Assembly (NCBI GenBank): GCA_017634555.1 | Contig: JAGBNF010000005.1 | Coordinates: 1-64,000 of the forward strand | Direction: 5' to 3' | Length of the DNA stretch: 64,000 nucleotides | Origin: Eubacterium sp. | GTDB taxonomy: Bacteria > Bacillota > Clostridia > Lachnospirales > Lachnospiraceae | Shown here: piece by piece, positions 1 through 64,000 of the stretch | How the letters are laid out: each line of letters begins with the position of its first letter | How positions within the stretch are numbered: position 1 is the stretch's first letter | The notes under the pieces: model-generated | What the model was told of the DNA's origin: nothing | Databases searched by the model: none | What the model saw: only the letters and a program-made list of their open reading frames with translations | Made by a program: the position numbers and the translations under genes

Positions 1-30
1 AATGACTCAATCTGTAACGACGTCAAAAAA

Positions 31-58
31 ACAGCCCATATGAACGGGCTGTTTTTTT
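31..58. terminator. Bidirectional terminator downstream of nrdD
   Basis: Hairpin acagccc-atatgaac-gggctgt (31-52) has A residues on the left and seven T residues on the right, so it can end transcription on both strands. On the minus strand it lies directly after the nrdD stop codon. Confidence 0.85.
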
Positions 59-60
59 CA

Positions 61-2466
61 TTATGAAACCTGTGTATTCTGAATCCAGGATTTGATATCT
101 GATACACCAAGAACCTTTTCATAGTTGTCACCGGAAGCAATTACCAGTGTTGGTGCCTGCATGATTCCAAATTTCTCCACAAGATCGGGATTCTCATTGG
201 CATCAAGAGTCTTATACTGAACACCTGCTTTATCTAGAAGAGAGCCGGCAATCTTGCAGTTAGGACAGGTTTGTGTCTTGAAGAGTATTATTGTATCCTC
301 GTCAAGATTTGAAGCATTTACTTTTGAATCATTGTTAGACTTTTTAACAGCTGCTTCTACAAAGCTGACCTGCTTAGGACCCTTGTGAGTCAGTGTGGAA
401 TGACCAATATCATATACTTTTCTGTCTTTGTACTCCTGAGCCTTTCCATCATTCCAGTTAGCAACAGGACGATAATAACCTGTGATACGGCTGTAAACCT
501 CAGTCTTCTGACCACAGTGTGGGCATACCGGCTGTTCGCCTGAGAGGTATCCATGTTCTTTACATACGGAGTAAGTAGGAGACATGGTGTAGTAAGGAAG
601 CTTGTAGTTTTCTGCTATCTTTCTTACAAGGTTTGCAGCAGCCTTCCAGTCGGGAAGCTTTTCACCCAGGAATGCATGGAATACGGTTCCTGAGGTATAA
701 AGTGTCTGAAGCTCATCCTGAATATCAAGAGCTGAGAAAATGTCCTCTGTATAACCAACAGGAAGATGAGAAGAGTTGGTGTAATAAGGAGTTCCATTCA
801 TATTTGCTGTTATTATATCAGGATACAGCTCTTTGTCGTGCTTAGCAAAACGATATGTTGTGGACTCTGCAGGTGTAGCTTCCAGATTGTAAAGATCGCC
901 ATACTGCTCCTGGTAGTCTGAAAGTCTCTCTCTCATGTGGTTCAATACCTGCTTTGAGAATTCCTGAGTTCTTTCATCAGTCATGTCTACACCGAGCCAC
1001 TTCGCATTTAAGCCTACTTCGTTCATGCCGATAAGACCGATGGTAGAGAAGTGGTTAGAGAAAGAACCGAGGTATCTCTTTGTATATGGATAAAGTCCCT
1101 GATCAAGGAGCTTTGTAATAACCTGTCTCTTTGTGTGAAGACTTCTTGCGGCAACATCCATCAGGTGATCCAGTCTCTTGTAGAAATCTTCAGGATCTGT
1201 AGCCAGATATGCAATACGTGGCATATCGATGGTAACAACACCTATTGAACCTGTGGACTCACCTGAACCAAAGAAACCACCGGATTTCTTTCTGAGCTCA
1301 CGAAGATCAAGACGAAGTCTGCAGCACATAGAACGAACATCTGAAGGCTCCATGTCTGAGTTGATGTAATTTGAGAAGTATGGAGTACCATACTTTGCAG
1401 TCATCTCAAAGAGAAGCTTGTTGTTCTCTGACTCACTCCAGTCAAAATCCTTTGTGATGGAATATGTAGGAATAGGATACTGGAATCCACGTCCGTTGGC
1501 ATCACCCTCGATCATGATCTCGATGAATGCCTTGTTGAACATATCCATTTCCTTCTGGCATTCGCCATATGTGAAGTCAACCTGCTTTCCGCCGATCCAG
1601 CACTTCTCTTCTCTCATGTCTCTAGGTACAACCCAGTCAAGAGTAATGTTGGTAAACGGTGACTGTGTACCCCATCTTGAAGGTGTGTTAACACCGAAGA
1701 TGAAGGACTGAATGCACTGCTTAACTTCTTTCTGTGAAAGATTATCTATTCTAACGAAAGGTGCGAGATATGTATCAAATGATGAAAATGCCTGAGCTCC
1801 TGCCCACTCATTCTGCATAATACCGAGGAAGTTAACCATCTGGTTGCAGAGAGTTGAAAGGTGGCCTGCAGGTGCGGAAGTGATCTTTCCCGGAACACCG
1901 CCGAGCCCTTCCTGAATAAGCTGCTTCAGTGACCAACCTGCACAGTAACCTGTAAGCATGCTGAGATCATGGATATGAACAGCTGCAGTTCTGTGTGCCT
2001 CTGCAATCTCCTGATCATAGATTTCGCTGAGCCAGTAATTAGCTGTAATGGCTCCTGAATTTGAAAGGATAAGTCCGCCGACACTGTATGTTACGGTAGA
2101 ATTTTCCTTAACTCTCCAGTCGTTGATCTGAACGTAATTGTCTACAATGTCCTTGTAGTTGAGCATTGCGCTCTTTACATTACGAACCTTCTCACGCTGC
2201 TTTCTGTAAAGGATGTATGCCTTAGCAACATCTGTATATCCTGCCTCTGAAAGAATTCTCTCGGCACTATCCTGGATATCCTCAACTGTTACAACATCAT
2301 CCTTGATCTTTGTTTCAAAATCACTTGTAACGCGAAGTGCAAGCATATCTACTACGCTTGGATGATACTGCTTATTGCATCCTATAAAAGCCTTTTCGAT
2401 TGCTGCGCTGATTTTTGAGACATCAAAATCAACCACTACGCCGTCACGTTTCATAACCCGGTACAT
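61..2466 (-). CDS. nrdD: Anaerobic ribonucleoside-triphosphate reductase with C-terminal redoxin domain
   Basis: Class III ribonucleotide reductase, which makes dNTPs without oxygen using a glycyl radical. Visible parts are an N-terminal ATP-cone (from MKRDGVVVDF), the large catalytic barrel, a zinc-type cluster (CKEHGYLS...CPHC) and the glycyl-radical loop RITGYYRPVANWNDGK. The last ~80 residues are a glutaredoxin-like domain with a CPNC site, an extra module that could supply reducing power. I place the start at the ATG at 2466 (MYRVMKRDG) because GGGGGAGGA lies just before it; an upstream TTG at 2511 is possible but has a poorer site. Length is then 801 residues. The promoter upstream carries two NrdR boxes, so repression by NrdR is expected. 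The activase gene is upstream on the same strand. Confidence 0.95.
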   Translation of the reverse strand: MYRVMKRDGVVVDFDVSKISAAIEKAFIGCNKQYHPSVVDMLALRVTSDFETKIKDDVVTVEDIQDSAERILSEAGYTDVAKAYILYRKQREKVRNVKSAMLNYKDIVDNYVQINDWRVKENSTVTYSVGGLILSNSGAITANYWLSEIYDQEIAEAHRTAAVHIHDLSMLTGYCAGWSLKQLIQEGLGGVPGKITSAPAGHLSTLCNQMVNFLGIMQNEWAGAQAFSSFDTYLAPFVRIDNLSQKEVKQCIQSFIFGVNTPSRWGTQSPFTNITLDWVVPRDMREEKCWIGGKQVDFTYGECQKEMDMFNKAFIEIMIEGDANGRGFQYPIPTYSITKDFDWSESENNKLLFEMTAKYGTPYFSNYINSDMEPSDVRSMCCRLRLDLRELRKKSGGFFGSGESTGSIGVVTIDMPRIAYLATDPEDFYKRLDHLMDVAARSLHTKRQVITKLLDQGLYPYTKRYLGSFSNHFSTIGLIGMNEVGLNAKWLGVDMTDERTQEFSKQVLNHMRERLSDYQEQYGDLYNLEATPAESTTYRFAKHDKELYPDIITANMNGTPYYTNSSHLPVGYTEDIFSALDIQDELQTLYTSGTVFHAFLGEKLPDWKAAANLVRKIAENYKLPYYTMSPTYSVCKEHGYLSGEQPVCPHCGQKTEVYSRITGYYRPVANWNDGKAQEYKDRKVYDIGHSTLTHKGPKQVSFVEAAVKKSNNDSKVNASNLDEDTIILFKTQTCPNCKIAGSLLDKAGVQYKTLDANENPDLVEKFGIMQAPTLVIASGDNYEKVLGVSDIKSWIQNTQVS

Positions 2467-2554
2467 ATCTGGTTCCTCCCCCACTCTCTTTAATCTGTAA
2501 GTTTTTATCAATCCTTTTCCATCTCTTCGTTCCTGGAAAAGGCTGGCATATAAG

Positions 2555-2582
2555 ATAATACCATGAAAACAAAAAAAGTCAA
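2555..2582 (-). promoter_or_regulatory. nrdD promoter
   Basis: On the minus strand TTGACT (2577-2582), a 16-bp spacer and TATTAT (2555-2560) form a good sigma-A-type promoter about 90 bp before the nrdD start. The -35 lies inside the proximal NrdR box. Confidence 0.75.
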
Positions 2583-2624
2583 TATCTAGTATTCAATTAT
2601 TTCGCCGAATACTAGATATTGTAT
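2577..2624 (-). promoter_or_regulatory. Pair of NrdR boxes
   Basis: Two 16-mers (2577-2592 and 2609-2624) share the core AATATCTAGTAT in opposite orientation and resemble the NrdR consensus ACACWATATATWGTGT. Their starts are 32 bp apart, the three-turn spacing typical of NrdR sites. The first overlaps the -35 of the nrdD promoter, which fits repression. The nrdR gene itself is not in the window. Confidence 0.75.
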
Positions 2625-2763
2625 CTTCTTATGTAAACAAAATTTTATGCCCGAACCGGATCATGACACTATTTAACGCCCATAAACAGGACGTTTCGGG
2701 ATTTTCCGGAATAAAATTGATATTGTCTAAATTAATAGCAAGCACATTTGTGATTAGAAAAAG

Positions 2764-3453
2764 TTATACCCCTCGGAGCTCCACAACCCCAACATATGGT
2801 TTTACGATTTCCGCATACTCCTTCAGCTCATTTTCGGACCTTGCCTCAAGTCCGGCAAAAGGAACAGTATCTCTGTCAACAAAGTTCTGGAGATAATATT
2901 TCTCAGCCCCCTTAATCCACTCAGCGATCCCGATAAAGCTGTCTCTGTCATGGAACTGCTTTACCACAGTGGTACGGAATTCATATTCCACATCTCCTCT
3001 CAGAAGAAATGAAATACTTTCGTCAACTCTGCTTATATCAAATCCGGTAAGCCCCACAGTCTCGGCATAGCGCTCCTTCGAATTCTTTACATCCATGGCA
3101 ACATAGTCAACCAACCCCTCACCGACTACCGTCTTCAGCATATCAGGATGATTGCCTGTAGTATCAAGCTTAACCTTAAAGCCCATATCCTTAATGGTAC
3201 GCAGCAGCTCCGGAAGATCCTTCCTGAGAGTCGGTTCTCCTCCCGTCACCGCAACTCCGTCAAGCTTCCCGCGTCTAGTTTCAAGAAATGCATAAAGCTC
3301 CTTCTCGTCCATAATCCCCAGCACATTCATATCAAGAAGCTCCGCATTATGACAGAAGGGACATCTTAAGTCACATCCTCCGAGAAATACCGTACACGCC
3401 ACCAGCCCCGGAAAGTCCAGCAGCGTCATTTTCTGTAATCCATGTATCTTCAA
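2764..3453 (-). CDS. nrdG: Radical-SAM activating protein of anaerobic ribonucleotide reductase
   Basis: Radical-SAM enzyme expected to install the glycyl radical on NrdD. The opening KIHGLQKMTLLDFPG and the cluster motif CDLRCPFC (CxxxCxxC) that binds the [4Fe-4S] centre are typical of the NrdG-like activase subfamily common in clostridia; TGGEPT follows, as usual for SAM binding. The reading frame is open from a TTG at 3504, but family alignment and a GAGG element favour the TTG at 3453, giving about 229 residues. It is upstream of nrdD on the same strand, separated by ~300 bp that contain nrdD's own promoter, and is divergent from aroA. Confidence 0.85.
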   Translation of the reverse strand: MKIHGLQKMTLLDFPGLVACTVFLGGCDLRCPFCHNAELLDMNVLGIMDEKELYAFLETRRGKLDGVAVTGGEPTLRKDLPELLRTIKDMGFKVKLDTTGNHPDMLKTVVGEGLVDYVAMDVKNSKERYAETVGLTGFDISRVDESISFLLRGDVEYEFRTTVVKQFHDRDSFIGIAEWIKGAEKYYLQNFVDRDTVPFAGLEARSENELKEYAEIVKPYVGVVELRGV

Positions 3454-3609
3454 AATCTTAACCTCGTCATTTATCTTTCTGTTTGTCAACAGCCTGCTAC
3501 TCAATCATACACCAATCCCGGGTTATATGCAGTAAAAAATTCTTGGAATAGCATCTCCTATAATGTATACTTGAGAAAGCCGAAATTAAGCAGTAGAAAG
3601 GCAGAAGAA

Positions 3610-4896
3610 TTGATAGTTTCACTTAAAAACACAGATAATAAAATAACCATAGATGCACCTCCCTCAAAGTCCATATACCACAGGGAGCTTATCGTAAGAT
3701 TTCTTCTCGGGGACGCGGAGCATCTGAACAGCATATCGGGTGACAGCGATGATGTGCTTGCTACAAAGGCCGTACTCAGCGCGTTAAATGCAGCCGCCAC
3801 CGGAAATCTTTCTCCGGACAGCCAAGGAGATGTCATACTCCCATGCAACGAAAGCGGATCCACTCTCAGATTTATGATACCTGTGGCAGCAGCATATCTG
3901 CTGGGTCAGGGCCGCCGCGCAGATGGCGTAGAAAGACTTGTATTCACCACCAGGGGCCGTCTCTTCGACAGACCGCTGGATGAACTTGAAGCAGCGCTTT
4001 CACCTCACGGCATATCCATAGAGAAGGACATCGAAACAAGAAATATCATTGTATCCGGTGAGATGACTCCGGGAACATATACCATAGACGGAAGTGTTTC
4101 CTCACAATATATATCCGGTCTCATCATGGCACTCAGCCTTTTCACCGAGAAATGTGCGATTGAAGTTACGGGTACCCTTAAGTCGGTACATTATATAGAG
4201 CTTACCGAGGATGTACTTAAGAAGTATGGCTGTGAGACCATTAAGGACAGAAACAGCTACTATCCGATATGTAACGGCTATAGACGTGAAGACGGCTCAA
4301 TGCTTATCGATCCGTCAGAGGATTATAATGTTGAAGGCGACTGGAGCAACGGTGCATTTCTCCTGTGCCTTAAAAAATGGACCGATATGGAGGTCGGAAA
4401 TCTGAAGTCCGACTCAAGACAGGGCGACAGAGCGATCGTTGATTTTCTGGAAAAACTGCAGGCTGCCGAGACTTCCGATGATAAGAGTCTCAGCTACGAC
4501 TGCAACGACATTCCTGATATTGCTCCTTATATGGCGGTCACTGCTGCTTTCACACTTGATAAGGCAGTCTTTAACGGAATATCTAGACTCCGCATCAAGG
4601 AGTCCGACAGAGTTGCCGCTGTCCGCGACCAGCTTTCCGCCGCAGGCATAATAACCGAAGAGACCGAGGACAGTCTTACCGTATATGGTCAGAGTGATCT
4701 TCCGGAGCTTCAGAAGGAAGGTAACGGTCATGTAGCGAACCCGCTCACTCTCTCATCCTTCCACGATCACAGAATGGCAATGTGCGCCGTTCTTATCTCA
4801 GCGATTCTCGGAATAAAGATCGAGCTTGATGATATAGTATGCATCAACAAGTCATTCCCTCAGCTGATCGACTATCTGGATGTTGAAAATAATTGA
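3610..4896 (+). CDS. aroA: 3-phosphoshikimate 1-carboxyvinyltransferase (EPSP synthase)
   Basis: Sixth step of the shikimate pathway: joins PEP to shikimate 3-phosphate. Family motifs run in order: PPSKSIYHRE near the N terminus, ESGSTLRFMIPVAA, SSQYISGL, IKESDRVAAV and DHRMAM near the C terminus. The frame is open from 3442, but homology begins at about LKNTDNKITIDAPPSKS, so the TTG at 3610 after GAAAGGCAGAAG is the likely start, giving about 428 residues, the usual size. It is one of the few plus-strand genes here and is divergent from nrdG. It supplies chorismate precursors for the trp operon, although it is not linked to it. Confidence 0.92.
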   Translation: MIVSLKNTDNKITIDAPPSKSIYHRELIVRFLLGDAEHLNSISGDSDDVLATKAVLSALNAAATGNLSPDSQGDVILPCNESGSTLRFMIPVAAAYLLGQGRRADGVERLVFTTRGRLFDRPLDELEAALSPHGISIEKDIETRNIIVSGEMTPGTYTIDGSVSSQYISGLIMALSLFTEKCAIEVTGTLKSVHYIELTEDVLKKYGCETIKDRNSYYPICNGYRREDGSMLIDPSEDYNVEGDWSNGAFLLCLKKWTDMEVGNLKSDSRQGDRAIVDFLEKLQAAETSDDKSLSYDCNDIPDIAPYMAVTAAFTLDKAVFNGISRLRIKESDRVAAVRDQLSAAGIITEETEDSLTVYGQSDLPELQKEGNGHVANPLTLSSFHDHRMAMCAVLISAILGIKIELDDIVCINKSFPQLIDYLDVENN

Positions 4897-4925
4897 GTCT
4901 GAAATAATATTAATACAACAAAACA

Positions 4926-5777
4926 TTAATTAAGTACGATTATCCCGCAGTTGAGTCCGCGCTTTCCGCCGGTCGCTCTGTGGGAATGAAAGATATCGTT
5001 ATTGCATATAGTACATATTCCCGTTATGGAAATGTGCGCCTCCTCAACTCCTTCTCTAATTAGAATAAGCTTATTTGCCTTCCAGAGGTCGACCATATAT
5101 TTACCTTCGCCCTTGGATACGGCGAGGCTCCCATCTATCCTTATAAATTCAGCGGCAACCTTTTCATCAACCTCATAGCAGCAGCTTCCGGCTGACGGTC
5201 CGATGGATACATATATATCCTTCGGATCTGAACCGAATTCATCCCTGAAGCAGCCTATCATACGGGATGCGATTCCATTCACGGTTCCTCTCCAGCCTCC
5301 GTGTGCGGTTCCTATCACCCTCTTAACAGGATCCACAAAAAGCATCGGAACACAGTCGGCTCCATAGACGATCAGAGGAAGCCCTACAACGTCCGTAATC
5401 TGCCCGTCAACGCCTTCTGCCCTGAGAGGCTTCACTATTCCACTCCCGGCATCTTCTTCGCCTACACGACGGATATAGGTGTCATGTACCTGATGTGGGG
5501 AAGATATCCTCTCCCAGTCAAATCCTATAGCATCTCCGAGAAGCGCATAATTCTTATAAACGTCCTCCTTCTCGTCACCGATCAGAAGTCCCACACTCAT
5601 ATCGGCAAAGATACCTTTACTTACTCCGCCGATTCTCGCGGAGAATCCGTGGCTGATACATTTCACATCGGAAAGGTTTTTGCTTTTGATTATAGGAACC
5701 CCCTTTTCCGAAACCGTAAACTCTATATTTTCATTTCCCTGCAGTCTCCTGCGGGCATCTTCAATACTGCTTACCAT
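4926..5777 (-). CDS. pgeF: Polyphenol oxidase-family protein / peptidoglycan editing factor
   Basis: Member of the YfiH/PgeF (DUF152) family, originally named multicopper polyphenol oxidase. Characterised members are purine-nucleoside-active or remove wrong amino acids from peptidoglycan precursors. Seen motifs are HGFSARIGGVSKG, HQVHD, GADCVPML, AHGGWRGT and the C-terminal CNNDIFHSHRATGGKRG; these hold the zinc-binding His and Cys residues. The ~280-residue length is normal. AAGGAA precedes the ATG at 5777. Convergent with aroA; which of the family's activities applies cannot be read from sequence. Confidence 0.88.
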   Translation of the reverse strand: MVSSIEDARRRLQGNENIEFTVSEKGVPIIKSKNLSDVKCISHGFSARIGGVSKGIFADMSVGLLIGDEKEDVYKNYALLGDAIGFDWERISSPHQVHDTYIRRVGEEDAGSGIVKPLRAEGVDGQITDVVGLPLIVYGADCVPMLFVDPVKRVIGTAHGGWRGTVNGIASRMIGCFRDEFGSDPKDIYVSIGPSAGSCCYEVDEKVAAEFIRIDGSLAVSKGEGKYMVDLWKANKLILIREGVEEAHISITGICTICNNDIFHSHRATGGKRGLNCGIIVLN

Positions 5778-5823
5778 ATTTTAATTCCTTTTCATAACAA
5801 ACATTGGGCAGTGACTATATTCC

Positions 5824-5877
5824 ATCGCAGTTCTGTACTTCATAGCATTTCTATGCTTCATCAGAGTTCTGCCCTCT
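5824..5877. repeat. Three degenerate 18-bp repeats in the pgeF leader
   Basis: Three adjacent 18-mers, tcgcagttctgtacttca, tagcatttctatgcttca and tcagagttctgccctcta, share the frame -NN-TTCT-NNCNTCW. They lie between hsp20's terminator and the pgeF start, probably inside the pgeF 5' leader. A weak minus-strand promoter (TTTACA-18-TAGAAT) can be drawn just upstream. Confidence 0.35.
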
Positions 5878-5919
5878 AAGTATTCTATCAGAAATTGTAT
5901 ACCGATGTAAAACATGAAA

Positions 5920-5948
5920 ACCGGACAGGAGATAATCTCCTGCCCGGT
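5920..5948 (-). terminator. Terminator of hsp20
   Basis: Minus-strand hairpin ACCGGGCAGGAGA-TTA-TCTCCTGTCCGGT is followed by TTTTCATGTTTT. It lies about 50 bp after the hsp20 stop codon. Confidence 0.8.
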
Positions 5949-5996
5949 CCGTATTTCAGCTTATCTCAAAATAGTAATTACACTATTCTGTCCCGT

Positions 5997-6449
5997 TTAC
6001 TCAATATCGATTATATCGATCTTGTCCTCTGCCGGATTCTCAGGTACCTTTGGAATATCAAGTGCAAGCATACCGTTTGTAAACTTAGCCTTAATGTCAT
6101 CCTTGGTTACATTCTTGCCTACATAGAAGCGTCTGGACATCTTTCCGTAATAACGCTCCTTTCTGATGTACTTTCCTTTATTCTCGGTCTCGTCCTTATC
6201 CTCGGTTCTCTCAGCACTGACGATGAGGTAACCTTCCTTAAGTTCAACCTTAACATCTTCCTTGTTGAAGCCCGGAAGCTCCATATCAAGCTGGTACTTG
6301 TCATCATATTCCTTAACATCCGTGATCATACGGCCTGTAAGTGGATGTGCCTCGCCTTTAGTCTTAACGTCATAAGGAAGCTTGAAGATTCCATCAAGAA
6401 TATCTTCTACAAAATTGTCTGTAAATAATGTTGGATAATACATAATCAT
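5997..6449 (-). CDS. hsp20: Small heat shock protein (Hsp20/alpha-crystallin family)
   Basis: ATP-independent holdase chaperone that keeps unfolding cytoplasmic proteins soluble. The short N-terminal arm is followed by an alpha-crystallin domain (VKEYDDKYQLDMELPGFNKEDVKVELKEG through FTNGMLALDIPK) with the conserved ELPG and NGML-type motifs. The C-terminal tail contains an IDIIDIE stretch that serves as the IxI contact. The start at 6449 follows AAGGAGA; the open frame extends further upstream into the leader but is not likely to be translated. Expected length 150 residues. A perfect CIRCE element overlaps the promoter, so HrcA control is expected. Confidence 0.93.
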   Translation of the reverse strand: MIMYYPTLFTDNFVEDILDGIFKLPYDVKTKGEAHPLTGRMITDVKEYDDKYQLDMELPGFNKEDVKVELKEGYLIVSAERTEDKDETENKGKYIRKERYYGKMSRRFYVGKNVTKDDIKAKFTNGMLALDIPKVPENPAEDKIDIIDIE

Positions 6450-6585
6450 GTCTCCTTTCCATATACATAATCTCCACAGCTCTCTTCGAAAACTGCAATC
6501 ACATTTACGGTTAAGAAACAGCTTTTCTCGTTCCAGGAGGGTATCAGCTCTCCCCTTGCGGGTATTTTTTCTTAACTCTGAAAAC

Positions 6586-6614
6586 ATATTATCACATTGT
6601 TAGCACTCTGTCAA
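6586..6614 (-). promoter_or_regulatory. hsp20 promoter
   Basis: Minus strand TTGACA (6609-6614), 17-bp spacer, TAATAT (6586-6591). The -35 lies entirely inside the 9-bp spacer of the CIRCE element. The predicted leader is about 130 nt. Confidence 0.88.
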
Positions 6615-6626
6615 GCCGAGTGCTAA
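6600..6626. promoter_or_regulatory. CIRCE operator (HrcA binding site)
   Basis: TTAGCACTC (6600-6608), nine bases, GAGTGCTAA (6618-6626): an exact match to the CIRCE consensus bound by the heat-shock repressor HrcA. CIRCE is best known at groESL and dnaK operons; here it controls hsp20. Confidence 0.96.
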
Positions 6627-6644
6627 CAATTATTTATTAAGATT

Positions 6645-7091
6645 TTATTTCGAACGGCGCCCCGCTGCAAATATGATGATCGCACTGAGGATAATAAAGA
6701 TTCCACAAACTGTCATTCCAACGCTTGCTATATTATGTCCTGCCTCTTCTCTCTCAACATAGGCTGTCTCAGGATTTTCAGGATCATAATGGATTTCAAT
6801 CATTTCACCTATATCGTAAATATCCTTCTTACCCGGATTCTGCACCCTATGAGTATATGTTTTTGAACCAACTGTATACTCTACGGTTGCTGTATATGTA
6901 GTACGTCGCGTCTCTATTCCTTTCTTATTGCTTGATTTCATATCGATCACAACAGCCTTGGTCGTCGCCGTACATTTTTCATGATAATTATCCATATCCT
7001 TTGAAAAGGCAATCCCTAACAGCGTAGAGATAATACCTATAACAAGAAATATACACGCGATAACATTTGCATTCTTATGATTATTTTTCAT
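6645..7091 (-). CDS. DUF3592-type membrane protein
   Basis: A 148-residue protein of unknown function. One membrane helix near the N terminus (ACIFLVIGIISTLLGIAF) and one near the C terminus (VGMTVCGIFIILSAIIIFAAG) enclose an extracytoplasmic beta-rich domain. The domain has the DUF3592 pattern: VVIDMKSS...YTATVEYTVGSKTYTHRV, then IGEMIEIHYDPENPETAYVE. It stands alone between hsp20 and the XRE-AbrB gene with its own upstream inverted repeat. Confidence 0.75.
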   Translation of the reverse strand: MKNNHKNANVIACIFLVIGIISTLLGIAFSKDMDNYHEKCTATTKAVVIDMKSSNKKGIETRRTTYTATVEYTVGSKTYTHRVQNPGKKDIYDIGEMIEIHYDPENPETAYVEREEAGHNIASVGMTVCGIFIILSAIIIFAAGRRSK

Positions 7092-7125
7092 TTTTTATCC
7101 TTTCGCAAATTAGATATAATCATTA

Positions 7126-7146
7126 TGATAATATCATATTATCATT
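7126..7146. promoter_or_regulatory. Inverted repeat upstream of the DUF3592 gene
   Basis: ATGATAAT (7126-7133), ATCAT, ATTATCAT (7139-7146) is a perfect 8-bp inverted repeat about 35 bp before the start codon. It may be an operator; the tract is very A+T rich, so chance symmetry is possible. Confidence 0.3.
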
Positions 7147-7229
7147 TGTATATTATGGTGTCAAGTATTTTAGAATCGGGGCGCATACAAAAAGACTGTT
7201 AACCAGATCATACGCTTCTATAGTCTCTT

Positions 7230-7649
7230 TTATTTCATTTTTTTTACTGCATCAGCCATTTTCAGGAAATCCCTAGCTTTGATAATAGCAAGTCCCTGTC
7301 CTTCATCACCGAGAACGATCAGATGGTCACCCGACTCAATCTTAAAAAGTTTTCTCGCTTTAGCCGGTATTACAATCTGACCCTTCTCACCAACCGTCAC
7401 CATACCGAATATATGCTTACCCTTTGGGGCAACACCCATACCCATATTATCCTCAGGAGCATAGTTAGCAAGGTCATCAAGGGACACGCCAAATGCATCT
7501 GCTATAGCTTTACTTCTTTCGAGATCAGGCACACTATCTCCCGACTCCCACTTTGCTATCGCCTGACGAGTAACGCCCACCGCCTCCGCCAGTTCTTCCT
7601 GAGTCATATCATTTAGCTTCCTAAGCTGAACCAAATTATCACTGAACAT
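7230..7649 (-). CDS. XRE-family regulator fused to a SpoVT/AbrB domain
   Basis: DNA-binding protein with two DNA-binding folds. Residues ~5-60 form an XRE/Cro helix-turn-helix (LRKLNDMTQEELAEAVGVTRQAIAKWESG). Residues ~85-130 form an AbrB/SpoVT swapped-hairpin domain (VTVGEKGQIVIPAKARKLFKIESGDHLIVL). The ATG at 7649 is preferred over the GTG at 7652 because GGAGGT lies 6 nt before it. It follows the acyltransferase gene by about 15 bp and is probably co-transcribed. This two-domain architecture is known in clostridia; the target is unknown. Confidence 0.85.
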   Translation of the reverse strand: MFSDNLVQLRKLNDMTQEELAEAVGVTRQAIAKWESGDSVPDLERSKAIADAFGVSLDDLANYAPEDNMGMGVAPKGKHIFGMVTVGEKGQIVIPAKARKLFKIESGDHLIVLGDEGQGLAIIKARDFLKMADAVKKMK

Positions 7650-7664
7650 CACTTACCTCCCAAC

Positions 7665-8789
7665 TTACACCTTCTTCTTGATTCCAAGTACTGCCCATCT
7701 AAAGAATGGGATACGCGAAATTATTTCATATAATCCGAAACCAAATACAAATCCTGCCACTAAAGAAAGGATGTACACCAGCAGTGCCGGAAGCATTCCA
7801 GTCTTTCCAAAAACAAGCGCCACTGTTGAGATTCCAAGATAATGGAATACGTATAGACCAAAGCTTTTCTTGCTCATCCACTTTGTAAGTCCATTACTGA
7901 AGTCAAAGAACTTCGCAAAGCCAGCTACCATAGCCAGTGAACCGAAGTATGCAGAAGCTGCATAAAGAAGCGTCCTGTTAACCGGCTTATCTGCAAAGTT
8001 TGCCATATCCTTCACTGCAAAAAAGTAGATGCTAAATACTAACGAAATCACTACACCTATAATAACTGTCGGAATAGCAACCTTCTTTAATCTCTCTATT
8101 ACTTCTTCATTTGAAAACACATAGTAACCCAACATAAAGAATACGAAATAGAAACTTAATCTGTAAACTATGATCACAGGAGTATTCATTATCAGTCCGG
8201 ATGCCCATACAGGAATATAGAAAAGAATAATCATCCATATAGGAGTCTTGGCTCCTGTCTCAAGAAGCTTACCCTTCTCGATCTTTCTTACCGGAACTAA
8301 TAAAAGTGAATAACCCCAAAGAAGCAGAGCGAACCAGAGAACTCCCTGTCCGGACAAAACCATAACAAAAAACTTTATAACGCCCGGAACCTCTTTCATG
8401 CTATCAAATGCATCGCCTAAAGACATACTCACATAGCCCTGAATAAACTGGAAGAAAAAGAGTCCAATAGTTGATGGAACCAGCAGCTTCGTAGTTCTGC
8501 TCCTAATGAATTCCTTATTCGTATGACTATCAAGATAGAATCTCGAGCTCATACCTGCCACCAGGAACAAAACCGGCATAAACCACGGATAAACAAAGTA
8601 CATATATATATCGTAGTACTGAACTTTGAGATTCGTGATCTTCTGCAGGCCTCCAGAGATTCCCTCGGCATTATACATGTAGAACACATGATATATCAGT
8701 ACCACGATCACAGTCACCCAGCGAATATTATCTACAAAATATTTTCTTTTATTCGATACTTCAGATATATTACTAACCATATTATTCAT
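7665..8789 (-). CDS. Acyltransferase family 3 membrane protein
   Basis: Integral membrane O-acyltransferase of the Acyltransferase_3 (OafA/MdoC-like) family, which moves acyl groups onto sugars or cell-envelope polymers. The N terminus (KRKYFVDNIRWVTVIVVLIYHVFYMY) has the family's Arg and catalytic His (YHVFY) in the first helix. Around ten hydrophobic segments follow. The frame opens at 8831; I prefer the ATG at 8789 (MNNMVSN) after AGGCAGGG. Probably co-transcribed with the XRE-AbrB gene directly downstream. Substrate unknown. Confidence 0.8.
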   Translation of the reverse strand: MNNMVSNISEVSNKRKYFVDNIRWVTVIVVLIYHVFYMYNAEGISGGLQKITNLKVQYYDIYMYFVYPWFMPVLFLVAGMSSRFYLDSHTNKEFIRSRTTKLLVPSTIGLFFFQFIQGYVSMSLGDAFDSMKEVPGVIKFFVMVLSGQGVLWFALLLWGYSLLLVPVRKIEKGKLLETGAKTPIWMIILFYIPVWASGLIMNTPVIIVYRLSFYFVFFMLGYYVFSNEEVIERLKKVAIPTVIIGVVISLVFSIYFFAVKDMANFADKPVNRTLLYAASAYFGSLAMVAGFAKFFDFSNGLTKWMSKKSFGLYVFHYLGISTVALVFGKTGMLPALLVYILSLVAGFVFGFGLYEIISRIPFFRWAVLGIKKKV

Positions 8790-8928
8790 ACCCTGCCTAC
8801 CTTTCATGATAATCATACAATTCATACACACGCAACTCTTTTTAACATAATTATAAATGTTTTAGTCGAACTGTCTATCAAGCAGAGTTAACATTTCAAG
8901 TATCAAAATGTGCAAATTCGTTGCATTA

Positions 8929-8975
8929 AAAAAGGATCATCCTGAAATCCATTCAAGATGATCCCATATTTTTCA
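8929..8975. terminator. Bidirectional terminator after the DUF1846 gene
   Basis: GGATCATC (8935-8942) pairs with GATGATCC (8958-8965). The minus strand then runs TTTTTT and the plus strand CATATTTTTC. It ends the DUF1846 transcript, about 55 bp after its stop. Confidence 0.8.
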
Positions 8976-9021
8976 TTAAAATGTACTGCTTAATATATAA
9001 AATGTACCACTCATCCACGAT

Positions 9022-10506
9022 TTAGGTGTGGAACAGCTTCTTGCTCTGATATTTCGGCTCGCATGTGAGATTTACACCAAGCTTCTTGAATACTCCCACA
9101 TCCACCTGTGAAAGGATTACTGAAGAGTGAACCTCTGTTCCCGCAAGATTAGGCAGCTGTGCATATGCTTCCTTTGCTGCAGGATTTGTAAGCGCCTCAA
9201 TTGAAAGAGCGATAAGAATCTCATCAATATGCAGAAGCGGATTGTGATTTCCGAGATACTTAACCTTGAGATCCATGATCGGCTCGATAACCTGTGGGGA
9301 AATGAGCTTTACAGGATCCTCTATTCCTGCAAGATATTTCAGTGCATTAAGGATAAGCGCTGATGAAGCACCAAGGAGCGGTGATGTCTTGCCTGTCATT
9401 ATAGTTCCGTCAGGAAACTCCATGGCAGCTGCAGGATTTCCTGTCTCTTCTGCTCTTATATTTGCTGCAGCAACTACAGGACGATCGCCGATGGCAAGAC
9501 CTGCCTTCTCCATAAGGAGCTTGATCTTATTAACTGCTGTATCTGTTCCTTCACCCTTACGTCTCTCACACATTGCATTGTAATAACGTCTGATGATTTC
9601 CTGATTTGCTGCATCCTTGCAAGCCTCGTCATATACTATACAGTAGCCGGCCATATTAACACCCATATCTGTAGGTGAATTGTATGGGCTCTTTCCCGAA
9701 ATCTTCTCGAACATTGTCTTAAGAACAGGGAATACCTCAACGTCTCTGTTATAGTTAACAACTGTCTCACCGTAAGCTTCAAGATGCCACGGATCGATCA
9801 TGTTAACATCATTGAGATCTGCTGTAGCAGCCTCGTATGCAAGATTTACAGGATGATTGAGTGGGATATTCCATATAGGGAATGTCTCGAACTTAGCATA
9901 TCCCGCATTTATACCTCTCTTCTGCTCATGGTAGAGCTGTGAGAGACATGTTGCCATCTTTCCGCTTCCAGGTCCCGGTGCGGTAACGACAACCAGCGGC
10001 TTTGTTGTTTCGATATAATCATTTCTTCCATATCCTTCGTCACTTACGATCTTAGGAATATCCGAAGGATATCCTTCGATAGGATAATGTCTGTATACCT
10101 TAAGTCCCAGTGCCTTAAGCTTCTTCTCGTAAGCAACTGCTGAAGGCTGCTCTGCAAACTTTGTAAGTACAACAGAACCTACATAAAGTCCGTTATTTGT
10201 AAAAGCATCGATGAGTCTCAGAACATCCATATCATATGTTATTCCGATATCACCACGAACCTTGTTCTTCTCGATATCACTTGCAGCGATAGCGATAACT
10301 ATCTCTGTCTGATCCTTCAGCTGCTTAAGCATTGTTATCTTTGAATCCGGCTTAAATCCCGGAAGAACTCTTGATGCATGATAATCATCAAAAAGCTTTC
10401 CACCGAACTCGAGATACAGCTTTCCACCGAACTGGTTTATTCTCTCCATGATATGTTTTGACTGCATATCAAGATATTTGTCATTGTCAAATCCTATACG
10501 TCCCAT
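9022..10506 (-). CDS. DUF1846 family protein
   Basis: A 494-residue member of the DUF1846 family, widespread in Firmicutes and without an agreed function. Diagnostic stretches are GRIGFDNDKYLDMQSKHIMERI at the start, a Rossmann-like region with a glycine-rich loop (VVVTAPGPGSGKMATCLSQLYHE, ~190-210) and the downstream HPVNLAYEAATADLNDVNMIDPWH. The loop suggests nucleotide binding. It starts 21 bp after the DUF1667 gene and may be the last gene of the flavoprotein operon. Confidence 0.88.
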   Translation of the reverse strand: MGRIGFDNDKYLDMQSKHIMERINQFGGKLYLEFGGKLFDDYHASRVLPGFKPDSKITMLKQLKDQTEIVIAIAASDIEKNKVRGDIGITYDMDVLRLIDAFTNNGLYVGSVVLTKFAEQPSAVAYEKKLKALGLKVYRHYPIEGYPSDIPKIVSDEGYGRNDYIETTKPLVVVTAPGPGSGKMATCLSQLYHEQKRGINAGYAKFETFPIWNIPLNHPVNLAYEAATADLNDVNMIDPWHLEAYGETVVNYNRDVEVFPVLKTMFEKISGKSPYNSPTDMGVNMAGYCIVYDEACKDAANQEIIRRYYNAMCERRKGEGTDTAVNKIKLLMEKAGLAIGDRPVVAAANIRAEETGNPAAAMEFPDGTIMTGKTSPLLGASSALILNALKYLAGIEDPVKLISPQVIEPIMDLKVKYLGNHNPLLHIDEILIALSIEALTNPAAKEAYAQLPNLAGTEVHSSVILSQVDVGVFKKLGVNLTCEPKYQSKKLFHT

Positions 10507-10527
10507 CTTTCATTCCTCATAAATTTT

Positions 10528-10896
10528 TTAAGCTTTCTCTGATACATTTTTTGTAGCTACAACATTTACACCCGTTCCTGCCACATTCTCTATAATTATA
10601 TCACCAATTTTCACAGGAGCAACCGTCTTTGCTTCGCGTATATATTTCATTACGTCGAAGATCTTCTCCTTCGGGATATCCGCCGCAGTCTTTACAGAGA
10701 CCATCGGGATCTCACCTCCCGCAACACGTACTATTGATGTCACGGTCCTGGTCGGAGCAGTTACCTCCTTGATTCCATACTCCTCGCCTCTCGGGCAGGT
10801 ATTGCCTGTCACTGTGACAGAGCCGTCATCAGCCTTCGTAACAACAAGGCTGCATCCCATAGGGCAATTGATACAAATAAGATCTGTCTTTTCCAT
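10528..10896 (-). CDS. DUF1667 small iron-sulfur-type protein
   Basis: A 122-residue protein with two cysteine pairs near the N terminus (CINCPMGC and TCPRG). The pattern resembles the cluster-binding N terminus of molybdopterin oxidoreductases, so a bound iron-sulfur centre is likely but not proven. DUF1667 genes regularly follow a pair of FAD oxidoreductase genes, as here (2-bp gap). I infer a subunit or electron-transfer partner of a glycerol-3-phosphate-dehydrogenase-like complex. Confidence 0.85.
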   Translation of the reverse strand: MEKTDLICINCPMGCSLVVTKADDGSVTVTGNTCPRGEEYGIKEVTAPTRTVTSIVRVAGGEIPMVSVKTAADIPKEKIFDVMKYIREAKTVAPVKIGDIIIENVAGTGVNVVATKNVSEKA

Positions 10897-10898
10897 AC

Positions 10899-12275
10899 TC
10901 AGCCCTCCGCATCCAGAACGGTAAGCTCTATAGGAACATTACCCGTTTCCGCTAAATCCTTTATGTCGGCAAGTGATGAAAGCATATCCTTCTTTACGTT
11001 AAGCTCCTCCATCTTGCCCGGTTCCATAACATTTTTCTTCAGCTCGAGCTTCTTTTCGCCCGCCACCATAAGGCACAGCTTCTTATTTCTTAAGACATCT
11101 CCTACACGGAATCTGATCGTTATGCGGTCATCCATTTCAGAAATGCATACCTTCTGCGGAACACTGTATCTGATTCCGCCGGAGCACTTGATATCGAAAA
11201 CATCCGATACTCCCCCGCCTGCCGCATTATCTTCCGCATTGCTGTCAGCTCCGCTGCCACCCATTGCTTCAGCAATCGCTGCCTGCTTCACATATTCGGC
11301 AGCCACCTTACCTGCACGTTCAGCCTCCGCCGAAACATAGTCAACAAGGTCATGGACATGGAGCACATTTCCACAGGCGAAAACTCCCGGAACCGAGGTC
11401 TCGAGATTATCTCTGACCACCGGTCCTCCGGTAACGCCGCTGATCTCCACTCCCGCACTTCGGCTGAGCTCGTTCTCCGGAAGAAGTCCGCATGACAGAA
11501 GCAGAGTATCACATTCGAAATGTATCGCCGTTCCCGGAATTATCTTCCTCGATGCATCAACCTCAGATATATCGATCCCTTCAACTCTTTCCTTACCGTA
11601 GATTTTTGATACGGTATGACTGAGAAGAAGCGGAATATCAAAATCCTTAAGGCATTGTACTATATTTCTCTGAAGTCCTCCCGAATATGGCATCAGTTCT
11701 GAAACAGCCAGCACCTCAGCACCCTCGAGAGTCATTCTCCTTGCCATGATAAGACCTATATCACCCGAGCCGAGAATTACGACTCTTCGGCCTATCATTT
11801 TGCCTTCGATATTGACCAGCCTCTGAGCTGTTCCCGCAGTATAGATTCCCGCTGGTCTGTAGCCCGGAAGTCCGAGTGCTCCTCTCGGCCTTTCCCTGCA
11901 GCCCATGGCAAGTATGACCGCATCGGCCTTTATAATTCTGGTTCCTTCTTCGGAATTCATCATCGTTACAAGCTTTGTTCCGTCAGCATCAACACTGATA
12001 TCAAGAACTATTGTTTCCAGCTTGTAATCTATATTCCTTTCCTCGGCTTCTTTGATAAATCTTGCCGCATACTCAGGTCCTGTAAGCTCCTCCTTAAAAC
12101 GATGGAGTCCGAAACCGTTATGTATGCACTGATTGAGAATTCCGCCGAGCCTGTCATCTCGTTCGATTATGAGCACATCCTTCAGTCCCGCATCGGTTGC
12201 CGCAACAGCCGCAGCAAGTCCCGCAGGTCCGCCGCCTACAATAACGAGTGATCTTTTGATATAAAGGTCTTCCAT
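10899..12275 (-). CDS. FAD/NAD(P)-dependent oxidoreductase
   Basis: Flavoprotein of the pyridine-nucleotide-disulfide oxidoreductase fold. It has an FAD-binding GGGPAG motif at the N terminus (VIVGGGPAGLAAAVAATDAG), a second NAD-binding GSGDIG (~165-180) and a C-terminal FAD contact (GVFACGNVLHVHDLVDYV). A CIHNGFG motif follows the first GG loop. A ~100-residue C-terminal extension is less conserved. One base separates it from the GlpA-like gene and two from the DUF1667 gene, so the three are translated together. By analogy this subunit links glycerol-3-phosphate oxidation to NAD or another carrier. Confidence 0.85.
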   Translation of the reverse strand: MEDLYIKRSLVIVGGGPAGLAAAVAATDAGLKDVLIIERDDRLGGILNQCIHNGFGLHRFKEELTGPEYAARFIKEAEERNIDYKLETIVLDISVDADGTKLVTMMNSEEGTRIIKADAVILAMGCRERPRGALGLPGYRPAGIYTAGTAQRLVNIEGKMIGRRVVILGSGDIGLIMARRMTLEGAEVLAVSELMPYSGGLQRNIVQCLKDFDIPLLLSHTVSKIYGKERVEGIDISEVDASRKIIPGTAIHFECDTLLLSCGLLPENELSRSAGVEISGVTGGPVVRDNLETSVPGVFACGNVLHVHDLVDYVSAEAERAGKVAAEYVKQAAIAEAMGGSGADSNAEDNAAGGGVSDVFDIKCSGGIRYSVPQKVCISEMDDRITIRFRVGDVLRNKKLCLMVAGEKKLELKKNVMEPGKMEELNVKKDMLSSLADIKDLAETGNVPIELTVLDAEG

Positions 12276-12276
12276 A

Positions 12277-13713
12277 TCACATCACCTCCCCTGTAAGCAG
12301 TTCCGAGCCCGGAATATTCTTGCAGACTTCCTCCTCGGAACACTCCAGCTCACGGGCAAGTATCTCTATTGCCCTCGGCGTACAGAATCCGGCCTGACAT
12401 CTTCCCATTCCCTGACGGACTCTTCTTTTGATTCCGTCCAGAGATCTTGCTCCCACAGGACGTCTTATCGCATCTTCGATCTCGCCCTCGGTAACCTCTT
12501 CGCATCTGCAGACTATACGTCCGTATTCAGGCCTCTCGGCTATCAGCTTATTTCTTTCTTCAGGAGACAGCTTTGTGATCCTTACAAAGCCCTTTCTCTC
12601 ATCTTTAAAATCATCCTTCTCGGAAGCCCCTGCCTTTTCGGCAATCAGCTTCGCAAGATACTCTCCTATAGCAGGAGCCGAACTGAGTCCCGGAGACTCA
12701 ATTCCCGCAGCATTGAAGAAGCCTTCGCTGTCCTCAGCTTCTCCTATTATAAAATCATCACCCTTCTCATGAGCTCTGAGCCCTGCAAAGGATGTAATTG
12801 TCTTATTATATGGAATATTCGGTACGGAAAGAAGGGCCTTACTCTTTATCTCATCCATGCCTTCCGCTGTAACAGATGTATCTTCCTTATCATCGAGATC
12901 AGCCGCATTAGGTCCGACCAGAAGATTTCCGTGAACCGTCGGAGTAACGAGAACGCCCTTACCAAGCTTCGTCGGAAGCTGGAAGATGGTATGATCCACA
13001 AGACCTCCGGTCTCCCTGTCCATAAGAACATACTCACCCCTTCTCGGCGTGATCGACATCGTTTTTTTCGAAACAATGTTGTTTATCTTATCGGCATAGA
13101 TACCTGCCGCATTAACAACATATTTCACATCATATTTTTCCTGTCCGTTGACCGACAGAATATATCTGTCATCCCTGCGGGAAATGTGCGTAATCTCTTC
13201 AATGAAACGAAACTCAGTTCCGTTCTCTGCTGCATTTTCCGCAAATGCGATGGTCATAAGAAACGGACATACTATTCCACCGTGAGGAACCAGTAGAGCT
13301 TCTGCAACCTCTTCCGAAAGTGCCGGCTCTATCTGCCTTGCTCTGTCACCGGAAATGATCTCCAGATCCCTTACTCCGTTCTTCTCCCCTCTTTCAAGGA
13401 GTGTAACAAGTCCCTCATGTCCTTCCGGACTGAGACTGATAACCATAGAACCGTTCTCTCTGTAATCGAAATCCAGCTTCTTTGAGAGCTGACGTATCAG
13501 CTCCGAACCCCTCACATTAAATTCAGCCTTGAGTGTTCCCGGAACCGCATCATAGCCCGCATGGACTATGGCACTGTTTGCCTTTGATGTACCCGAACAG
13601 ACATCCTCGTCTTTCTCCACAACAACTGTGGAAAGGCTGTAACGTGATAACTCTCTTGCGATCGAAGTACCTACGACCCCCGCTCCGATCACCGCCACAT
13701 CAAATCTTTCCAT
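12277..13713 (-). CDS. GlpA-like FAD-dependent dehydrogenase with BFD-type Fe-S domain
   Basis: Likely anaerobic glycerol-3-phosphate dehydrogenase-type flavoprotein. The N terminus binds FAD (VAVIGAGVVGTSIARELSRY) and is a DAO-type domain. It ends in a BFD-like [2Fe-2S] domain with CRCEEVTEGEIEDAI and CQAGFC, giving the four cluster cysteines. Length 478 residues. It is the first gene of the operon with the FAD/NAD oxidoreductase and DUF1667 genes, an arrangement known in Firmicutes for glycerol-3-phosphate oxidation. The substrate is assigned by family similarity only; no glpK or glpF is in the window. Confidence 0.8.
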   Translation of the reverse strand: MERFDVAVIGAGVVGTSIARELSRYSLSTVVVEKDEDVCSGTSKANSAIVHAGYDAVPGTLKAEFNVRGSELIRQLSKKLDFDYRENGSMVISLSPEGHEGLVTLLERGEKNGVRDLEIISGDRARQIEPALSEEVAEALLVPHGGIVCPFLMTIAFAENAAENGTEFRFIEEITHISRRDDRYILSVNGQEKYDVKYVVNAAGIYADKINNIVSKKTMSITPRRGEYVLMDRETGGLVDHTIFQLPTKLGKGVLVTPTVHGNLLVGPNAADLDDKEDTSVTAEGMDEIKSKALLSVPNIPYNKTITSFAGLRAHEKGDDFIIGEAEDSEGFFNAAGIESPGLSSAPAIGEYLAKLIAEKAGASEKDDFKDERKGFVRITKLSPEERNKLIAERPEYGRIVCRCEEVTEGEIEDAIRRPVGARSLDGIKRRVRQGMGRCQAGFCTPRAIEILARELECSEEEVCKNIPGSELLTGEVM

Positions 13714-13756
13714 ATTATCACCTTCTCACATTGATATGTATCGCTGTTACCCCTGT

Positions 13757-13782
13757 CTGTATTTATCACAGAATAAATACAG
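13757..13782. promoter_or_regulatory. Palindrome upstream of the flavoprotein operon
   Basis: CTGTATTTA (13757-13765) and TAAATACAG (13774-13782) are perfect 9-bp arms around TCACAGAA. It lies 45 bp upstream of the GlpA-like start and has no T tract, so an operator is more likely than a terminator. Confidence 0.5.
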
Positions 13783-13805
13783 ATTAAATTACGAATCCAA
13801 TCAAA

Positions 13806-14267
13806 TTATAACGCATAATTAAATATAAGTGCCATTGCGATACCCAGCAGAAATCCTGCGAAAACCTGAATAGGAGTATGTCCTATAAATTCCTTCAGTT
13901 TCACCTCCGCTGATATTTCCGTATCACCAAGTTTCTGGAACATATTGATCAGTTCATTAATGACCTGTGCCTGCTTTCCGGCTTCAAGTCTTACCCCCAT
14001 AGCATCATGCATTACAATGATTGCAAGAATACATGCAATTGCAAAATATGCTGAACCGAAGCCACATTCCAGACCCGTTGAAACGGCAACCGCAGTAACC
14101 GTTGATGAATGTGCACTTGGCATACCTCCGTCTCCGACAAGTCTTTCCAGTCTGAACTGTCTGTTTACAATGAGGTGTACCAGAGTCTTGAGCACCTGGG
14201 CTGTAGCCCAGCCCAGTACTCCCGACATTAATATTCTGTTGGAAAATATCTCTTTAATTATTTCCAT
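13806..14267 (-). CDS. Divergent PAP2 family (DUF212) membrane protein
   Basis: A 153-residue membrane protein of the divergent PAP2 family (YuiD-like), related to acid phosphatase and haloperoxidase folds. The signature GDGGMPSAHSSTVTAVAVSTG is present, followed by VMHDAMGVRLEAGKQAQVIN and a C-terminal GHTPIQVFAG. Function unproven; lipid phosphatase activity is suggested by the family. The ATG at 14267 follows AAGGAG and overlaps the end of the Ca2+-ATPase gene by 14 bp, so the two are translationally coupled. Confidence 0.85.
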   Translation of the reverse strand: MEIIKEIFSNRILMSGVLGWATAQVLKTLVHLIVNRQFRLERLVGDGGMPSAHSSTVTAVAVSTGLECGFGSAYFAIACILAIIVMHDAMGVRLEAGKQAQVINELINMFQKLGDTEISAEVKLKEFIGHTPIQVFAGFLLGIAMALIFNYAL

Positions 14268-17031
14268 GAATGCTCCTTTGAATAAGCTTTGCGATCTCAA
14301 CAATAGGAATTATGAGTAAAGCTATTCCGACTGCCGTAAAGAATTCCTTAACCGTAAGCGGATTGAATGAGAAAATCTTTGCAAGCGCAGGAACATAGAT
14401 GATGACTATTGTTAAAACTACTGAAAATACAAGTGTTCCCCATAACAGCTTGTTCTGCTTCTTAAGCTTGAAGAGTGATTCTCTTCTTGAACGAAGATTG
14501 AAGCTGTGGAAAACTTCTATCATTGAAAGTGTCAGGAATGCCATTGTCATTCCGTTCTGTGATATAAACTTCTCTGCTGCCATTCCGGCCGTAACAGCCT
14601 TTCCGTCAGCAAAGAAAACACCGAGCTTATATGATATTACCGTAATAACTGCGATAACAAAGCCCTGAAGTATTACATCAACTCCGAGTCCTCCGGAGAA
14701 TATACCCTCTGACTTCTTACGAGGCGGCTGCTTCATAACACCCTCTTCTGCCTCTTCCATTCCGAGACCGATTGCCGGGAAGCAGTCTGTGATAAGATTG
14801 ATCCACAGAAGATGCGCAGGCTTAAGTATCGTAAAGTTCATTATTGTTGCAATGAATATTGCGATAACCTCTGCAAGATTAGAAGAAAGCAGGAACTGAA
14901 TAGCCTTACGGATATTGTCATAGATTCTTCTTCCTTCAGCTACAGCCGATACGATTGTTGCAAAGTTATCATCCGCAAGGATCATATCCGCAACATTCTT
15001 TGTAACGTCGGTACCTGTGATACCCATTCCGACACCGATATCAGCCGACTTGATCGAAGGTGCATCATTTACACCGTCACCGGTCATGGCTGTAACCTTG
15101 CCCTGTGCCTTCCATGCTTTAACTATACGAACCTTATGCTCAGGCTGAACTCTCGCATATACCGAAAAATCCTTTACATGCTCTGCAAAGTATTCATCGG
15201 AAAGCTCTGAAAGTTCTGCACCTGTTATAGCCTCATATGTTACTGCATTGCCGTTCTCATCAACTCCGTCAAGAATTCCAAGCTCCTTGGCAATGGCAAC
15301 TGCAGTATCTCTGTGATCGCCTGTGATCATTACAGGTCTTATTCCTGCCATGCGGCATCTCTCAATAGCGACCTTAACCTCAGGTCTGATCGGATCGATC
15401 ATTCCGTCGAGTCCCACAAAGATAAGATTCTTCTCAAGGCTTTCCGGTGCAAAATCCGAAGGAGCCTCATCGAAAGTCTTTACTCCGAGTGCAAGAACTC
15501 TGAGTGCCTTGTCAGCCATACTCTTGTTGAACTCTTTAATATCATTCATGGTTTCGGCATCCATCTCATAAACCTTACCGTTCTTGAGATAGTACTTGCA
15601 ACATGCAAGAACACAGTCAGGTGCACCCTTTGTGAATTGGATATATGAACCATCGCTTATCGCGATACCGCCATCGGCAGCGTCCACATTTCCTATGACC
15701 TTATGAACTGTTGTCATCATTTTTCTGAGTGAATCGAAAGGAGCTTCTCCAACTCTCGGATACGCTTCCTTAAGATCATACTTCGGCATAGCGTACTTAG
15801 CTGCATCTGTAACGAGTGCACACTCTGTAGCTTCACCTACTGCCTTATCGGTCTCCCACTCTGCATCTGAACACAGAGCCATACCTCTTACAAGAAGAAG
15901 GTTTTCACCGATCAGCTTATTATCATCTGTAACGTCAGTACTTCCGGTATCGACCGTAACGTGCTGAACAACTGTCATCTTATTCTGTGTCAGAGTACCT
16001 GTCTTATCGGAACAGATGATCTCTGTACATCCAAGAGTCTCAACCGCAGTAAGCTTACGGATGATTGCCTTATTCTTGGACATCTTTGTTACACCGATTG
16101 AAAGAAGTACAGTAACAACTGCTGCAAGTCCTTCAGGTATAGCCGCAACCGCAAGTGAGATTGCAACCATAAATGTGTTAATGAAAAATTCTCCGTTAAG
16201 GCCCTGGCCCGAAACAAGATTTCTGATTATATTGATTGCAAAGATCACTCCACAGATAACGATTACCATTATCGAAAGGATCTTTGAAAGCTCGTTGAGC
16301 TTGATCTGAAGAGGAGTCTCCTCATTCTCTGCCTGAGTAAGCTGATCTGCTATCTTACCCATTTCAGTTGTCATACCTGTATCGGTAACAACTGCCTTGC
16401 ATCGACCGTACTGCACTGATGATCCCATGTAGATCATGTTAGCTCTGTCACCCAGCGGTACATCTGTTGCTCCGCCTGTCGAAAGAACATCTGCTGTCTT
16501 GTCTGAAGGAACAGACTCTCCGGTAAGCGCGGCTTCCTCACATTTAAGAGACGCTGCTTCTATAATTCTCGCATCCGCAGGAACTGCATCTCCTGCCTCA
16601 AGAGAAATGATATCTCCCGGAACAAGCTCCGAAGAATGAATAACCTTTACTTCGCCGTCACGGATAACCTTTGTTGTAGCCGCTGCGATTTCCTGAAGTG
16701 CCGCTATGGCAGATTCAGCCTTGGATTCCTGATACACTCCGAGAATGGCATTTACTATTACTACTGTAAGGATTATGAAAACATCAGCAAATCCTTCTTT
16801 TGAGATTGCTGCGGTAATCGCCGAGATAAGTGCCGCTACTATGAGAACGATGGTCATCGGCTCACATATTTCCTTAAGGAACTTGTGAATGATGCTTTCC
16901 TTCTCTTTTTCTGCAAGCTTGTTTTCTCCGAATTCCGCAATTCGCTTTTTGGCTTCTGCCTCTGTAAGACCTGACTCCTGAGACTTCTTCTCAGCCAATA
17001 CATCGGCAGCACTTTCAAGATAATATTTCAT
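14254..17031 (-). CDS. Calcium-type P-type ATPase
   Basis: Cation pump of the P2 (SERCA/PMCA-like) class, 925 residues. Seen in order: cation-ATPase N-terminal domain, first membrane helices, TGES actuator loop, PEGLAAVVTVLLSIGV in helix M4 that forms the Ca2+ site, phosphorylation motif DKTGTLTQNKM, ATP-site KGAPD, hinge TGDGVNDAPSIK, then six C-terminal helices. The PEGL motif favours calcium export. It lies downstream of pyk, is coupled to the PAP2 gene, and has AGGAAAGG ahead of its ATG. Confidence 0.88.
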   Translation of the reverse strand: MKYYLESAADVLAEKKSQESGLTEAEAKKRIAEFGENKLAEKEKESIIHKFLKEICEPMTIVLIVAALISAITAAISKEGFADVFIILTVVIVNAILGVYQESKAESAIAALQEIAAATTKVIRDGEVKVIHSSELVPGDIISLEAGDAVPADARIIEAASLKCEEAALTGESVPSDKTADVLSTGGATDVPLGDRANMIYMGSSVQYGRCKAVVTDTGMTTEMGKIADQLTQAENEETPLQIKLNELSKILSIMVIVICGVIFAINIIRNLVSGQGLNGEFFINTFMVAISLAVAAIPEGLAAVVTVLLSIGVTKMSKNKAIIRKLTAVETLGCTEIICSDKTGTLTQNKMTVVQHVTVDTGSTDVTDDNKLIGENLLLVRGMALCSDAEWETDKAVGEATECALVTDAAKYAMPKYDLKEAYPRVGEAPFDSLRKMMTTVHKVIGNVDAADGGIAISDGSYIQFTKGAPDCVLACCKYYLKNGKVYEMDAETMNDIKEFNKSMADKALRVLALGVKTFDEAPSDFAPESLEKNLIFVGLDGMIDPIRPEVKVAIERCRMAGIRPVMITGDHRDTAVAIAKELGILDGVDENGNAVTYEAITGAELSELSDEYFAEHVKDFSVYARVQPEHKVRIVKAWKAQGKVTAMTGDGVNDAPSIKSADIGVGMGITGTDVTKNVADMILADDNFATIVSAVAEGRRIYDNIRKAIQFLLSSNLAEVIAIFIATIMNFTILKPAHLLWINLITDCFPAIGLGMEEAEEGVMKQPPRKKSEGIFSGGLGVDVILQGFVIAVITVISYKLGVFFADGKAVTAGMAAEKFISQNGMTMAFLTLSMIEVFHSFNLRSRRESLFKLKKQNKLLWGTLVFSVVLTIVIIYVPALAKIFSFNPLTVKEFFTAVGIALLIIPIVEIAKLIQRSIHGNN

Positions 17032-17103
17032 TTTTAGTCACTTTACCTTTCCTGATATAAATACTTTCTTACTAAATGTTTCTTTGATTTTTTTATCAAT
17101 AGT

Positions 17104-17168
17104 CTTAATCGATTGTCTTACTTGATTGCCTTACTTGATAGTATTACTTGATCATATTACTCGATTGT
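17104..17168. repeat. Five 13-bp tandem repeats spanning the pyk stop codon
   Basis: Units cttaatcgattgt, cttacttgattgc, cttacttgatagt, attacttgatcat and attactcgattgt fill 17104-17168 without gaps. The pyk stop codon (17157-17159) lies in the last unit. The 13-bp period is out of frame. The tract occupies the pyk-ATPase gap, where no clear terminator is seen. Confidence 0.85.
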
Positions 17169-18575
17169 CTCAACCTTGATAAGATTTGTGTTACCTGATG
17201 TTCCGTTAAGCACTCCGCCTGTAAGAACTACATTGTCCCCCGACTGCAGTTCAAAATTCACCTTGGCTTCTCTAAGAGAGTTAAGGAACATTTCTTCCAT
17301 TGTGTCATAGGTTCCGCAAAGTACAGGAGTAACTCCCCAGCTGAGGTTCTGCTTTCTCCATACTCTTGTGGATGTTGTCATTCCGATGATGTCAACAGGA
17401 CATCTGAAACGGCTTACCATTCTTGATGTACGTCCGCTGAGAGAATTGACTACGATTGCCTTAGCCTCTACATCGATAGCCATCTGACATATAGAATGTG
17501 ATACGGCATCAAGAACGCTTCTTACTTCGAAATCCGCATTGCGGAATCTCTTCTTATAATTTATCTGCTGCTCGGTAAACATTACTGTCTTAACCATAGT
17601 CTCAACAGCCTCAACCGGATACTTACCGCTTGCTGACTCACCTGAAAGCATAACTGCGGATGTACCGTCATAAACAGCATTTGCAACGTCAGAAATCTCA
17701 GCTCTTGTAGGACGAGGATTCTGGATCATTGACTCAAGCATTTCTGTAGCTGTGATAACTCTTGAACCCAGCATACGGCACTTGCTAATCAGATACTTCT
17801 GAATTGAAGGAACCTCGATATTCGGAATCTCCACACCGAGATCTCCACGTGCAATCATGATACCGTCTGAAAGCTGGCATATTTCTTCAATATTATCTAC
17901 ACCTGAACGGTTCTCAATCTTTGCGATGATCTCAACATCTTCTCCTCCGTTCTCATCAAGGAAATCTCTGATTGCCTGAACATCATTCTTATTTGATACG
18001 AAAGATGCAGCGACAAAATCAATTCCATGCTTAAGACCAAAAAGAATGTCTTCCTTATCCTGATCGCTTAGGAACGGATGATCCAGTACCTTGTTCGGGA
18101 AGTTCATACTCTTTCTGTCTGAAAGAGCTCCTCCAGCAAGACATGTACATACTGCATCGTTACCCTTGATCTCAGTAACCTCAAATATTACAAGACCGTT
18201 GTTAACAAGAATTCTGTCTCCCGGCTGAAGATTGTCCGTGAGATGTTCGAAATTCACAGATACTCTCTCGTTGTTACCTACTACATCCTCTGTAGTAAAA
18301 GTAAAGGTATCACCCTCTGAAAGATTGATCTTTCCGTTTTCGAAAGTCTTGATTCTATATTCAGGTCCCTTGGTATCAAGCATGATTGCTATAGGAAGGT
18401 GCAGGTCTGCTCTTACCTTCTTGATCGCATCAAACTTCTTTTTCTGCTCTGCATGAGTACCATGTGAGAAATTCAGTCTGGCAACATCCATACCTGCAAG
18501 CATCAGCTTTCTGATCATCTCCTCACTTTCACTTGCCGGACCGATGGTACATATAACCTTGGTTTTTCTCTTCAT
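17157..18575 (-). CDS. pyk: Pyruvate kinase
   Basis: Last step of glycolysis: PEP plus ADP to pyruvate plus ATP. Motifs include the N-terminal KVICTIGPAS, ARLNFSHG, DTKGPEYR, the active-site signature with IAKIENRSGVDNI and MIARGDLGVEIP, and ATEMLESM. At 472 residues it is the short form without the C-terminal PEP-utiliser-like extension found in some Firmicutes. GGGAGA precedes the ATG. It has its own promoter and leader hairpin, and its last codons are part of a 13-bp tandem repeat tract. Confidence 0.95.
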   Translation of the reverse strand: MKRKTKVICTIGPASESEEMIRKLMLAGMDVARLNFSHGTHAEQKKKFDAIKKVRADLHLPIAIMLDTKGPEYRIKTFENGKINLSEGDTFTFTTEDVVGNNERVSVNFEHLTDNLQPGDRILVNNGLVIFEVTEIKGNDAVCTCLAGGALSDRKSMNFPNKVLDHPFLSDQDKEDILFGLKHGIDFVAASFVSNKNDVQAIRDFLDENGGEDVEIIAKIENRSGVDNIEEICQLSDGIMIARGDLGVEIPNIEVPSIQKYLISKCRMLGSRVITATEMLESMIQNPRPTRAEISDVANAVYDGTSAVMLSGESASGKYPVEAVETMVKTVMFTEQQINYKKRFRNADFEVRSVLDAVSHSICQMAIDVEAKAIVVNSLSGRTSRMVSRFRCPVDIIGMTTSTRVWRKQNLSWGVTPVLCGTYDTMEEMFLNSLREAKVNFELQSGDNVVLTGGVLNGTSGNTNLIKVETIE

Positions 18576-18606
18576 AGTGTTTTCTCCCTATATTTAAATG
18601 TATATA

Positions 18607-18628
18607 GCCGGTACAAATTCGCACCGGC
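18607..18628 (-). other. Hairpin in the pyk leader
   Basis: GCCGGT (18607-18612) pairs with ACCGGC (18623-18628) just downstream of the predicted pyk transcription start. It lacks a U tract, so it looks like a 5' stabilising hairpin and not a terminator. Confidence 0.45.
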
Positions 18629-18641
18629 GCCTTAAGCTCCT

Positions 18642-18670
18642 AGTTTAAAATATCTGTCATTACATGTCAA
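18642..18670 (-). promoter_or_regulatory. pyk promoter
   Basis: Minus strand TTGACA (18665-18670), 17-bp spacer, TAAACT (18642-18647), about 65 bp before the pyk start codon. Confidence 0.7.
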
Positions 18671-18713
18671 TGAATATCAGCCTGTAAAACACCTTATTTA
18701 AAGCAAACTATAA

Positions 18714-18812
18714 CGATTAATTGTAGGTTGCTTACCGTTTGCTTGCCTGTTGCCTGTAAGTTACTTGTAGGTTATTTGTAGTTTATTTGTAGATTGCTTA
18801 TCGTCTACTTAC
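18714..18812. repeat. Nine degenerate 11-bp tandem repeats
   Basis: The 99 bp divide exactly into nine 11-mers such as aggttgcttac, aagttacttgt, aggttatttgt, agtttatttgt and agattgcttat, with a shared NNNTTNNTTGY shape. The last unit contains the stop codon (18809-18811) of the small membrane coiled-coil gene. The tract fills the gap to the pyk promoter. Confidence 0.8.
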
Positions 18813-19252
18813 GGTACCTTAAAGGCATTGAAGAAGTTGGCTACAGGCTGAACTGTATCAGCAAAATCATTGATTGCCTTATTCAGTGTTTCAAACTCTA
18901 TAGAGTTCAGCTTCTCCACTGCTTCACTGAGATTCTTCGTGTTTGTAACAACAAGATTATCTACATTCTTAACCATACCGTCGATATCCTTGATTGTTGA
19001 ATCAATCATATCAACCTTGGATTCAACTGTTCCCACAACACTTGTCAGCTTCGCAGTTGCGGACTGTACCTCATCTGCTACAGCCACAACCTTAGGAACC
19101 AAGTAAAGCACCGCAGCCGCTATCATTACAAAAATAGCTATCATCAACCCTGCCACAAGTTTTCTCGCCCTTGTCTCTCCACGCTGTTCCTTCAGAAGCT
19201 CAATCAGAAGTTCCTTCTCGCTCATGTTTTCCAGATCATTTTTCGCACTCAA
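18809..19252 (-). CDS. Single-pass membrane protein with coiled coil (DUF948-like)
   Basis: A 147-residue protein. A charged cytoplasmic N terminus (about 30 residues) leads to one membrane helix (LVAGLMIAIFVMIAAAVLYLVP). An outside heptad-rich region (EVQSATAKLTSVVGTVESKVDMIDSTIKDIDGMVKNVD) follows. The pattern resembles DUF948-type proteins, but function is unknown. The start is a TTG at 19252 after AAAGGGGG; an in-frame ATG at 19225 is an alternative. A promoter lies ~60 bp upstream, and the four-unit inverted-repeat array sits directly upstream of that promoter. Confidence 0.65.
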   Translation of the reverse strand: MSAKNDLENMSEKELLIELLKEQRGETRARKLVAGLMIAIFVMIAAAVLYLVPKVVAVADEVQSATAKLTSVVGTVESKVDMIDSTIKDIDGMVKNVDNLVVTNTKNLSEAVEKLNSIEFETLNKAINDFADTVQPVANFFNAFKVP

Positions 19253-19310
19253 TATCAGCTACCCCCTTTACAAAATTCCCGAAATAATCTGCATGCTAAC
19301 CCAATATATT

Positions 19311-19338
19311 ATTATACCATTCAGGATGGTGAATTCAA
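19311..19338 (-). promoter_or_regulatory. Promoter of the small coiled-coil membrane protein
   Basis: Minus strand TTGAAT (19333-19338), 16-bp spacer, TATAAT (19311-19316). GATGGT (19325-19330) and ACCATC (19350-19355) make an inverted pair around the -35. Confidence 0.65.
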
Positions 19339-19407
19339 TAAAATCCGCTACCATCTCTGCGTCAAACCCTTAAATCTTCCCAGTTTTTTGGGGTTTTTGA
19401 GTCATTT

Positions 19408-19668
19408 TACTACCATATTCCCTGATTACACTTGATATGTTAGTATTTTCTGATTTTTGAAAATCACCCGAACAGAACGAGTACTACCATAACAATATGA
19501 TACACTATCTTTTGGTAGTATTTTTTAGCTATTTGGGGACTTTTAAAAATTGTCCGTACTAACATTTACTCTTCTTCTCAAGGCTTTGGTAGTATTTTCA
19601 CTTTTTTCGATGTCTATTTCAGCACCTCCATACTAACATATCACCCGTTTTCATAGGCTATGTTAGTA
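19408..19668. repeat. Four-unit array of paired inverted 8-mers (period about 74 bp)
   Basis: Eight copies of TACTAMCA or its inverse TGKTAGTA lie at 19408, 19438, 19482, 19513, 19557, 19587, 19631 and 19661. Orientation alternates strictly. Start-to-start steps are 30, 44, 31, 44, 30, 44, 30. Each inner gap is 22-23 bp and each outer gap exactly 36 bp, and the gap sequences are unrelated except for T runs after TGKTAGTA. Each pair could form a stem-loop in RNA or be bound as a dyad on DNA. It is not a coding repeat because the period is not a multiple of three. Confidence 0.85.
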
Positions 19669-19694
19669 CTTCTCACTAAATGCCACATTTTTAA

Positions 19695-19775
19695 TCGATA
19701 TTCCAGTTTCTTCAATAATTCTATGTTCGCTACCACAATCAATATCCCAGCCTCTTCTTTAATTCTATGATCAGC
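19695..19775. repeat. Imperfect duplication of the 3' end of the nuclease-like gene
   Basis: The stretch from 19739, which encodes the last residues and stop of the gene, is repeated 44 bp downstream from 19695 (tcgatattccagtttcttc against tcaatatcccagcctcttc, then a shared TAATTCTATG). Roughly three quarters of 33 positions agree. Translated in the matching frame, the copy reads IELLKKLEYR against IIELKKRLGY. Confidence 0.65.
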
Positions 19776-20554
19776 CTCCTTATATCCTTCGTATTAAGCG
19801 GATGGCTTCCGGTTTCAAAAGTCCAGATTACAGAATCATATTGATACAGACCGCTTGCCTCATAATTTCTGATTTTCATCATAGCATTATTTCTATATTC
19901 AATATCATCCATCATCCCAAAATGTTCCCAGTATACCTCTCTTCTTTCTTTTATATTCAATAACGTAAAATCCGGATGAACTATTCCTGTTTTCAGTTTA
20001 AGAGGTTTTTCATAAAGAAACGGAACATACAATTCATCAAGTATGTCGGCGATTATCACCTCTGACTTAGAACGTACTCGCAACCCTTTTCTCGTGTAAT
20101 ACTCCGGAATTCCTTCTTTGAATATCATTTTCTCATATTCTTGTCCTTTCCAGTTGATAGCATATACCTCATCTGAAATGTACGGCACACTGACCAATTC
20201 TCTTTTCCCGACACTCATTCTGTCTAATGTCAGATTAAATGGATTATCAATCCACTCATTCTGCAATCCCTTCATAGCATCAAGCAGCTCTTTCAAAACA
20301 ATTATAAGTTTTTCATCATATTCTATCTGGGCAAGTATTTCAGCAATTATCCTATTTTTCTTTTTTATATATTTGCCATTAACACCCTCACCTTTCATTC
20401 TCATAAAATATTGATATGTATTTCTACATTTTACTGCTCTCAGCCTCGCCCCTTCCGGAACTTTCTTCTTTAGTTTTTCAAGCTCAGTTGAAACCTTCAT
20501 CAAACAATTCTCCAAATAGCCAATGTCTTTTGCTATATCCTTAGCCTTTATCAT
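19739..20554 (-). CDS. Putative PD-(D/E)XK superfamily nuclease
   Basis: Not a named family that I recognise with certainty. Residues 1-100 are helical and charged. Residues ~160-250 fit the PD-(D/E)XK nuclease core: RSKSE (E166), a strand with YEKPL, HPDF (D196), WEH (E211), then K228 and YEASGLY, followed by VIWTFE. The third motif reads E-H instead of E-x-K, so the lysine may be replaced or supplied from the following helix. ATG 20554 is favoured because AAGGAGG lies 5 bases before it. It follows comEC by 44 bp and may be co-transcribed. The adjacent inverted-repeat array makes it of special interest. Confidence 0.6.
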   Translation of the reverse strand: MIKAKDIAKDIGYLENCLMKVSTELEKLKKKVPEGARLRAVKCRNTYQYFMRMKGEGVNGKYIKKKNRIIAEILAQIEYDEKLIIVLKELLDAMKGLQNEWIDNPFNLTLDRMSVGKRELVSVPYISDEVYAINWKGQEYEKMIFKEGIPEYYTRKGLRVRSKSEVIIADILDELYVPFLYEKPLKLKTGIVHPDFTLLNIKERREVYWEHFGMMDDIEYRNNAMMKIRNYEASGLYQYDSVIWTFETGSHPLNTKDIRRLIIELKKRLGY

Positions 20555-20601
20555 CATCTCCTCCTTATTACCTTTGTTTTTATGTACTAATGGGATTTCT
20601 C

Positions 20602-23538
20602 CTACTCAATCACCACCGCTCCATCCTTATCAGTGCGGATTATCCTGCAGCCGGCATTCTCCATTCTTTCAAGTGTCTCCGGTGAAGGATGTCCATACGG
20701 ATTATTCCTTCCGCATGAAATAATTGCGACGCTGCATGACACCTCCTTCAGAAAAGCTCTCGAAGATGAATACTTCGAACCATGGTGTGGTGCGATAAGA
20801 ATGTCTGCCGAAATATCAAGCTTACTCTTTTTTGACTTCTCAATTATTCTTTCCTCCACATCCGAACTGATGTCTCCCGGAAAAAGAATTCTCAGTTCAC
20901 GGCCATTAATGTCACTGTCCAGAAGAACAACCAGTGAATAATCATTCCCACTATTCTCAATCTCTGACACACTTCTATCCTCTGACACACTTTCTTTCCT
21001 CGAGCGACTTCCCGCTTCTGACACTCTTCCATCCTTCGACCGATTTCCATCCCCCAATTGTCCATCAGTCTTCACATTTTCTCTGCCCGGATAGATTACT
21101 GTGAAGCATCCCCCGACCACATCTCCTTCAGACAAGCCCGTGACACCTACTCCGGAGGCATCACCAAGTTCAAGATAATTACCGTCCTCTTTGGTTCCGG
21201 CTGCCATATATACCGCATCGATTTTTAATCTGTACGGACGTTTCATCTGCGACATTTCGATCAGTCCGTTAATGTGATCCTCATCTGTATGGGACACAAA
21301 TACACCGGTAATCTCCGACATTCCGTAGTACTTGAGTGCAGGAATAATCACATACTCTCCAACCTGATCCTTAGACGTGGAACCGCCATCCAAAATGTAA
21401 TTCCGTCCATCACTCATGTGAATGATTACCGACTGCCCCTGTCCAACGTCCAGCACAACGATCCGGTCATCCTTCCGATTCTGATATCCGACAAGAATCA
21501 AAAACATCACCAGCACACCGTACATTTTCAGGATATATAATCGAATAATATTCTTACCCTTAACACATTGTTCCTTTACATTCTCATCCTTAACTCTTCG
21601 TTTCTTTACATTCTCATCCTTAACTCTTCGTTCCTTTACATTCTCATCCTTAACTCTTCGTTTCTTTATACTCTCACCCTCAACATTGCGTTTCTTAACA
21701 ATCCATTCACCCACACCTTTATTTTTCCTTCTATTAATCCTGCTTCCCTTCCTCAGCAGATTAAGGGTAAGCCAGAGCAATACTATATAAAATGTACCGC
21801 ACACCCATATATTCGTATGCCCGGTATTAATTCCCGAAAACGGAAGGCTGAATCCCATATTGCAGATCTTCTCATATAAACCGAGCATGAAATTTACAGT
21901 TACAGCCGAAACTCTTGCGACAAAATCCACGATTGCTGCCAAACAACCAAATACACTCTGTGATTCCGTCATTCTCATTCCGCCGTCCACAGAACCAATC
22001 TGCATGCCAGCCATCGCTATCATCGGTCCTCCAACCATCGCTGCAGCCAAAGCTGTTCCTCCCGAAGCGGCCATATAGATCATCCCCAGCAGTGCAGTTA
22101 TAAATCCTCCCGCTATAACATAAACCGCAGTAGGTATGATCACTATACCCAGCAGCATGCTGTAAGGGTAGATTTCATAGTAGTAATATATAAGCAGCGG
22201 TGAAAGAACCATGTTTATCACGAGAGTAGACAGTGCTGTTCTTGCCGCATATTCCTTCACTCTTTTTGTATCTATCTTTTTAAGCTTTCCATGCAGAAAG
22301 ATTTTCCGTAGAATTTCCGTAAAGTTTCGCCATACAGGTCTATCAGTTTCAGGCTCATTAACTCTCTCTGTCATTCCGTATCTTTCTGTAAAGAAGATTA
22401 TCTTTCTCCATCCAAAGTAATTTATATAAATCCTGTCGCTTATATACATTGCTCCGGCTGCCGCAAAGCTGAGCTGCAGTCCTGCAGTGAATACAGATTC
22501 CGGATTTATGATAGCCATGATAAGGAGCGCAAGCATCATGTCTGTTGGAACATCTGCACTCCTTTTAATGAAAAATGCATAGTAACGCAGAACAAGCATT
22601 ATCACCGCTCTGATTATAGGCGGCGCAAATCCGGTCATAAGTCCGTAGAGGATTATAAGCAGCATGACTATGGCACATCTGTATTTTCTTCCGATGCCCA
22701 GCATTTCCAAAAGCTTCTCAAAGGCAAGTGCTATGATCGATACATGCATTCCCGAGATAGCCAGTATATGGGCGAGTCCGTTCTTCTGATACATAAGCTT
22801 CTGATTTCTGTCCAGTCCGGACTTATCTCCGAGCAGCATTGCAGAAAGAAAAGAAGCTCTATCAATCCTGAAATATCTGTAAAGTGATGCTTCAAGTCCC
22901 TCACGAAACCTGCCAAGGATATACATGACATGATCCTTCTTCTCCAAAAGCTCATATCTTTCGGTATATATCACACCGATTATTCCTTTGCCGGAATAGT
23001 AATCCGTCATATCAAAGCTTCCAGGATTTGTACTCTCCTCAGGTGTTTCCAAAACACCTTCTGCTCTGAAATATTCTCCCACATGTATTTTTCCCTTACC
23101 TTTTACAGTTTCATCTACATTTAAACCATCTTCACCTTTTACAATCTCATCTTTCTTTAAACCACCCGCTCCTTTTATAAACACAACAACCTTACTGTCG
23201 CCTGCCTTTACGGTAACCCTGACGCTTTTCTCTCCTTCATATACATCAACAACCTTTCCCTCCAGGGATACATTTTCTCCACGCATCAGATTCTTACTTC
23301 TGCTCTGAATCTTAGAGACGACTCCCAAACCGATTCCTGCCGCAAGGCAACAAAAAAGCAACAGGTACGAGCATTTTTTTTGCCCAGACCTGTTGCTTGA
23401 TTTGATTTCCAGCATCATTATGATCATCGCAGCCGTTAACATCACGACTGCCAGTATTAAATTTTTCCAGACTGCCAGGTATGCTGTCTCTCCGATGAGA
23501 ATCAGCATACCCACAGTAATAACCGGTCTTTTATTCAT
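20602..23538 (-). CDS. comEC: DNA internalization channel ComEC/Rec2
   Basis: Competence membrane channel that passes single-stranded DNA into the cytoplasm. An N-terminal helix pair and an OB-like external domain come first. Then the Competence domain with many helices appears (FLSAMLLGDKSGLD, NGLAHILAISGMHVSIIA). The C-terminal metallo-beta-lactamase domain has VLDVGQGQSVIIHMSDGRN, DGGS, SHTDEDHINGL and APHHGSKYSS. Length ~978 residues is somewhat above the usual because of charged repeat insertions. The start at 23538 overlaps the stop of the kinase-GerMN gene (ATGAATAA), so the genes are coupled. The track's longer 5' extension lies within that upstream gene. Confidence 0.9.
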   Translation of the reverse strand: MNKRPVITVGMLILIGETAYLAVWKNLILAVVMLTAAMIIMMLEIKSSNRSGQKKCSYLLLFCCLAAGIGLGVVSKIQSRSKNLMRGENVSLEGKVVDVYEGEKSVRVTVKAGDSKVVVFIKGAGGLKKDEIVKGEDGLNVDETVKGKGKIHVGEYFRAEGVLETPEESTNPGSFDMTDYYSGKGIIGVIYTERYELLEKKDHVMYILGRFREGLEASLYRYFRIDRASFLSAMLLGDKSGLDRNQKLMYQKNGLAHILAISGMHVSIIALAFEKLLEMLGIGRKYRCAIVMLLIILYGLMTGFAPPIIRAVIMLVLRYYAFFIKRSADVPTDMMLALLIMAIINPESVFTAGLQLSFAAAGAMYISDRIYINYFGWRKIIFFTERYGMTERVNEPETDRPVWRNFTEILRKIFLHGKLKKIDTKRVKEYAARTALSTLVINMVLSPLLIYYYYEIYPYSMLLGIVIIPTAVYVIAGGFITALLGMIYMAASGGTALAAAMVGGPMIAMAGMQIGSVDGGMRMTESQSVFGCLAAIVDFVARVSAVTVNFMLGLYEKICNMGFSLPFSGINTGHTNIWVCGTFYIVLLWLTLNLLRKGSRINRRKNKGVGEWIVKKRNVEGESIKKRRVKDENVKERRVKDENVKKRRVKDENVKEQCVKGKNIIRLYILKMYGVLVMFLILVGYQNRKDDRIVVLDVGQGQSVIIHMSDGRNYILDGGSTSKDQVGEYVIIPALKYYGMSEITGVFVSHTDEDHINGLIEMSQMKRPYRLKIDAVYMAAGTKEDGNYLELGDASGVGVTGLSEGDVVGGCFTVIYPGRENVKTDGQLGDGNRSKDGRVSEAGSRSRKESVSEDRSVSEIENSGNDYSLVVLLDSDINGRELRILFPGDISSDVEERIIEKSKKSKLDISADILIAPHHGSKYSSSRAFLKEVSCSVAIISCGRNNPYGHPSPETLERMENAGCRIIRTDKDGAVVIE
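21571..21690. repeat. 30-bp tandem repeats inside comEC
   Basis: Three nearly identical 30-bp units (21571-21600, 21601-21630, 21631-21660) and one diverged unit (21661-21690), with a weaker copy before them. Each encodes a charged decapeptide like RRVKDENVKK. The insertion lies in the linker between the membrane channel and the metallo-beta-lactamase domain. Confidence 0.9.
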
Positions 23539-25924
23539 CCGAAAACTCCAACGGTATACTGGTATCAACCACATCATGGAAATTATCTATACTCTTTCCG
23601 TTTACAAGGAAGAGTACACCTCTTACATTCTGAAGCGATGTAAGAGAATTAACTATCGAGTAGATTACTATCCTGTCGCCCGCCGTAACATCTCCTGTCA
23701 GGAATTCACCGGAGAGATCCAGCGTTGCTGTTCCGTTCATAACAGAGATACTTCTGATCTCGGTTCCCGAAGGTAAAACATTATATGCTATAAGCTGTTT
23801 CATAACGGCTTCGGATGCCGATTCATCAGATGAAATGGTCACGTAAGCTGTAACCTTTCTCAGTCTGTTGCCGTGTTCATTTGGAAGATACAGGATTATC
23901 TCACCCTTATTGATTGCTGAATCTTCAGCATCATCATAATAGAAAAATGCATTGTCTCTGTAGATAGCGGAATCTATCTCATTTCCTGCCGCATCATCTA
24001 TAGTAATGACTGTATCGCCTGTCTTATTCAGGCCGCTCACACTCTTTACGATCGCAGCCTTGCTCAGAAGCAGCTGCTCCTCGGTAAGTCCATCCTCCAT
24101 AAGATAAAGAACTATGTTGCCGTCCTTATCTATACTGTAGCCTGTAAAGGATAGACCGTTCAGAAGCACCAGCTGATTCATAACTTCCTCTATGGAATCC
24201 GATATGGAATCCGGCTGCTTAAGCTGGTATCTTTCCGAATCAGGTACAACACCATCATCCTCAACATGATAGAGCTGAACCGTGCCGGCCGTACCTGTTA
24301 TACTCTCCTGCGAAACTTCTTCTGTAACGGACGGACTCGAAGTACATGCCGTGAATACCTGTGAGGTAAGCATAAAGCCTGCAAGGAGAAGGACTGTCAG
24401 TACTTCCTTCGTCTTCTTCTTTGCCTTTATCTCTGTCAGCTGTTCCGTATCAAATGCTACGTCAAACATTTCCTTATCAACCGCTGCATCAGTCAGACTG
24501 TCGAGAGCAATTCTCTGATTGAGCGGGATTCTTACGGAAAATGTGGTGCCTTTGCCCGACTCACTGTACAGTCTTACCACGCCCTGATGCGCATTTATAA
24601 TATTTCTCGTAATGGAAAGACCGAGGCCCGTACCACCGGTATCGCGGCTTCTCGCCTTATCCACTCTGTAAAATCTTTCGAAAACCTTATCCTTCGAATC
24701 ATCCGGAATTCCCACACCGGAGTCTGCAACCTTTATGTAGAAGAAACGCTGGTCGGCATTAAGTGAAACCCTGATCCATCCGTTATCCACATTGTACTTA
24801 ACCGCATTTTCCACAAGATTGGAAATGGCCAGCGACAGCTTAACACTGTCAACCTCAGCCTTAACATCACGGTAGCTCTCGTAATTAAGTTCTATGCCTC
24901 TCTGCTTTGCAAGAGGTGTAACCGTCTTTATGATTCCGTCGAGGATATCGTTGATGCTTGTCTCTGCGAAATTCATCGCATTGCTGTTACGGTCTGTTCT
25001 TACAAGAGTCAGAAGATCGTTTATAATCTGTGTCTCTCTATCCACCTCTTCAACTATATCTGACATGAAGTCCTTGTAATCCTCTGCAGTTGCAGCCTCA
25101 TTCTGAAGCAGCGATTCGGCCAGAACCTTCATGGATGTAACCGGTGTCTTAAGCTCATGACTTACGTTTGATACAAACTCCTGACGAGCCGAATCAACCG
25201 TTGCCAGCTTCTCAAGCACGGCATTATAGTTTCTCGCAAGAGCCTTCGTTTCCTTAAAGCCCTTCTCTTCGATCTTATCATGCAGATTTCCCTGGGATGT
25301 ATGATAGATCTGTCTGTTGATCGAATCCAGTCTTCTGATCGCGATCTTTACGATAAAGACAACAATCGCAATATTTACAAACAGCATAATTACCATCAGG
25401 AGAATACTCTGATTTGATATCGATGTAATGTTCTCCTTCATTCCCGACAGAGACGCAGTGGAAACGATAACACCGAGTATTGTATTATCTCTCTTGATCG
25501 GCAGAATAACCTCTGCATAATCACCACGGATACGTTTGATGCTTTCCACCTCACCGGTCATGACACTCATAACGTCTCCACTCACTATATAGTCATTCTG
25601 TTTGAGAACGTAGGTATCCTTGATTATCTGATAATTTCTCGAAATGACCATGATTCGGCCGTTCGAAAAGTAAGCCGACTCATTAATATCAGTATCGAGG
25701 GAAGTATCCTCCGTTTTCATATCCAGCTTATAGAGCGCCAGATCATTTGAAAGTCTGATTGCTCTTCTCTCTGTATCATTAAGGAGCGCGGTGATCTCAT
25801 TTCTGTTCATAAGATCTACTATTCCCCTAAATGTAACAAAGGACGAAAGCATCATAACGATACTTACCGAAATGATAATAAAGGATTTTATGCTAATGTA
25901 ATGTTTCTTTCTGTTCTTACTCAT
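23531..25924 (-). CDS. Sensor histidine kinase fused to a C-terminal GerMN module
   Basis: A 797-residue fusion. Membrane helix 14-35, an external sensor of ~135 residues, helix ~172-196, HAMP, dimerisation box with H256 (SNVSHELKTP), and an ATPase domain ending in GTGLGLSI give a standard PhoR/VicK-like kinase. A third hydrophobic segment follows (~508-528, VLTVLLLAGFMLTSQVFTAC) with a lipobox-like FTAC. Then come about 270 residues resembling two GerMN domains, expected outside the cell. The open frame is continuous. No response regulator is adjacent. The gene overlaps ppk1 by ATGA and comEC by 8 bp, so all three form one operon. Confidence 0.85.
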   Translation of the reverse strand: MSKNRKKHYISIKSFIIISVSIVMMLSSFVTFRGIVDLMNRNEITALLNDTERRAIRLSNDLALYKLDMKTEDTSLDTDINESAYFSNGRIMVISRNYQIIKDTYVLKQNDYIVSGDVMSVMTGEVESIKRIRGDYAEVILPIKRDNTILGVIVSTASLSGMKENITSISNQSILLMVIMLFVNIAIVVFIVKIAIRRLDSINRQIYHTSQGNLHDKIEEKGFKETKALARNYNAVLEKLATVDSARQEFVSNVSHELKTPVTSMKVLAESLLQNEAATAEDYKDFMSDIVEEVDRETQIINDLLTLVRTDRNSNAMNFAETSINDILDGIIKTVTPLAKQRGIELNYESYRDVKAEVDSVKLSLAISNLVENAVKYNVDNGWIRVSLNADQRFFYIKVADSGVGIPDDSKDKVFERFYRVDKARSRDTGGTGLGLSITRNIINAHQGVVRLYSESGKGTTFSVRIPLNQRIALDSLTDAAVDKEMFDVAFDTEQLTEIKAKKKTKEVLTVLLLAGFMLTSQVFTACTSSPSVTEEVSQESITGTAGTVQLYHVEDDGVVPDSERYQLKQPDSISDSIEEVMNQLVLLNGLSFTGYSIDKDGNIVLYLMEDGLTEEQLLLSKAAIVKSVSGLNKTGDTVITIDDAAGNEIDSAIYRDNAFFYYDDAEDSAINKGEIILYLPNEHGNRLRKVTAYVTISSDESASEAVMKQLIAYNVLPSGTEIRSISVMNGTATLDLSGEFLTGDVTAGDRIVIYSIVNSLTSLQNVRGVLFLVNGKSIDNFHDVVDTSIPLEFSDE

Positions 25925-28020
25925 GATTCCTCAGGAAGCGGATTGCTCACTGCCCTATATGCATCCTCAAAGAAGACCTCCTGTGCATTTATGGCAGGTT
26001 CTGTATGTTCAACATATTTATAGTCACCGTTGCAATCCGAATATCTGGCTTTAACATTATCCTTCAGCTGTGTGTTGAAGAAATTTCTCAGTCTTGTCTT
26101 CAGCTCTTCATCATAGATTGGAGCTGCAACCTCAACTCTTCTTACTGTGTTTCTTGTCATAAAATCGGCGGATGCGATGTACATTTCTTCTCTTTCGCCC
26201 TTACCGAAAATATATATTCTTGAATGCTCGAGATATCTTCCGACGATACTGATTATACGAATATTATCCGTCTCACCCTTAACACCCGGATGAAGACATG
26301 ATATACCTCGTATTACCATATCTATCTTAACTCCGGCCTTGGATGCCTCGATAAGCTTATCGATGATCAGCTTATCAGTAAGGGAATTAATCTTGATTCC
26401 CACGTATCCGTCGCCGCCATCTCTGGCAATCTGTATCTCTCTTTCAATCTTATCTATAACCTTGTTCTGCAGACACTTCGGTGCAACAAGGAGACACTCT
26501 GTCGACTCCATGACCTCACCAAGTGAAAGAGCCTGGAATACCCTTGCTGCCTCGGCACCTATCTTCTCGTTAGCTGTCATAAGGCAGAGGTCTGTATAAA
26601 GTCTGGCAGTCTTCTCATTGTAATTACCTGTACCGATCTGTGTTACATACTTTACTCCGCCTTCCTTCTTCATTGTAATAAGGCAGAGTTTGGAATGTAC
26701 CTTAAGTCCGTCAAGTCCGTAGATAACATGACAGCCTGCCTGCTCGAGCTGACGTGACCATTCGATGTTGTTTTCCTCATCGAATCTGGCCTTAAGCTCA
26801 ACCAGAACATCAACCTGTTTTCCGTTCTCGGCAGCCTCAACAAGTGCCTCCACAACTTTACTGTGCTTTGCAAGTCTGTAGAGTGTCATCTTTATCGATA
26901 CAACATCCGGATCGTTGGCAGCCTCACTCAGCATGTTGAGGAAAGGCCTGATACTCTCATACGGATAGTGAAGGAGCTTGTCCTTCTCTATTATCTGCGG
27001 AAGAAGCGGAAGCTTCTCATCAAAATCAGGAGACCTCTGCGGAATTCTCTTGTTGTAGAAGAGCTCCTCATTATGTCTCAGATTATCCTGAATCTCAAAA
27101 AGGAATGACAGGTCAAGCGGACTTGAAACCTTAAAGATCATTTCCATATCGATATGCAGATAAGAAACAACCGTTGCCATCGTCTTCTTATCGATATCTC
27201 TTGTATACTCGATTCTTACCGGCTGCAGACGACGTCTCTGCTTAATGACCTCAGCCATATGGTCGCGGTAATTCAGCTCCTCATCATATACCTTGTCTGC
27301 ATCGATATCAGCATTTCTCGTTACTCTGATAAGAGACTTTCCGAGAATGTTATAGCCATGGAAGACAATAGGAAGGAAATGTAATATAAGCTCCTCAGCG
27401 AGCATATAGTGTCCCTTTCTTCCCGGTATCTCAATAAGTCTCTTGAACATTCCGGTATTGCACGGAACTATACCTATGCTTGTTTTTGTTGTCTTGGAAC
27501 TCTTGCCGGTCTTGCTGTTCTTGCTCTTCCCGGATTCAAGCAGTGCCATGGCACATATATCATTATTCTTTATAAATGGGAACGGCTGCTTCTTAGAAAC
27601 AATATTCGGTGACAGAAGAGGCATTATCTCTCTCTCGAAATACTGCTTAAGATATTCGCCCTCCTTCGCATCAAGCTTTGCGAAATTTATAAGAGTGATC
27701 TCATGCTTCTCAAGCTCACCCATAAGCTTATCAAAAGAAGCATCCTTTCTCTTTGATAAAACCTTGACTCTCTCTCTGATAGCCTCGAGCTGTTCAGAGT
27801 CCGTCATATGTGTTTTATTCTCTGTATGATTTTCTTCCAGCAGCATCTGGTCGTGTATCGAACCGACACGCACCATAAAAAACTCATCCAGATTTGACTG
27901 AAAGATTGACAGGAAGCTGAGTCTCTCACACAGCGGTGTTCTCTCATCCTCCGATTCCTCTAAAACCCTCTCGTTAAACCTGAGCCATGACAGCTCACGA
28001 TTCTCATATAGTTTGCTCAC
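25921..28020 (-). CDS. ppk1: Polyphosphate kinase 1
   Basis: Makes inorganic polyphosphate from ATP. The N-terminal LYENRELSWLRFNERVLEE and FLSIFQSNLDEFFMVRVG are typical, followed by the head domain and the two phospholipase-D-like C-terminal domains. The phosphorylated His is in GLKVHSKLCLI, and the second catalytic region reads YIFGKGEREEMYIASADFMTRN. Length 699 residues is normal. The GTG at 28020 is preferred because GGAGGGG lies 5 bases upstream. It is first in an operon with the kinase-GerMN gene and comEC, a linkage that joins phosphate storage and envelope sensing. Confidence 0.94.
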   Translation of the reverse strand: MSKLYENRELSWLRFNERVLEESEDERTPLCERLSFLSIFQSNLDEFFMVRVGSIHDQMLLEENHTENKTHMTDSEQLEAIRERVKVLSKRKDASFDKLMGELEKHEITLINFAKLDAKEGEYLKQYFEREIMPLLSPNIVSKKQPFPFIKNNDICAMALLESGKSKNSKTGKSSKTTKTSIGIVPCNTGMFKRLIEIPGRKGHYMLAEELILHFLPIVFHGYNILGKSLIRVTRNADIDADKVYDEELNYRDHMAEVIKQRRRLQPVRIEYTRDIDKKTMATVVSYLHIDMEMIFKVSSPLDLSFLFEIQDNLRHNEELFYNKRIPQRSPDFDEKLPLLPQIIEKDKLLHYPYESIRPFLNMLSEAANDPDVVSIKMTLYRLAKHSKVVEALVEAAENGKQVDVLVELKARFDEENNIEWSRQLEQAGCHVIYGLDGLKVHSKLCLITMKKEGGVKYVTQIGTGNYNEKTARLYTDLCLMTANEKIGAEAARVFQALSLGEVMESTECLLVAPKCLQNKVIDKIEREIQIARDGGDGYVGIKINSLTDKLIIDKLIEASKAGVKIDMVIRGISCLHPGVKGETDNIRIISIVGRYLEHSRIYIFGKGEREEMYIASADFMTRNTVRRVEVAAPIYDEELKTRLRNFFNTQLKDNVKARYSDCNGDYKYVEHTEPAINAQEVFFEDAYRAVSNPLPEES

Positions 28021-28166
28021 CTGCACCCCTCCGATCGTATATAACTTCGGTAACTTAATAAATTTAAACCCTTAACTAATATACATTACAACATTTCCAT
28101 TTTACCACAAAGTTCACTCTTCTTCCAGTTAACTTCTTGATAGAAAAATCTTATAAATACGTGAAA

Positions 28167-28200
28167 GAGGAACCGATAAACCTCAGTTTATCGATTCCTC
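28167..28200 (-). terminator. Terminator after the X-repeat lipoprotein gene
   Basis: Minus strand GAGGAATCGATAAAC-TGAG-GTTTATCGGTTCCTC followed by TTTC; 15-bp stem with one G-U pair. It is located just after the stop codon of the lipoprotein gene. Confidence 0.8.
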
Positions 28201-28207
28201 CCTCTGA

Positions 28208-30802
28208 TCATCTATCTGAATTTACACCGTCTGTCTTTATAATAAATGTAACGCTTCCCTTTACCTTATCTGACTTGCCTCCGAATGACTGATATTCATA
28301 GCCTGACTGTCTGAGTTCGTTGACTCTTTCAGTAAGTTTATTCACATCTGTTTCCTTTTCATTCAGCTTATCCATTATCTCATTCGTAGCATCATCCAGC
28401 TTTTTGCTTCCGTCCACAAGCTCAGGAGAAGCCGCGCTGAGTTTGTCTGAACCTTCCTTAAGCTGTGTGGTACCTGCATAAAGCTTTGTTGAACCGTTGC
28501 TTAAAGCATCTGCTCCGCTGCTGAGTGTTCCAAGTCCCTGATGAAGCGTATCCGCTCCCTCTGACAGCTGACCCAGACCGCTTGTAACCTGAGACGAACC
28601 GTCCTTAAGAGCTCCCGCGCCTTCCTTGACTGACTTAGCTCCGGCCTTCAGTTTTTCATTATTACCGGTAAGAGTTGTGAGTCCGTTATTAAGAGTATTC
28701 ATACCTGACTTAACCTGTCCCGCTCCGGTCTTCAGCTGGCCGATGCCTTCATTCATCTTGCCTGCACCATCCTTGAGGCTCTTTGAATTACTGTCCAGCG
28801 TTCCGAGTCCCGAATTCAGATCTTTAGCTCCCTCAGCAAGCTTACCTACTCCCGAATAAAGCTGATCTGCTCCTGTTTTAAGTTTCTCCGATCCAGACTT
28901 CAGCTGAGACACTCCGTTATTAACCGTCTCCTCATAACCGAGAATTGTTCCGATGGCATTATCTGCACCGTAAGCCTTGCTGTATTCTGCAAGCTGAGCA
29001 CTGTAGGTATTTACTGCCTGTGATGCTCCGATAACATTTTCATTTTCCGCTGCTGCCTCAGCTGCGACTGCCGCTGCGGTTGCTGTTGCGTCTGTAGGTG
29101 AAGCTCCTCCATCTATAGCAGCCTGATATGCATTCGGGAATACCGAAGCATATACCTGACTATATGCATTTGAATATGCATCTGAAGCAGACTTAACCGC
29201 AGACTTCAGATTTTCTATATTCTCCTCTGTAGGTGTTCCGCCTGTACTTGCTTCGATTGCATTCTTTTTTTCACGAAGTGCGCCGAACATTCCCGACATC
29301 TGCGTCTGCATCTGGCCAATTCCCGAATCAAGACTACTAATACCCTGAACAAGTCCCGGATTTTCTGCGCTCTCATTATAGAGTCCCGGCATTATCTGTC
29401 CGTTAAGCGCGGATGATATCTGATCTGCTCCCTTATGAGCACTGTTTACGCCATCAGTATAGTTCTTTATTCCCTTTTCAAGATTATCGGCTCCACCCTT
29501 AAGCTGAGTAGCTCCCGATTCAAGAGACTCTACTCCTGTGCTAAGCTGCTTAGCACCACCGGCTGCACTTGAAACACCGTTTGTGTAATCCGTGATACCG
29601 GTCTCAAGCTGAGCAGAACCCTGTGCCAGACTGTTTGCTCCGGCTGTGATCTTATTTGATCCACCCTCTGCTGTTTTAATACCTTCTGCAAGCTGACCCG
29701 CTCCCGCATCCAGCTGTGATGCGCCTCTGCTGAGTTCACCTGCTCCGGACTCAAGCTGACCTGCCCCGGACTCAAGCTGTGCTATTCCGTCTCCAAGCTG
29801 AACAACTCCGTTTGTATATTCAACAATTCCGTCTGTCAGCTTATCCATTCCGTCTCCGTACTGATCTGCCATATCATCGAGAGTATCCTCGAGCTCGGAT
29901 ACATTTATCTTATCCTCAGATCCGAACATATCTGTTGTTGCAACTGTCATTGCCATGTCAAAGCTGAAATTCTCAGCATCTGCAGTCATTTCGAAATACT
30001 CCGGTATCAGATCCTCTACCTCATCGATTCCGAGGCTCTCTGTAAGTCCCGGCATTCCAAGTCCGATGACTATATATCTGTCACCGTCCGATACAACTTT
30101 ACCATTCACTGCCTTTACATTGCTGAAGTTATCGCTGTCGAGAACAAGTCCTGTTGCCATTGAGAACGGAGTATAGATATCTCCCTCCTTAGAGTTGTTA
30201 ATGTAATCAAATCTTACTGTGACCTTACCGCTTTTTCCTGCTATATCCTCAGCACTGATATCCTTGCCGTCAAGCTTATAGCTCACTTTTACCTCTACCG
30301 GGAGCTTTGCATCGCTTCGTCCCTGATAAACTATATCAGAACCGTCAGCCTCCCATGTAAGTTCCTTTCCGTTCTGTACACAGGTTTCATAACCGTTTAC
30401 ATTCTCTATATCCTTAAGTTCGGAGCTGTCTGTCAGAACATCCTTTCCTTCAGGATTCTTCAGCCACTCATTTACTATTACATCCGAAACATTTCCTTCA
30501 GAATCCTCAAATATATATACAGTTTCATCCTTCAGAGTCTCCGGCTCTTTAGATACAAGGTTCTTCGAATCCTTTGAAGACAGATCATCGCTTTCCATGG
30601 ATTCGGATAATATATTTACAAGCTCCTGTTCATCTGCCTCGAAGGCTCCTGCCTCAATAGCTCCCGATTCCAATGCTCCCGGTTCTGCTTTTTCGGTCTT
30701 CACTTCTGCTGTACCGCAGCCTGCCACTGAAATGAGCATCGATGCAGCAATTGCTGTTGCGATCATTTTTTTATATAAATTCTTCTTAAACATTTTCATC
30801 AT
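28208..30802 (-). CDS. Lipoprotein with long YhgE/Pip-like repeat region
   Basis: An 864-residue exported lipoprotein: lipobox LISVAGC at ~23-29. The first ~300 residues form an uncharacterised domain. From ~310 on come many heptad-like repeats such as QLESGAGQLESGAGELSRGA and GAKQLSTGVESLESGA, the X-repeats seen in YhgE/Pip family proteins, forming a long amphipathic rod interrupted by a ~130-residue insert (EVQ... A-rich stretch near 470-600). No C-terminal membrane region is present. The start overlaps the stop of the MMPL transporter gene (ATGA), so it is likely the pump's envelope partner. Confidence 0.8.
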   Translation of the reverse strand: MMKMFKKNLYKKMIATAIAASMLISVAGCGTAEVKTEKAEPGALESGAIEAGAFEADEQELVNILSESMESDDLSSKDSKNLVSKEPETLKDETVYIFEDSEGNVSDVIVNEWLKNPEGKDVLTDSSELKDIENVNGYETCVQNGKELTWEADGSDIVYQGRSDAKLPVEVKVSYKLDGKDISAEDIAGKSGKVTVRFDYINNSKEGDIYTPFSMATGLVLDSDNFSNVKAVNGKVVSDGDRYIVIGLGMPGLTESLGIDEVEDLIPEYFEMTADAENFSFDMAMTVATTDMFGSEDKINVSELEDTLDDMADQYGDGMDKLTDGIVEYTNGVVQLGDGIAQLESGAGQLESGAGELSRGASQLDAGAGQLAEGIKTAEGGSNKITAGANSLAQGSAQLETGITDYTNGVSSAAGGAKQLSTGVESLESGATQLKGGADNLEKGIKNYTDGVNSAHKGADQISSALNGQIMPGLYNESAENPGLVQGISSLDSGIGQMQTQMSGMFGALREKKNAIEASTGGTPTEENIENLKSAVKSASDAYSNAYSQVYASVFPNAYQAAIDGGASPTDATATAAAVAAEAAAENENVIGASQAVNTYSAQLAEYSKAYGADNAIGTILGYEETVNNGVSQLKSGSEKLKTGADQLYSGVGKLAEGAKDLNSGLGTLDSNSKSLKDGAGKMNEGIGQLKTGAGQVKSGMNTLNNGLTTLTGNNEKLKAGAKSVKEGAGALKDGSSQVTSGLGQLSEGADTLHQGLGTLSSGADALSNGSTKLYAGTTQLKEGSDKLSAASPELVDGSKKLDDATNEIMDKLNEKETDVNKLTERVNELRQSGYEYQSFGGKSDKVKGSVTFIIKTDGVNSDR

Positions 30803-32898
30803 CCTCTCTGTATCTGATTTGGTACAAATGCTGCTTTTCTACGCTTACCGAAGCCCATCGACGTATGAACTATCAATCCGTCAAACAGTCTCAGTACGGC
30901 AGGAAGAAGAAGTATAACCGTAAACATGCTTATCACTGCTCCTCTTGCCATAAGTACGCATAAAGAACTGATCATATCTATCTTTGAATATATTCCTACA
31001 CCAAAGGTTGCTGCAAAGAAGCTGAGTGCGCTGACTATTATGGAGTTTATCGAGCCCTTAAGTGCCTCTGTTGCTGCAGCCGCCTTTTCCAGTCCTGCAA
31101 TTCTTGCATTCTTATATTTGTTGGTCATGAGAATCGCATAATCTACCGTAGAACCAAGCTGAATGGTTCCTATTACTATGGATGCTATAAACGGAAGTGT
31201 TGTTCCCATATAGTACGGTATTCCCATATTTACAAAGATAGCCACCTCTATAACACTTACAAGGATTACAGGCAGTGACAGGGATCTGAATACGAAAAGA
31301 ATTATGAGTCCTACCAGCAGTATCGATACTGTATTTACTGTACTGAAATCATGATCTGTTATAGTTATCAGATCCTGAGTACATGGGGCTTCTCCTATCA
31401 GCATCCCCTTTGAATCATATTTATCAAGGATCTTGTTTATCTCTGCACATTGTCTGTTTACTTCATCTGTAGCCACCTTATATTCCGACAGGATGAACAT
31501 AAGCTTATATTCACCGTCATCGAAGGTTTCCTTCAGCTTATCCGGTATCATTTCATCCGGAACCGCAGAACCCACCAGGCTGTCCAGACTGATAACCTGT
31601 TTTACGCCGTCCACCTCGGCCACTTCATCGGCGAAGCTCTTCACTGCCTTTCTTTCAAGGCTGCTGTCCAGCATAACTATATGTGTAGAGTTCATTTCAA
31701 AATTCTCCAGGAGTTTTGAGTTTGCAACTATACTTGGCAGATCCTCCGGCAGGGATGAATCAAGATTGTAATAAACCTTGTTATGTGCCTGTCCGTGATA
31801 TGCTGGATAAATAACGATTGCCGCAAGTATAAGGAATATATAAAAATGCTTCACTATCCATCCGCTGACTCCCGAAAGATCCGGAAGTAAAGGCCTGTGG
31901 CTTGTTCTTCTGATGGCACCCTCAAAGCAGAGGATCATGGAAGGAAGTATAGTTACACAGCATATAACACCTATCACTACACCCTTTGCCATTACGATTC
32001 CGAGATCAAATCCCAGAGTAAAGCTCATAAACATAAGTGCCACAAAACCTGCAACGGTTGTTACCGAGCTTCCAATCACCGAGATCAGAGTTTCGTTTAT
32101 CGCCTCGGCCATAGCTGCGTTCTTATCATCACAATTCTGTTTTTTCTCTGAGTAGCTGTGCCAGAGGAATATTGAGTAATCCATTGTTACCGCCAGCTGA
32201 AGAACAGCTGCCAGCGCCTTTGTTACATAAGATATCTCACCGCCGACCACATTCGATCCGAGATTGTATATGACAGCAAAGCCTATGGATATCATAAAAA
32301 ATATCGGGATCAGAAAGCTGTCCATTGTAATCGTAAGGACCAGCATACAAAGCACGACTGCTATAAGTACATACACCGGAACCTCTTTATCACTGAGATT
32401 CTTTGTATCTACAACTATCGCCGACATACCGCTGAGAAAACATTTTTCATTCATTACTTCTCTCAGCTCTTCGATTGCCTTCATGGTTTCGTCAGCCGAA
32501 AGCGTCGTATCATAGATGACCATGATGAGCTTCGCCTCACCGTTTGACAGCTGACTGCGATACTTCTCCGGAATAAGCTGTTCAGGCATTCCCGTTCCCA
32601 GTGCCCCCTCCCAGAGGATACGCGTAACGTGAGGAACCTCCTTCATCTTATCCACCATTTCGGTAATTTCCTTATCCTTCATTCCTTCCACAACTACCAT
32701 TGAGAAGGCTCCGGTCCCGAAATCCTTTGCCAGGATATCCTGTCCCTTCATTGTTTCTATGTCCTTCGGCAGATAGGTAAGGATATCATAGTTAGTCCTC
32801 GTATTGATGTACCCTATCACCGACGGGATAAGAAGCAGTAAGGCTATTATCAGGATCGGGATTTTCTGTCTCACTACCGTTTTTCCGAATTTTTCCAT
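30799..32898 (-). CDS. MMPL/RND-family transporter
   Basis: Membrane exporter of the MMPL (RND) superfamily, ~700 residues. Two halves each have one helix, a large external domain and about five further helices. The external domains begin at RTNYDILTYLPKD and YYNLDSSLPEDLPS. The helix-4 motifs AVTMDYSIFLWHSY and GSTVDYAILMTNKYK carry the paired acidic residues linked to proton use. The ATG at 32898 follows TGGAGG. It is upstream of and overlaps the X-repeat lipoprotein gene. A TetR-type gene ~800 bp away is a candidate regulator. Substrate unknown. Confidence 0.88.
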   Translation of the reverse strand: MEKFGKTVVRQKIPILIIALLLLIPSVIGYINTRTNYDILTYLPKDIETMKGQDILAKDFGTGAFSMVVVEGMKDKEITEMVDKMKEVPHVTRILWEGALGTGMPEQLIPEKYRSQLSNGEAKLIMVIYDTTLSADETMKAIEELREVMNEKCFLSGMSAIVVDTKNLSDKEVPVYVLIAVVLCMLVLTITMDSFLIPIFFMISIGFAVIYNLGSNVVGGEISYVTKALAAVLQLAVTMDYSIFLWHSYSEKKQNCDDKNAAMAEAINETLISVIGSSVTTVAGFVALMFMSFTLGFDLGIVMAKGVVIGVICCVTILPSMILCFEGAIRRTSHRPLLPDLSGVSGWIVKHFYIFLILAAIVIYPAYHGQAHNKVYYNLDSSLPEDLPSIVANSKLLENFEMNSTHIVMLDSSLERKAVKSFADEVAEVDGVKQVISLDSLVGSAVPDEMIPDKLKETFDDGEYKLMFILSEYKVATDEVNRQCAEINKILDKYDSKGMLIGEAPCTQDLITITDHDFSTVNTVSILLVGLIILFVFRSLSLPVILVSVIEVAIFVNMGIPYYMGTTLPFIASIVIGTIQLGSTVDYAILMTNKYKNARIAGLEKAAAATEALKGSINSIIVSALSFFAATFGVGIYSKIDMISSLCVLMARGAVISMFTVILLLPAVLRLFDGLIVHTSMGFGKRRKAAFVPNQIQRG

Positions 32899-32933
32899 AA
32901 TTGCCTCCATTAAGATGATCAGATTTTCCGCAT

Positions 32934-32983
32934 AAAAAAACGGATGAAGAATACATTTAATACGCTTAAATGTTCTTCATCCG
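32934..32983 (-). terminator. Strong terminator after the LemA-like gene
   Basis: Arms of about 20 bp (32941-32960 and 32965-32983, CGGATGAAGA...TTCTTCATCCG) are followed on the minus strand by seven T residues. It separates the LemA-like gene from the MMPL operon. Confidence 0.9.
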
Positions 32984-33069
32984 ATAAAATATCACCGAAG
33001 TAAAAATATGTAATTAGACATTACCCGTCATCTGTTCAGTTTTTAGACAGATTCCCCGGAGTGTCAAAA

Positions 33070-33597
33070 TTATTCTGTTTTCTGTCCCGGCTGATATACG
33101 AAAATCATCTTAGGGCTCTTTGACTTATGTGATGCGATAAAGCTTGCAGGGAAATGTGATATTGTCGCATTAAACTTGGCAACCATGGCATTGTACTTTG
33201 TTCCTGCTCCGATAAGCTCGATCCTTGCATTCTCATATTTCTGCAGAGCCTTCGCAATATCTTCCTTCTCCGTAATACCTGCCTCTTCAGCTGCTGGTTT
33301 TACAATGCTCATTCTCTCCTCCGCATTCTTTGCAACAAGCTGCTGAGAAGCACTTGTCATTCCGATTGTAAGGAGCACCGACTGATCCTGCGGCATCTCC
33401 GGCTCGATTCCCATCTCCTTGAGTGCCTTAACCACGATTCCGAGATTATGAGTCATATCCCATAAGCAGGTATCAATATCGCTGCCCGCATCCCTTGCCG
33501 CAATGTCCGCCTTATTTACCTTATTAACTGCATTGATATAGATATATCCCATGGCGATTATCAGTATAACCGCACAGATATAGAATATTGTAAGCAT
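33070..33597 (-). CDS. LemA-family-like membrane protein
   Basis: A 175-residue protein with one N-terminal helix (MLTIFYICAVILIIAMGYIYI) and a helical domain. The C-terminal pattern YNAMVAKFNATISHFPASFIASHKSKSPKMIF matches the end of LemA proteins (YN..V..FN..I..FP). The N-terminal LemA motif is weaker than usual. Function is unknown. Its promoter overlaps that of the divergent tetR-type gene, and a strong terminator follows, so it is a single-gene unit. Confidence 0.7.
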   Translation of the reverse strand: MLTIFYICAVILIIAMGYIYINAVNKVNKADIAARDAGSDIDTCLWDMTHNLGIVVKALKEMGIEPEMPQDQSVLLTIGMTSASQQLVAKNAEERMSIVKPAAEEAGITEKEDIAKALQKYENARIELIGAGTKYNAMVAKFNATISHFPASFIASHKSKSPKMIFVYQPGQKTE

Positions 33598-33648
33598 TTT
33601 ATCCCCCGATCTAACCTTTCATAGAAATGCGGCATTTAAATATCCGCT

Positions 33649-33703
33649 TTGACACCGTGTTTTCAATCCATTAAAATATAGCATAAAGATTTTAATTTAA
33701 CAA
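33649..33703. promoter_or_regulatory. Overlapping promoters of the LemA-like and TetR genes
   Basis: Plus strand: TTGACA (33649-33654), 17 bp, TAAAAT (33672-33677) for tetR. Minus strand: TTGTTA (33698-33703), 17 bp, TATATT (33675-33680) for the LemA-like gene. The two -10 boxes overlap, so polymerase can occupy only one at a time. Confidence 0.7.
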
Positions 33704-33720
33704 GAAAACGAGGGATTAAT

Positions 33721-34299
33721 ATGTCTGATTCAACAATTACTAAAAGGGCGATAGCCGATAGCCTTAAGGATCTGACCAAGGCAAAATCCTTTGATAAGAT
33801 AGGTGTAGTTGATATCACCGAGAAATGTGGGATTAACCGTCAGACCTTCTATTATCATTTCAGTGATAAGTATGAGCTTCTGAAATGGATATATTATAAT
33901 GATTATATTCTTCCGAGTCTCGGAGACCTGACCTTCGGCAACTGGGCCGAAAAGCTGACGGCTTCGCTGACCGCTATGAAGAACGATTACGATTTCTGTA
34001 TGAACACGATAAATCATACCGATGATTATCTGAAGAACTATCTCGTAGATACTGCAGAGAATATTTTCAGCGAAGCTATAGATGTTATGGATCATAACAA
34101 CGAGCTGGATAAGGAACCTATCAAATACTTCTCCAGATTCTTCGCTTACGGCCTCAGCGGTATCATAATCGAATGGATGACCAAAAACGATATGGAGACT
34201 TCACCTGAAAAAATATCCGGTTATCTTACAGAACTGCTTCAGGCATGTGAAACAGCAGCTCATGATGAAAATGTTACAAAATTGTTGCATAATTATTAA
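33721..34299 (+). CDS. TetR/AcrR-family regulator
   Basis: A 192-residue DNA-binding protein. The N-terminal helix-turn-helix reads AIADSLKDLTKAKSFDKIGVVDITEKCGINRQTFYYHFSDKYELLKW with the family hallmark TFYYHF. The C-terminal part resembles the DhaS-like TetR_C_8 ligand domain. It is divergent from the LemA-like gene and near the MMPL-lipoprotein operon, which are its most likely targets together with itself. The ligand is unknown. Confidence 0.88.
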   Translation: MSDSTITKRAIADSLKDLTKAKSFDKIGVVDITEKCGINRQTFYYHFSDKYELLKWIYYNDYILPSLGDLTFGNWAEKLTASLTAMKNDYDFCMNTINHTDDYLKNYLVDTAENIFSEAIDVMDHNNELDKEPIKYFSRFFAYGLSGIIIEWMTKNDMETSPEKISGYLTELLQACETAAHDENVTKLLHNY

Positions 34300-34368
34300 A
34301 AGTGATGTAAAATGTACTGCGATAGGGTAATTTCACCCTTATTTCACAGGCTAGTTGGCATATTGGGG

Positions 34369-34397
34369 TTGACGTTATGTCTACTAAGTGTTATGTT
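34369..34397 (+). promoter_or_regulatory. Promoter of the M23 peptidase gene
   Basis: TTGACG (34369-34374), 17 bp, TATGTT (34392-34397). The leader carries a small hairpin AAAAGGTT-TCTT-AACCTTTT (34412-34431) whose function is unclear. Confidence 0.65.
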
Positions 34398-34480
34398 ATG
34401 AGGTGAGTGTAAAAAGGTTTCTTAACCTTTTATGAATATTCGACTTCATTATGTAACCTAATTTAGAGGTGAATTGAAAA

Positions 34481-35722
34481 ATGAGAAAATTTAAAACATT
34501 AAAGAAGAGGCTTGTTGCCGGAGCTCTTACTCTCGCACTTGCCGTAGCCGTTGTTCCTGTATTTCAGGACGGTGTTCCTGTTCTTGCCGATGAATCAATA
34601 GATGACATCGAGAAGGAAAAGGAAGAGATTGAAGAAAAGAAGCAGGAAGCTCAGGCACAGCTTGATGACCTTAATGTACTTAAGGATGATGTAACCGACG
34701 TTATCGCTCAGCTTGATGTTGATATCGATGGTTATCAGCAAAAGATCAATACTCTTGTTTCACAGAGAAATGAGATTCAGGCAAGCGTTGCCATAACAGA
34801 GAGCAAACTTCAGAACGCTTATATCGCTGAAAAAAAGCAGTACAACGATATGAAGGAACGTATCCGTTTTGCATATGAGACAGGCGATAAGGCATACCTC
34901 GATGCTCTTATGACAGTAAAGAATTATGATGATATCATAAATCAGTCAGAGTATGTATCACAGGTTTCCGATTACGATAAGGAACAGCTTGATAAGCTCG
35001 CTCAGATCGAGGCCGAGGTTGCTGCTTATGAGCAGGAGCTCAGTGAAAAGCTTGAGTCTGTAAATGCTCTCAAGAAGGAAGCTGAAGATGAGCAGGCAGC
35101 TCTCGTAGTTGTTCAGGATGAAAAGAAAGAAAAGCTTGCTGAGTATAATACACAGATCTTCGCAACAGAGGAATCTATAGCAGAGTATGAAGCTGAACAG
35201 CAGGCCCTCGATGCACAGATAGCTGCTATCCAGGAAGAAATGGAAAGACAGCGTCAGGCTGCTATCGAAGCTGCAAGACAGGCTGAAGCACAGCAGATGA
35301 CAGTTGATGAAACTATCGAAGCTTATGCATATGCTCCTACTTATGAAGGTGGTGGTCTTTTATGGCCAATGCCTACATCATATGAGATCAGTTCTCCGTT
35401 CGGACCAAGATGGGGAGATTTCCACAGAGGTATCGATATACCTTGTCCTGAAGGTTCAACAGTTTATGCAGCATGTGGCGGAATCGTTTCATTCGTAGGT
35501 GTATATCACTGGTCAACAGGTAACTCAGTCCTTATCGACTGTGGTAACGGAATGACAAACATGTATTATCACCTTTCCGGATATAATGTAAGCCCGGGTC
35601 AGGTAGTTAATGCAGGCGATCCGATAGCATTCTCCGGAAATACCGGAAATTCAACAGGTCCTCACCTCCACTTCGGTGTTATGATAAACGGTGAGTATTA
35701 CGACCCACAGAGCTTCTTCTAA
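34481..35722 (+). CDS. Secreted M23 peptidase with coiled coil (EnvC-like)
   Basis: Cell-wall endopeptidase or amidase activator, 413 residues. A signal peptide (KRLVAGALTLALAVAVVPVFQDG...VLADE) precedes a long coiled coil (~40-270; EKEKEEIEEKKQEAQAQLDDL onward). A C-terminal LytM/M23 domain (~300-413) contains HRGIDIPCPEG, YYHLSGY and GPHLHFGV, keeping the zinc ligands H..D, and HxH. The layout is that of PcsB/EnvC-type division-linked hydrolases. AGAGGTG lies upstream of the ATG. It has its own promoter and terminator. Confidence 0.9.
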   Translation: MRKFKTLKKRLVAGALTLALAVAVVPVFQDGVPVLADESIDDIEKEKEEIEEKKQEAQAQLDDLNVLKDDVTDVIAQLDVDIDGYQQKINTLVSQRNEIQASVAITESKLQNAYIAEKKQYNDMKERIRFAYETGDKAYLDALMTVKNYDDIINQSEYVSQVSDYDKEQLDKLAQIEAEVAAYEQELSEKLESVNALKKEAEDEQAALVVVQDEKKEKLAEYNTQIFATEESIAEYEAEQQALDAQIAAIQEEMERQRQAAIEAARQAEAQQMTVDETIEAYAYAPTYEGGGLLWPMPTSYEISSPFGPRWGDFHRGIDIPCPEGSTVYAACGGIVSFVGVYHWSTGNSVLIDCGNGMTNMYYHLSGYNVSPGQVVNAGDPIAFSGNTGNSTGPHLHFGVMINGEYYDPQSFF

Positions 35723-35744
35723 AAAGAAAATAACTTAAACTATC

Positions 35745-35780
35745 AAACGTCCGATTGTGATAAACGACCGGACGTTTTTT
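35745..35780 (+). terminator. Terminator of the M23 peptidase gene
   Basis: AAACGTCCG pairs with CGGACGTTT and six T residues follow. It lies between two convergent genes. Confidence 0.85.
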
Positions 35781-35808
35781 ATGATCATTATTCAGCTCTA
35801 AATATGCT

Positions 35809-37086
35809 CTACGCAAGTCCCGGAGCATATTCTTTTCCGTTGGCTCTTCTAAATGCGAAGTACAGCTCTTCTGTCGCCAGTGCCATCTTCGTTACAGAAA
35901 ACTCACATTTATCAGGTTCAGGATATATATACCAGGTATCCTCAAGGGTATTCAGATCCACACAGTCTCCAAACTTACCGAGATACTCATATTCGATATG
36001 ACAGGAATAAAGCGACGGAACTGTCTTTATCATCTCAAAAGGATCACCGTCAACATCTGTTCCCCTTACAGTAAAACCGTTCATATCGTGTACCATCGTA
36101 CCGTTTCCGAGACGGATAAACTTCTTTGCATTAGGAAGCGTATCGACATGAACAGGAAGCTCTCCCGAGGAGTATGTTCCCGCTTCAACCTCACGCCGCA
36201 CATTTTTCCTCTCCCATTCATACCAATCCGGAATATGAGAAAATATGGTCTCGCCCGAAACAGCTTCCAGCTCACCGAGCTCCGTCATATTCCATTCGGC
36301 GCCGCATGAGTTACATCTGAGGACCGTCCCTTGCGATGACATCTTGTATTCCACATTACATTTCGGGCACTGATACAGAACCTTATGAAGCCCTTCCGCT
36401 CTTCCTTCATAGGTGGTTCGAATTTCTCTTTCCTTCTGCCATGCGAAATCGTCATATTGGAACATCTCAACTATCTTCCTGTTGATCTCATCAAACGGCG
36501 TGGTCCTTATGGTCTCGGCATCAAAGATCTGAGTAAACTCTGCCTCGGTAGGCTTAACACCTCTTTCATGCAGATTCCAGAAAGGTGAATTAACATGATG
36601 TCCGTGACAAATAAGCGTAACAACAGGAACCTTCAGCAGGCGGCATAACTTACCGAGAGACTCGGGCAGTACTGCAGTGGTACCGCATAGTGAATACCTT
36701 GCCTCGGGATAAATTATTGCAACATCACCGTTCTTTATGGTCTGCACCAGCTGCTTTACCAGCATGGTATCGCTGGTAAACTTACGTTTGCATATGCAGC
36801 CCACATCGCGAAGCAGCTTCTCCCTTCCGATAAATCCGTCTATAGCAACAACGTAGTTGGCTCTCCAGGGATAGATAGCCTTTGTCGCAACCTTGAAATC
36901 CATAAATGCATTATGATTACAGAGAAGCACGAAAGGCGGCTTAAGCCCTTCACAATTTATCTTCTTCAGGATATTTTTATGCTTCTTCACATCCGGCGCA
37001 CTTAGCAGATATGTTATCGGCCTCAAATACCACTTGGTCCTGACAGGCGGTGCCTTCATATCAAATCTTTCAAATTCCTGCTTCAA
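35809..37086 (-). CDS. PlsC-type acyltransferase with zinc ribbon
   Basis: Lysophospholipid acyltransferase-like protein. The core has NHNAFMDF (HxxxxD catalytic pair) and YPEARYS, the family's second motif. After the acyltransferase domain comes a zinc ribbon (CPKCN...LRCNSCGAEW, ~245-270) and then ~150 residues of unknown fold. PlsC proteins are usually ~200-250 residues, so the added ribbon and tail are unusual. The frame opens at an ATG at 37101, but GGGGGGTAGGG suggests the TTG at 37086. It follows the three-helix membrane protein gene and is probably the last gene of the kinase operon. Confidence 0.82.
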   Translation of the reverse strand: MKQEFERFDMKAPPVRTKWYLRPITYLLSAPDVKKHKNILKKINCEGLKPPFVLLCNHNAFMDFKVATKAIYPWRANYVVAIDGFIGREKLLRDVGCICKRKFTSDTMLVKQLVQTIKNGDVAIIYPEARYSLCGTTAVLPESLGKLCRLLKVPVVTLICHGHHVNSPFWNLHERGVKPTEAEFTQIFDAETIRTTPFDEINRKIVEMFQYDDFAWQKEREIRTTYEGRAEGLHKVLYQCPKCNVEYKMSSQGTVLRCNSCGAEWNMTELGELEAVSGETIFSHIPDWYEWERKNVRREVEAGTYSSGELPVHVDTLPNAKKFIRLGNGTMVHDMNGFTVRGTDVDGDPFEMIKTVPSLYSCHIEYEYLGKFGDCVDLNTLEDTWYIYPEPDKCEFSVTKMALATEELYFAFRRANGKEYAPGLA

Positions 37087-37143
37087 ATCCCTACCCCCCA
37101 TATGTAATCTACTAAGACATCAGCTTCAAGGAATTTATCAATA

Positions 37144-38181
37144 TCAATAAATATCAAGTTTCTGACTTATTGTTTTCAGATCATGATAATATGTAACCGA
37201 TGATACTCGGTTATTCTTTCCGTTGGACATTATGATCAGTCCGTCATTATTTTGCGTATTGTAATACAGCGTCAGATCATACTTGTTTCCGTACATTCCT
37301 CCGATGATTTCCATCTCACCGGAATACTTGTAGGTCATCTTTCTGTGGAGCGAAACCTCTGCCTGATTTACCGAAACTCCGTAGATTTTATATTTCTTTG
37401 TATCAATATTTACTCCTACCTTATGCTCATTGAAGTATATAAGATTCAGATCTCCGTTGGTCTTTACCTTTACATATCCGTCAGAAAAGACAGGAATATC
37501 ATCAATCAGATCATCATCCCAATCAAATCGTTTTCCGGTTTCTGCTGTAATACGATACTCCGGAAGCTTTGCGATCGTTGCAATCTCCACTCCGCCGGAA
37601 CCCAGCAGAGAATTAATACCTCTGTAGCTGAGAAGCACGATAAGTATGGCAATTGCAGCACCCACAAATTCTCCGATAAGCTTTAAAAGGAAATGCAGGA
37701 ACTTACCGGACGGAGAATATCTTTCCACCTTCGGCAGATGTATTTCCTTGGAATTAGGAAGCTTAACATCCTCTCCTCTTGCAAGAAATACAAAGAAATG
37801 TATGATTTTCTTAATCTGCTTCGTGAGCACTCCCTGCAGCGTCAGGATTATAACAACTCCACCCGATACCGCTATCGTGGCCAGCGGATCCACTTCAACT
37901 ATATTCAGCTGCCTGATGATTACGCAAACCAGTACACTGTCTATAATAAGCTGGAAGATACCAAGTGCAAAAAATCCCAGCCAGTAATCCGATGCCTTCT
38001 TATTAAGCTTTCCCTGCATCTTTTCCACAGCCTTCTTAACATAATCGGCTATGATAATATAGATCATCATTCCTATGAAAAGCTTGGCAAAATAAGACGC
38101 AAGGGAACTGTTATTGTTATATATCCACTCTTTTATCTCTTCCCACGTTATTATGAAATAGTTTTTTATGGTTTCAAACAT
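37144..38181 (-). CDS. Membrane protein with MscS-like helices and a unique C-terminal domain
   Basis: Not securely recognised. Three or four membrane helices (ASYFAKLFIGMMIYIIIADYV, LGFFALGIFQLIIDSVLVCV, ATIAVSGGVVIILTLQGVL) recall the helix 1-3 region of mechanosensitive channels, including a glycine-rich third helix. After another helix (FVGAAIAILIVLLSYRG) comes an extracytoplasmic domain of ~150 residues without known motifs. It starts one base after the downstream GHKL kinase gene ends, so it belongs to the LytTR-GHKL operon and may be a sensor partner or output. Confidence 0.5.
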   Translation of the reverse strand: MFETIKNYFIITWEEIKEWIYNNNSSLASYFAKLFIGMMIYIIIADYVKKAVEKMQGKLNKKASDYWLGFFALGIFQLIIDSVLVCVIIRQLNIVEVDPLATIAVSGGVVIILTLQGVLTKQIKKIIHFFVFLARGEDVKLPNSKEIHLPKVERYSPSGKFLHFLLKLIGEFVGAAIAILIVLLSYRGINSLLGSGGVEIATIAKLPEYRITAETGKRFDWDDDLIDDIPVFSDGYVKVKTNGDLNLIYFNEHKVGVNIDTKKYKIYGVSVNQAEVSLHRKMTYKYSGEMEIIGGMYGNKYDLTLYYNTQNNDGLIIMSNGKNNRVSSVTYYHDLKTISQKLDIY

Positions 38182-38182
38182 A

Positions 38183-39604
38183 TCACTCTATCCTCGGTAT
38201 CATTATGGAAAGTGTATATACTCCGCCATCTGCATCAGTCTTTTCAATTCCGTCATATTTTGAGATGGCCGCCTTCATATTCTGAGTTCCGTATCCGTGA
38301 AGATTCTTGATCTTCTCATCTATGGACATTGTATTGCTCAACTTTATCGAAAAGAATTTATCCGTCTTTTTCAACTCAAGCCTGATCCACTTCTCACTCT
38401 CCTCAGAAAGCTTATCACAGGCTTCTATCGCATTATCCATTGCATTCGCAAAGATGCTGCAGACATCTACAGGCTTCATTCCAAGTCCTCTGTCGATGGA
38501 TCCTTCAACTGAAAAATAAATTCCGTTTTCTTCCATTTTCGAAGCCTTAAGACCGACTATACAGTCCAGCATCTCATCTCCCGTAGCGTACTTAGGAGAT
38601 ATGTCCTGCACATTTCCTATAAGGGTTTCAAGATGCTTCTCTGCTTTATCATAATTATCATCGGAAAGCATTGCCAGAAGCATGGACAGGTTATTGATTA
38701 TGTCATGTCTGAAAGCTCTTGTCTCATTCTGATTTCTCTTGTACTGATTTATATATTCCAACTCCGCCGATATATAATCCTCCTGCATGACAGTCTTCTC
38801 CACCGCATAACGTTTTGATACCATGGTTATTATCAGGAATGGTATCGCAACACCCATGATCGGTACGATACTGCCTATGATATATCCCATATACTGTCTC
38901 TGTTCCGGCCCGATTATTCCTTCGGCGATCGGAGTCATCGGCATGATAACGATGAAAAGCTCCCATATGATAAAAAATATCCTATACTTCCAGCCGATGT
39001 ATACTATTCTCTGCTGCCTTACCATACCAAAATACAGTGCCAGGAATATAGCAAGCATAACAACTGTGTTTTCTGCTATGTATACGACCTCGCAAGCCTG
39101 TACTCCAATATGACTATTGATGTTAAGTATATTTCCTACCGATTCAGACGGATTGTCGGTAAAATATACAGAAGAGTACATGGCCGCCATACTTACATAT
39201 GCCTCAAAAGCCAGGAAAAAGATACCTGCGATCACACCATACAATATTCTTCTTTTCTTAAATGTCATGAGCGCTGAAACAAAAACCGAAACATAGACCA
39301 ACACCGTGATCGTATTTTGAACAAACTTATCGACAGAGCTTATTTCATATCCCGGAAAGGGATCATTCCAGCACCTTTGCATACCCAAATAATTTATAAT
39401 ACAAAATACAACATTTAAAGCCACGCCGATACCGCAAAAGATTATCGGAGGCAGAAATGTCTTTCGTGTTACCTTTCCTTCTATGCCGAGAAAATGTACC
39501 ATTACTATAATACACGACATGAGAGCAAAGGTTTCACCAACAAAAGATACTATCGATACAATATATTGTTCAGCGAACACTTTAAACGCATCTGCGTATG
39601 TCAT
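38183..39604 (-). CDS. GHKL-type sensor histidine kinase (copy 2)
   Basis: AgrC-like receptor kinase, 473 residues. About six N-terminal helices make a membrane sensor; the cytoplasmic part has FRHDIINNLS with the phosphorylated His and a GHKL ATPase domain (NAMDNAIEACDKLSEE, LHGYGTQNMKAAISKYDG). It is a paralogue of the next kinase upstream, with nearly identical catalytic stretches (KPVDVCSIFANAMDNAIEAC in both). The gap to the upstream kinase is 25 bp. Confidence 0.9.
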   Translation of the reverse strand: MTYADAFKVFAEQYIVSIVSFVGETFALMSCIIVMVHFLGIEGKVTRKTFLPPIIFCGIGVALNVVFCIINYLGMQRCWNDPFPGYEISSVDKFVQNTITVLVYVSVFVSALMTFKKRRILYGVIAGIFFLAFEAYVSMAAMYSSVYFTDNPSESVGNILNINSHIGVQACEVVYIAENTVVMLAIFLALYFGMVRQQRIVYIGWKYRIFFIIWELFIVIMPMTPIAEGIIGPEQRQYMGYIIGSIVPIMGVAIPFLIITMVSKRYAVEKTVMQEDYISAELEYINQYKRNQNETRAFRHDIINNLSMLLAMLSDDNYDKAEKHLETLIGNVQDISPKYATGDEMLDCIVGLKASKMEENGIYFSVEGSIDRGLGMKPVDVCSIFANAMDNAIEACDKLSEESEKWIRLELKKTDKFFSIKLSNTMSIDEKIKNLHGYGTQNMKAAISKYDGIEKTDADGGVYTLSIMIPRIE

Positions 39605-39629
39605 TATTAATTCCTCACTTAGTTACTTC

Positions 39630-41105
39630 TTATGCCGTTCTCGGAATCATTATCGAAAGGGTAAAGATACCATCCTCCGCATCAACCTTTTCGATTCCGT
39701 CATACCTGGAAATAGCTGCCTTCATATTCTGAGTTCCGTATCCATGAAGATTTCTGTCCTTCTTCGAAGTAACTCTTTCTCCATCTCCGAAAAGCCTGGT
39801 CACATCAAACGACTTATCATTATCAGGCATAGAATTACTCAGCTTTATAGAAAAAAACTTATCCGTTCTTTTCATCGAAAGTCTGATCCATTTATCACTT
39901 TCATCCGAAAGTCTCTCACATGCCTCGATAGCATTATCCATCGCATTAGCAAAGATGCTGCAGACATCTACAGGCTTCATTCCGAGACCTCCGTCGATAA
40001 CACCGTCTACAGAAAAACCGATTCCTTCTTCATTCATTTTGGATGCTTTCATTCCGACTATGCAGTCCAGCATCTCGTCTCCCGTAATATACTTTGGAGA
40101 CATATCTCTTACCTCTCCCAAAAGACTTTTCAGATATTCTGTTGCATCTGAATAATCCTTTTTCTTAAACATGGTTGAAACCACCGAAAGATTATTGACT
40201 ATATCATGTCTGAAGGCTCTTGTTTCCTCCTGATCCTTCTTATATTGCTTTATATAATCCAGCTCCGCTGAAATGTAGTTTTCCTGAATCAACGTCTTTT
40301 CATAAGCATAACGTCTTGTCACGATAGAAATTATCAGCATTGGCATGGCAAATCCCATGACAGGGACGATAAATCCTATAAGGTAGCCCATATATCGGAT
40401 ATGCTCTTCATAACTGTTAACCTTTGAGATTGGCAGCTGCGGTACAATTACCATAATCACTTCCCATATGATAAATAATATCCTGTACTTCCAGCCGATA
40501 TACATAGTTCTCTGCTTTTTTATCATTCCAAAGTACAGCAGCAGAAATAGTGTGCAAAACACAACAAAATATGAAATGAAAAATGCAGATGAACTCATAT
40601 TACCCATTCTTTTGGTCAGGGCACTCATATCCTCTGCCGCTTCCTCCGGTATCTTTGCGAAGTAAACCGCCGAGACAGCTATACCAAGCTCAAAATATAA
40701 TTCAGATGCTATCCAGATAATAAATGAAATGATACCGTTTATAATGCGGTGCTTTTTAAATGTAACTATAGCTGTTGCCAGCAGAGTCAAAAACGATGCA
40801 ATAAAGATTATGATCTGTAAAACCTGATTGACCGGTACATCGACAAAAGTCTCATCAACCGTTTCATTCCAATATGGTTTACATCTGGAATATTCAACTA
40901 TAGTTCCATATAGATTTATAACCAGTCCGAGGACAGAATAAAGCCATGCCGTCAGATAAGTCTTCTTCGTTATCTTTCCTTCTATGCCAAAGAAACATAT
41001 CATAATAAATATTGTCGAAAGAATAGCAAGGGTTTCTCCGACAAATGAAACTAATGATACTATATGGACACTTAATAATTTAAAATACGCTTCACCAACT
41101 GTCAT
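39630..41105 (-). CDS. GHKL-type sensor histidine kinase (copy 1)
   Basis: AgrC-like receptor kinase, 491 residues, with ~6-7 helices, FRHDIVNNLSVVSTM (phospho-His) and a GHKL ATPase domain ending NLHGYGTQNMKAAISRYDG. Compared with copy 2 it has an extra ~15-residue loop in the ATPase lid (DVTRLFGDGERVTSKKDR). The membrane sensors diverge more than the catalytic parts, so the two probably detect different cues. It lies 33 bp after the response regulator gene. Confidence 0.9.
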   Translation of the reverse strand: MTVGEAYFKLLSVHIVSLVSFVGETLAILSTIFIMICFFGIEGKITKKTYLTAWLYSVLGLVINLYGTIVEYSRCKPYWNETVDETFVDVPVNQVLQIIIFIASFLTLLATAIVTFKKHRIINGIISFIIWIASELYFELGIAVSAVYFAKIPEEAAEDMSALTKRMGNMSSSAFFISYFVVFCTLFLLLYFGMIKKQRTMYIGWKYRILFIIWEVIMVIVPQLPISKVNSYEEHIRYMGYLIGFIVPVMGFAMPMLIISIVTRRYAYEKTLIQENYISAELDYIKQYKKDQEETRAFRHDIVNNLSVVSTMFKKKDYSDATEYLKSLLGEVRDMSPKYITGDEMLDCIVGMKASKMNEEGIGFSVDGVIDGGLGMKPVDVCSIFANAMDNAIEACERLSDESDKWIRLSMKRTDKFFSIKLSNSMPDNDKSFDVTRLFGDGERVTSKKDRNLHGYGTQNMKAAISRYDGIEKVDAEDGIFTLSIMIPRTA

Positions 41106-41138
41106 TGGTTCTTTAACTCCCTAAAAGTATTTCTGTGA

Positions 41139-41840
41139 TCAGATAGCACTGTTCTCTACATAAGCATAAAGTGCATCCTTAAGCTTCGTCATCATACTGC
41201 GGCTTACGGGAACCGTTACATTCCCCTCCATTATGACCTCGTTCTTTCCAAGCTTCTTTACCTTACCCAGAGAAACCAGATAACCTCTGTGTGTCCTGAA
41301 GAATCCATCACCCTTCAGTTCATTCTCATAATCGGTAAGATTATATCTGACCAGATACTCTGCATCAGCGGTATATATCATGATGTACTGATTCTGCGCC
41401 TCAAGATAAAGGATATCACTGATATCTAAGAGATGCTCCTCACCGTCAACCTTGATCATAAGCTGTCTTTTCGAAGCCATCTTATCCGCAACATATCTAA
41501 GCACTTCCTTCAGCTTGTCATCCTGAACCGGCTTTGTAAGATATCTGAGTGCATTTACCTCATAGCCCTCCAGCGCATACTCCACATGTCCCGTCAGAAA
41601 TACTATGTATGTTTTTTCGTCCAGCTGACGAAGCTTCTTCGCAAGCGTTATTCCATCCATTTCCGGCATTTCTATATCCAGAAATACCAGATCATAAGGA
41701 CGCGTCTCAAACGCAGCAATAAGATTCTTTCCTCCCGAAAAGCTGTCCACTACCACATCCAGACTGCTGTACAGCTTATCTATATGCTTTTGAATATCCG
41801 CTCTGAATATTTCTTCATCATCACAAACTGCTATTCTCAT
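41139..41840 (-). CDS. LytTR-family response regulator
   Basis: AgrA/VirR-like regulator of 233 residues. A receiver domain (VCDDEEIFRADI, phospho-Asp in LVFLDIEMPEMDG, Lys in YLTKPV) is followed by a LytTR DNA-binding domain (LLDISDILYLEAQNQYIMIYT, FFRTHRGYLVSLGKVKKL, VPVSRS). It is the first gene of a run containing both GHKL kinases, the three-helix protein and the PlsC-like gene. No adjacent AgrB/AgrD-type peptide genes are visible. Confidence 0.92.
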   Translation of the reverse strand: MRIAVCDDEEIFRADIQKHIDKLYSSLDVVVDSFSGGKNLIAAFETRPYDLVFLDIEMPEMDGITLAKKLRQLDEKTYIVFLTGHVEYALEGYEVNALRYLTKPVQDDKLKEVLRYVADKMASKRQLMIKVDGEEHLLDISDILYLEAQNQYIMIYTADAEYLVRYNLTDYENELKGDGFFRTHRGYLVSLGKVKKLGKNEVIMEGNVTVPVSRSMMTKLKDALYAYVENSAI

Positions 41841-41901
41841 TTTTTCCGCCTTTACTTTTACACCAAAAGTTTCCTGCCCTTTCAGCAGATCTACAGAATT
41901 A

Positions 41902-41931
41902 ATTATATCATTCCGATTAACAGTGTTGCAA
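41902..41931 (-). promoter_or_regulatory. Promoter of the LytTR regulator operon
   Basis: Minus strand TTGCAA (41926-41931), 18 bp, TATAAT (41902-41907), ~60 bp before the regulator start. It begins directly after the trp terminator. Confidence 0.65.
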
Positions 41932-41937
41932 TAAATA

Positions 41938-41967
41938 ACCCTCTGATACTTTACTGCATCAGAGGGT
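41938..41967 (-). terminator. Terminator of the trp operon
   Basis: Minus strand ACCCTCTGAT-GCAGTAAAGT-ATCAGAGGGT followed by TATTTATT, about 55 bp after the trpA stop. The T tract is interrupted, so termination may be incomplete. Confidence 0.7.
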
Positions 41968-42018
41968 AAATATCGTATAAAACATCCTATTTTACGTTGT
42001 TGTCACATTGCTGTCAGA

Positions 42019-42792
42019 CTATCTGCCGCAAGCTTCCTTCATGCTCTTAACATACTCTGCAAGCTTCTCATGTGCTTCGCTTCCGTACTCTGCAACTATT
42101 CTTACCATAGCGGAACCAACTATAACACCGTCGGCAACCTTTGCCATCTTTTCAGCCTGCTCAGGAGTACTGATTCCGAAACCGATAGCTGCCGGAGTAT
42201 CCGTCACTTCCTTGATGTGACCAACGATAGCTCCGAGATCTGTTGTTATCTCACTTCTTACTCCTGTTACTCCCAGAGAAGAAACAACATATATGAAGCC
42301 CTTTGCCTGCTCTGCTATAGTCTTGATCCTATCCTCACTTGTAGGTGCGATCATTGATATAAAGTCGATACCGTACTTTGCTGCAGTCTCATCAAACTCA
42401 TGACGTTCCTCGAAAGGACAGTCCGGAATGATTATTCCGTCAGCTCCTGCTGCAGCAGCCTTTTCAAAGAACTTATCTGCTCCGTAATGATATACAGGAT
42501 TGGCATAGGTCATGAATACTATAGGAGTATCAACTGTCTTTCTCAGCTCTGTTACAAGGTCAAATACCTTATCTGTTGTCATTCCCGATGCAAGCGCTCT
42601 GATATCCGCCTCCTGAATAACCGGACCTTCGGCGATAGGATCTGAGAAAGGAATTCCCACCTCGATAAGATCCGCACCGGCCTCGGCAACTGCCTTAAAG
42701 TTCTTCAGTGACGTTTCATAATCCGGATCACCTGCCGTAAGAAATGCTATAAAAGCCTTTTTGTTTTCAAATGCATTTTTAATTCTGCTCAT
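42019..42792 (-). CDS. trpA: Tryptophan synthase alpha chain
   Basis: Cleaves indole-3-glycerol phosphate to indole and glyceraldehyde 3-phosphate. Motifs are FLTAGDPDYE, LIEVGIPFSDP (catalytic Glu), AEGPVIQ, GIIIPDCPFEE and VSSLGVTG, GFGISTPEQ, VGSAMV. The usual ADGP aspartate is Glu here, a change common in clostridia. Length 257 residues. It is the last gene of the trp operon, far from trpB because a second D-C-F block lies between. Confidence 0.95.
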   Translation of the reverse strand: MSRIKNAFENKKAFIAFLTAGDPDYETSLKNFKAVAEAGADLIEVGIPFSDPIAEGPVIQEADIRALASGMTTDKVFDLVTELRKTVDTPIVFMTYANPVYHYGADKFFEKAAAAGADGIIIPDCPFEERHEFDETAAKYGIDFISMIAPTSEDRIKTIAEQAKGFIYVVSSLGVTGVRSEITTDLGAIVGHIKEVTDTPAAIGFGISTPEQAEKMAKVADGVIVGSAMVRIVAEYGSEAHEKLAEYVKSMKEACGR

Positions 42793-42837
42793 CGTCCACC
42801 TCTCATTCTATAACAGCCCCATAGATATGCTGTCACT

Positions 42838-43536
42838 TTATCTGATTTTATTCATTATTCCCACAAGCTTCTCATAGGATTTGATTCCGTAGGATTCCTC
42901 TACTCCCGTCATTATATCAATCATGTCGGGACATATCATATCCAGTATCTCGGATATATTTTCACCGGTTATACCACCGGCTGCCATAACAGGAATGTCT
43001 GCCGCCTGTCTCACTCTGTGATAGAGCTCAGCATCCAGAAGGCTGCTGCTTCCTGCCGCATTTTCCGGACCTCTTGCATCTACAAGAAGTATCTTTGCAC
43101 CCGCCTCCTGAAATGTGCGGCCACATTTTCCCGGTGAATCCTCTCCCGACTGCCGTACCATTTCATCGGTATCATTCGGAATGGTTTTTATTATCTCAAC
43201 TCCGATATCTCTCAATGCTTCCGATACCGTCTTCACGTCCTCTGCATTTTCCTTATAATGCATCTGGATATAATCAGGTCTTAAGTATCTCCCCAGCTCC
43301 GTTATCTTTTCCGCATCACCACCGGTCACAATACATACCTTCGACGATGCTTCCTCCGTAACTGTACATTCTCTGAAATATTCTATCAGCTCCTTCGCCC
43401 TTTCTCTTTCCATGTTCCAGGGCACCGAAACCGGATATTCAACCACAAGGCCTATTACATCCACACCCTCGCTGATGCACATTTCTATGTCTTCTTCCCG
43501 CATCAGGCCACATATTTTTATCTTAACATCTCTCAT
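42838..43536 (-). CDS. trpF: Divergent phosphoribosylanthranilate isomerase (second copy)
   Basis: TrpF-fold (beta/alpha)8 isomerase. The start KIKICGLMREEDIEMC keeps the catalytic Cys, and ILLVDARG keeps the general-acid Asp. However, the typical phosphate loop after it (GSGETFDW in the other copy) is replaced by GPENAAGSSSLLDAELYHR, and VVEYPVSVPWN replaces the usual FSxRxV stretch. It is therefore a diverged paralogue whose substrate may differ. I start it at the ATG at 43536; the longer open frame overlaps the upstream gene. It forms a D-C-F block with the two genes before it. Confidence 0.75.
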   Translation of the reverse strand: MRDVKIKICGLMREEDIEMCISEGVDVIGLVVEYPVSVPWNMERERAKELIEYFRECTVTEEASSKVCIVTGGDAEKITELGRYLRPDYIQMHYKENAEDVKTVSEALRDIGVEIIKTIPNDTDEMVRQSGEDSPGKCGRTFQEAGAKILLVDARGPENAAGSSSLLDAELYHRVRQAADIPVMAAGGITGENISEILDMICPDMIDIMTGVEESYGIKSYEKLVGIMNKIR

Positions 43537-43552
43537 CTGATTCACCTTGATA

Positions 43553-44260
43553 TCATATTGAGACTGAAGAAAGCTCTCTATAATAACCGACAGGATCTGC
43601 AGCTTTCCAGATAGCCGTTCCGATAAGAACCGCATCCGCTCCGCTATCAACGGCAACTCTTACATCCTCAGGTGTAAGGATTCCGCTTTCACTGATAAGT
43701 ACCCTGTCCGGATCCTTATCGAATCCCCCATCCTTCATCATATTCTTTGTGGTACTTACCGTTCCGCCGTCCTTCTCTAATCTCAGGATATCTCTGTTAT
43801 TTATTCCCATAAGGAGTGCATCCAACTCTAAGGCAAAGCTCATTTCCTCCGGTGTATGCGTTTCAACCAGCGGCTCTACTCCCTTTTCGAGAGCATAGCT
43901 GTAACAACGCTTCATCTCTTCTCTAGTCATTACCGAGCACATCAGAAGCACTGCAGAAGCGCCGTATTCTATGGAAATATCAATCTCCTCAATAGTCTTT
44001 ATAAAATCCTTTCTGAGAACGGGAATGCTGACACTCTTCGTGATATTTCCAAGGAACTCCAAGGATCCGCCGAAGTCCTTCGGCTCTGTCACAACGGATA
44101 TGGCCGCAGCACCTGCCGCTTCAAACTCTACTGCCCTGCTTACGGCTTCCTCCTGAGTCAGGAGTCTTCCCTCTCCCGGGCTGATACATTTAAAATCCGT
44201 TATTACAGGCGTAACGCCTTCCTTCTTTTTATTTATCAGGCTTTCGCGAAAGCTCATCAT
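43553..44260 (-). CDS. trpC: Divergent indole-3-glycerol phosphate synthase (second copy)
   Basis: TrpC-family barrel, 235 residues, ~30 shorter than the other copy because the N-terminal extension is reduced. The catalytic lysines are kept (FKCISPGEG and LRKDF), as are VETHT and GINNRD. The first active-site Glu (SEVKKASP in the other copy) is Asp (ITDFKCISP). It is part of a diverged D-C-F block between trpB and trpA. Enzyme activity is likely but not assured. Confidence 0.75.
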   Translation of the reverse strand: MMSFRESLINKKKEGVTPVITDFKCISPGEGRLLTQEEAVSRAVEFEAAGAAAISVVTEPKDFGGSLEFLGNITKSVSIPVLRKDFIKTIEEIDISIEYGASAVLLMCSVMTREEMKRCYSYALEKGVEPLVETHTPEEMSFALELDALLMGINNRDILRLEKDGGTVSTTKNMMKDGGFDKDPDRVLISESGILTPEDVRVAVDSGADAVLIGTAIWKAADPVGYYRELSSVSI

Positions 44261-44277
44261 AAGTATACTTCTCCGTT

Positions 44278-45303
44278 TTACTGTGCAAACTTATTTGACT
44301 CTTCAACGAGTTCAGCAAGCTTCTTCTCAGCTGCTCCGCTTTCGATGATCTCTCTTGCCAGCTTGATACCCTCTTCGAAGTTCTCTGCCTTTCCGCCTAC
44401 GATCAGGGCACCTGCTGCATTAAGGATTATAGCATCCTTTCTTGGTCCTTCGATAGTACCTGCAAATACACCCTTGATAGTCTCTGCATTTTCCTCAGGT
44501 GTACCTGTCTTGATATCCTCGAGCTTGCAGCTCTTAAGTCCGAAGTCCTCAGGACAAATAGTATACTTAAGAATATCTCCGTCCTTAAGCTCATATATCT
44601 TAGTCTTTCCGAGAAGTGAGATCTCATCGAGTCCATCCTCGCCGTATACGAACATAGCCTTTGTATAACCGATTCTTCTTGCAACCTCAGATACAGTCTC
44701 AAGAAGCTCAGGCTTATAAACTCCGAGAAGATGTCTCGGTGCAAAAGCAGGATTGATCAGCGGTCCGATGATAGTATAGAAAATAGTCTTGATTCCCAGC
44801 TCACTTTCAGGAGGGAGAACCTTGCACATTACCGGATGGAAAAGCGGTGCATAGATAAATGCAATGCTGATCTTCTCGATAAGCTCTGCTGCCTGCTCGT
44901 TGTTAAGGTTGATATTAACACCCAGTGCCTCAAGTACATCCGCACTACCGGAAAGAGATGATATAGATCTGCTTCCGTGCTTTGCGATAGGAATTCCTGC
45001 TGCTGCAGCAACAAGAGCCGTAGCAGTAGATATATTAAATGTGCTGAGTCCGCCGCCTGTACCACAGGTATCCATCATCTCTGCTGCCACATTTGCCTTG
45101 ATAGGAACACAGTTCTCACGCATGGCATTTGCGAATGCTGCAAGCTCCTCTACATTTGTACCCTTCATAAGAAGTCCAACCTGGAAGCCTGCGATCTGAA
45201 CCGGTGTAACCTCGTCTGCTGCAACCGCTCCGATGAATTCCGAAATTTCTGCAGGTGTCAGTGTTTCATTGTTTGTAACCTTAGCCAAAATATCCTTATA
45301 CAT
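44278..45303 (-). CDS. trpD: Divergent anthranilate phosphoribosyltransferase (second copy)
   Basis: TrpD-family protein of 341 residues. The PRPP-binding glycine loop reads GTGGGLSTFNIST, where the family has GTGGDG; the Asp is lost. KHGSR replaces KHGNR. The metal-binding DE (GLDEISL) is kept. These changes sit in substrate-contact positions, so this copy may use a different acceptor or be less active. Spacing to trpB is 46 bp and to the following TrpC copy 17 bp. Confidence 0.75.
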   Translation of the reverse strand: MYKDILAKVTNNETLTPAEISEFIGAVAADEVTPVQIAGFQVGLLMKGTNVEELAAFANAMRENCVPIKANVAAEMMDTCGTGGGLSTFNISTATALVAAAAGIPIAKHGSRSISSLSGSADVLEALGVNINLNNEQAAELIEKISIAFIYAPLFHPVMCKVLPPESELGIKTIFYTIIGPLINPAFAPRHLLGVYKPELLETVSEVARRIGYTKAMFVYGEDGLDEISLLGKTKIYELKDGDILKYTICPEDFGLKSCKLEDIKTGTPEENAETIKGVFAGTIEGPRKDAIILNAAGALIVGGKAENFEEGIKLAREIIESGAAEKKLAELVEESNKFAQ

Positions 45304-45349
45304 TTCTTTAAAACCTCATTTTTTATAACTAATCTTTTAATGTTTCTGC

Positions 45350-46552
45350 CTACTCGTAAATCTGTACTCCTCTGTAACGGGCGATGGCTGCAACGTCCTT
45401 ATCACCACGTCCTGAGATAGTACATACTATTATTGAATCCTTAGGCATTGTCGGTGCTATCTTCATTACATGTGCAACCGCAGGTGAGCTCTCTATAGCA
45501 GGGATGATTCCTTCCTCTCTTGAAAGGAACTCAAATGCCTTTACTGCTTCTTCATCTGTGATCGGAACATACTCTGCTCTACCGATAGATGCAAGATATG
45601 CATGCTCAGGTCCGATTCCCGGATAATCAAGTCCTGCTGATATTGAATAAACAGGAGCTATCTGTCCGTACTCATCCTGGCAGAAGAGTGACTTCATACC
45701 GTGGAAGATTCCCATAGAACCGTTTGCCATAGTTGCCGCATTCTTTGGATTATCAACTCCGAGACCTGCTGCCTCACATCCGATAAGTCTTACGCCTTCA
45801 TCCTTGATATACTCATAGAATGAACCGATGGCATTACTTCCGCCTCCTACACATGCTATAACAACATCAGGAAGCTTTCCCTCTGCCTCAAGTATCTGTG
45901 CACGGCTTTCCTTACTGATAACTGACTGGAAGTCTCTTACGATTGTAGGGAAAGGATGAGGTCCCATTACAGAACCGAGAACATAGAGAGTATCATCAAC
46001 TCTGTTTGTCCACTCGCGCATTGCCTCATTTACGGCATCCTTAAGAACTCTTGTTCCTGTCTTAACCGCATGAACCTTTGCACCGAGAAGCTCCATACGG
46101 AACACGTTCAGTGCCTGACGCTGTGTATCCTCTTCACCCATGAAGATCTCACATTCCATATCCATAAGTGCTGCAGCTGTGGCAGTTGCAACACCGTGCT
46201 GACCTGCACCTGTCTCAGCGATAACTCTGGTCTTACCCATTTTCTTTGCAAGAAGCACCTGTCCGAGAACGTTGTTGATCTTGTGTGAGCCTGTATGATT
46301 CAGATCCTCTCTCTTAAGATAGATCTTTGCACCGCCCAGATCTCTTGACATCTTCTCTGCATAGTAAAGAAGTGAAGGTCTTCCCGCGTAATTACGGTTC
46401 AGCTCATCGAGCTCAGCTACAAACTCCGGATCATTCTTATAATGTTCATACGCAGCTTCAAGCTTATGGATCTCATTCATAAGTGTTTCTGGAATATACT
46501 GTCCACCAAATTCTCCGAATCGTCCTACTACATTTTCCGAAATAGTATTCAT
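45350..46552 (-). CDS. trpB: Tryptophan synthase beta chain
   Basis: PLP enzyme that joins indole and serine. Motifs: [31 protein letters not shown] with the PLP lysine, [16 protein letters not shown] for phosphate binding and [13 protein letters not shown]. The ATG at 46552 is chosen because homology begins there and a GAAAGGG element precedes it; length ~400 residues. It sits between the two D-C-F blocks, four bases after the TrpF-GNAT gene. Confidence 0.95.
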
Positions 46553-46556
46553 ATCA

Positions 46557-47615
46557 TTACCCTTTCTTTTCCATATATACGAACTCAAGTTCATCATTTA
46601 TGACTTTGTTATCATATATTTCATATCCGCATTTTTTGTACAGCGAAATGTTATCCACACTCCTTGTACTTGTAAAGAGCTCATACCTTTTATCCGGATA
46701 ACACTTCTCAATCTCTGCGAGAAGCTTCCTTCCAAAGCCCTTTCGCTGCCGGTCCGGATGAACCATCAGCTTACCTATATAAACGGTTCCGTCACCTTCG
46801 TATGCTCGTACCGAACCGATTATTTCATTTCCATCAACCAGCTTGAGAACAGTTCCCTTCTCAAACTCTTCGATAACCTCCTCCAGCGTTTCCTTTAAAG
46901 GAGGAATATCCCTGCTCTTAAAAAGGTCCGCCTCACTCTGATATGCGATATACTGAAGCTTTAATATCTCTTCGAGATCCTCTCTTTCCGCCTTTAAAAT
47001 GTGCACGCCCCGGGCATCTGTCTCTCTGACTATATTCACAAAGCGTTCCATTTTTCCGTGATCCTTCAGCTTGTCAGTCTCAACTCCCGAGCTTACATCC
47101 ACACCATAAGGATGAATGGATTCCACAGCTTCCCTGATATTGTCAGGTCCCAGTCCTCCGGCCAGAAGATAAGGCCTCTTTATCTCACTCAGCCTTGACC
47201 AGTCAAAGGTTTCACCCGAGCCTGTTCCCGAATCCACCAGCACCAGATCTGCAGATGAATCTTTGATTGCCGAAAGGCTTTCTATCTTATTGATATTGAA
47301 GGCTCTGATTATTTCTCTATCCGTCCTGCTTCGCAGTTCCCTGATATAGTCCTCATCCTCACTTCCATGAAGCTGAGCTATATCGATTATCTCTTCATTC
47401 AGAAGCTCTGCCACAAAGCCGATATCTTCATTTACGAAAACTCCCACTGCTTTGATTTTCGGGTCCAAATGAGACTTTAACTCTCTTGCTGTTTCCTTAT
47501 CCACACAGCGATGACTGAAATCCGCAAATACGAAACCTATATAATCGGGACAAAGCTTATTTGCAGCTTCAATATCTTCTATTCTTTTTAAACCGCATAT
47601 CTTTATCTTTGTCAT
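46557..47615 (-). CDS. trpF: Phosphoribosylanthranilate isomerase fused to a GNAT acetyltransferase
   Basis: Residues 1-~205 form a canonical Trp[17 protein letters not shown] with the catalytic Cys, [25 protein letters not shown] with the Asp, [10 protein letters not shown] and GVDVSSGVE. Residues ~207-352 form a GNAT N-acetyltransferase: [40 protein letters not shown] (acetyl-CoA loop RQRKGFG) and [12 protein letters not shown]. The frame is continuous and the domains join directly. TrpF fusions to TrpC are well known; a fusion to GNAT is unusual. It is the canonical member of the duplicated TrpF pair. Confidence 0.9.
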
Positions 47616-47688
47616 AACTCATAACCCACTCTTATCACGCCGAATCAGCAATAGATCAAACATACCTCAAGTTCATACAAATCTTAGT

Positions 47689-48486
47689 TTATGCATGCTT
47701 CAGTTCATGTATGAGTCCCGTCTTATCAGAGCTTCTCATCAGCATCTCACCGATAAGGACTGCATTTGTTCCGTTATCGTAAAGTGCCTTTACATCGGCC
47801 GGTGTCATGATTCCGCTTTCCGACACAAAGATTATATCCGACGGAACCATATCACGCAAACGAATACTGTTATTTATATCTACTGTAAAGTCATTCAGGT
47901 TCCTGTTATTAACGCCGACGATCCTAGCTCCCGCTGCGAGACATCTCTCAACCTCTTCACTGTCATGTGCTTCGAAAAGACATGAGAGTCCAAGTGAATC
48001 GGCTATACTGTAATAGCTTTTCAGCTCTTCATCAGAAAGAATCGCTGCTATAAGAAGTACTGCCGATGCGCCGAAAAGCTTTGCCTGATATATCATATAA
48101 GGATCAACCGTAAAATCTTTCCTTAAAACCGGTATCTGTACTTCCTTTGCTATAGCCTTAAGATATTCATCGCTTCCTCTGAATCTCTCAGGCTCGGTGA
48201 GACAGCTTATGGCATCCGCTCCCGCCGACTCATATTCCTTAGCAATCTCAAGGAACGGAAATTCTTCTGCTATAACTCCCTTTGAAGGAGATGCCTTCTT
48301 AACCTCTGAGATTATGGAAAGACCTTCTCTTCCAAGAGCTTTCTCAAAAGGAAATGTGAACTCTCCTTCCTCAAGCTCGATTGCTGCCGCAACCTCTGCA
48401 TCCCTTCTTGCAGCTTCCGGAGAATAGCTTTCCTTCTGCTTTTCTATTCTTATCTTCGTGCTTTTTGCCAATTCATCTAATATCAT
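47689..48486 (-). CDS. trpC: Indole-3-glycerol phosphate synthase
   Basis: Canonical TrpC of 265 residues. Active-site stretches SEVKKASPSKG, CLTEPERFRGS, PVLRKDF, LFEAHD, GVNNRNL and VSESGI are all present. It converts carboxyphenylamino-deoxyribulose phosphate to indole-3-glycerol phosphate. It follows the canonical trpD copy (50-bp gap) under T-box control. Confidence 0.95.
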   Translation of the reverse strand: MILDELAKSTKIRIEKQKESYSPEAARRDAEVAAAIELEEGEFTFPFEKALGREGLSIISEVKKASPSKGVIAEEFPFLEIAKEYESAGADAISCLTEPERFRGSDEYLKAIAKEVQIPVLRKDFTVDPYMIYQAKLFGASAVLLIAAILSDEELKSYYSIADSLGLSCLFEAHDSEEVERCLAAGARIVGVNNRNLNDFTVDINNSIRLRDMVPSDIIFVSESGIMTPADVKALYDNGTNAVLIGEMLMRSSDKTGLIHELKHA

Positions 48487-48536
48487 GTCTGTCCTACCTC
48501 ATCCGTATCCATCGGGTGAACTTGTTTCTTCTATAT

Positions 48537-49556
48537 TTATCTGTTGCTTAATTCGATAAGCTTATTAAGTGTTTCTGTTGCCTTACCTGACTCGATCAGC
48601 TCAGCTGCAAGCTTGATTCCTTCTTCCATGCTGTCTGCCTTTCCTCCGATGTAGAGTGCAGCACCTGCATTAAGAAGTGTAGCATTTCTCTTAGGTCCTC
48701 TCTCTTCACCGCTGAGGATTCTTCTTGTGATCTCTGCATTTTCTGCAGGCTCACCTCCTACCAGATCTTCCTTCTTGCAGGTCTCGAAACCGAAGTCTTC
48801 AGGTCTTATAACTCTTGTCTTATACCATCCGTTATTTATCTCACATACTGTAGTCGGTGAGCTGAGTGATATCTCATCCAGCTTATCCTGTCCGAATACT
48901 ACCATTCCCTTCTTAACTCCCAGCTCTGAAAGAACCTGTGCCAGTGGCTCAACCAGATATTCATCATATACACCAAGGAGCATCTGAGTTGGTCTTCCCG
49001 GATTTGTAAGAGGTCCGAGGATATTGAATACAGTTCTGAATCCCAGCTCCTTACGGATAGGTCCTACATATTTCATTGAAGTATGATACTTCTGTGCAAA
49101 GAAGAAGCACATTCCTACTTCTTTAAGCAGCTCGATACATTTCTCCGGATCCTGCTGGATGTTTACCCCGAGTGCCTCAAGACAATCGGCTGTACCACAC
49201 TTTGAAGAAGCAGCTCTGTTACCGTGCTTTGCAACCTTCATTCCACCTGCAGCAGCAATGATCGCTGATGTTGTTGAAATGTTGAAGCTTCCTGCATTAT
49301 CTCCTCCTGTTCCAACTATCTCGAATATATCCATTCCTGTATCAACAGGGGTTGCATGATCTCTCATTGCAGCAGCACAACCTGCGATCTCATCCTTTGT
49401 CTCTGCCTTTGCGCTCTTTGTTGAAAGAGCTGCAAGAAATGCAGCATTCTGAGTCGGTGTTGTCTCTCCGCTCATGATCTCATTCATTACTGTGTAAGCC
49501 TCATCATATGAAAGGTCCATCTTGTTAACAATCTTTTCAATAGCTTCCTTAATCAT
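48537..49556 (-). CDS. trpD: Anthranilate phosphoribosyltransferase
   Basis: Canonical TrpD, 339 residues: [34 protein letters not shown] and the DE motif (KLDEISL). It adds phosphoribose to anthranilate. It is the first gene of the operon; AGGAGG stands before the ATG and the T-box leader lies directly upstream. No trpE or trpG is present in the operon, so anthranilate must come from genes elsewhere. Confidence 0.95.
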
Positions 49557-49583
49557 TTTTTGTTACCTCCTATTTCTGATAAA

Positions 49584-49625
49584 TTAATCTAAGGATATTT
49601 CGCAATTGCTCCGCAACTGCGAAAT
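49584..49625 (-). other. Second hairpin between the T-box terminator and trpD
   Basis: On the minus strand ATTTCGCAGTTGC (49613-49625) pairs with GCAATTGCGAAAT (49597-49609) with one wobble. The next bases contain a copy of TTAATCTAAG (49584-49593, plus strand) that is also found in the terminator arm (49661-49670), allowing alternative pairing. No U tract follows. Confidence 0.55.
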
Positions 49626-49649
49626 GATGCGGTCTCGCCAAAGTTACAT

Positions 49650-49960
49650 AAAGAACGCCCTTAATCTAAGTATTCTTAGATTAAGGGCGAAAATAAATTC
49701 CGTGTTGCCACCTTAATTCGGATAATCCACCTATACAGTGAAAATTCTCCGCACTCTGTAAGACACTCAACGTATCAGTAACAAATCATCCTTGATACGA
49801 ATCCATATCTCGGCCGACTCACGCGCGGCTTACGTAGCAGGCTACTAAACTACTTGTTCGCTGCTCCCTCAGTGGCCCATCTGTAAGGACGACGCTGCGA
49901 GGTTCTCATCATCCCTCACTCTCTGTACTGCACATTTCCAAACATATCTCCACGTCACAG
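49650..49960 (-). promoter_or_regulatory. Tryptophan T-box riboswitch leader
   Basis: The T-box sequence AAGGTGGCAACACGG (49700-49714) and a strong terminator after it identify a T-box leader. Stem I lies at ~49860-49955 and includes AGAGAG-type elements. A TGG specifier triplet (49877-49879), followed by the usual GCCACTGAGGGAG strand, indicates sensing of uncharged tRNA-Trp. When tRNA-Trp is uncharged the antiterminator forms and the trp operon is read. Confidence 0.88.
49656..49689 (-). terminator. T-box terminator hairpin
   Basis: CGCCCTTAATCTAAG pairs with CTTAGATTAAGGGCG around a four-base loop, and TTCTTTAT follows on the minus strand. Confidence 0.9.
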
Positions 49961-49988
49961 GTTTAAGTACCTATTCAAATATATTCAG

Positions 49989-50017
49989 ATTCTAATTCGC
50001 GCCGACTAAAATGTCAA
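49989..50017 (-). promoter_or_regulatory. trp operon promoter
   Basis: Minus strand TTGACA (50012-50017), 17 bp, TAGAAT (49989-49994). The leader to trpD is about 425 nt. Confidence 0.85.
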
Positions 50018-50024
50018 CACTTTT

Positions 50025-50070
50025 TTATAATCCTTAAAACTCCTTGTTTATAATCCTTAAAACTCCTTGT
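50025..50070. repeat. Perfect 23-bp tandem duplication spanning a stop codon
   Basis: Positions 50025-50047 and 50048-50070 are identical (core TAATCCTTAAAACTCCTTGT). The stop codon of the kinase-DegV gene (50057-50059) lies in the second copy. Confidence 0.95.
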
Positions 50071-52747
50071 TTTTATCAGCCTCTCTGAAGAGAAGTCCGA
50101 AGGTTCCCGGACCGCAGTTTGCGGCTACCGCAGGAGATGCCTGCTGGAAGAATATCTCATCAAAGCTTACCTTCTTCTCAATCTGATTTCTGATCCAGTC
50201 CATTTCCTTCTTCGAGATTCCGGCATAGGTTACGAAAAGCATTCGCTTATCTATTCTGGATGGTACCATAAGTGTTCCGTTGATGTACTTCTTCCATGCA
50301 TCCTCTCTGGAACCTACATGTATCCTTCCGACCTTCATTTTACCCTTCTTCAGGACAAGCACCGGTCGTACCATAAATGCCTTGGTAATGTTTGCCACTC
50401 TCTGACTAACCTGCTTAGTTCTCGCAAGGAAATCCAGATTGTCTACGATAAAGCTTGTATGTATCATAGACTTTTCCTTCTCCAGGGCATCCAGAATCTC
50501 CTGAACACTCTTTCCTTCCTCTGCCATTCTGCTGGCTTCGATTGCCATGAAGCCCTGACCGCTGGAGAGATGGCGTGAATCCACAACCGATACATTTTCA
50601 AATGCAGTGGCAGCTTCGCTCGTTGCAGGAAATCCGCTGTGCTCTATGGCACTGGATATCGATATGTGAATGATATTGTTTGCATAGGTCATTCTCTTGG
50701 CAAAGAAGCTTTCAACCTCAGCAACCTCAGGTCCCTGCGGCTGTACGATATTTTCCGGCTTCTCCATATACTTCAGAACACCCTTGGTATCAATATCGAT
50801 ACCGTCCTTGAAGACACCTTCTTTAGTTACAACCTTATGCGGAATAACGTCGATATCATATCGTTTCATTATCTCCGGAGGAAGATCGGCCACGCTTTCC
50901 GTAGTAACCACAACATGCTTCTTGCTCTGGCTCTTATTCATCCAGGATATTGTCTCTTCCAGGATTTCTCCGTTGTCACCTGTAACAAATACAAGATTAG
51001 ACGGCAGCATTTTCATCAGCTCCGCTTCAAGCTCGGCTCCGGTAACAGGCTTTGCGAGATAACCGTCAAAGCCTTCCTTCTCATAACGGTGCCTGCTTTC
51101 CTCATCCGCATTGGCCGTTAATATAACAACCTTCGATTCCTTACAGACTCCGCCGATCTGATTTCTGATCCTCTTGAAGCATTCGATACCATCCATTCCC
51201 GGCATCAGATGATCCATAAAGATTACATCATACCTTGAATTAATAGTCTTCTTCAGCGCCTCTTCACCGCTTGAAACCGTATCTATCCTAACCTTTGTAT
51301 CTCTGAGAAGCTTAGATACCACAAGCAGATTCGATGCATTATCATCAACCACGAGAACTCTTGCATCAGGCGCTTCAAACTTCTGCTTATAACCCATAAG
51401 CCTGTTGAGTGAATGCTTCTTCTCAAGATCAACATCACCTATGAGCTTTTCTCCCGATACCTCCTGAGGAATCTCTATGATAAATGTGGAGCCCTCCAAA
51501 TATACGCTGTTGACCTTAACTGTTCCGCCCATAAGATCAACGAAGCTCTTAACTATGGAAAGACCCAGGCCCGTACCTTCAATATGACGGTTATGACTCT
51601 CATCAACTCTCTTAAATGCCGTGAAAAGATATGGGATATCCTCCTTCTTTATTCCTCGGCCCGTATCTGTAACGGTATAGATTATATTCTGTTTATCTCC
51701 CACTCTGTGTCCGCACTGAACAGAAAGTGTTACGGAGCCTTCCTTCGTATACTTGATGGCATTATTAACTACATTTACGAGGATCTGCTTGATTCTCATC
51801 TCATCACCGACAAGTCCCGCAGGAAGATCCGGCGATACATTTACATGAAACTCAAGTTTCTTATCCTTGGCTCTGAGCCACAACATTCCCACAAGATCCG
51901 ACAGCATATCTCCCGGATTATACGGAGCTATATTCAGCTGCATGCTTCCCGATTCAAACTTCGACATATCCAGGATATCGTTTATCAGGCTGAGCAGCAT
52001 CTTACTTGCCGAACGAATGTTTGCAGCATCCTCAGCAACCTCATCGGATATGTTCTCTCTGAGGATCATTTCGTTAAGACCGATTATGGTATTTATCGGT
52101 GTTCTGATCTCGTGGCTCATGCTTGAGAAGAACTGACTCTGGGAAGCATTGAGTGCTTCAGCTTCAGCCTTATGCTTCTCCGATCTGATACTCTCTCTGA
52201 TGTACAGCTTTATCTCAAGGCCCACCATGACACTTACCGCAGTTCCTGTAAGAAGTATCGCGATCAGGGAATAGAAATGTGCCATCAGGTCTGTATTCTG
52301 TAATATCAGTTCAGGATGTGTATAACCTATGTAGTAACATACCACCGCTGCCACAGCCTCCGCCAGCAGGAAGAATATCTTCGTCTTTCCGCTTAGGATC
52401 ATGCTCATGAAAAGTACCGAGAACAGGAACCATACAGGTGCATCACCATATACTCCTCCGCCTCCGAAGAATGTCATCGGTACATAAACAAATCCCATCA
52501 GTATCGATTCTATGATCGCCGCAATCTTTATCTTGTTATACTTAACAGAAAGCCATGCTATCACGGTGGTAAAGATCGATCCTACAACAAGAAGTATTGT
52601 GTTAAGTGGTGTTGTATCCGTAAAAACAACTTCAAGAATGGTGATAAACATCGCAATAAGCGTGATAACTATACTGACGATGTAAAGCCGCTTTCTGATG
52701 TTGATTTTTTCATCATACAGCATTTCCTTCATTTTTTTGAAATTCAT
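50057..52747 (-). CDS. Hybrid sensor kinase-receiver fused to a DegV domain
   Basis: An 896-residue fusion. Residues 1-~180 carry about six membrane helices. A kinase core follows with H212 (SSMSHEIRTPINT) and an ATPase domain ending GTGLGLSIVKSF. A receiver (ARVLVVDDNASN, phospho-Asp in VIFMDHLMPGMDG, Lys in YLAKPV) lies at ~470-590. From ~605 to the end is a DegV domain (VVTTESVADLPPEIMKRYDIDVIPHKV, IHISISSAIEHSG, NCGPGTFGLLF), a fold that binds fatty acids in stand-alone proteins. It is downstream of the HPt hybrid kinase by 32 bp. The fusion suggests coupling of phosphorelay signalling to lipid binding; this is inference. Confidence 0.9.
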   Translation of the reverse strand: MNFKKMKEMLYDEKINIRKRLYIVSIVITLIAMFITILEVVFTDTTPLNTILLVVGSIFTTVIAWLSVKYNKIKIAAIIESILMGFVYVPMTFFGGGGVYGDAPVWFLFSVLFMSMILSGKTKIFFLLAEAVAAVVCYYIGYTHPELILQNTDLMAHFYSLIAILLTGTAVSVMVGLEIKLYIRESIRSEKHKAEAEALNASQSQFFSSMSHEIRTPINTIIGLNEMILRENISDEVAEDAANIRSASKMLLSLINDILDMSKFESGSMQLNIAPYNPGDMLSDLVGMLWLRAKDKKLEFHVNVSPDLPAGLVGDEMRIKQILVNVVNNAIKYTKEGSVTLSVQCGHRVGDKQNIIYTVTDTGRGIKKEDIPYLFTAFKRVDESHNRHIEGTGLGLSIVKSFVDLMGGTVKVNSVYLEGSTFIIEIPQEVSGEKLIGDVDLEKKHSLNRLMGYKQKFEAPDARVLVVDDNASNLLVVSKLLRDTKVRIDTVSSGEEALKKTINSRYDVIFMDHLMPGMDGIECFKRIRNQIGGVCKESKVVILTANADEESRHRYEKEGFDGYLAKPVTGAELEAELMKMLPSNLVFVTGDNGEILEETISWMNKSQSKKHVVVTTESVADLPPEIMKRYDIDVIPHKVVTKEGVFKDGIDIDTKGVLKYMEKPENIVQPQGPEVAEVESFFAKRMTYANNIIHISISSAIEHSGFPATSEAATAFENVSVVDSRHLSSGQGFMAIEASRMAEEGKSVQEILDALEKEKSMIHTSFIVDNLDFLARTKQVSQRVANITKAFMVRPVLVLKKGKMKVGRIHVGSREDAWKKYINGTLMVPSRIDKRMLFVTYAGISKKEMDWIRNQIEKKVSFDEIFFQQASPAVAANCGPGTFGLLFREADKNKEF

Positions 52748-52779
52748 ATGATAATTGCCCTCCCGAAATCACGGACAAA

Positions 52780-55383
52780 TCAGTTTTCTTCAGGTAAAAA
52801 TTCAAGTATTTCTTCGCCATCCCCGGAAGAATCCTCTTCTTCCGTAATTATAGCTTCAACTGTATTCAACGTATCTTCCAGTTCCTTCATGGTACTGTCA
52901 TGATGCTCTTCTATATAGTCTCCTCTTTTTTCCTTTGCAGCCTTCTCAAGTTCTCGTGCATCATCCGAAAGCTGCATAAATCCGTTCATCTTCGAAGTAC
53001 TCTTCAGCGAGTGAACAAGTATCGCATAATTATCATAGTCCTTTTCCTCACGGTATTTATTCATCTCCGCAAGTCTTTCTCTCATATCCGATACGAACTG
53101 CTCGAGAAGTGTCTTATAGAATTCCTTATCATCCTGACAGTAATGAAGTGCTGTATCGGTATCTACACCTTCGGCCTTCAATCTCTCTACGAAGTCCTTA
53201 CTGCTCAGCGCTTCAGCCTTATCGTCCTCTGCAGCAGCATCCTCTTCTTCGCCGGTTTCTACTGCCTTCTCCGCCTCACCTTTAACCTTCGTACTGCGTT
53301 CATATTCATCAGTCTCGATCATCATACTATCGCTTTCGTACGTTATAAGGTTCTTCGGAAGTGCCTTCTTTATAGCTCTCTCAAGTTCTTCAATCTCTAT
53401 AGGCTTGCTGACAAAACCGTCAAAGCCTTCATCCAGAAACATCTTCTTTGCAGTACTCATGGCATTTGCGGTAATGGCAATTACCGGGATATCCTTTCCT
53501 TCCCTGTTGGCATCAGCCTTGATACGCTTCATTGCCTCAACACCATCCATTCCGCGCATCATATGATCCATGAATACCAGATCAAAGTCCATATCTCTGC
53601 AGAGCTCGATGGACTCAGGACCCGATGCCGCCGTTGTGACGATCATTCCGTATCGCTTGAAGATACTTCTTGCTACCGTAAGATTCATAGGTTCATCATC
53701 TACAACAAGAGTCTTAACACCCTTAAGCATCATACGCTCATGAACACTTTCCTCTTCGGCATCCATATTAAGAATAGCCGTAACAGGGAAACAGTAGAAC
53801 GGCTTTTCCAGTATTCTTGCACGGGAGTTTTCCGGCAGCTTAAATGTGTTGTTTGCCACAACCGCAACTATCACTGTATGAGCAATTTCCTCAAGTATAT
53901 CCTTTGCTGCATAATACTCTTCTTCGGCAACAAAAAGATGTGTAAGCTTGACCGAATCGGAAAGCTTCTTCAGATTCTCAGGATTATCAACCCTGTGCAT
54001 CTGAATTCCCAGTCCGCTTACTATATTGAGAACCATAGAATTATAGTATTCTCTTACATTAGGATGAGGATATTTATCGAAATGCAGGAATGCTCCTACA
54101 CACAGTCTGTCTCTTCGCTGTAATGACATACAGCTTGATGGATCGATAACCTTCTGCGGAATGCTGACATGTACTGTAGTTCCCACATCAGGCTTACTTG
54201 AAAGCGTCATAAATCCACCGAGAGAAGCAACAAAGCCCGATACTATAGACATACCGAGACCAAGTCCGCCCCCCGCACGTGTTCTTCCGGAATCAACCTG
54301 ATAGAAGCTCTCGAAGATTCTTTCGGTTTCTTCCTCTGTCATTCCGATACCCGTATCGGTTATTTCAATCTGGAGATTAACGCCGTAATCCTGCGGCTCA
54401 GATGTAATACGTACATACACGCCGCCCGACTGAGTATACTTGAGTCCGTTTGATATAAGCGCCTTAAATATCTTCTTAAGCTTGCTTACATCCGAATTCA
54501 TTACTGCCGGGATAGCAGGATCGACATCTATGATGAGTTCTATGTCCGGAGTCTTATAAACCTTTATCTCCGTAACAAGATCATGCAGAAGTGAAGACAG
54601 CATATAATCCTCGTAATTCATCGCGAGGTCATCTCTGTCAATTTCAGAATAGTCAAGGATATCACTGATCTGTTCGGACACTCTGTGTCCTGCTTCCCTG
54701 ACTTCTTCCATATCCCTGCGGATATCCGGATTATCTTCCTTCTCTATACAGATACCCGTAAGTCCGATAATGGCATTTACCGGAGTTCTCAGCTCATGGG
54801 ATACATTTGCCAGGAAATCATTAAGTCTTTTTGTGGAATCGGTCAGATTCTCAACCTCTTCCTTTGATTTATTCAGGACACCGGTCCATCTGTCGATAAT
54901 AGCTCTCGAGAATCGACAGATCATAAATATCAATACAAAATGCAGGAGCAGTCTCGATACCATAAGTACATCGAAATCCACACCATTGGTTATCATATAA
55001 ATGATCTCATACGTCATTGTTGCATAATAAGTAAACTGGCACAGGGAAATAAGTCCCTTAATACCTGCCATCGTATAAAATACGACAAGTACTGCCATAA
55101 CGATCGCGAGATCAAATGTACTCGTTTCGTGAACTCCGTAGAAGAAAAACGAAGCCATCATAAGAACCGAATAAACCCAGATTTTCGCATAGCTCGACAT
55201 ACTGTTTCTGACATGGATCAACCAGCATGCCATAACTCCCAGGCCGATCAGGACAAGCGCCCACTTTTCCCAGTCGAGAAGCAATGCTTCGGTGATAAGT
55301 ACAAATGCAAAAGCAGTATAGGTTATGAGGATGATCAGAGTAGAATTCTGAGCTAATTCCGTATTATCATCTCTGCCATTCAT
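52780..55383 (-). CDS. Hybrid sensor kinase with pseudo-receiver, receiver and HPt domain
   Basis: An 867-residue phosphorelay protein. About six helices (1-165) are followed by a coiled linker, kinase core (LANVSHELRTPVNAII; GLGLGMSIVSGF), and a first receiver-like region (~435-555) without the usual acidic cluster or phospho-Asp. Then come a full receiver (LVVDDEPMN, VFMDHMMRGMDG, FVSKPI) and a C-terminal HPt domain with the His in LVHSLKSTSKMNG. The HPt can hand phosphate to another receiver, for example that of the GGDEF protein encoded 17 bp upstream. Confidence 0.9.
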   Translation of the reverse strand: MNGRDDNTELAQNSTLIILITYTAFAFVLITEALLLDWEKWALVLIGLGVMACWLIHVRNSMSSYAKIWVYSVLMMASFFFYGVHETSTFDLAIVMAVLVVFYTMAGIKGLISLCQFTYYATMTYEIIYMITNGVDFDVLMVSRLLLHFVLIFMICRFSRAIIDRWTGVLNKSKEEVENLTDSTKRLNDFLANVSHELRTPVNAIIGLTGICIEKEDNPDIRRDMEEVREAGHRVSEQISDILDYSEIDRDDLAMNYEDYMLSSLLHDLVTEIKVYKTPDIELIIDVDPAIPAVMNSDVSKLKKIFKALISNGLKYTQSGGVYVRITSEPQDYGVNLQIEITDTGIGMTEEETERIFESFYQVDSGRTRAGGGLGLGMSIVSGFVASLGGFMTLSSKPDVGTTVHVSIPQKVIDPSSCMSLQRRDRLCVGAFLHFDKYPHPNVREYYNSMVLNIVSGLGIQMHRVDNPENLKKLSDSVKLTHLFVAEEEYYAAKDILEEIAHTVIVAVVANNTFKLPENSRARILEKPFYCFPVTAILNMDAEEESVHERMMLKGVKTLVVDDEPMNLTVARSIFKRYGMIVTTAASGPESIELCRDMDFDLVFMDHMMRGMDGVEAMKRIKADANREGKDIPVIAITANAMSTAKKMFLDEGFDGFVSKPIEIEELERAIKKALPKNLITYESDSMMIETDEYERSTKVKGEAEKAVETGEEEDAAAEDDKAEALSSKDFVERLKAEGVDTDTALHYCQDDKEFYKTLLEQFVSDMRERLAEMNKYREEKDYDNYAILVHSLKSTSKMNGFMQLSDDARELEKAAKEKRGDYIEEHHDSTMKELEDTLNTVEAIITEEEDSSGDGEEILEFLPEEN

Positions 55384-55400
55384 AGGTATTTCCTTTCGAT

Positions 55401-56756
55401 CTATCTGTCGCCGGTTCTGTTCTCCATAATAACAAGGCTTGTTTCATAAGTGATCTCGAGCTTTCTTCCGTTTGCCTCGTACCATTTGTTCAGAAGATTA
55501 TCCGCTACCATATTATAGGAATCAGCTCTTACCTCAGTCAGGAAAACGAAGTACTGATTATAACGGCCTCTCATAAATACATCGGATTTACGAAGGGATT
55601 CTCTGATATGATTTCCGAATTCGTCGCACACATCCTTATAATATGTATCATCCACATCCGGATTCTCATTTATCGTAAAAAGGATTTTACAGCCTGTTTT
55701 GCTTGTACGAACATTATATCTCATTACATATCTGTATACGTAAGCAAAGGCTTCCTTATCCAGCTGCAATGCCACATCAGGGATTGAACGCTCTCCGAGT
55801 ATTTCGGAAATGGTTCCTATATCCATGGTGCTGCTGCTCAGCTCATCGTCCGAATATGCTTCGGCTCTGTAAAGCAGATGTCCGTGCTTTCCGTTCTTCT
55901 TAACACTGTAGAGTGCTTTATCCGCAAAGGACATGAGTGTTTCGTATACCGTGCCGTACTTCGGAACCAGAACTGCTCCCACAGATGCACCGAGAGGAAT
56001 ATCCATATCCTCTCCCATAAGGCTCTTTGCCTCTGCAGTAAGCTGTATATTCAGATTCTCAGTGAACTTCTCAAGACTCTCTTCCTTATCAAATCCGCTG
56101 ATAAATGCTGCAAACTCATCTCCTCCGACACGACCCGCAACACTTCCCTCCGGTAAATTTGCTTTGATTATGTTTGAGAAGGCTACCAGAACCCTATCTC
56201 CCATATCATGTCCGTAAATATCATTTACCAGCTTGAAGGAATCGAGATCGATCATTGAAAGCATTCCGGAATCCGTCTTACAGTGCTTTGCAAACTCGGT
56301 TCCCGCAGCACCCTTGTTAAGAAGTCCCGTAAGCTTATCGATTGACGCCTCACTCTTAAGATTCAGCATTTCATCTCTCTTCGAAACTATACTCTTTATT
56401 CTCATGAGAAGAACATCCGGATTAAACGGCTTTCTGATATAATCCGATACTCCCATCTCAAAGCCCTTGCTCTCGGAGCCTACGGCTTCGTCGGCAGTGA
56501 GAAAGATTACAGGAATCTCCTCGATATCCATTTCCTTTTCCTTCTCTCTGAGACGACTGAGTGTTTCAAATCCGTCCATCTCAGGCATCATAATATCGAG
56601 CAGGATAAGATCCGGCTTGTTTCCTTCACCGATATAATTGATCAAGGCTTTTCCCGATTTAAGACAGGTAACACGCATCTGATTCTTGCTCAGAATGTGT
56701 CCCGCAATCTTGAGATTAGACATATCATCATCAACTACAATAATCCACTTAGCCAT
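55401..56756 (-). CDS. Response regulator with GGDEF domain
   Basis: Receiver-diguanylate cyclase of ~451 residues. The receiver has IVVDDDMSN, LILLDIMMPEMDGFE and YIRKPF. The cyclase domain has an intact GRVGGDEFAAFI active site; I see no RxxD inhibitory site at the usual spacing. The C-terminal ~140 residues look like a degenerate second GGDEF domain (LRKSDVFMRGRYNQYFVFL, with GRYNQYF in place of GGDEF). The start is the ATG at 56756 after GGAGGG. First gene of an operon with both hybrid kinases. Confidence 0.88.
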   Translation of the reverse strand: MAKWIIVVDDDMSNLKIAGHILSKNQMRVTCLKSGKALINYIGEGNKPDLILLDIMMPEMDGFETLSRLREKEKEMDIEEIPVIFLTADEAVGSESKGFEMGVSDYIRKPFNPDVLLMRIKSIVSKRDEMLNLKSEASIDKLTGLLNKGAAGTEFAKHCKTDSGMLSMIDLDSFKLVNDIYGHDMGDRVLVAFSNIIKANLPEGSVAGRVGGDEFAAFISGFDKEESLEKFTENLNIQLTAEAKSLMGEDMDIPLGASVGAVLVPKYGTVYETLMSFADKALYSVKKNGKHGHLLYRAEAYSDDELSSSTMDIGTISEILGERSIPDVALQLDKEAFAYVYRYVMRYNVRTSKTGCKILFTINENPDVDDTYYKDVCDEFGNHIRESLRKSDVFMRGRYNQYFVFLTEVRADSYNMVADNLLNKWYEANGRKLEITYETSLVIMENRTGDR

Positions 56757-56787
56757 AATTCCCTCCACATTTCGGGCTTAAAAAACG

Positions 56788-56812
56788 AAAAGCACCTCTC
56801 TCGGGGTGCTTT
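56788..56812 (-). terminator. Terminator of the HD-GYP gene
   Basis: Minus strand AAAGCACC-CCGAGAG-AGGTGCTTT followed by TCGTTTTTT, between the HD-GYP stop and the receiver-GGDEF start. Confidence 0.85.
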
Positions 56813-56844
56813 CCTTTGCCGGTTTATACGCCGGGCAAAACTCA

Positions 56845-58086
56845 TTAATCCATATCAACAACTGCTGCGTAATATCTTGCACCTTCTTTACTGGTTTCAG
56901 AATCTCTTTTCTGATATATATCGTCATAATTCGCGATCATAAGATCGACGATATATTTGGAAAGTGCCGATGACTCAACATACTCACGCAGCGCAAATAT
57001 AACCTGTTCTTTTGACATACCATCACGGTAGGAACGGATTTCGGCAACTGCCGAGAAAATGTCCGCTACTGCTATGATACGCGCTCCCATAGGGATATCA
57101 TCAGCCTTAAGACCGAACGGATATCCGAAGCCGTTAAGCTTCTCATGATGGAGTGCTGCCCATCTTCCTATCTGATCGAATCCGGCTATATCCTTAAGCA
57201 GGAGTTCTGTGTAATAAGCATATTCCTTAACTATATTAAACTCTTCATCAGTAAGCTTTTCTTTCTTTTCAAGGATCTTCTTCGGAACCTTGAGCTTACC
57301 GATATCATGTATATATCCGGCAACCATCATCATCTTGCACTCATCCTCGGACATACCGAGTATTTCGGCAAGTCTTACGGCTGTAGCCGCAACACCTGAC
57401 GAATGCATCGCCGTATACTGACTTCTGAAATCGATTATTCTCGACATAAACTTGGCAAGCTCGATTGTCTGGTCGAGTGTTACCACATTTGCATTTGATA
57501 TCGCACTAAGACATATCTCAGGCTGATGAAGCAGCTCAAGCCATACATATTCCTTGCTTGAGGCTCTGAGAAATGCTTCTATAATCTCAGGATGAACTTC
57601 CTCTCCTGCATAATCCGATATCGTATCAATTACGTCCTCTGACTGATTAAGTGCAGCAGCTGACGGATTTATCAGCATAGATATCTTATCTGCAAGGAAA
57701 ATAATCTCCGCAAACACTGCTTCCTTTGAAAGCTCTGAAAACTCAGGTCTCTCATCATAAGGAACCTGATAAGCGGATAGAATTTCCTTTATAAAACTCA
57801 TCTTTGGAATATCGCCGATAAGGCTTATTCCTGCCTGACTCATCTCGCTGAGCGTATACCCCTCGCCCTCTTCCTTCTCAGGCATAATGACCGATCCCAT
57901 ATCATGCGTCAGAGCACCATAAATAATCTCTCTTCTGTCATCAAGATTATAGCCCATTTCATCTGCTATTCTCCATGAAACATAGGCAACCTGCTGATGA
58001 TGGTTTTCCACCTTCGGGCTGACAAGATTCATAGCTCTGCCGAAGCATCTTGCGAGATCTCTCATATTAGTTATAGCATTGTCCAT
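56845..58086 (-). CDS. HD-GYP domain protein
   Basis: A 413-residue protein with two HD-type domains. The first (ENHHQQVAYVSWRIADEMGY...YGALTHDMG) is a degenerate or accessory HD region. The second is a standard HD-GYP: HSSGVAATAVRLAEILG, GYIHDIGKLKVP and LHHEKLNGFGYPFG. HD-GYP proteins usually hydrolyse cyclic di-GMP, so this may oppose the neighbouring GGDEF protein. GGGGAGG precedes the ATG. It is a separate transcription unit ended by its own terminator. Confidence 0.88.
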   Translation of the reverse strand: MDNAITNMRDLARCFGRAMNLVSPKVENHHQQVAYVSWRIADEMGYNLDDRREIIYGALTHDMGSVIMPEKEEGEGYTLSEMSQAGISLIGDIPKMSFIKEILSAYQVPYDERPEFSELSKEAVFAEIIFLADKISMLINPSAAALNQSEDVIDTISDYAGEEVHPEIIEAFLRASSKEYVWLELLHQPEICLSAISNANVVTLDQTIELAKFMSRIIDFRSQYTAMHSSGVAATAVRLAEILGMSEDECKMMMVAGYIHDIGKLKVPKKILEKKEKLTDEEFNIVKEYAYYTELLLKDIAGFDQIGRWAALHHEKLNGFGYPFGLKADDIPMGARIIAVADIFSAVAEIRSYRDGMSKEQVIFALREYVESSALSKYIVDLMIANYDDIYQKRDSETSKEGARYYAAVVDMD

Positions 58087-58174
58087 ATGATATCCTCCCC
58101 AAAGTACCCCAATTTTAAAAAACCTTTGACGTAATTATATCATATAGAATTATCAAATACTATTTACTTTTATC

Positions 58175-59590
58175 TTACTTTTCGCTTTTTAACTGGCCTG
58201 TAATAACCTTTCCGGCCTTCTTGAGCCAGCTGTATTTTTCAATAATGATACAGTCCTCGTTGGACACTCTCTGGCTCGGCTGTGCAGCTGTATCACCGAG
58301 TGCCGTATAGTCATCCGTACTGATAAGCCAGTCGCCCATCTGTCGGCAGAATTTCGTCGAGTTTTCGTCCTGATCATTAGTATATTTTTTAAAATCAAAA
58401 GGAATTATGTATTCCCTGTCCTGATATCCGATTACAAAGTAAAGCGTATGCTTCTTTGAATCAAGCGCCTGCATCGGTATCATAGCTCTGAAGCTGTAGT
58501 CCTTGAAGGATACCGCTCCGAAGTATTCTCTCATTCTGCCAGAATCCGTAAATTCTATATCTAAACGCTGATCATCAAGCATCATGAAATAATCGAAGAC
58601 ATCCTTATCGAACGCATCCGTAAATGAGCCCTCAAGCCTGAGATACCCTTCCTCAAGCTCAATGCAGTTCACACTTGCAAAGAGCATATTTGACGAATAC
58701 ACAGGAACATCATTCATCATAAGACCGAGTCCCGAAAGTCTGAGATTCTTTCTGTCCAGAGGATACATTTCACTGAAGGATCCGATAAGGGCCGTTTTTC
58801 TGGCATTTATCGGTTCTGTGTTTCTCATCTTGGTACGCTGTGCCTTCACCTCAACAAGCGGCAGGCTGTGTCCGTACTTCATGAAAAGCATCATTCTCCT
58901 GAACTGATACTCCTCTGTGTAGGTCGGAAACTCAAAGCACTCCATGATAACCTCATCATCTACGAAGCTGAGGATTTCACTGGCCTTACCGAGTATCTCC
59001 CTGGTCGCAGTCTCTGAAAACTTCCTTTCGGCTTCTCCTCCGATATTGGCATCCATTCTGCACTTAAGATAGTACATAACATAGAACTGATAGAGAACCG
59101 GCAGTTTTCCTCCGTTTACGTTACTGATATCACGTATCAGCTTTAAAAGGAACTTTTCCATATCCTCCAGATACCAGTCTATATTCCTCGCCGGAAGAGT
59201 CTTTCTAAGATCTCTGTCTTCCGATTCCGCCTGTTCGAAGTCCAGCTCCGGCATCAGAAGAAAATTCTTTCCCGAGATCATTCTGAGCAGGAAGTCGGCT
59301 TCATAACTGAATTTCAACTCCTTGTTCATCCTGAACTTCTCTGCCTCGGAGCGCCTTAAGATGACACCCTCGATTCTCTCAGGAAACTGATAAAGCTTCT
59401 TAGGAACAACCAGTACTGCGTCTGTATTATTTAGAAGAGCAGCAACTGCCTTATCACGGGTCCCCTCATCCATGCGATTCCCCTCGCACAGCACGACGAG
59501 AAACTCAGCATCGCTGCTACTGACAGCGTTGTTGAACTCTTCAATAAAGCTGTCTCTATCCTTTTTAACGATCACTTCCAAATTATTCAT
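58175..59590 (-). CDS. Uncharacterised protein, weakly glycosyltransferase-like N terminus
   Basis: Unrecognised protein of ~471 residues. The N terminus (LEVIVKKDRDSFIEEFNNAVSSSDAEFLVVLCEGNRMDEGTRDKAV) resembles the nucleotide-binding half of GT-A glycosyltransferases, but no DxD motif is clear. A helical middle and a beta-rich C-terminal half (IELEEGYLRLEGSFTDAFDKDVFDYFMML onward) look like regions found in poly-alditol phosphate or teichoic-type transferases. No signal peptide or membrane helix. The ATG at 59590 lies only 9 bases after a TATAAT box, so the mRNA may be almost leaderless. Confidence 0.5.
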   Translation of the reverse strand: MNNLEVIVKKDRDSFIEEFNNAVSSSDAEFLVVLCEGNRMDEGTRDKAVAALLNNTDAVLVVPKKLYQFPERIEGVILRRSEAEKFRMNKELKFSYEADFLLRMISGKNFLLMPELDFEQAESEDRDLRKTLPARNIDWYLEDMEKFLLKLIRDISNVNGGKLPVLYQFYVMYYLKCRMDANIGGEAERKFSETATREILGKASEILSFVDDEVIMECFEFPTYTEEYQFRRMMLFMKYGHSLPLVEVKAQRTKMRNTEPINARKTALIGSFSEMYPLDRKNLRLSGLGLMMNDVPVYSSNMLFASVNCIELEEGYLRLEGSFTDAFDKDVFDYFMMLDDQRLDIEFTDSGRMREYFGAVSFKDYSFRAMIPMQALDSKKHTLYFVIGYQDREYIIPFDFKKYTNDQDENSTKFCRQMGDWLISTDDYTALGDTAAQPSQRVSNEDCIIIEKYSWLKKAGKVITGQLKSEK

Positions 59591-59599
59591 AACCGCTTC

Positions 59600-59627
59600 A
59601 TTATAACCCAAAAATCGGATTTTGCAA
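59600..59627 (-). promoter_or_regulatory. Promoter of the uncharacterised 471-residue protein
   Basis: Minus strand TTGCAA (59622-59627), 16 bp, TATAAT (59600-59605). The start codon is 9 bp after the -10. Confidence 0.55.
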
Positions 59628-59681
59628 CTAAATATTCCATTTTAAAGGCTCTTAGCAACGACATATAGATAATTTTCGTAT

Positions 59682-59726
59682 AAAGTGCTGAATTTATGCA
59701 CTTTTATTAACGTTTTATGATATAAT
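59682..59726 (+). promoter_or_regulatory. Extended -10 promoter and inverted repeat of the cyclophilin gene
   Basis: TGATATAAT (59718-59726) is an extended -10 box ~40 bp before the start codon. Upstream AAAGTGC (59682-59688) and GCACTTT (59698-59704) form a 7-bp inverted repeat that could be an operator. Confidence 0.5.
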
Positions 59727-59764
59727 AATTCCCGATAAAAATTTATGAAAATGAGGTAGATAAT

Positions 59765-60289
59765 ATGGCAAATCCAATAGTTACTATAACCATGGAAGAT
59801 GGAGCACAAATCAAAGCCGAGCTTTATCCTGAGATCGCACCTAATACAGTTAACAATTTCATCTCTCTGATCAACAAGAAGTTCTATGATGGAGTTATCT
59901 TCCACAGAGTAATTCCGGGCTTCATGATCCAGGGTGGAGATCCTGACGGACGCGGAACAGGCGGACCTGGATACTCGATCAAGGGTGAGTTTTCTCAGAA
60001 CGGCTTCCAGAACGATCTGAAGCATGAGACAGGTGTCCTATCAATGGCACGTTCTATGCGTCCTGACAGTGCAGGTTCACAGTTCTTCATCATGCATGAG
60101 ACATCTCCTCACCTTGACGGTGCCTATGCCGCATTCGGAAAGGTTATCGAGGGACAGGATGTTGTAGACAGAATCGCACTTACAAAGACCGGATGGGGTG
60201 ATAAGCCAATCGAGCCACAGGTAATGAAGACTGTTACAGTTGATACCTTCGGTGTTGAATATCCGGAACCTGAAACCATCAGCGAGTAA
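59765..60289 (+). CDS. Cyclophilin-type peptidyl-prolyl cis-trans isomerase
   Basis: Cytoplasmic foldase of 174 residues, without signal peptide. The cyclophilin core reads NFISLINKKFYDGVIFHRVIPGFMIQGGDP, then GTGGPGYSIKGEF, LSMARSMRPDSAGSQFFIM and LDGAYAAFGKVIEG; the catalytic Arg is in FHRV. AGGTAG precedes the ATG. A strong terminator follows. It is a single-gene unit on the plus strand. Confidence 0.95.
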   Translation: MANPIVTITMEDGAQIKAELYPEIAPNTVNNFISLINKKFYDGVIFHRVIPGFMIQGGDPDGRGTGGPGYSIKGEFSQNGFQNDLKHETGVLSMARSMRPDSAGSQFFIMHETSPHLDGAYAAFGKVIEGQDVVDRIALTKTGWGDKPIEPQVMKTVTVDTFGVEYPEPETISE

Positions 60290-60306
60290 TACCAATGCAA
60301 TGCAAG

Positions 60307-60330
60307 AGGCGGCCTTACAGCCGCCTTTTT
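60307..60330 (+). terminator. Terminator of the cyclophilin gene
   Basis: AGGCGGC-CTTACA-GCCGCCT followed by TTTTT. It touches the 3' end of the convergent antitoxin-like gene. Confidence 0.88.
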
Positions 60331-61138
60331 AATCCCATCTGTTTTTTAACACTTCCCCTTTTAAATACAGATTTCCCTTAACATTTTCTTTTATTGCTGT
60401 AAGCTGTCCTTTCCCATTCATATAAGCCAGATTCTGGCGAGTACACTCAAGCTCCCTGCAGCTCTCAACCGTATCGAAGATATTCTTCCTCACAAAGGTA
60501 ATCATATCCTCTCCGGATATTGGAAGCGTTACACCTATGCTGTACAGCTCAGCTGCAGATATGTCCAGATTATCATTAAAGGTCAGACTATATCCTCCGG
60601 TTCCCACCTTACCGCTTTCATACAGAGCCCTATGCATTTTTACTTTATGAACTATATCTTTCGAAACATCATTTTTCAGTTTCGATAATTCAATAAGCTT
60701 TACCTCATCATTTTTAAAAATACATAACAGTCTGTCTTCATCCAGTAAACATACATCATCCAGATTAAACTTCTGCCTTTCGATTACATATTCCGGAAGT
60801 ACAGCTAACCTTCTTATGAACATACTGTCCTGACTGCATTTTCCATCTGACAATTCAAGCAATCTCATCTCATCATATTCTTTAAGTCTGCTGTTTTTCA
60901 AAATATCCCCGATATTCTGTCTTCCGCTCGGAATAACTCTTTCTTTAATCCAATCAAAGCTTATATCCTTTGGAATAGTATAGGTTTTCCTCTTTACAAA
61001 GCTCGTCAGCAGAAGCGGGGCTGTCCATTCATCCAGCTTATCCGAGAGTTCTATAACAAAAGCTTTTTCCTTCTCATAATATAGAAGTGTTCCGATTTCT
61101 ATTTCATTTTCAGCATCATATATTTCATATATTTTCAT
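60329..61138 (-). CDS. HipA N-terminal-like (HipS-like) protein with DUF2442-like half
   Basis: A 269-residue protein. Residues 1-~115 (IGTLLYYEKEKAFVIELSD, APLLLTSFVKRKTYTIPKDIS, VIPSGRQNIGDILKNSRLKEYDEMRLLELSDGKCSQD) fit the N-subdomain of HipA, which in HipBST systems is a separate antitoxin, HipS. Residues ~120-235 (VCLLDEDRLLCIFKNDEVKLIELSKL and LTFNDNLDISAAELYSIGV) resemble DUF2442, a family often found as an antitoxin. It overlaps the kinase-like gene by 14 bp, so the pair is coupled. I infer an antitoxin role; no helix-turn-helix is seen. Confidence 0.6.
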   Translation of the reverse strand: MKIYEIYDAENEIEIGTLLYYEKEKAFVIELSDKLDEWTAPLLLTSFVKRKTYTIPKDISFDWIKERVIPSGRQNIGDILKNSRLKEYDEMRLLELSDGKCSQDSMFIRRLAVLPEYVIERQKFNLDDVCLLDEDRLLCIFKNDEVKLIELSKLKNDVSKDIVHKVKMHRALYESGKVGTGGYSLTFNDNLDISAAELYSIGVTLPISGEDMITFVRKNIFDTVESCRELECTRQNLAYMNGKGQLTAIKENVKGNLYLKGEVLKNRWD

Positions 61139-61937
61139 ATATCTTATATCTCTCCCAGATCATCTTCCAGATTGTATCAAGATAAACTGTCGGAAGAACA
61201 TCTTCCAGCCCTTCGAGAATTAATCCTCTGTCTGATTCTTTCAACTCATTCTTGAAAACTGCCTTTTTATTTTTTATATAATCAAGATTTTTATAGCATG
61301 AATGTCCGCCGATAAAGCTCTGAACTTTTTTATCTTCCAATATATCAAATGTGGCTGCTTCATTTTCCGACTGACATGAATAAATAAGTGACAGACCATG
61401 ATCGAACAGCGGTGCTATCCGAATAGTGTGTGCTCTGGCATTTCTAAGGACTTCAATATTTGCTCCATGTCTATCTCTGTTAAGTATCAGATAATCCACT
61501 GCAATCATTGTATCTATGTATTTCTGCCATCCGTTCCTCACACAAAAATCATAATGAGATTCTCCCGGGTTTGCATTCGTCTTATAATAATTATCCAGCG
61601 CTGTCTTACTCTCTCCCTTTTTCTTGAAGTCTTCCGACGCACATATATATGAATTATATCTTTTTCCCTCAATTTCTATTTCAGCATTAATCAATTCATA
61701 GCTGAGATGCTCTACTCCCAATATAGTCAGCAGTCTGTCAACTATCAGCTCATTTACACATTCATGGCCTACAATACCTTCTATCGGATCAAAATTTGAA
61801 AGCTTATAATACTTCTTCACGCCATCTATATTCGATTGCGACTTCAAAAAGGTTCCCGCAGTTCCACTGGATTGTCTGCTATGAGACCATTTCAAGAAAG
61901 TGAGGTCTGTTTTCTTTTTTATCAATCCACTATGCAT
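61125..61937 (-). CDS. HipA-like Ser/Thr kinase (HipT-like toxin candidate)
   Basis: A 270-residue protein resembling the catalytic C-terminal part of HipA. Seen: glycine-rich loop RQSSGTAGTFLKS, a Lys in VKKYYKLS, catalytic loop LILNRDRHGANIEVL (Asp and Asn) and metal-binding FDHG in IAPLFDHGLSL. The HipA N-subdomain is absent and instead appears encoded in the next gene, as in split HipBST systems. The start has AGGAGGG 5 bases upstream. It is transcribed from a promoter covered by two identical palindromes. Toxicity is inferred from family and context. Confidence 0.7.
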   Translation of the reverse strand: MHSGLIKKKTDLTFLKWSHSRQSSGTAGTFLKSQSNIDGVKKYYKLSNFDPIEGIVGHECVNELIVDRLLTILGVEHLSYELINAEIEIEGKRYNSYICASEDFKKKGESKTALDNYYKTNANPGESHYDFCVRNGWQKYIDTMIAVDYLILNRDRHGANIEVLRNARAHTIRIAPLFDHGLSLIYSCQSENEAATFDILEDKKVQSFIGGHSCYKNLDYIKNKKAVFKNELKESDRGLILEGLEDVLPTVYLDTIWKMIWERYKIYENI

Positions 61938-61955
61938 TCTCGCCCTCCTGTAGAG

Positions 61956-61975
61956 TATTTGACGTGCGTCAAATA
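61956..61975. promoter_or_regulatory. Palindromic operator 1 of the HipA-like operon
   Basis: TATTTGACGTGCGTCAAATA: 9-bp arms around a TG centre. It lies just downstream of the predicted transcription start. Confidence 0.85.
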
Positions 61976-61985
61976 GTATAATTTA

Positions 61986-62014
61986 TTTATACACTATTGT
62001 TTGACGTGCGTCAA
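61986..62014 (-). promoter_or_regulatory. Promoter of the HipA-like operon
   Basis: Minus strand TTGACG (62009-62014), 17 bp, TATAAA (61986-61991). The -35 is contained in operator 2, and operator 1 begins at the transcription start. Confidence 0.75.
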
Positions 62015-62015
62015 A
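62000..62015. promoter_or_regulatory. Palindromic operator 2 of the HipA-like operon
   Basis: TTTGACGTGCGTCAAA, identical to the core of operator 1 and 42 bp (four helical turns) from it. Confidence 0.85.
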
Positions 62016-62028
62016 TAGTTTATCCATC

Positions 62029-62057
62029 AAAAAAAACTCCTATTCGGAGTTTTTTTC
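62029..62057. terminator. Bidirectional terminator at the end of the DUF2156 gene
   Basis: AAAAAAACTCC-TATTC-GGAGTTTTTTT; works on both strands and includes the stop codon of the DUF2156 gene. It insulates the HipA-like promoter from upstream transcription. Confidence 0.8.
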
Positions 62058-62972
62058 TCGTGCAACTATTTTCTCACGCATCAAAGCAGGACGATACGAC
62101 ATTTTAGCCTTTCTAAGGCCCTCTAACCCCAGATCCTCTTCTCTGTTGATATACTTGTATCTATCCTTAACCTTACGGGCAAATTCCCGGTTAACGACTG
62201 CATATGCTTCTCGTATTTCCGGGTCTGTCTTTTCGAAATGTACCACAAAACAGTCATCCGTCAGCCGTTCACCTATAGCAAAGGCCACGGTTCTGAACAC
62301 TGATTCAGAAGAGCCGTCCGGAATTGCTATAACACATCCCTCCAGGCCAAGCACTTTCATATGATCAAGTGCATAATTGATAATTTTCTTCTCATAAAGT
62401 ATTTCTTCCGATCTGTCATCTGTCCAGCTTTCAGCAATCTTCTTACATGATTGGATATTCTCTGCTGTTACATCCTCTGCCTTATATCCCGGATAAGTCT
62501 CTTCAAATCTGTATATATGATTTCTCTTGCCATGATAATGTCTTCCCTGAAGCTCAGCCAGATCATCTGAATTATAAATATAATCCTTATAATCCGCATT
62601 ATCGCTGAACTCAAACCGTCCCGGATATTTCTTCTCAAGCATCTCACTCTGCTCATAACTGAGCAATACGAAGCAAGGGTTTTCCCCATTTTCCGTGAAA
62701 TACCCCATCAGCTTCTCCAGAACCTCGGAGCACCTCTTCTCCTGTTCTTCGGGATTCAGCTTCTCTTCACCTACATACATAGGAAAGGAGAAGGCTTTAT
62801 ACTCCGTCATCCTTATTACAAAGAACTCATCTATTACAGTATAGACATAGCCGTAATACTCTCCCCACAAAATAAGAGTACCGACACTGAAATCACAGCA
62901 CCGATACTCATTATTATTCAAGAGTCTACGGATTTCTTCTGTATTTTCTATAGAAGTTTTAATAAATTCCAT
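62040..62972 (-). CDS. DUF2156 (phosphatidylglycerol lysyltransferase C-terminal-like) protein
   Basis: A 310-residue cytoplasmic protein of the DUF2156 family, with a GNAT-like double fold related to the catalytic domain of MprF aminoacyl-phosphatidylglycerol synthases. Typical stretches: YIYNSDDLAELQGRHYHGKRNHIYRF, VAFAIGERLTDDCFVVHFEKTDPEIREAY and YKYINREEDLGLEGLRKAKMSYRP. No membrane flippase part is present, as usual for the stand-alone clostridial form. Function is not established. It follows the truncated upstream gene by 20 bp. Confidence 0.85.
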   Translation of the reverse strand: MEFIKTSIENTEEIRRLLNNNEYRCCDFSVGTLILWGEYYGYVYTVIDEFFVIRMTEYKAFSFPMYVGEEKLNPEEQEKRCSEVLEKLMGYFTENGENPCFVLLSYEQSEMLEKKYPGRFEFSDNADYKDYIYNSDDLAELQGRHYHGKRNHIYRFEETYPGYKAEDVTAENIQSCKKIAESWTDDRSEEILYEKKIINYALDHMKVLGLEGCVIAIPDGSSESVFRTVAFAIGERLTDDCFVVHFEKTDPEIREAYAVVNREFARKVKDRYKYINREEDLGLEGLRKAKMSYRPALMREKIVAREKNSE

Positions 62973-62992
62973 AACTCACCTGTTATTCTCTT

Positions 62993-64000
62993 TTACTCCG
63001 GACTATGAAGAAGCATCTCAACGTCATCAGTTCTTCCGTACTCATAAAGTGCATTCTTCAGATAAGTCTTAACATTATCCGGTGCATTTATAACGATGAT
63101 GGTGAGGAAATTATCCACATATCCGCACCACTTTCTGTATATCTCCTGGAAGTCCTTCTCTGACGGCTCCTTTGTAGCATTTGAATGATCAAAGCCTACA
63201 CCCTCTTTTGCCATCAGGATATCCTTCATCTTCATAGACTTAAACTGAACACCGTAAGCAATGAGCTGAATCTCTTCTGTTCTTACGAATGCACAGTCGT
63301 ACATTTCTGTAACAAGCGGAATAACTGCCTGACTCGGACTGCTGAAGTAATGACAGTAATAATACATATCCTCTTTACGCTTCAGTCCGTCGATATCCTG
63401 GCTGTTGTACCAGAAATATTCGCCTGTAGGGATCTCATCATCATCGGACTCAAACTTGTCCTCAAATATCTGGTCTCTCTTCTTAACCTTTTTCTTTTTC
63501 TTCTTAGGAACAGGATTTTCAGTAAGGAATGATTCCATATCCTGAATTCCCGATATTCCTGCTTCATCACTCTTAGTATCAACTCTGTCTACAGAATTAA
63601 CTGTATTGATATTAACCTGATTTACAGGGTTAACTGTGATCTTATCCTCTGACTGAGCTACAACCTTGTCATGCTCAGCAAGCGAAGCCTCTGTAGCTGA
63701 CTCGATAGCTTCATCTGAAAGAACAAATCCCTCGACCTTATTTACAGGAATTCCTTCCGGAATATCTGAAACAGCTGTTCCTTCAGGAACAAATGCGCTG
63801 TCCATCTTTGCATTATAATCAGCTCTCTCGGCATCGCTGGCAGCCTTCTTGCTGTCCTTCTGCTCTCTCTCTGCTCTGAGTGCTTCCTTGATAGCCTTTG
63901 TATCTATCTCGTTTGTCTTGGCATCTGCCTGCTCCATTGCAGCTTCGTGAGCAGCAACCTCGTTATTAACAGCCTCTGCAACTCTCAGTGCTTCCTCAGC
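62993..64000 (-). CDS. Uncharacterised protein, 5' end outside the window
   Basis: Unrecognised. The frame is open to the window edge (336 codons seen), so the ATG at 63937 is probably internal. The N-terminal visible part is Ala/Glu-rich and helical (AEEALRVAEAVNNEVAAHEAA). A low-complexity linker with KKKKKKVKKRD follows. The last ~150 residues form a compact domain (GEYFWYNSQDIDGLKRKEDMYYYCHYFSSPSQAVIPLVTEMYD). No signal peptide or helix in view. It precedes the DUF2156 gene and may share its transcript. Confidence 0.55.
   Translation of the reverse strand, partial: AEEALRVAEAVNNEVAAHEAAMEQADAKTNEIDTKAIKEALRAEREQKDSKKAASDAERADYNAKMDSAFVPEGTAVSDIPEGIPVNKVEGFVLSDEAIESATEASLAEHDKVVAQSEDKITVNPVNQVNINTVNSVDRVDTKSDEAGISGIQDMESFLTENPVPKKKKKKVKKRDQIFEDKFESDDDEIPTGEYFWYNSQDIDGLKRKEDMYYYCHYFSSPSQAVIPLVTEMYDCAFVRTEEIQLIAYGVQFKSMKMKDILMAKEGVGFDHSNATKEPSEKDFQEIYRKWCGYVDNFLTIIVINAPDNVKTYLKNALYEYGRTDDVEMLLHSPE

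Follow-up and report, generated by a model that had tools for sequence, protein, structure and literature searches.

Inverted-word arrays of whole-turn period and their candidate partner, a PD-(D/E)XK-like protein

REPs are imperfect palindromes that carry a GTAG-like tag and can fold into a hairpin. To our knowledge, the REP/BIME-RAYT system is the best-described known case in which repeats dispersed over a bacterial genome have an enzyme of their own, in that case a Y1 (HUH-type) transposase. BIMEs consist of regularly spaced REPs that alternate in orientation, and every RAYT gene is described as lying between two REPs in inverted orientation (PMC2817692). REPINs are presented as inverted REP doublets with spacers and as predicted hairpin formers (PMC3116915). 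The arrays described here share with both the dispersed extragenic repeats, the alternating orientation and the regular spacing (PMC2817692, PMC3116915), and with REP/BIME-RAYT also a partner gene, here a proposed one for a different protein, that is flanked by cognate repeats of partner-specific sequence. There are differences as well. The partner is PD-(D/E)XK-like instead of a Y1 transposase, the half-sites are 6-8 bp long and not palindromic, pairing of the arms is not required, the period amounts to whole helical turns, and the units occur almost only in arrays. The organisation of REP/BIME-RAYT is shared but not its protein, hairpin or tag, and a helical rule is added. In the literature searched, mostly outside subscription journals and preprints, no description of the combination of such arrays with a nuclease-like partner was found.

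Other systems resemble the arrays in part. Plasmid centromeres, for example the sopC array of F, consist of tandem units, each with a short inverted pair, that are bound by one DNA-organising protein. Tandem units with a short inverted pair recur here, where binding by one protein is a proposal, but the copies are many and chromosomal, the partner is nuclease-like and no recurrent partition gene family was noticed. As in CRISPR arrays, short conserved stretches alternate regularly with 36-bp variable ones; a CRISPR array, which has near-identical direct repeats, was nevertheless rejected, as only 6-8 bp are conserved at each end of the 38-bp unit and the interior varies (inner spacers 0.40 identical in the window's genome). 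Integron attC sites carry a conserved GTT/AAC triplet in their R boxes, with gene cassettes between the sites. This candidate was rejected as well, given that ACC, ATA, GAC and other triplets stand at that place and the outer spacers measure 36 bp.

In this study, the geometry of the arrays, their words, their adjacency to a gene, the quantisation of their period, the correlation of word and protein, the sharing of words within genomes and the phasing of A/T were established by computation. We propose that the array is probably the cognate DNA partner of the adjacent PD-(D/E)XK-like protein, in a repeat-plus-nuclease system that resembles REP/BIME-RAYT but works with an unrelated protein and without hairpins.

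The array and its relatives

The window, i.e., the whole 64-kb stretch of DNA that was analysed, contains at 19408..19668 an array of four dyads, read from the sequence and without an assigned strand, in which eight half-sites TACTAMCA/TGKTAGTA alternate in steps of 30, 44, 31, 44, 30, 44 and 30 bp. Dyad 1 (19408..19445) has its half-sites at 19408-19415 and 19438-19445 with an inner spacer of 22 bp, dyad 2 (19482..19520) at 19482-19489 and 19513-19520 with 23 bp, dyad 3 (19557..19594) at 19557-19564 and 19587-19594 with 22 bp, and dyad 4 (19631..19668) at 19631-19638 and 19661-19668 with 22 bp. The three outer spacers (19446..19481, 19521-19556 and 19595-19630) are each 36 bp long. The original prediction had named these eight alternating 8-mers with their positions and steps, and all are present as claimed. 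Random sequence rarely produces such a cluster. TACTAMCA has nine matches in the whole window, eight of them inside the array, against a shuffled expectation of 2.7, and nine were reached in 0/100 shuffles. In a word-free scan for the geometry of two consecutive units, the array is the sole match in the window; equal-sized Markov-simulated windows gave any such cluster in just 1/60, and 800 kb of locally shuffled related DNA gave none.

The spacers had been described as unrelated in sequence and constant in length. When units were compared in six pooled arrays of the window's genome, inner spacers had a mean identity of 0.40 (n=40 pairs) and outer spacers one of 0.42 (n=21); for half-sites it is 0.90 (n=185), partly by construction, as the arrays were detected through half-sites with at most one mismatch each. 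The spacers of an array are indeed unrelated, but their length wobbles by one base and the inner spacer hides a structure: its centre is A/T in 108/121 distinct inner spacers, where 43.2 are expected.

Two features flank the array. On the side of the nuclease-like gene, a 36-nt direct repeat (81 percent) at 19693-19728 and 19737-19772 fills part of the gap from the array to the 3' end of that gene; its second copy overlaps the gene end, and this end seems duplicated 44 bp off. A small membrane coiled-coil gene (18809-19252, minus strand) has look-alikes upstream of pyruvate kinase in the closely related genomes G006, G062 and G021, whatever follows behind. The special link of the array with the promoter of this gene that had been suggested found no support; the gene is a mere neighbour, and other arrays sit between unrelated genes.

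The window's genome (G000; 2.33 Mb, 72 percent complete) carries the TACTAMCA word with the same spacing at five further loci and its relative G006 at many more, while the reversed pattern gave zero matches in both. Arrays of the window word in these two genomes open with the TACTA side and close with its complement, the exceptions being arrays truncated at the end of a contig and outer units that have decayed. Each unit is therefore a dyad with the layout 8-22-8 (8-21-8 in G006), and neighbouring dyads are 36 bp apart. Within the 198 kb of G006 that were fetched around arrays, two words form 49 and 37 dyads inside arrays and 1 and 1 solitary ones.

Relatives had been expected to conserve both the 8-mers and the spacing. 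The spacing is kept, but the word changes: at the orthologous site of G006, where pyruvate kinase and the nuclease-like gene are again the neighbours, the same spacing is found with the word GGCTAACC, and the array word in the pyruvate kinase neighbourhood of G021 is AAGCAAAC. The assumption of a fixed word was rejected, as word patterns missed many array-bearing genomes, and so was the assumption that all words fit RCNAMC, with GGTAAC, GCAGAC, GCATCA, GCTATA and others being found. When 21 two-unit segments, which come from five genomes and represent several words, are aligned without gaps, the invariant columns are confined to the half-sites. Retention of the spacing across relatives and genera while words differ points to selection for geometry, in line with the original prediction.

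Independently of the gene, arrays were found in 16/61 genomes of the genus (G000, G004, G006, G014, G015, G021, G026, G027, G032, G036, G064, G068, G069, G070, G071 and G076) and in two other genera (G157/G460 and G223). Array counts from word patterns and models are lower bounds, as these probes know only some words, and the numbers of arrays per genome are minimal, as genomes were scanned in part. Neither 200 kb of G001 nor 216 kb of G062 showed an array, and the viral contigs contained no array of the window word. Among 12 genomes matched at E<=0.01, the matches in G017, G078 and G007 were discarded, there being no array at the matched place; the same applies to G335, G108, G167 and G211 among seven other model matches, though G335 has an array beside its gene.

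Two further arrays of G000 are matched by arrays at orthologous G006 sites (L034/L053 and L035/L042). Arrays are kept at three orthologous sites of these two genomes though the surrounding intergenic sequence no longer aligns; three G006 arrays (L040, L041 and L054) have none at the corresponding G000 site. Many arrays are tandem repeats that have been homogenised locally, as neutral minisatellites that happen to hold inverted words would be. We consider the chance of this explanation practically negligible, since the same words occur at many loci with unrelated spacers, the geometry is fixed across genera and the arrays are associated with a gene.

Gene contexts, classed for 40 loci and omitting L149 (no span) and contig-edge loci, were tandem in 31, convergent in 6 and divergent in 3 cases, close to a background of 85, 12 and 18. 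The genes adjoining arrays had no common function, and no recurrent defence or partition gene family was noticed among them. At two places in G006 (C8:20177-20942 and C15:23463-24315), two array families, TACTAACA and GCTAACC, abut out of phase in the same intergenic site. Judged by eye, of the arrays G068:C14 (L057:7337-7520) and G006:C16 (L038:7481-7810), one lies beside a phage-type integrase-like gene and the other beside a group II intron maturase-like gene; arrays may be insertion hot spots. The G006 contigs C3, C4, C13, C27, C37 and C39 start or stop inside or right beside arrays and, because contigs break there, the true arrays are probably longer.

A nuclease-like gene beside the arrays

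When the proteins encoded up to 2.5 kb from arrays were compared, two families recurred at six loci. One consists of common ATP-binding transport proteins; the other is the family of a 272-aa nuclease-like protein, encoded in the window at 19739-20557 on the minus strand (gene calls being mechanical open frames) and proposed as the partner of the array. This second family adjoins arrays at six loci in five genomes (G000, G006, G032, G157 twice and G223). The window array starts 70 bp past the stop codon of the gene; in most relatives the array is upstream of it.

The C-terminal half of the protein is nuclease-like, and the N-terminal half is more variable and, by eye, coiled-coil-like. In an alignment of 21 close homologues, E166 (RSKSE), D196 (PDF) and E211 (WEHFG) are invariant (21/21) and follow the order of PD-(D/E)XK, and the motif set is present in 58/61 distant proteins. 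The third motif of PD-(D/E)XK usually carries a lysine; here it reads WEH, with a histidine in that place. The C-terminal part matches the PADLOC candidate-defence model PDC-S68 (1.9e-26), and the putative PD-(D/E)XK assignment is based on the motif together with this similarity. A C-terminal nuclease-like domain is what the protein shares with PDC-S68 and PDC-S69, but these models comprise 1202-1273 (S68) or 289 (S69) positions and the 272-aa protein is matched only in its C-terminal part. Searches of 21 members against Pfam and NCBIfam gave no family above cut-off, the family profile found no homologue of solved structure in the PDB, and three members found no convincing phage family in PHROGs. 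A 1229-aa frame in another genome (G078:C15:6810-7202, L293) ends in a similar nuclease-like domain and recalls the PDC-S68 candidates; in its vicinity the scan detected no array.

Profile matches at E<=1e-40 occur in 99/397 sampled genomes of the window's family, whose bacteria live in gut and rumen, and in 87/334 genera, with up to six per genome among the matches listed. The 61 genomes of the genus contain 18 full-length homologues in 17 genomes, plus a few distant or broken ones. The number of family matches per genome, again among the matches listed, and the PDC-S68 similarity would suit a role in defence, with a nuclease that attacks invading DNA and arrays that titrate it, regulate its gene or mark self. 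We regard such a role as decidedly unlikely, as PDC-S68 is a candidate label only, the gene has an inherited place beside comEC in 16/18 genus loci, the viral-contig scan gave no relative of the protein and the neighbours of arrays showed no recurring family of defence genes.

A scan that started from the gene and tolerated two mismatches from arm to arm and one from unit to unit found an array within about 1.5 kb of 15/18 genus homologues, a count that includes G000, G006 and G032-C56, whose adjacent arrays were known beforehand; the array-first and gene-first samples overlap. The three misses comprise a visible array with unlike arms (L292) and degenerate dyads only (L275 and L281). Close homologues in other genera were positive in 8/8 cases, two of them weakly (L298 contains an N run and gave a single scan match; L299 is weak), and close homologues overall are array-adjacent in 23/26. 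Among controls, pyruvate kinase loci were positive in 3/30, all three being this very neighbourhood in G000, G006 and G021, Y1 transposase loci in 0/12, and background samples of 20 kb in 1/40 (800 kb in total). Of 29 close loci, 19 have their scan matches upstream of the gene, 4 downstream of it (G000, G006, G032 and G162) and 3 on both sides, while 3 have none.

The association extends to distant homologues. With any period of 44 to 95 bp and any inner step of 17 to 45 allowed, tandem inverted words were found at 51/62 loci, against 13/200 background tiles, 4/30 pyruvate kinase loci and 0/12 Y1 loci; the tiles were drawn from three genus genomes and not from the genera of the distant homologues. 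When a TRF tandem repeat of equal period was required in addition, the counts were 30/62, 2/200, 3/30 and 0/12, respectively. The 62 loci consist of 22 from earlier sets and 40 taken down the ranked profile matches listed, several being skipped, and the positives L313 and L288 may be plain duplications, of which L288 was retained in the 51/62. The co-occurrence with the nuclease-like family that had been anticipated was thus recovered across genomes, for close (23/26) and distant (51/62) homologues alike and against low controls.

A Y1/RAYT partner was rejected, as the presence of Y1 does not follow the arrays and 0/12 Y1 loci have one. Y1_Tnp is found in 36/61 genomes regardless of arrays and in none of the array-bearing G015, G021, G026, G032, G036 and G068; the array-richest genome, G006, has three high-scoring Y1_Tnp matches, whose frames measure 149-179 aa and resemble IS200. 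A 228-aa frame for a RAYT-like Y1 transposase (G000:C16:50788-51114, in L032) shares a contig with three G000 arrays, with no sign of linkage, and may have REPs of its own.

comEC adjoins the gene in 16/18 genus loci (the other two flanks being short) and in 4/11 loci of other genera (flanks short in several). For this reason the genus loci are largely one inherited place and not independent, and adjacency within the genus may represent one inherited association. The same neighbourhood raises the possibility that the array is part of the comEC locus, or goes with something else that resides there, and that the nuclease-like gene is a bystander. This is very unlikely, as arrays accompany homologues of other genera that have no comEC in the flank examined (7/11 loci, flanks short in several) as well as distant homologues, word and turn number follow the protein (see below), and most dispersed arrays are not near comEC.

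Half of the array-bearing genus genomes (8/16) are without a full-length gene: seven have no match at E<=1e-5 (G014, G015, G021, G027, G068, G069 and G070) and that of G036 is truncated. Some gene-less array genomes are nearly complete assemblies. Either the gene was lost, or the partner diverged, or arrays live without the gene. In G036 (C7:100723-100917, L290) the homologue was matched over its first 66 residues only, with a stop, beside a well-kept array with the word GCTAATC. Because of the shared comEC place and the recount of gene-less genomes, our confidence in a cognate pair of array and nuclease-like protein was lowered slightly.

Double-stranded geometry and the correlation of words with proteins

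Two forms of geometry had been suggested for the array, a chain of RNA stem-loops and a multi-dyad protein-binding array, with covariation of the 8-mers as a check. The arms do change jointly between arrays (covariation 0.36 vs 0.13 shuffled), but within the G000 arrays they are independent. There, the variable position 6 is complementary in 9/25 dyads, with 12.4 expected under independence, and 7/25 dyads are fully complementary by a strict count (a looser 7/31 included six pairs in an alternative register). In G460, the letters at position 4 differ between the arms in 9/11 dyads and 0/11 are fully complementary; in G006, 30/48 and 15/39 are, for its two words. Since the arms vary independently inside the G000 arrays, an RNA hairpin is not the constraint, and the covariation between arrays is explained equally by the half-sites of a dimer. 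A chain of RNA or single-strand hairpins, be it tandem terminators, processed RNAs or REP-like hairpin transposition substrates, could draw on that covariation, on the many complementary dyads of G006 and on a T run after the right arm in some arrays. We judge it highly improbable given the G000 and G460 counts, the unfixed orientation of the spacers relative to genes, the helical quantisation of the period, which is a signature of the double strand, and the absence of an Rfam match at gathering score in the window (19300-19750 gave four sub-threshold matches only, E 0.25 to 2). Tandem terminators in particular were rejected on the spacer orientation and on the T run being restricted to some arrays.

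The period of 74 bp had been equated with about seven helical turns, and this is borne out by periods that are quantised in whole turns. Arrays of distant homologues have periods of 52-54 bp at 14 loci, 62-64 at 19, 73-75 at 13 and 84-86 at 4, with one at 45 bp; the four groups correspond to five to eight turns. Vector strength at these loci is 0.91 at 10.45 bp, which 0/5000 uniform random sets reach, against 0.41 at 10.5 for the 13 background scan matches. Close homologues positive in the wide-period scan have a period of 72-75 bp in 23/24 cases and one of 62. The turn number is shared by the nearest protein in 31/50 distant loci (0/5000 permutations). A rhythm of A/T within the spacers is strongest near 10.5 bp, with z about 14 in one set (52 units, 19 loci) and 15.6 in another (41 units, 14 loci), 0/500 within-spacer shuffles reaching it in each; the z values overstate independence, as units of the same locus are related, and other periods exceed the shuffles too (9 bp, z 12, second set). 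Together with the A/T centre of the inner spacer, this rhythm is as expected of curved or wrapped DNA. Computation thus supports the multi-dyad array on double-stranded DNA that had been predicted, to which a protein would bind.

The same phasing and the one-face geometry are compatible with a sequence-specific wrapping protein that uses a nuclease fold for binding, or an inactive one, with the arrays serving as chromosomal anchoring, insulating or regulatory sites to the benefit of the host; the arrays kept at three orthologous sites amid unalignable intergenic sequence agree with this. Such a role in host architecture or regulation nonetheless appears unlikely to us. A purely structural protein would not need the catalytic-type E, D and E that are invariant in 21/21 close homologues, with the motif set in 58/61 distant ones, arrays come and go (three of G006 are missing at the G000 sites), and the neighbouring genes are without common function in contexts close to background.

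Word and protein are correlated. For 28 close homologues whose word could be read, the distances between proteins correlate with those between words at r=0.40 (0/5000 permutations), a value inflated by shared descent. By region, r is 0.44 for residues 61-150, 0.41 for residues 1-60 and 0.18 for the nuclease half (59/2000 permutations). In a second test, which like the first relied on words read by eye and which leaves out G036 with its truncated gene, the dispersed word equals the exact gene-flanking word of the same genome in 11/16 genome-words from 11 genomes (0/20000 permutations). The exceptions are TACTAACA of G006 and two words of G157, each one letter off, one word of G460 and one of G064. 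In G006, TACTAACA is at least as common as the other word and differs from the word beside the only gene of that genome.

A proposed cycle of recognition and cutting

Returning to the cognate pair of array and nuclease-like protein, we propose that the two half-sites of each dyad would be read from one helical face of bent DNA, perhaps by a dimer with arms reaching 30 bp. Whole-turn spacing of the dyads would let the bound proteins form a regular, probably wrapped, nucleoprotein row. The recognised word would differ by species or paralogue, and its changes would accompany those of the protein, chiefly those in the N-terminal 150 residues. Copies with the same word would become scattered over intergenic sites, where tandem duplication would homogenise them locally. 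Cutting by the protein, if any, would expand, homogenise and occasionally copy the arrays; it would account for the local homogeneity, the changing words, the gain and loss at orthologous sites and the place of the gene beside its own array. Binding of the half-sites by the protein, cutting or nicking of the DNA there and growth and dispersal of arrays driven by that cutting are what we infer from these patterns.

More tentatively, and as a possibility that we would not put at even, the arrays may reveal an undescribed class of genome-resident repeat system. In it, every PD-(D/E)XK-like protein would recognise a 6-8-bp word of its own, in inverted pairs spaced by whole turns, and would build, homogenise and spread its target arrays by cutting; as a result, the word, the protein and the geometry would evolve jointly and radiate across a bacterial family. 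If true, this would add another case of dispersed repeats that have a cognate enzyme, one in which the protein is unrelated, recognition is of the double strand and the helical rule can be measured. A protein family present in 99/397 sampled genomes and uncharacterised so far would be assigned its likely partner DNA, and natural protein-word pairs would become available for learning and testing DNA specificity.
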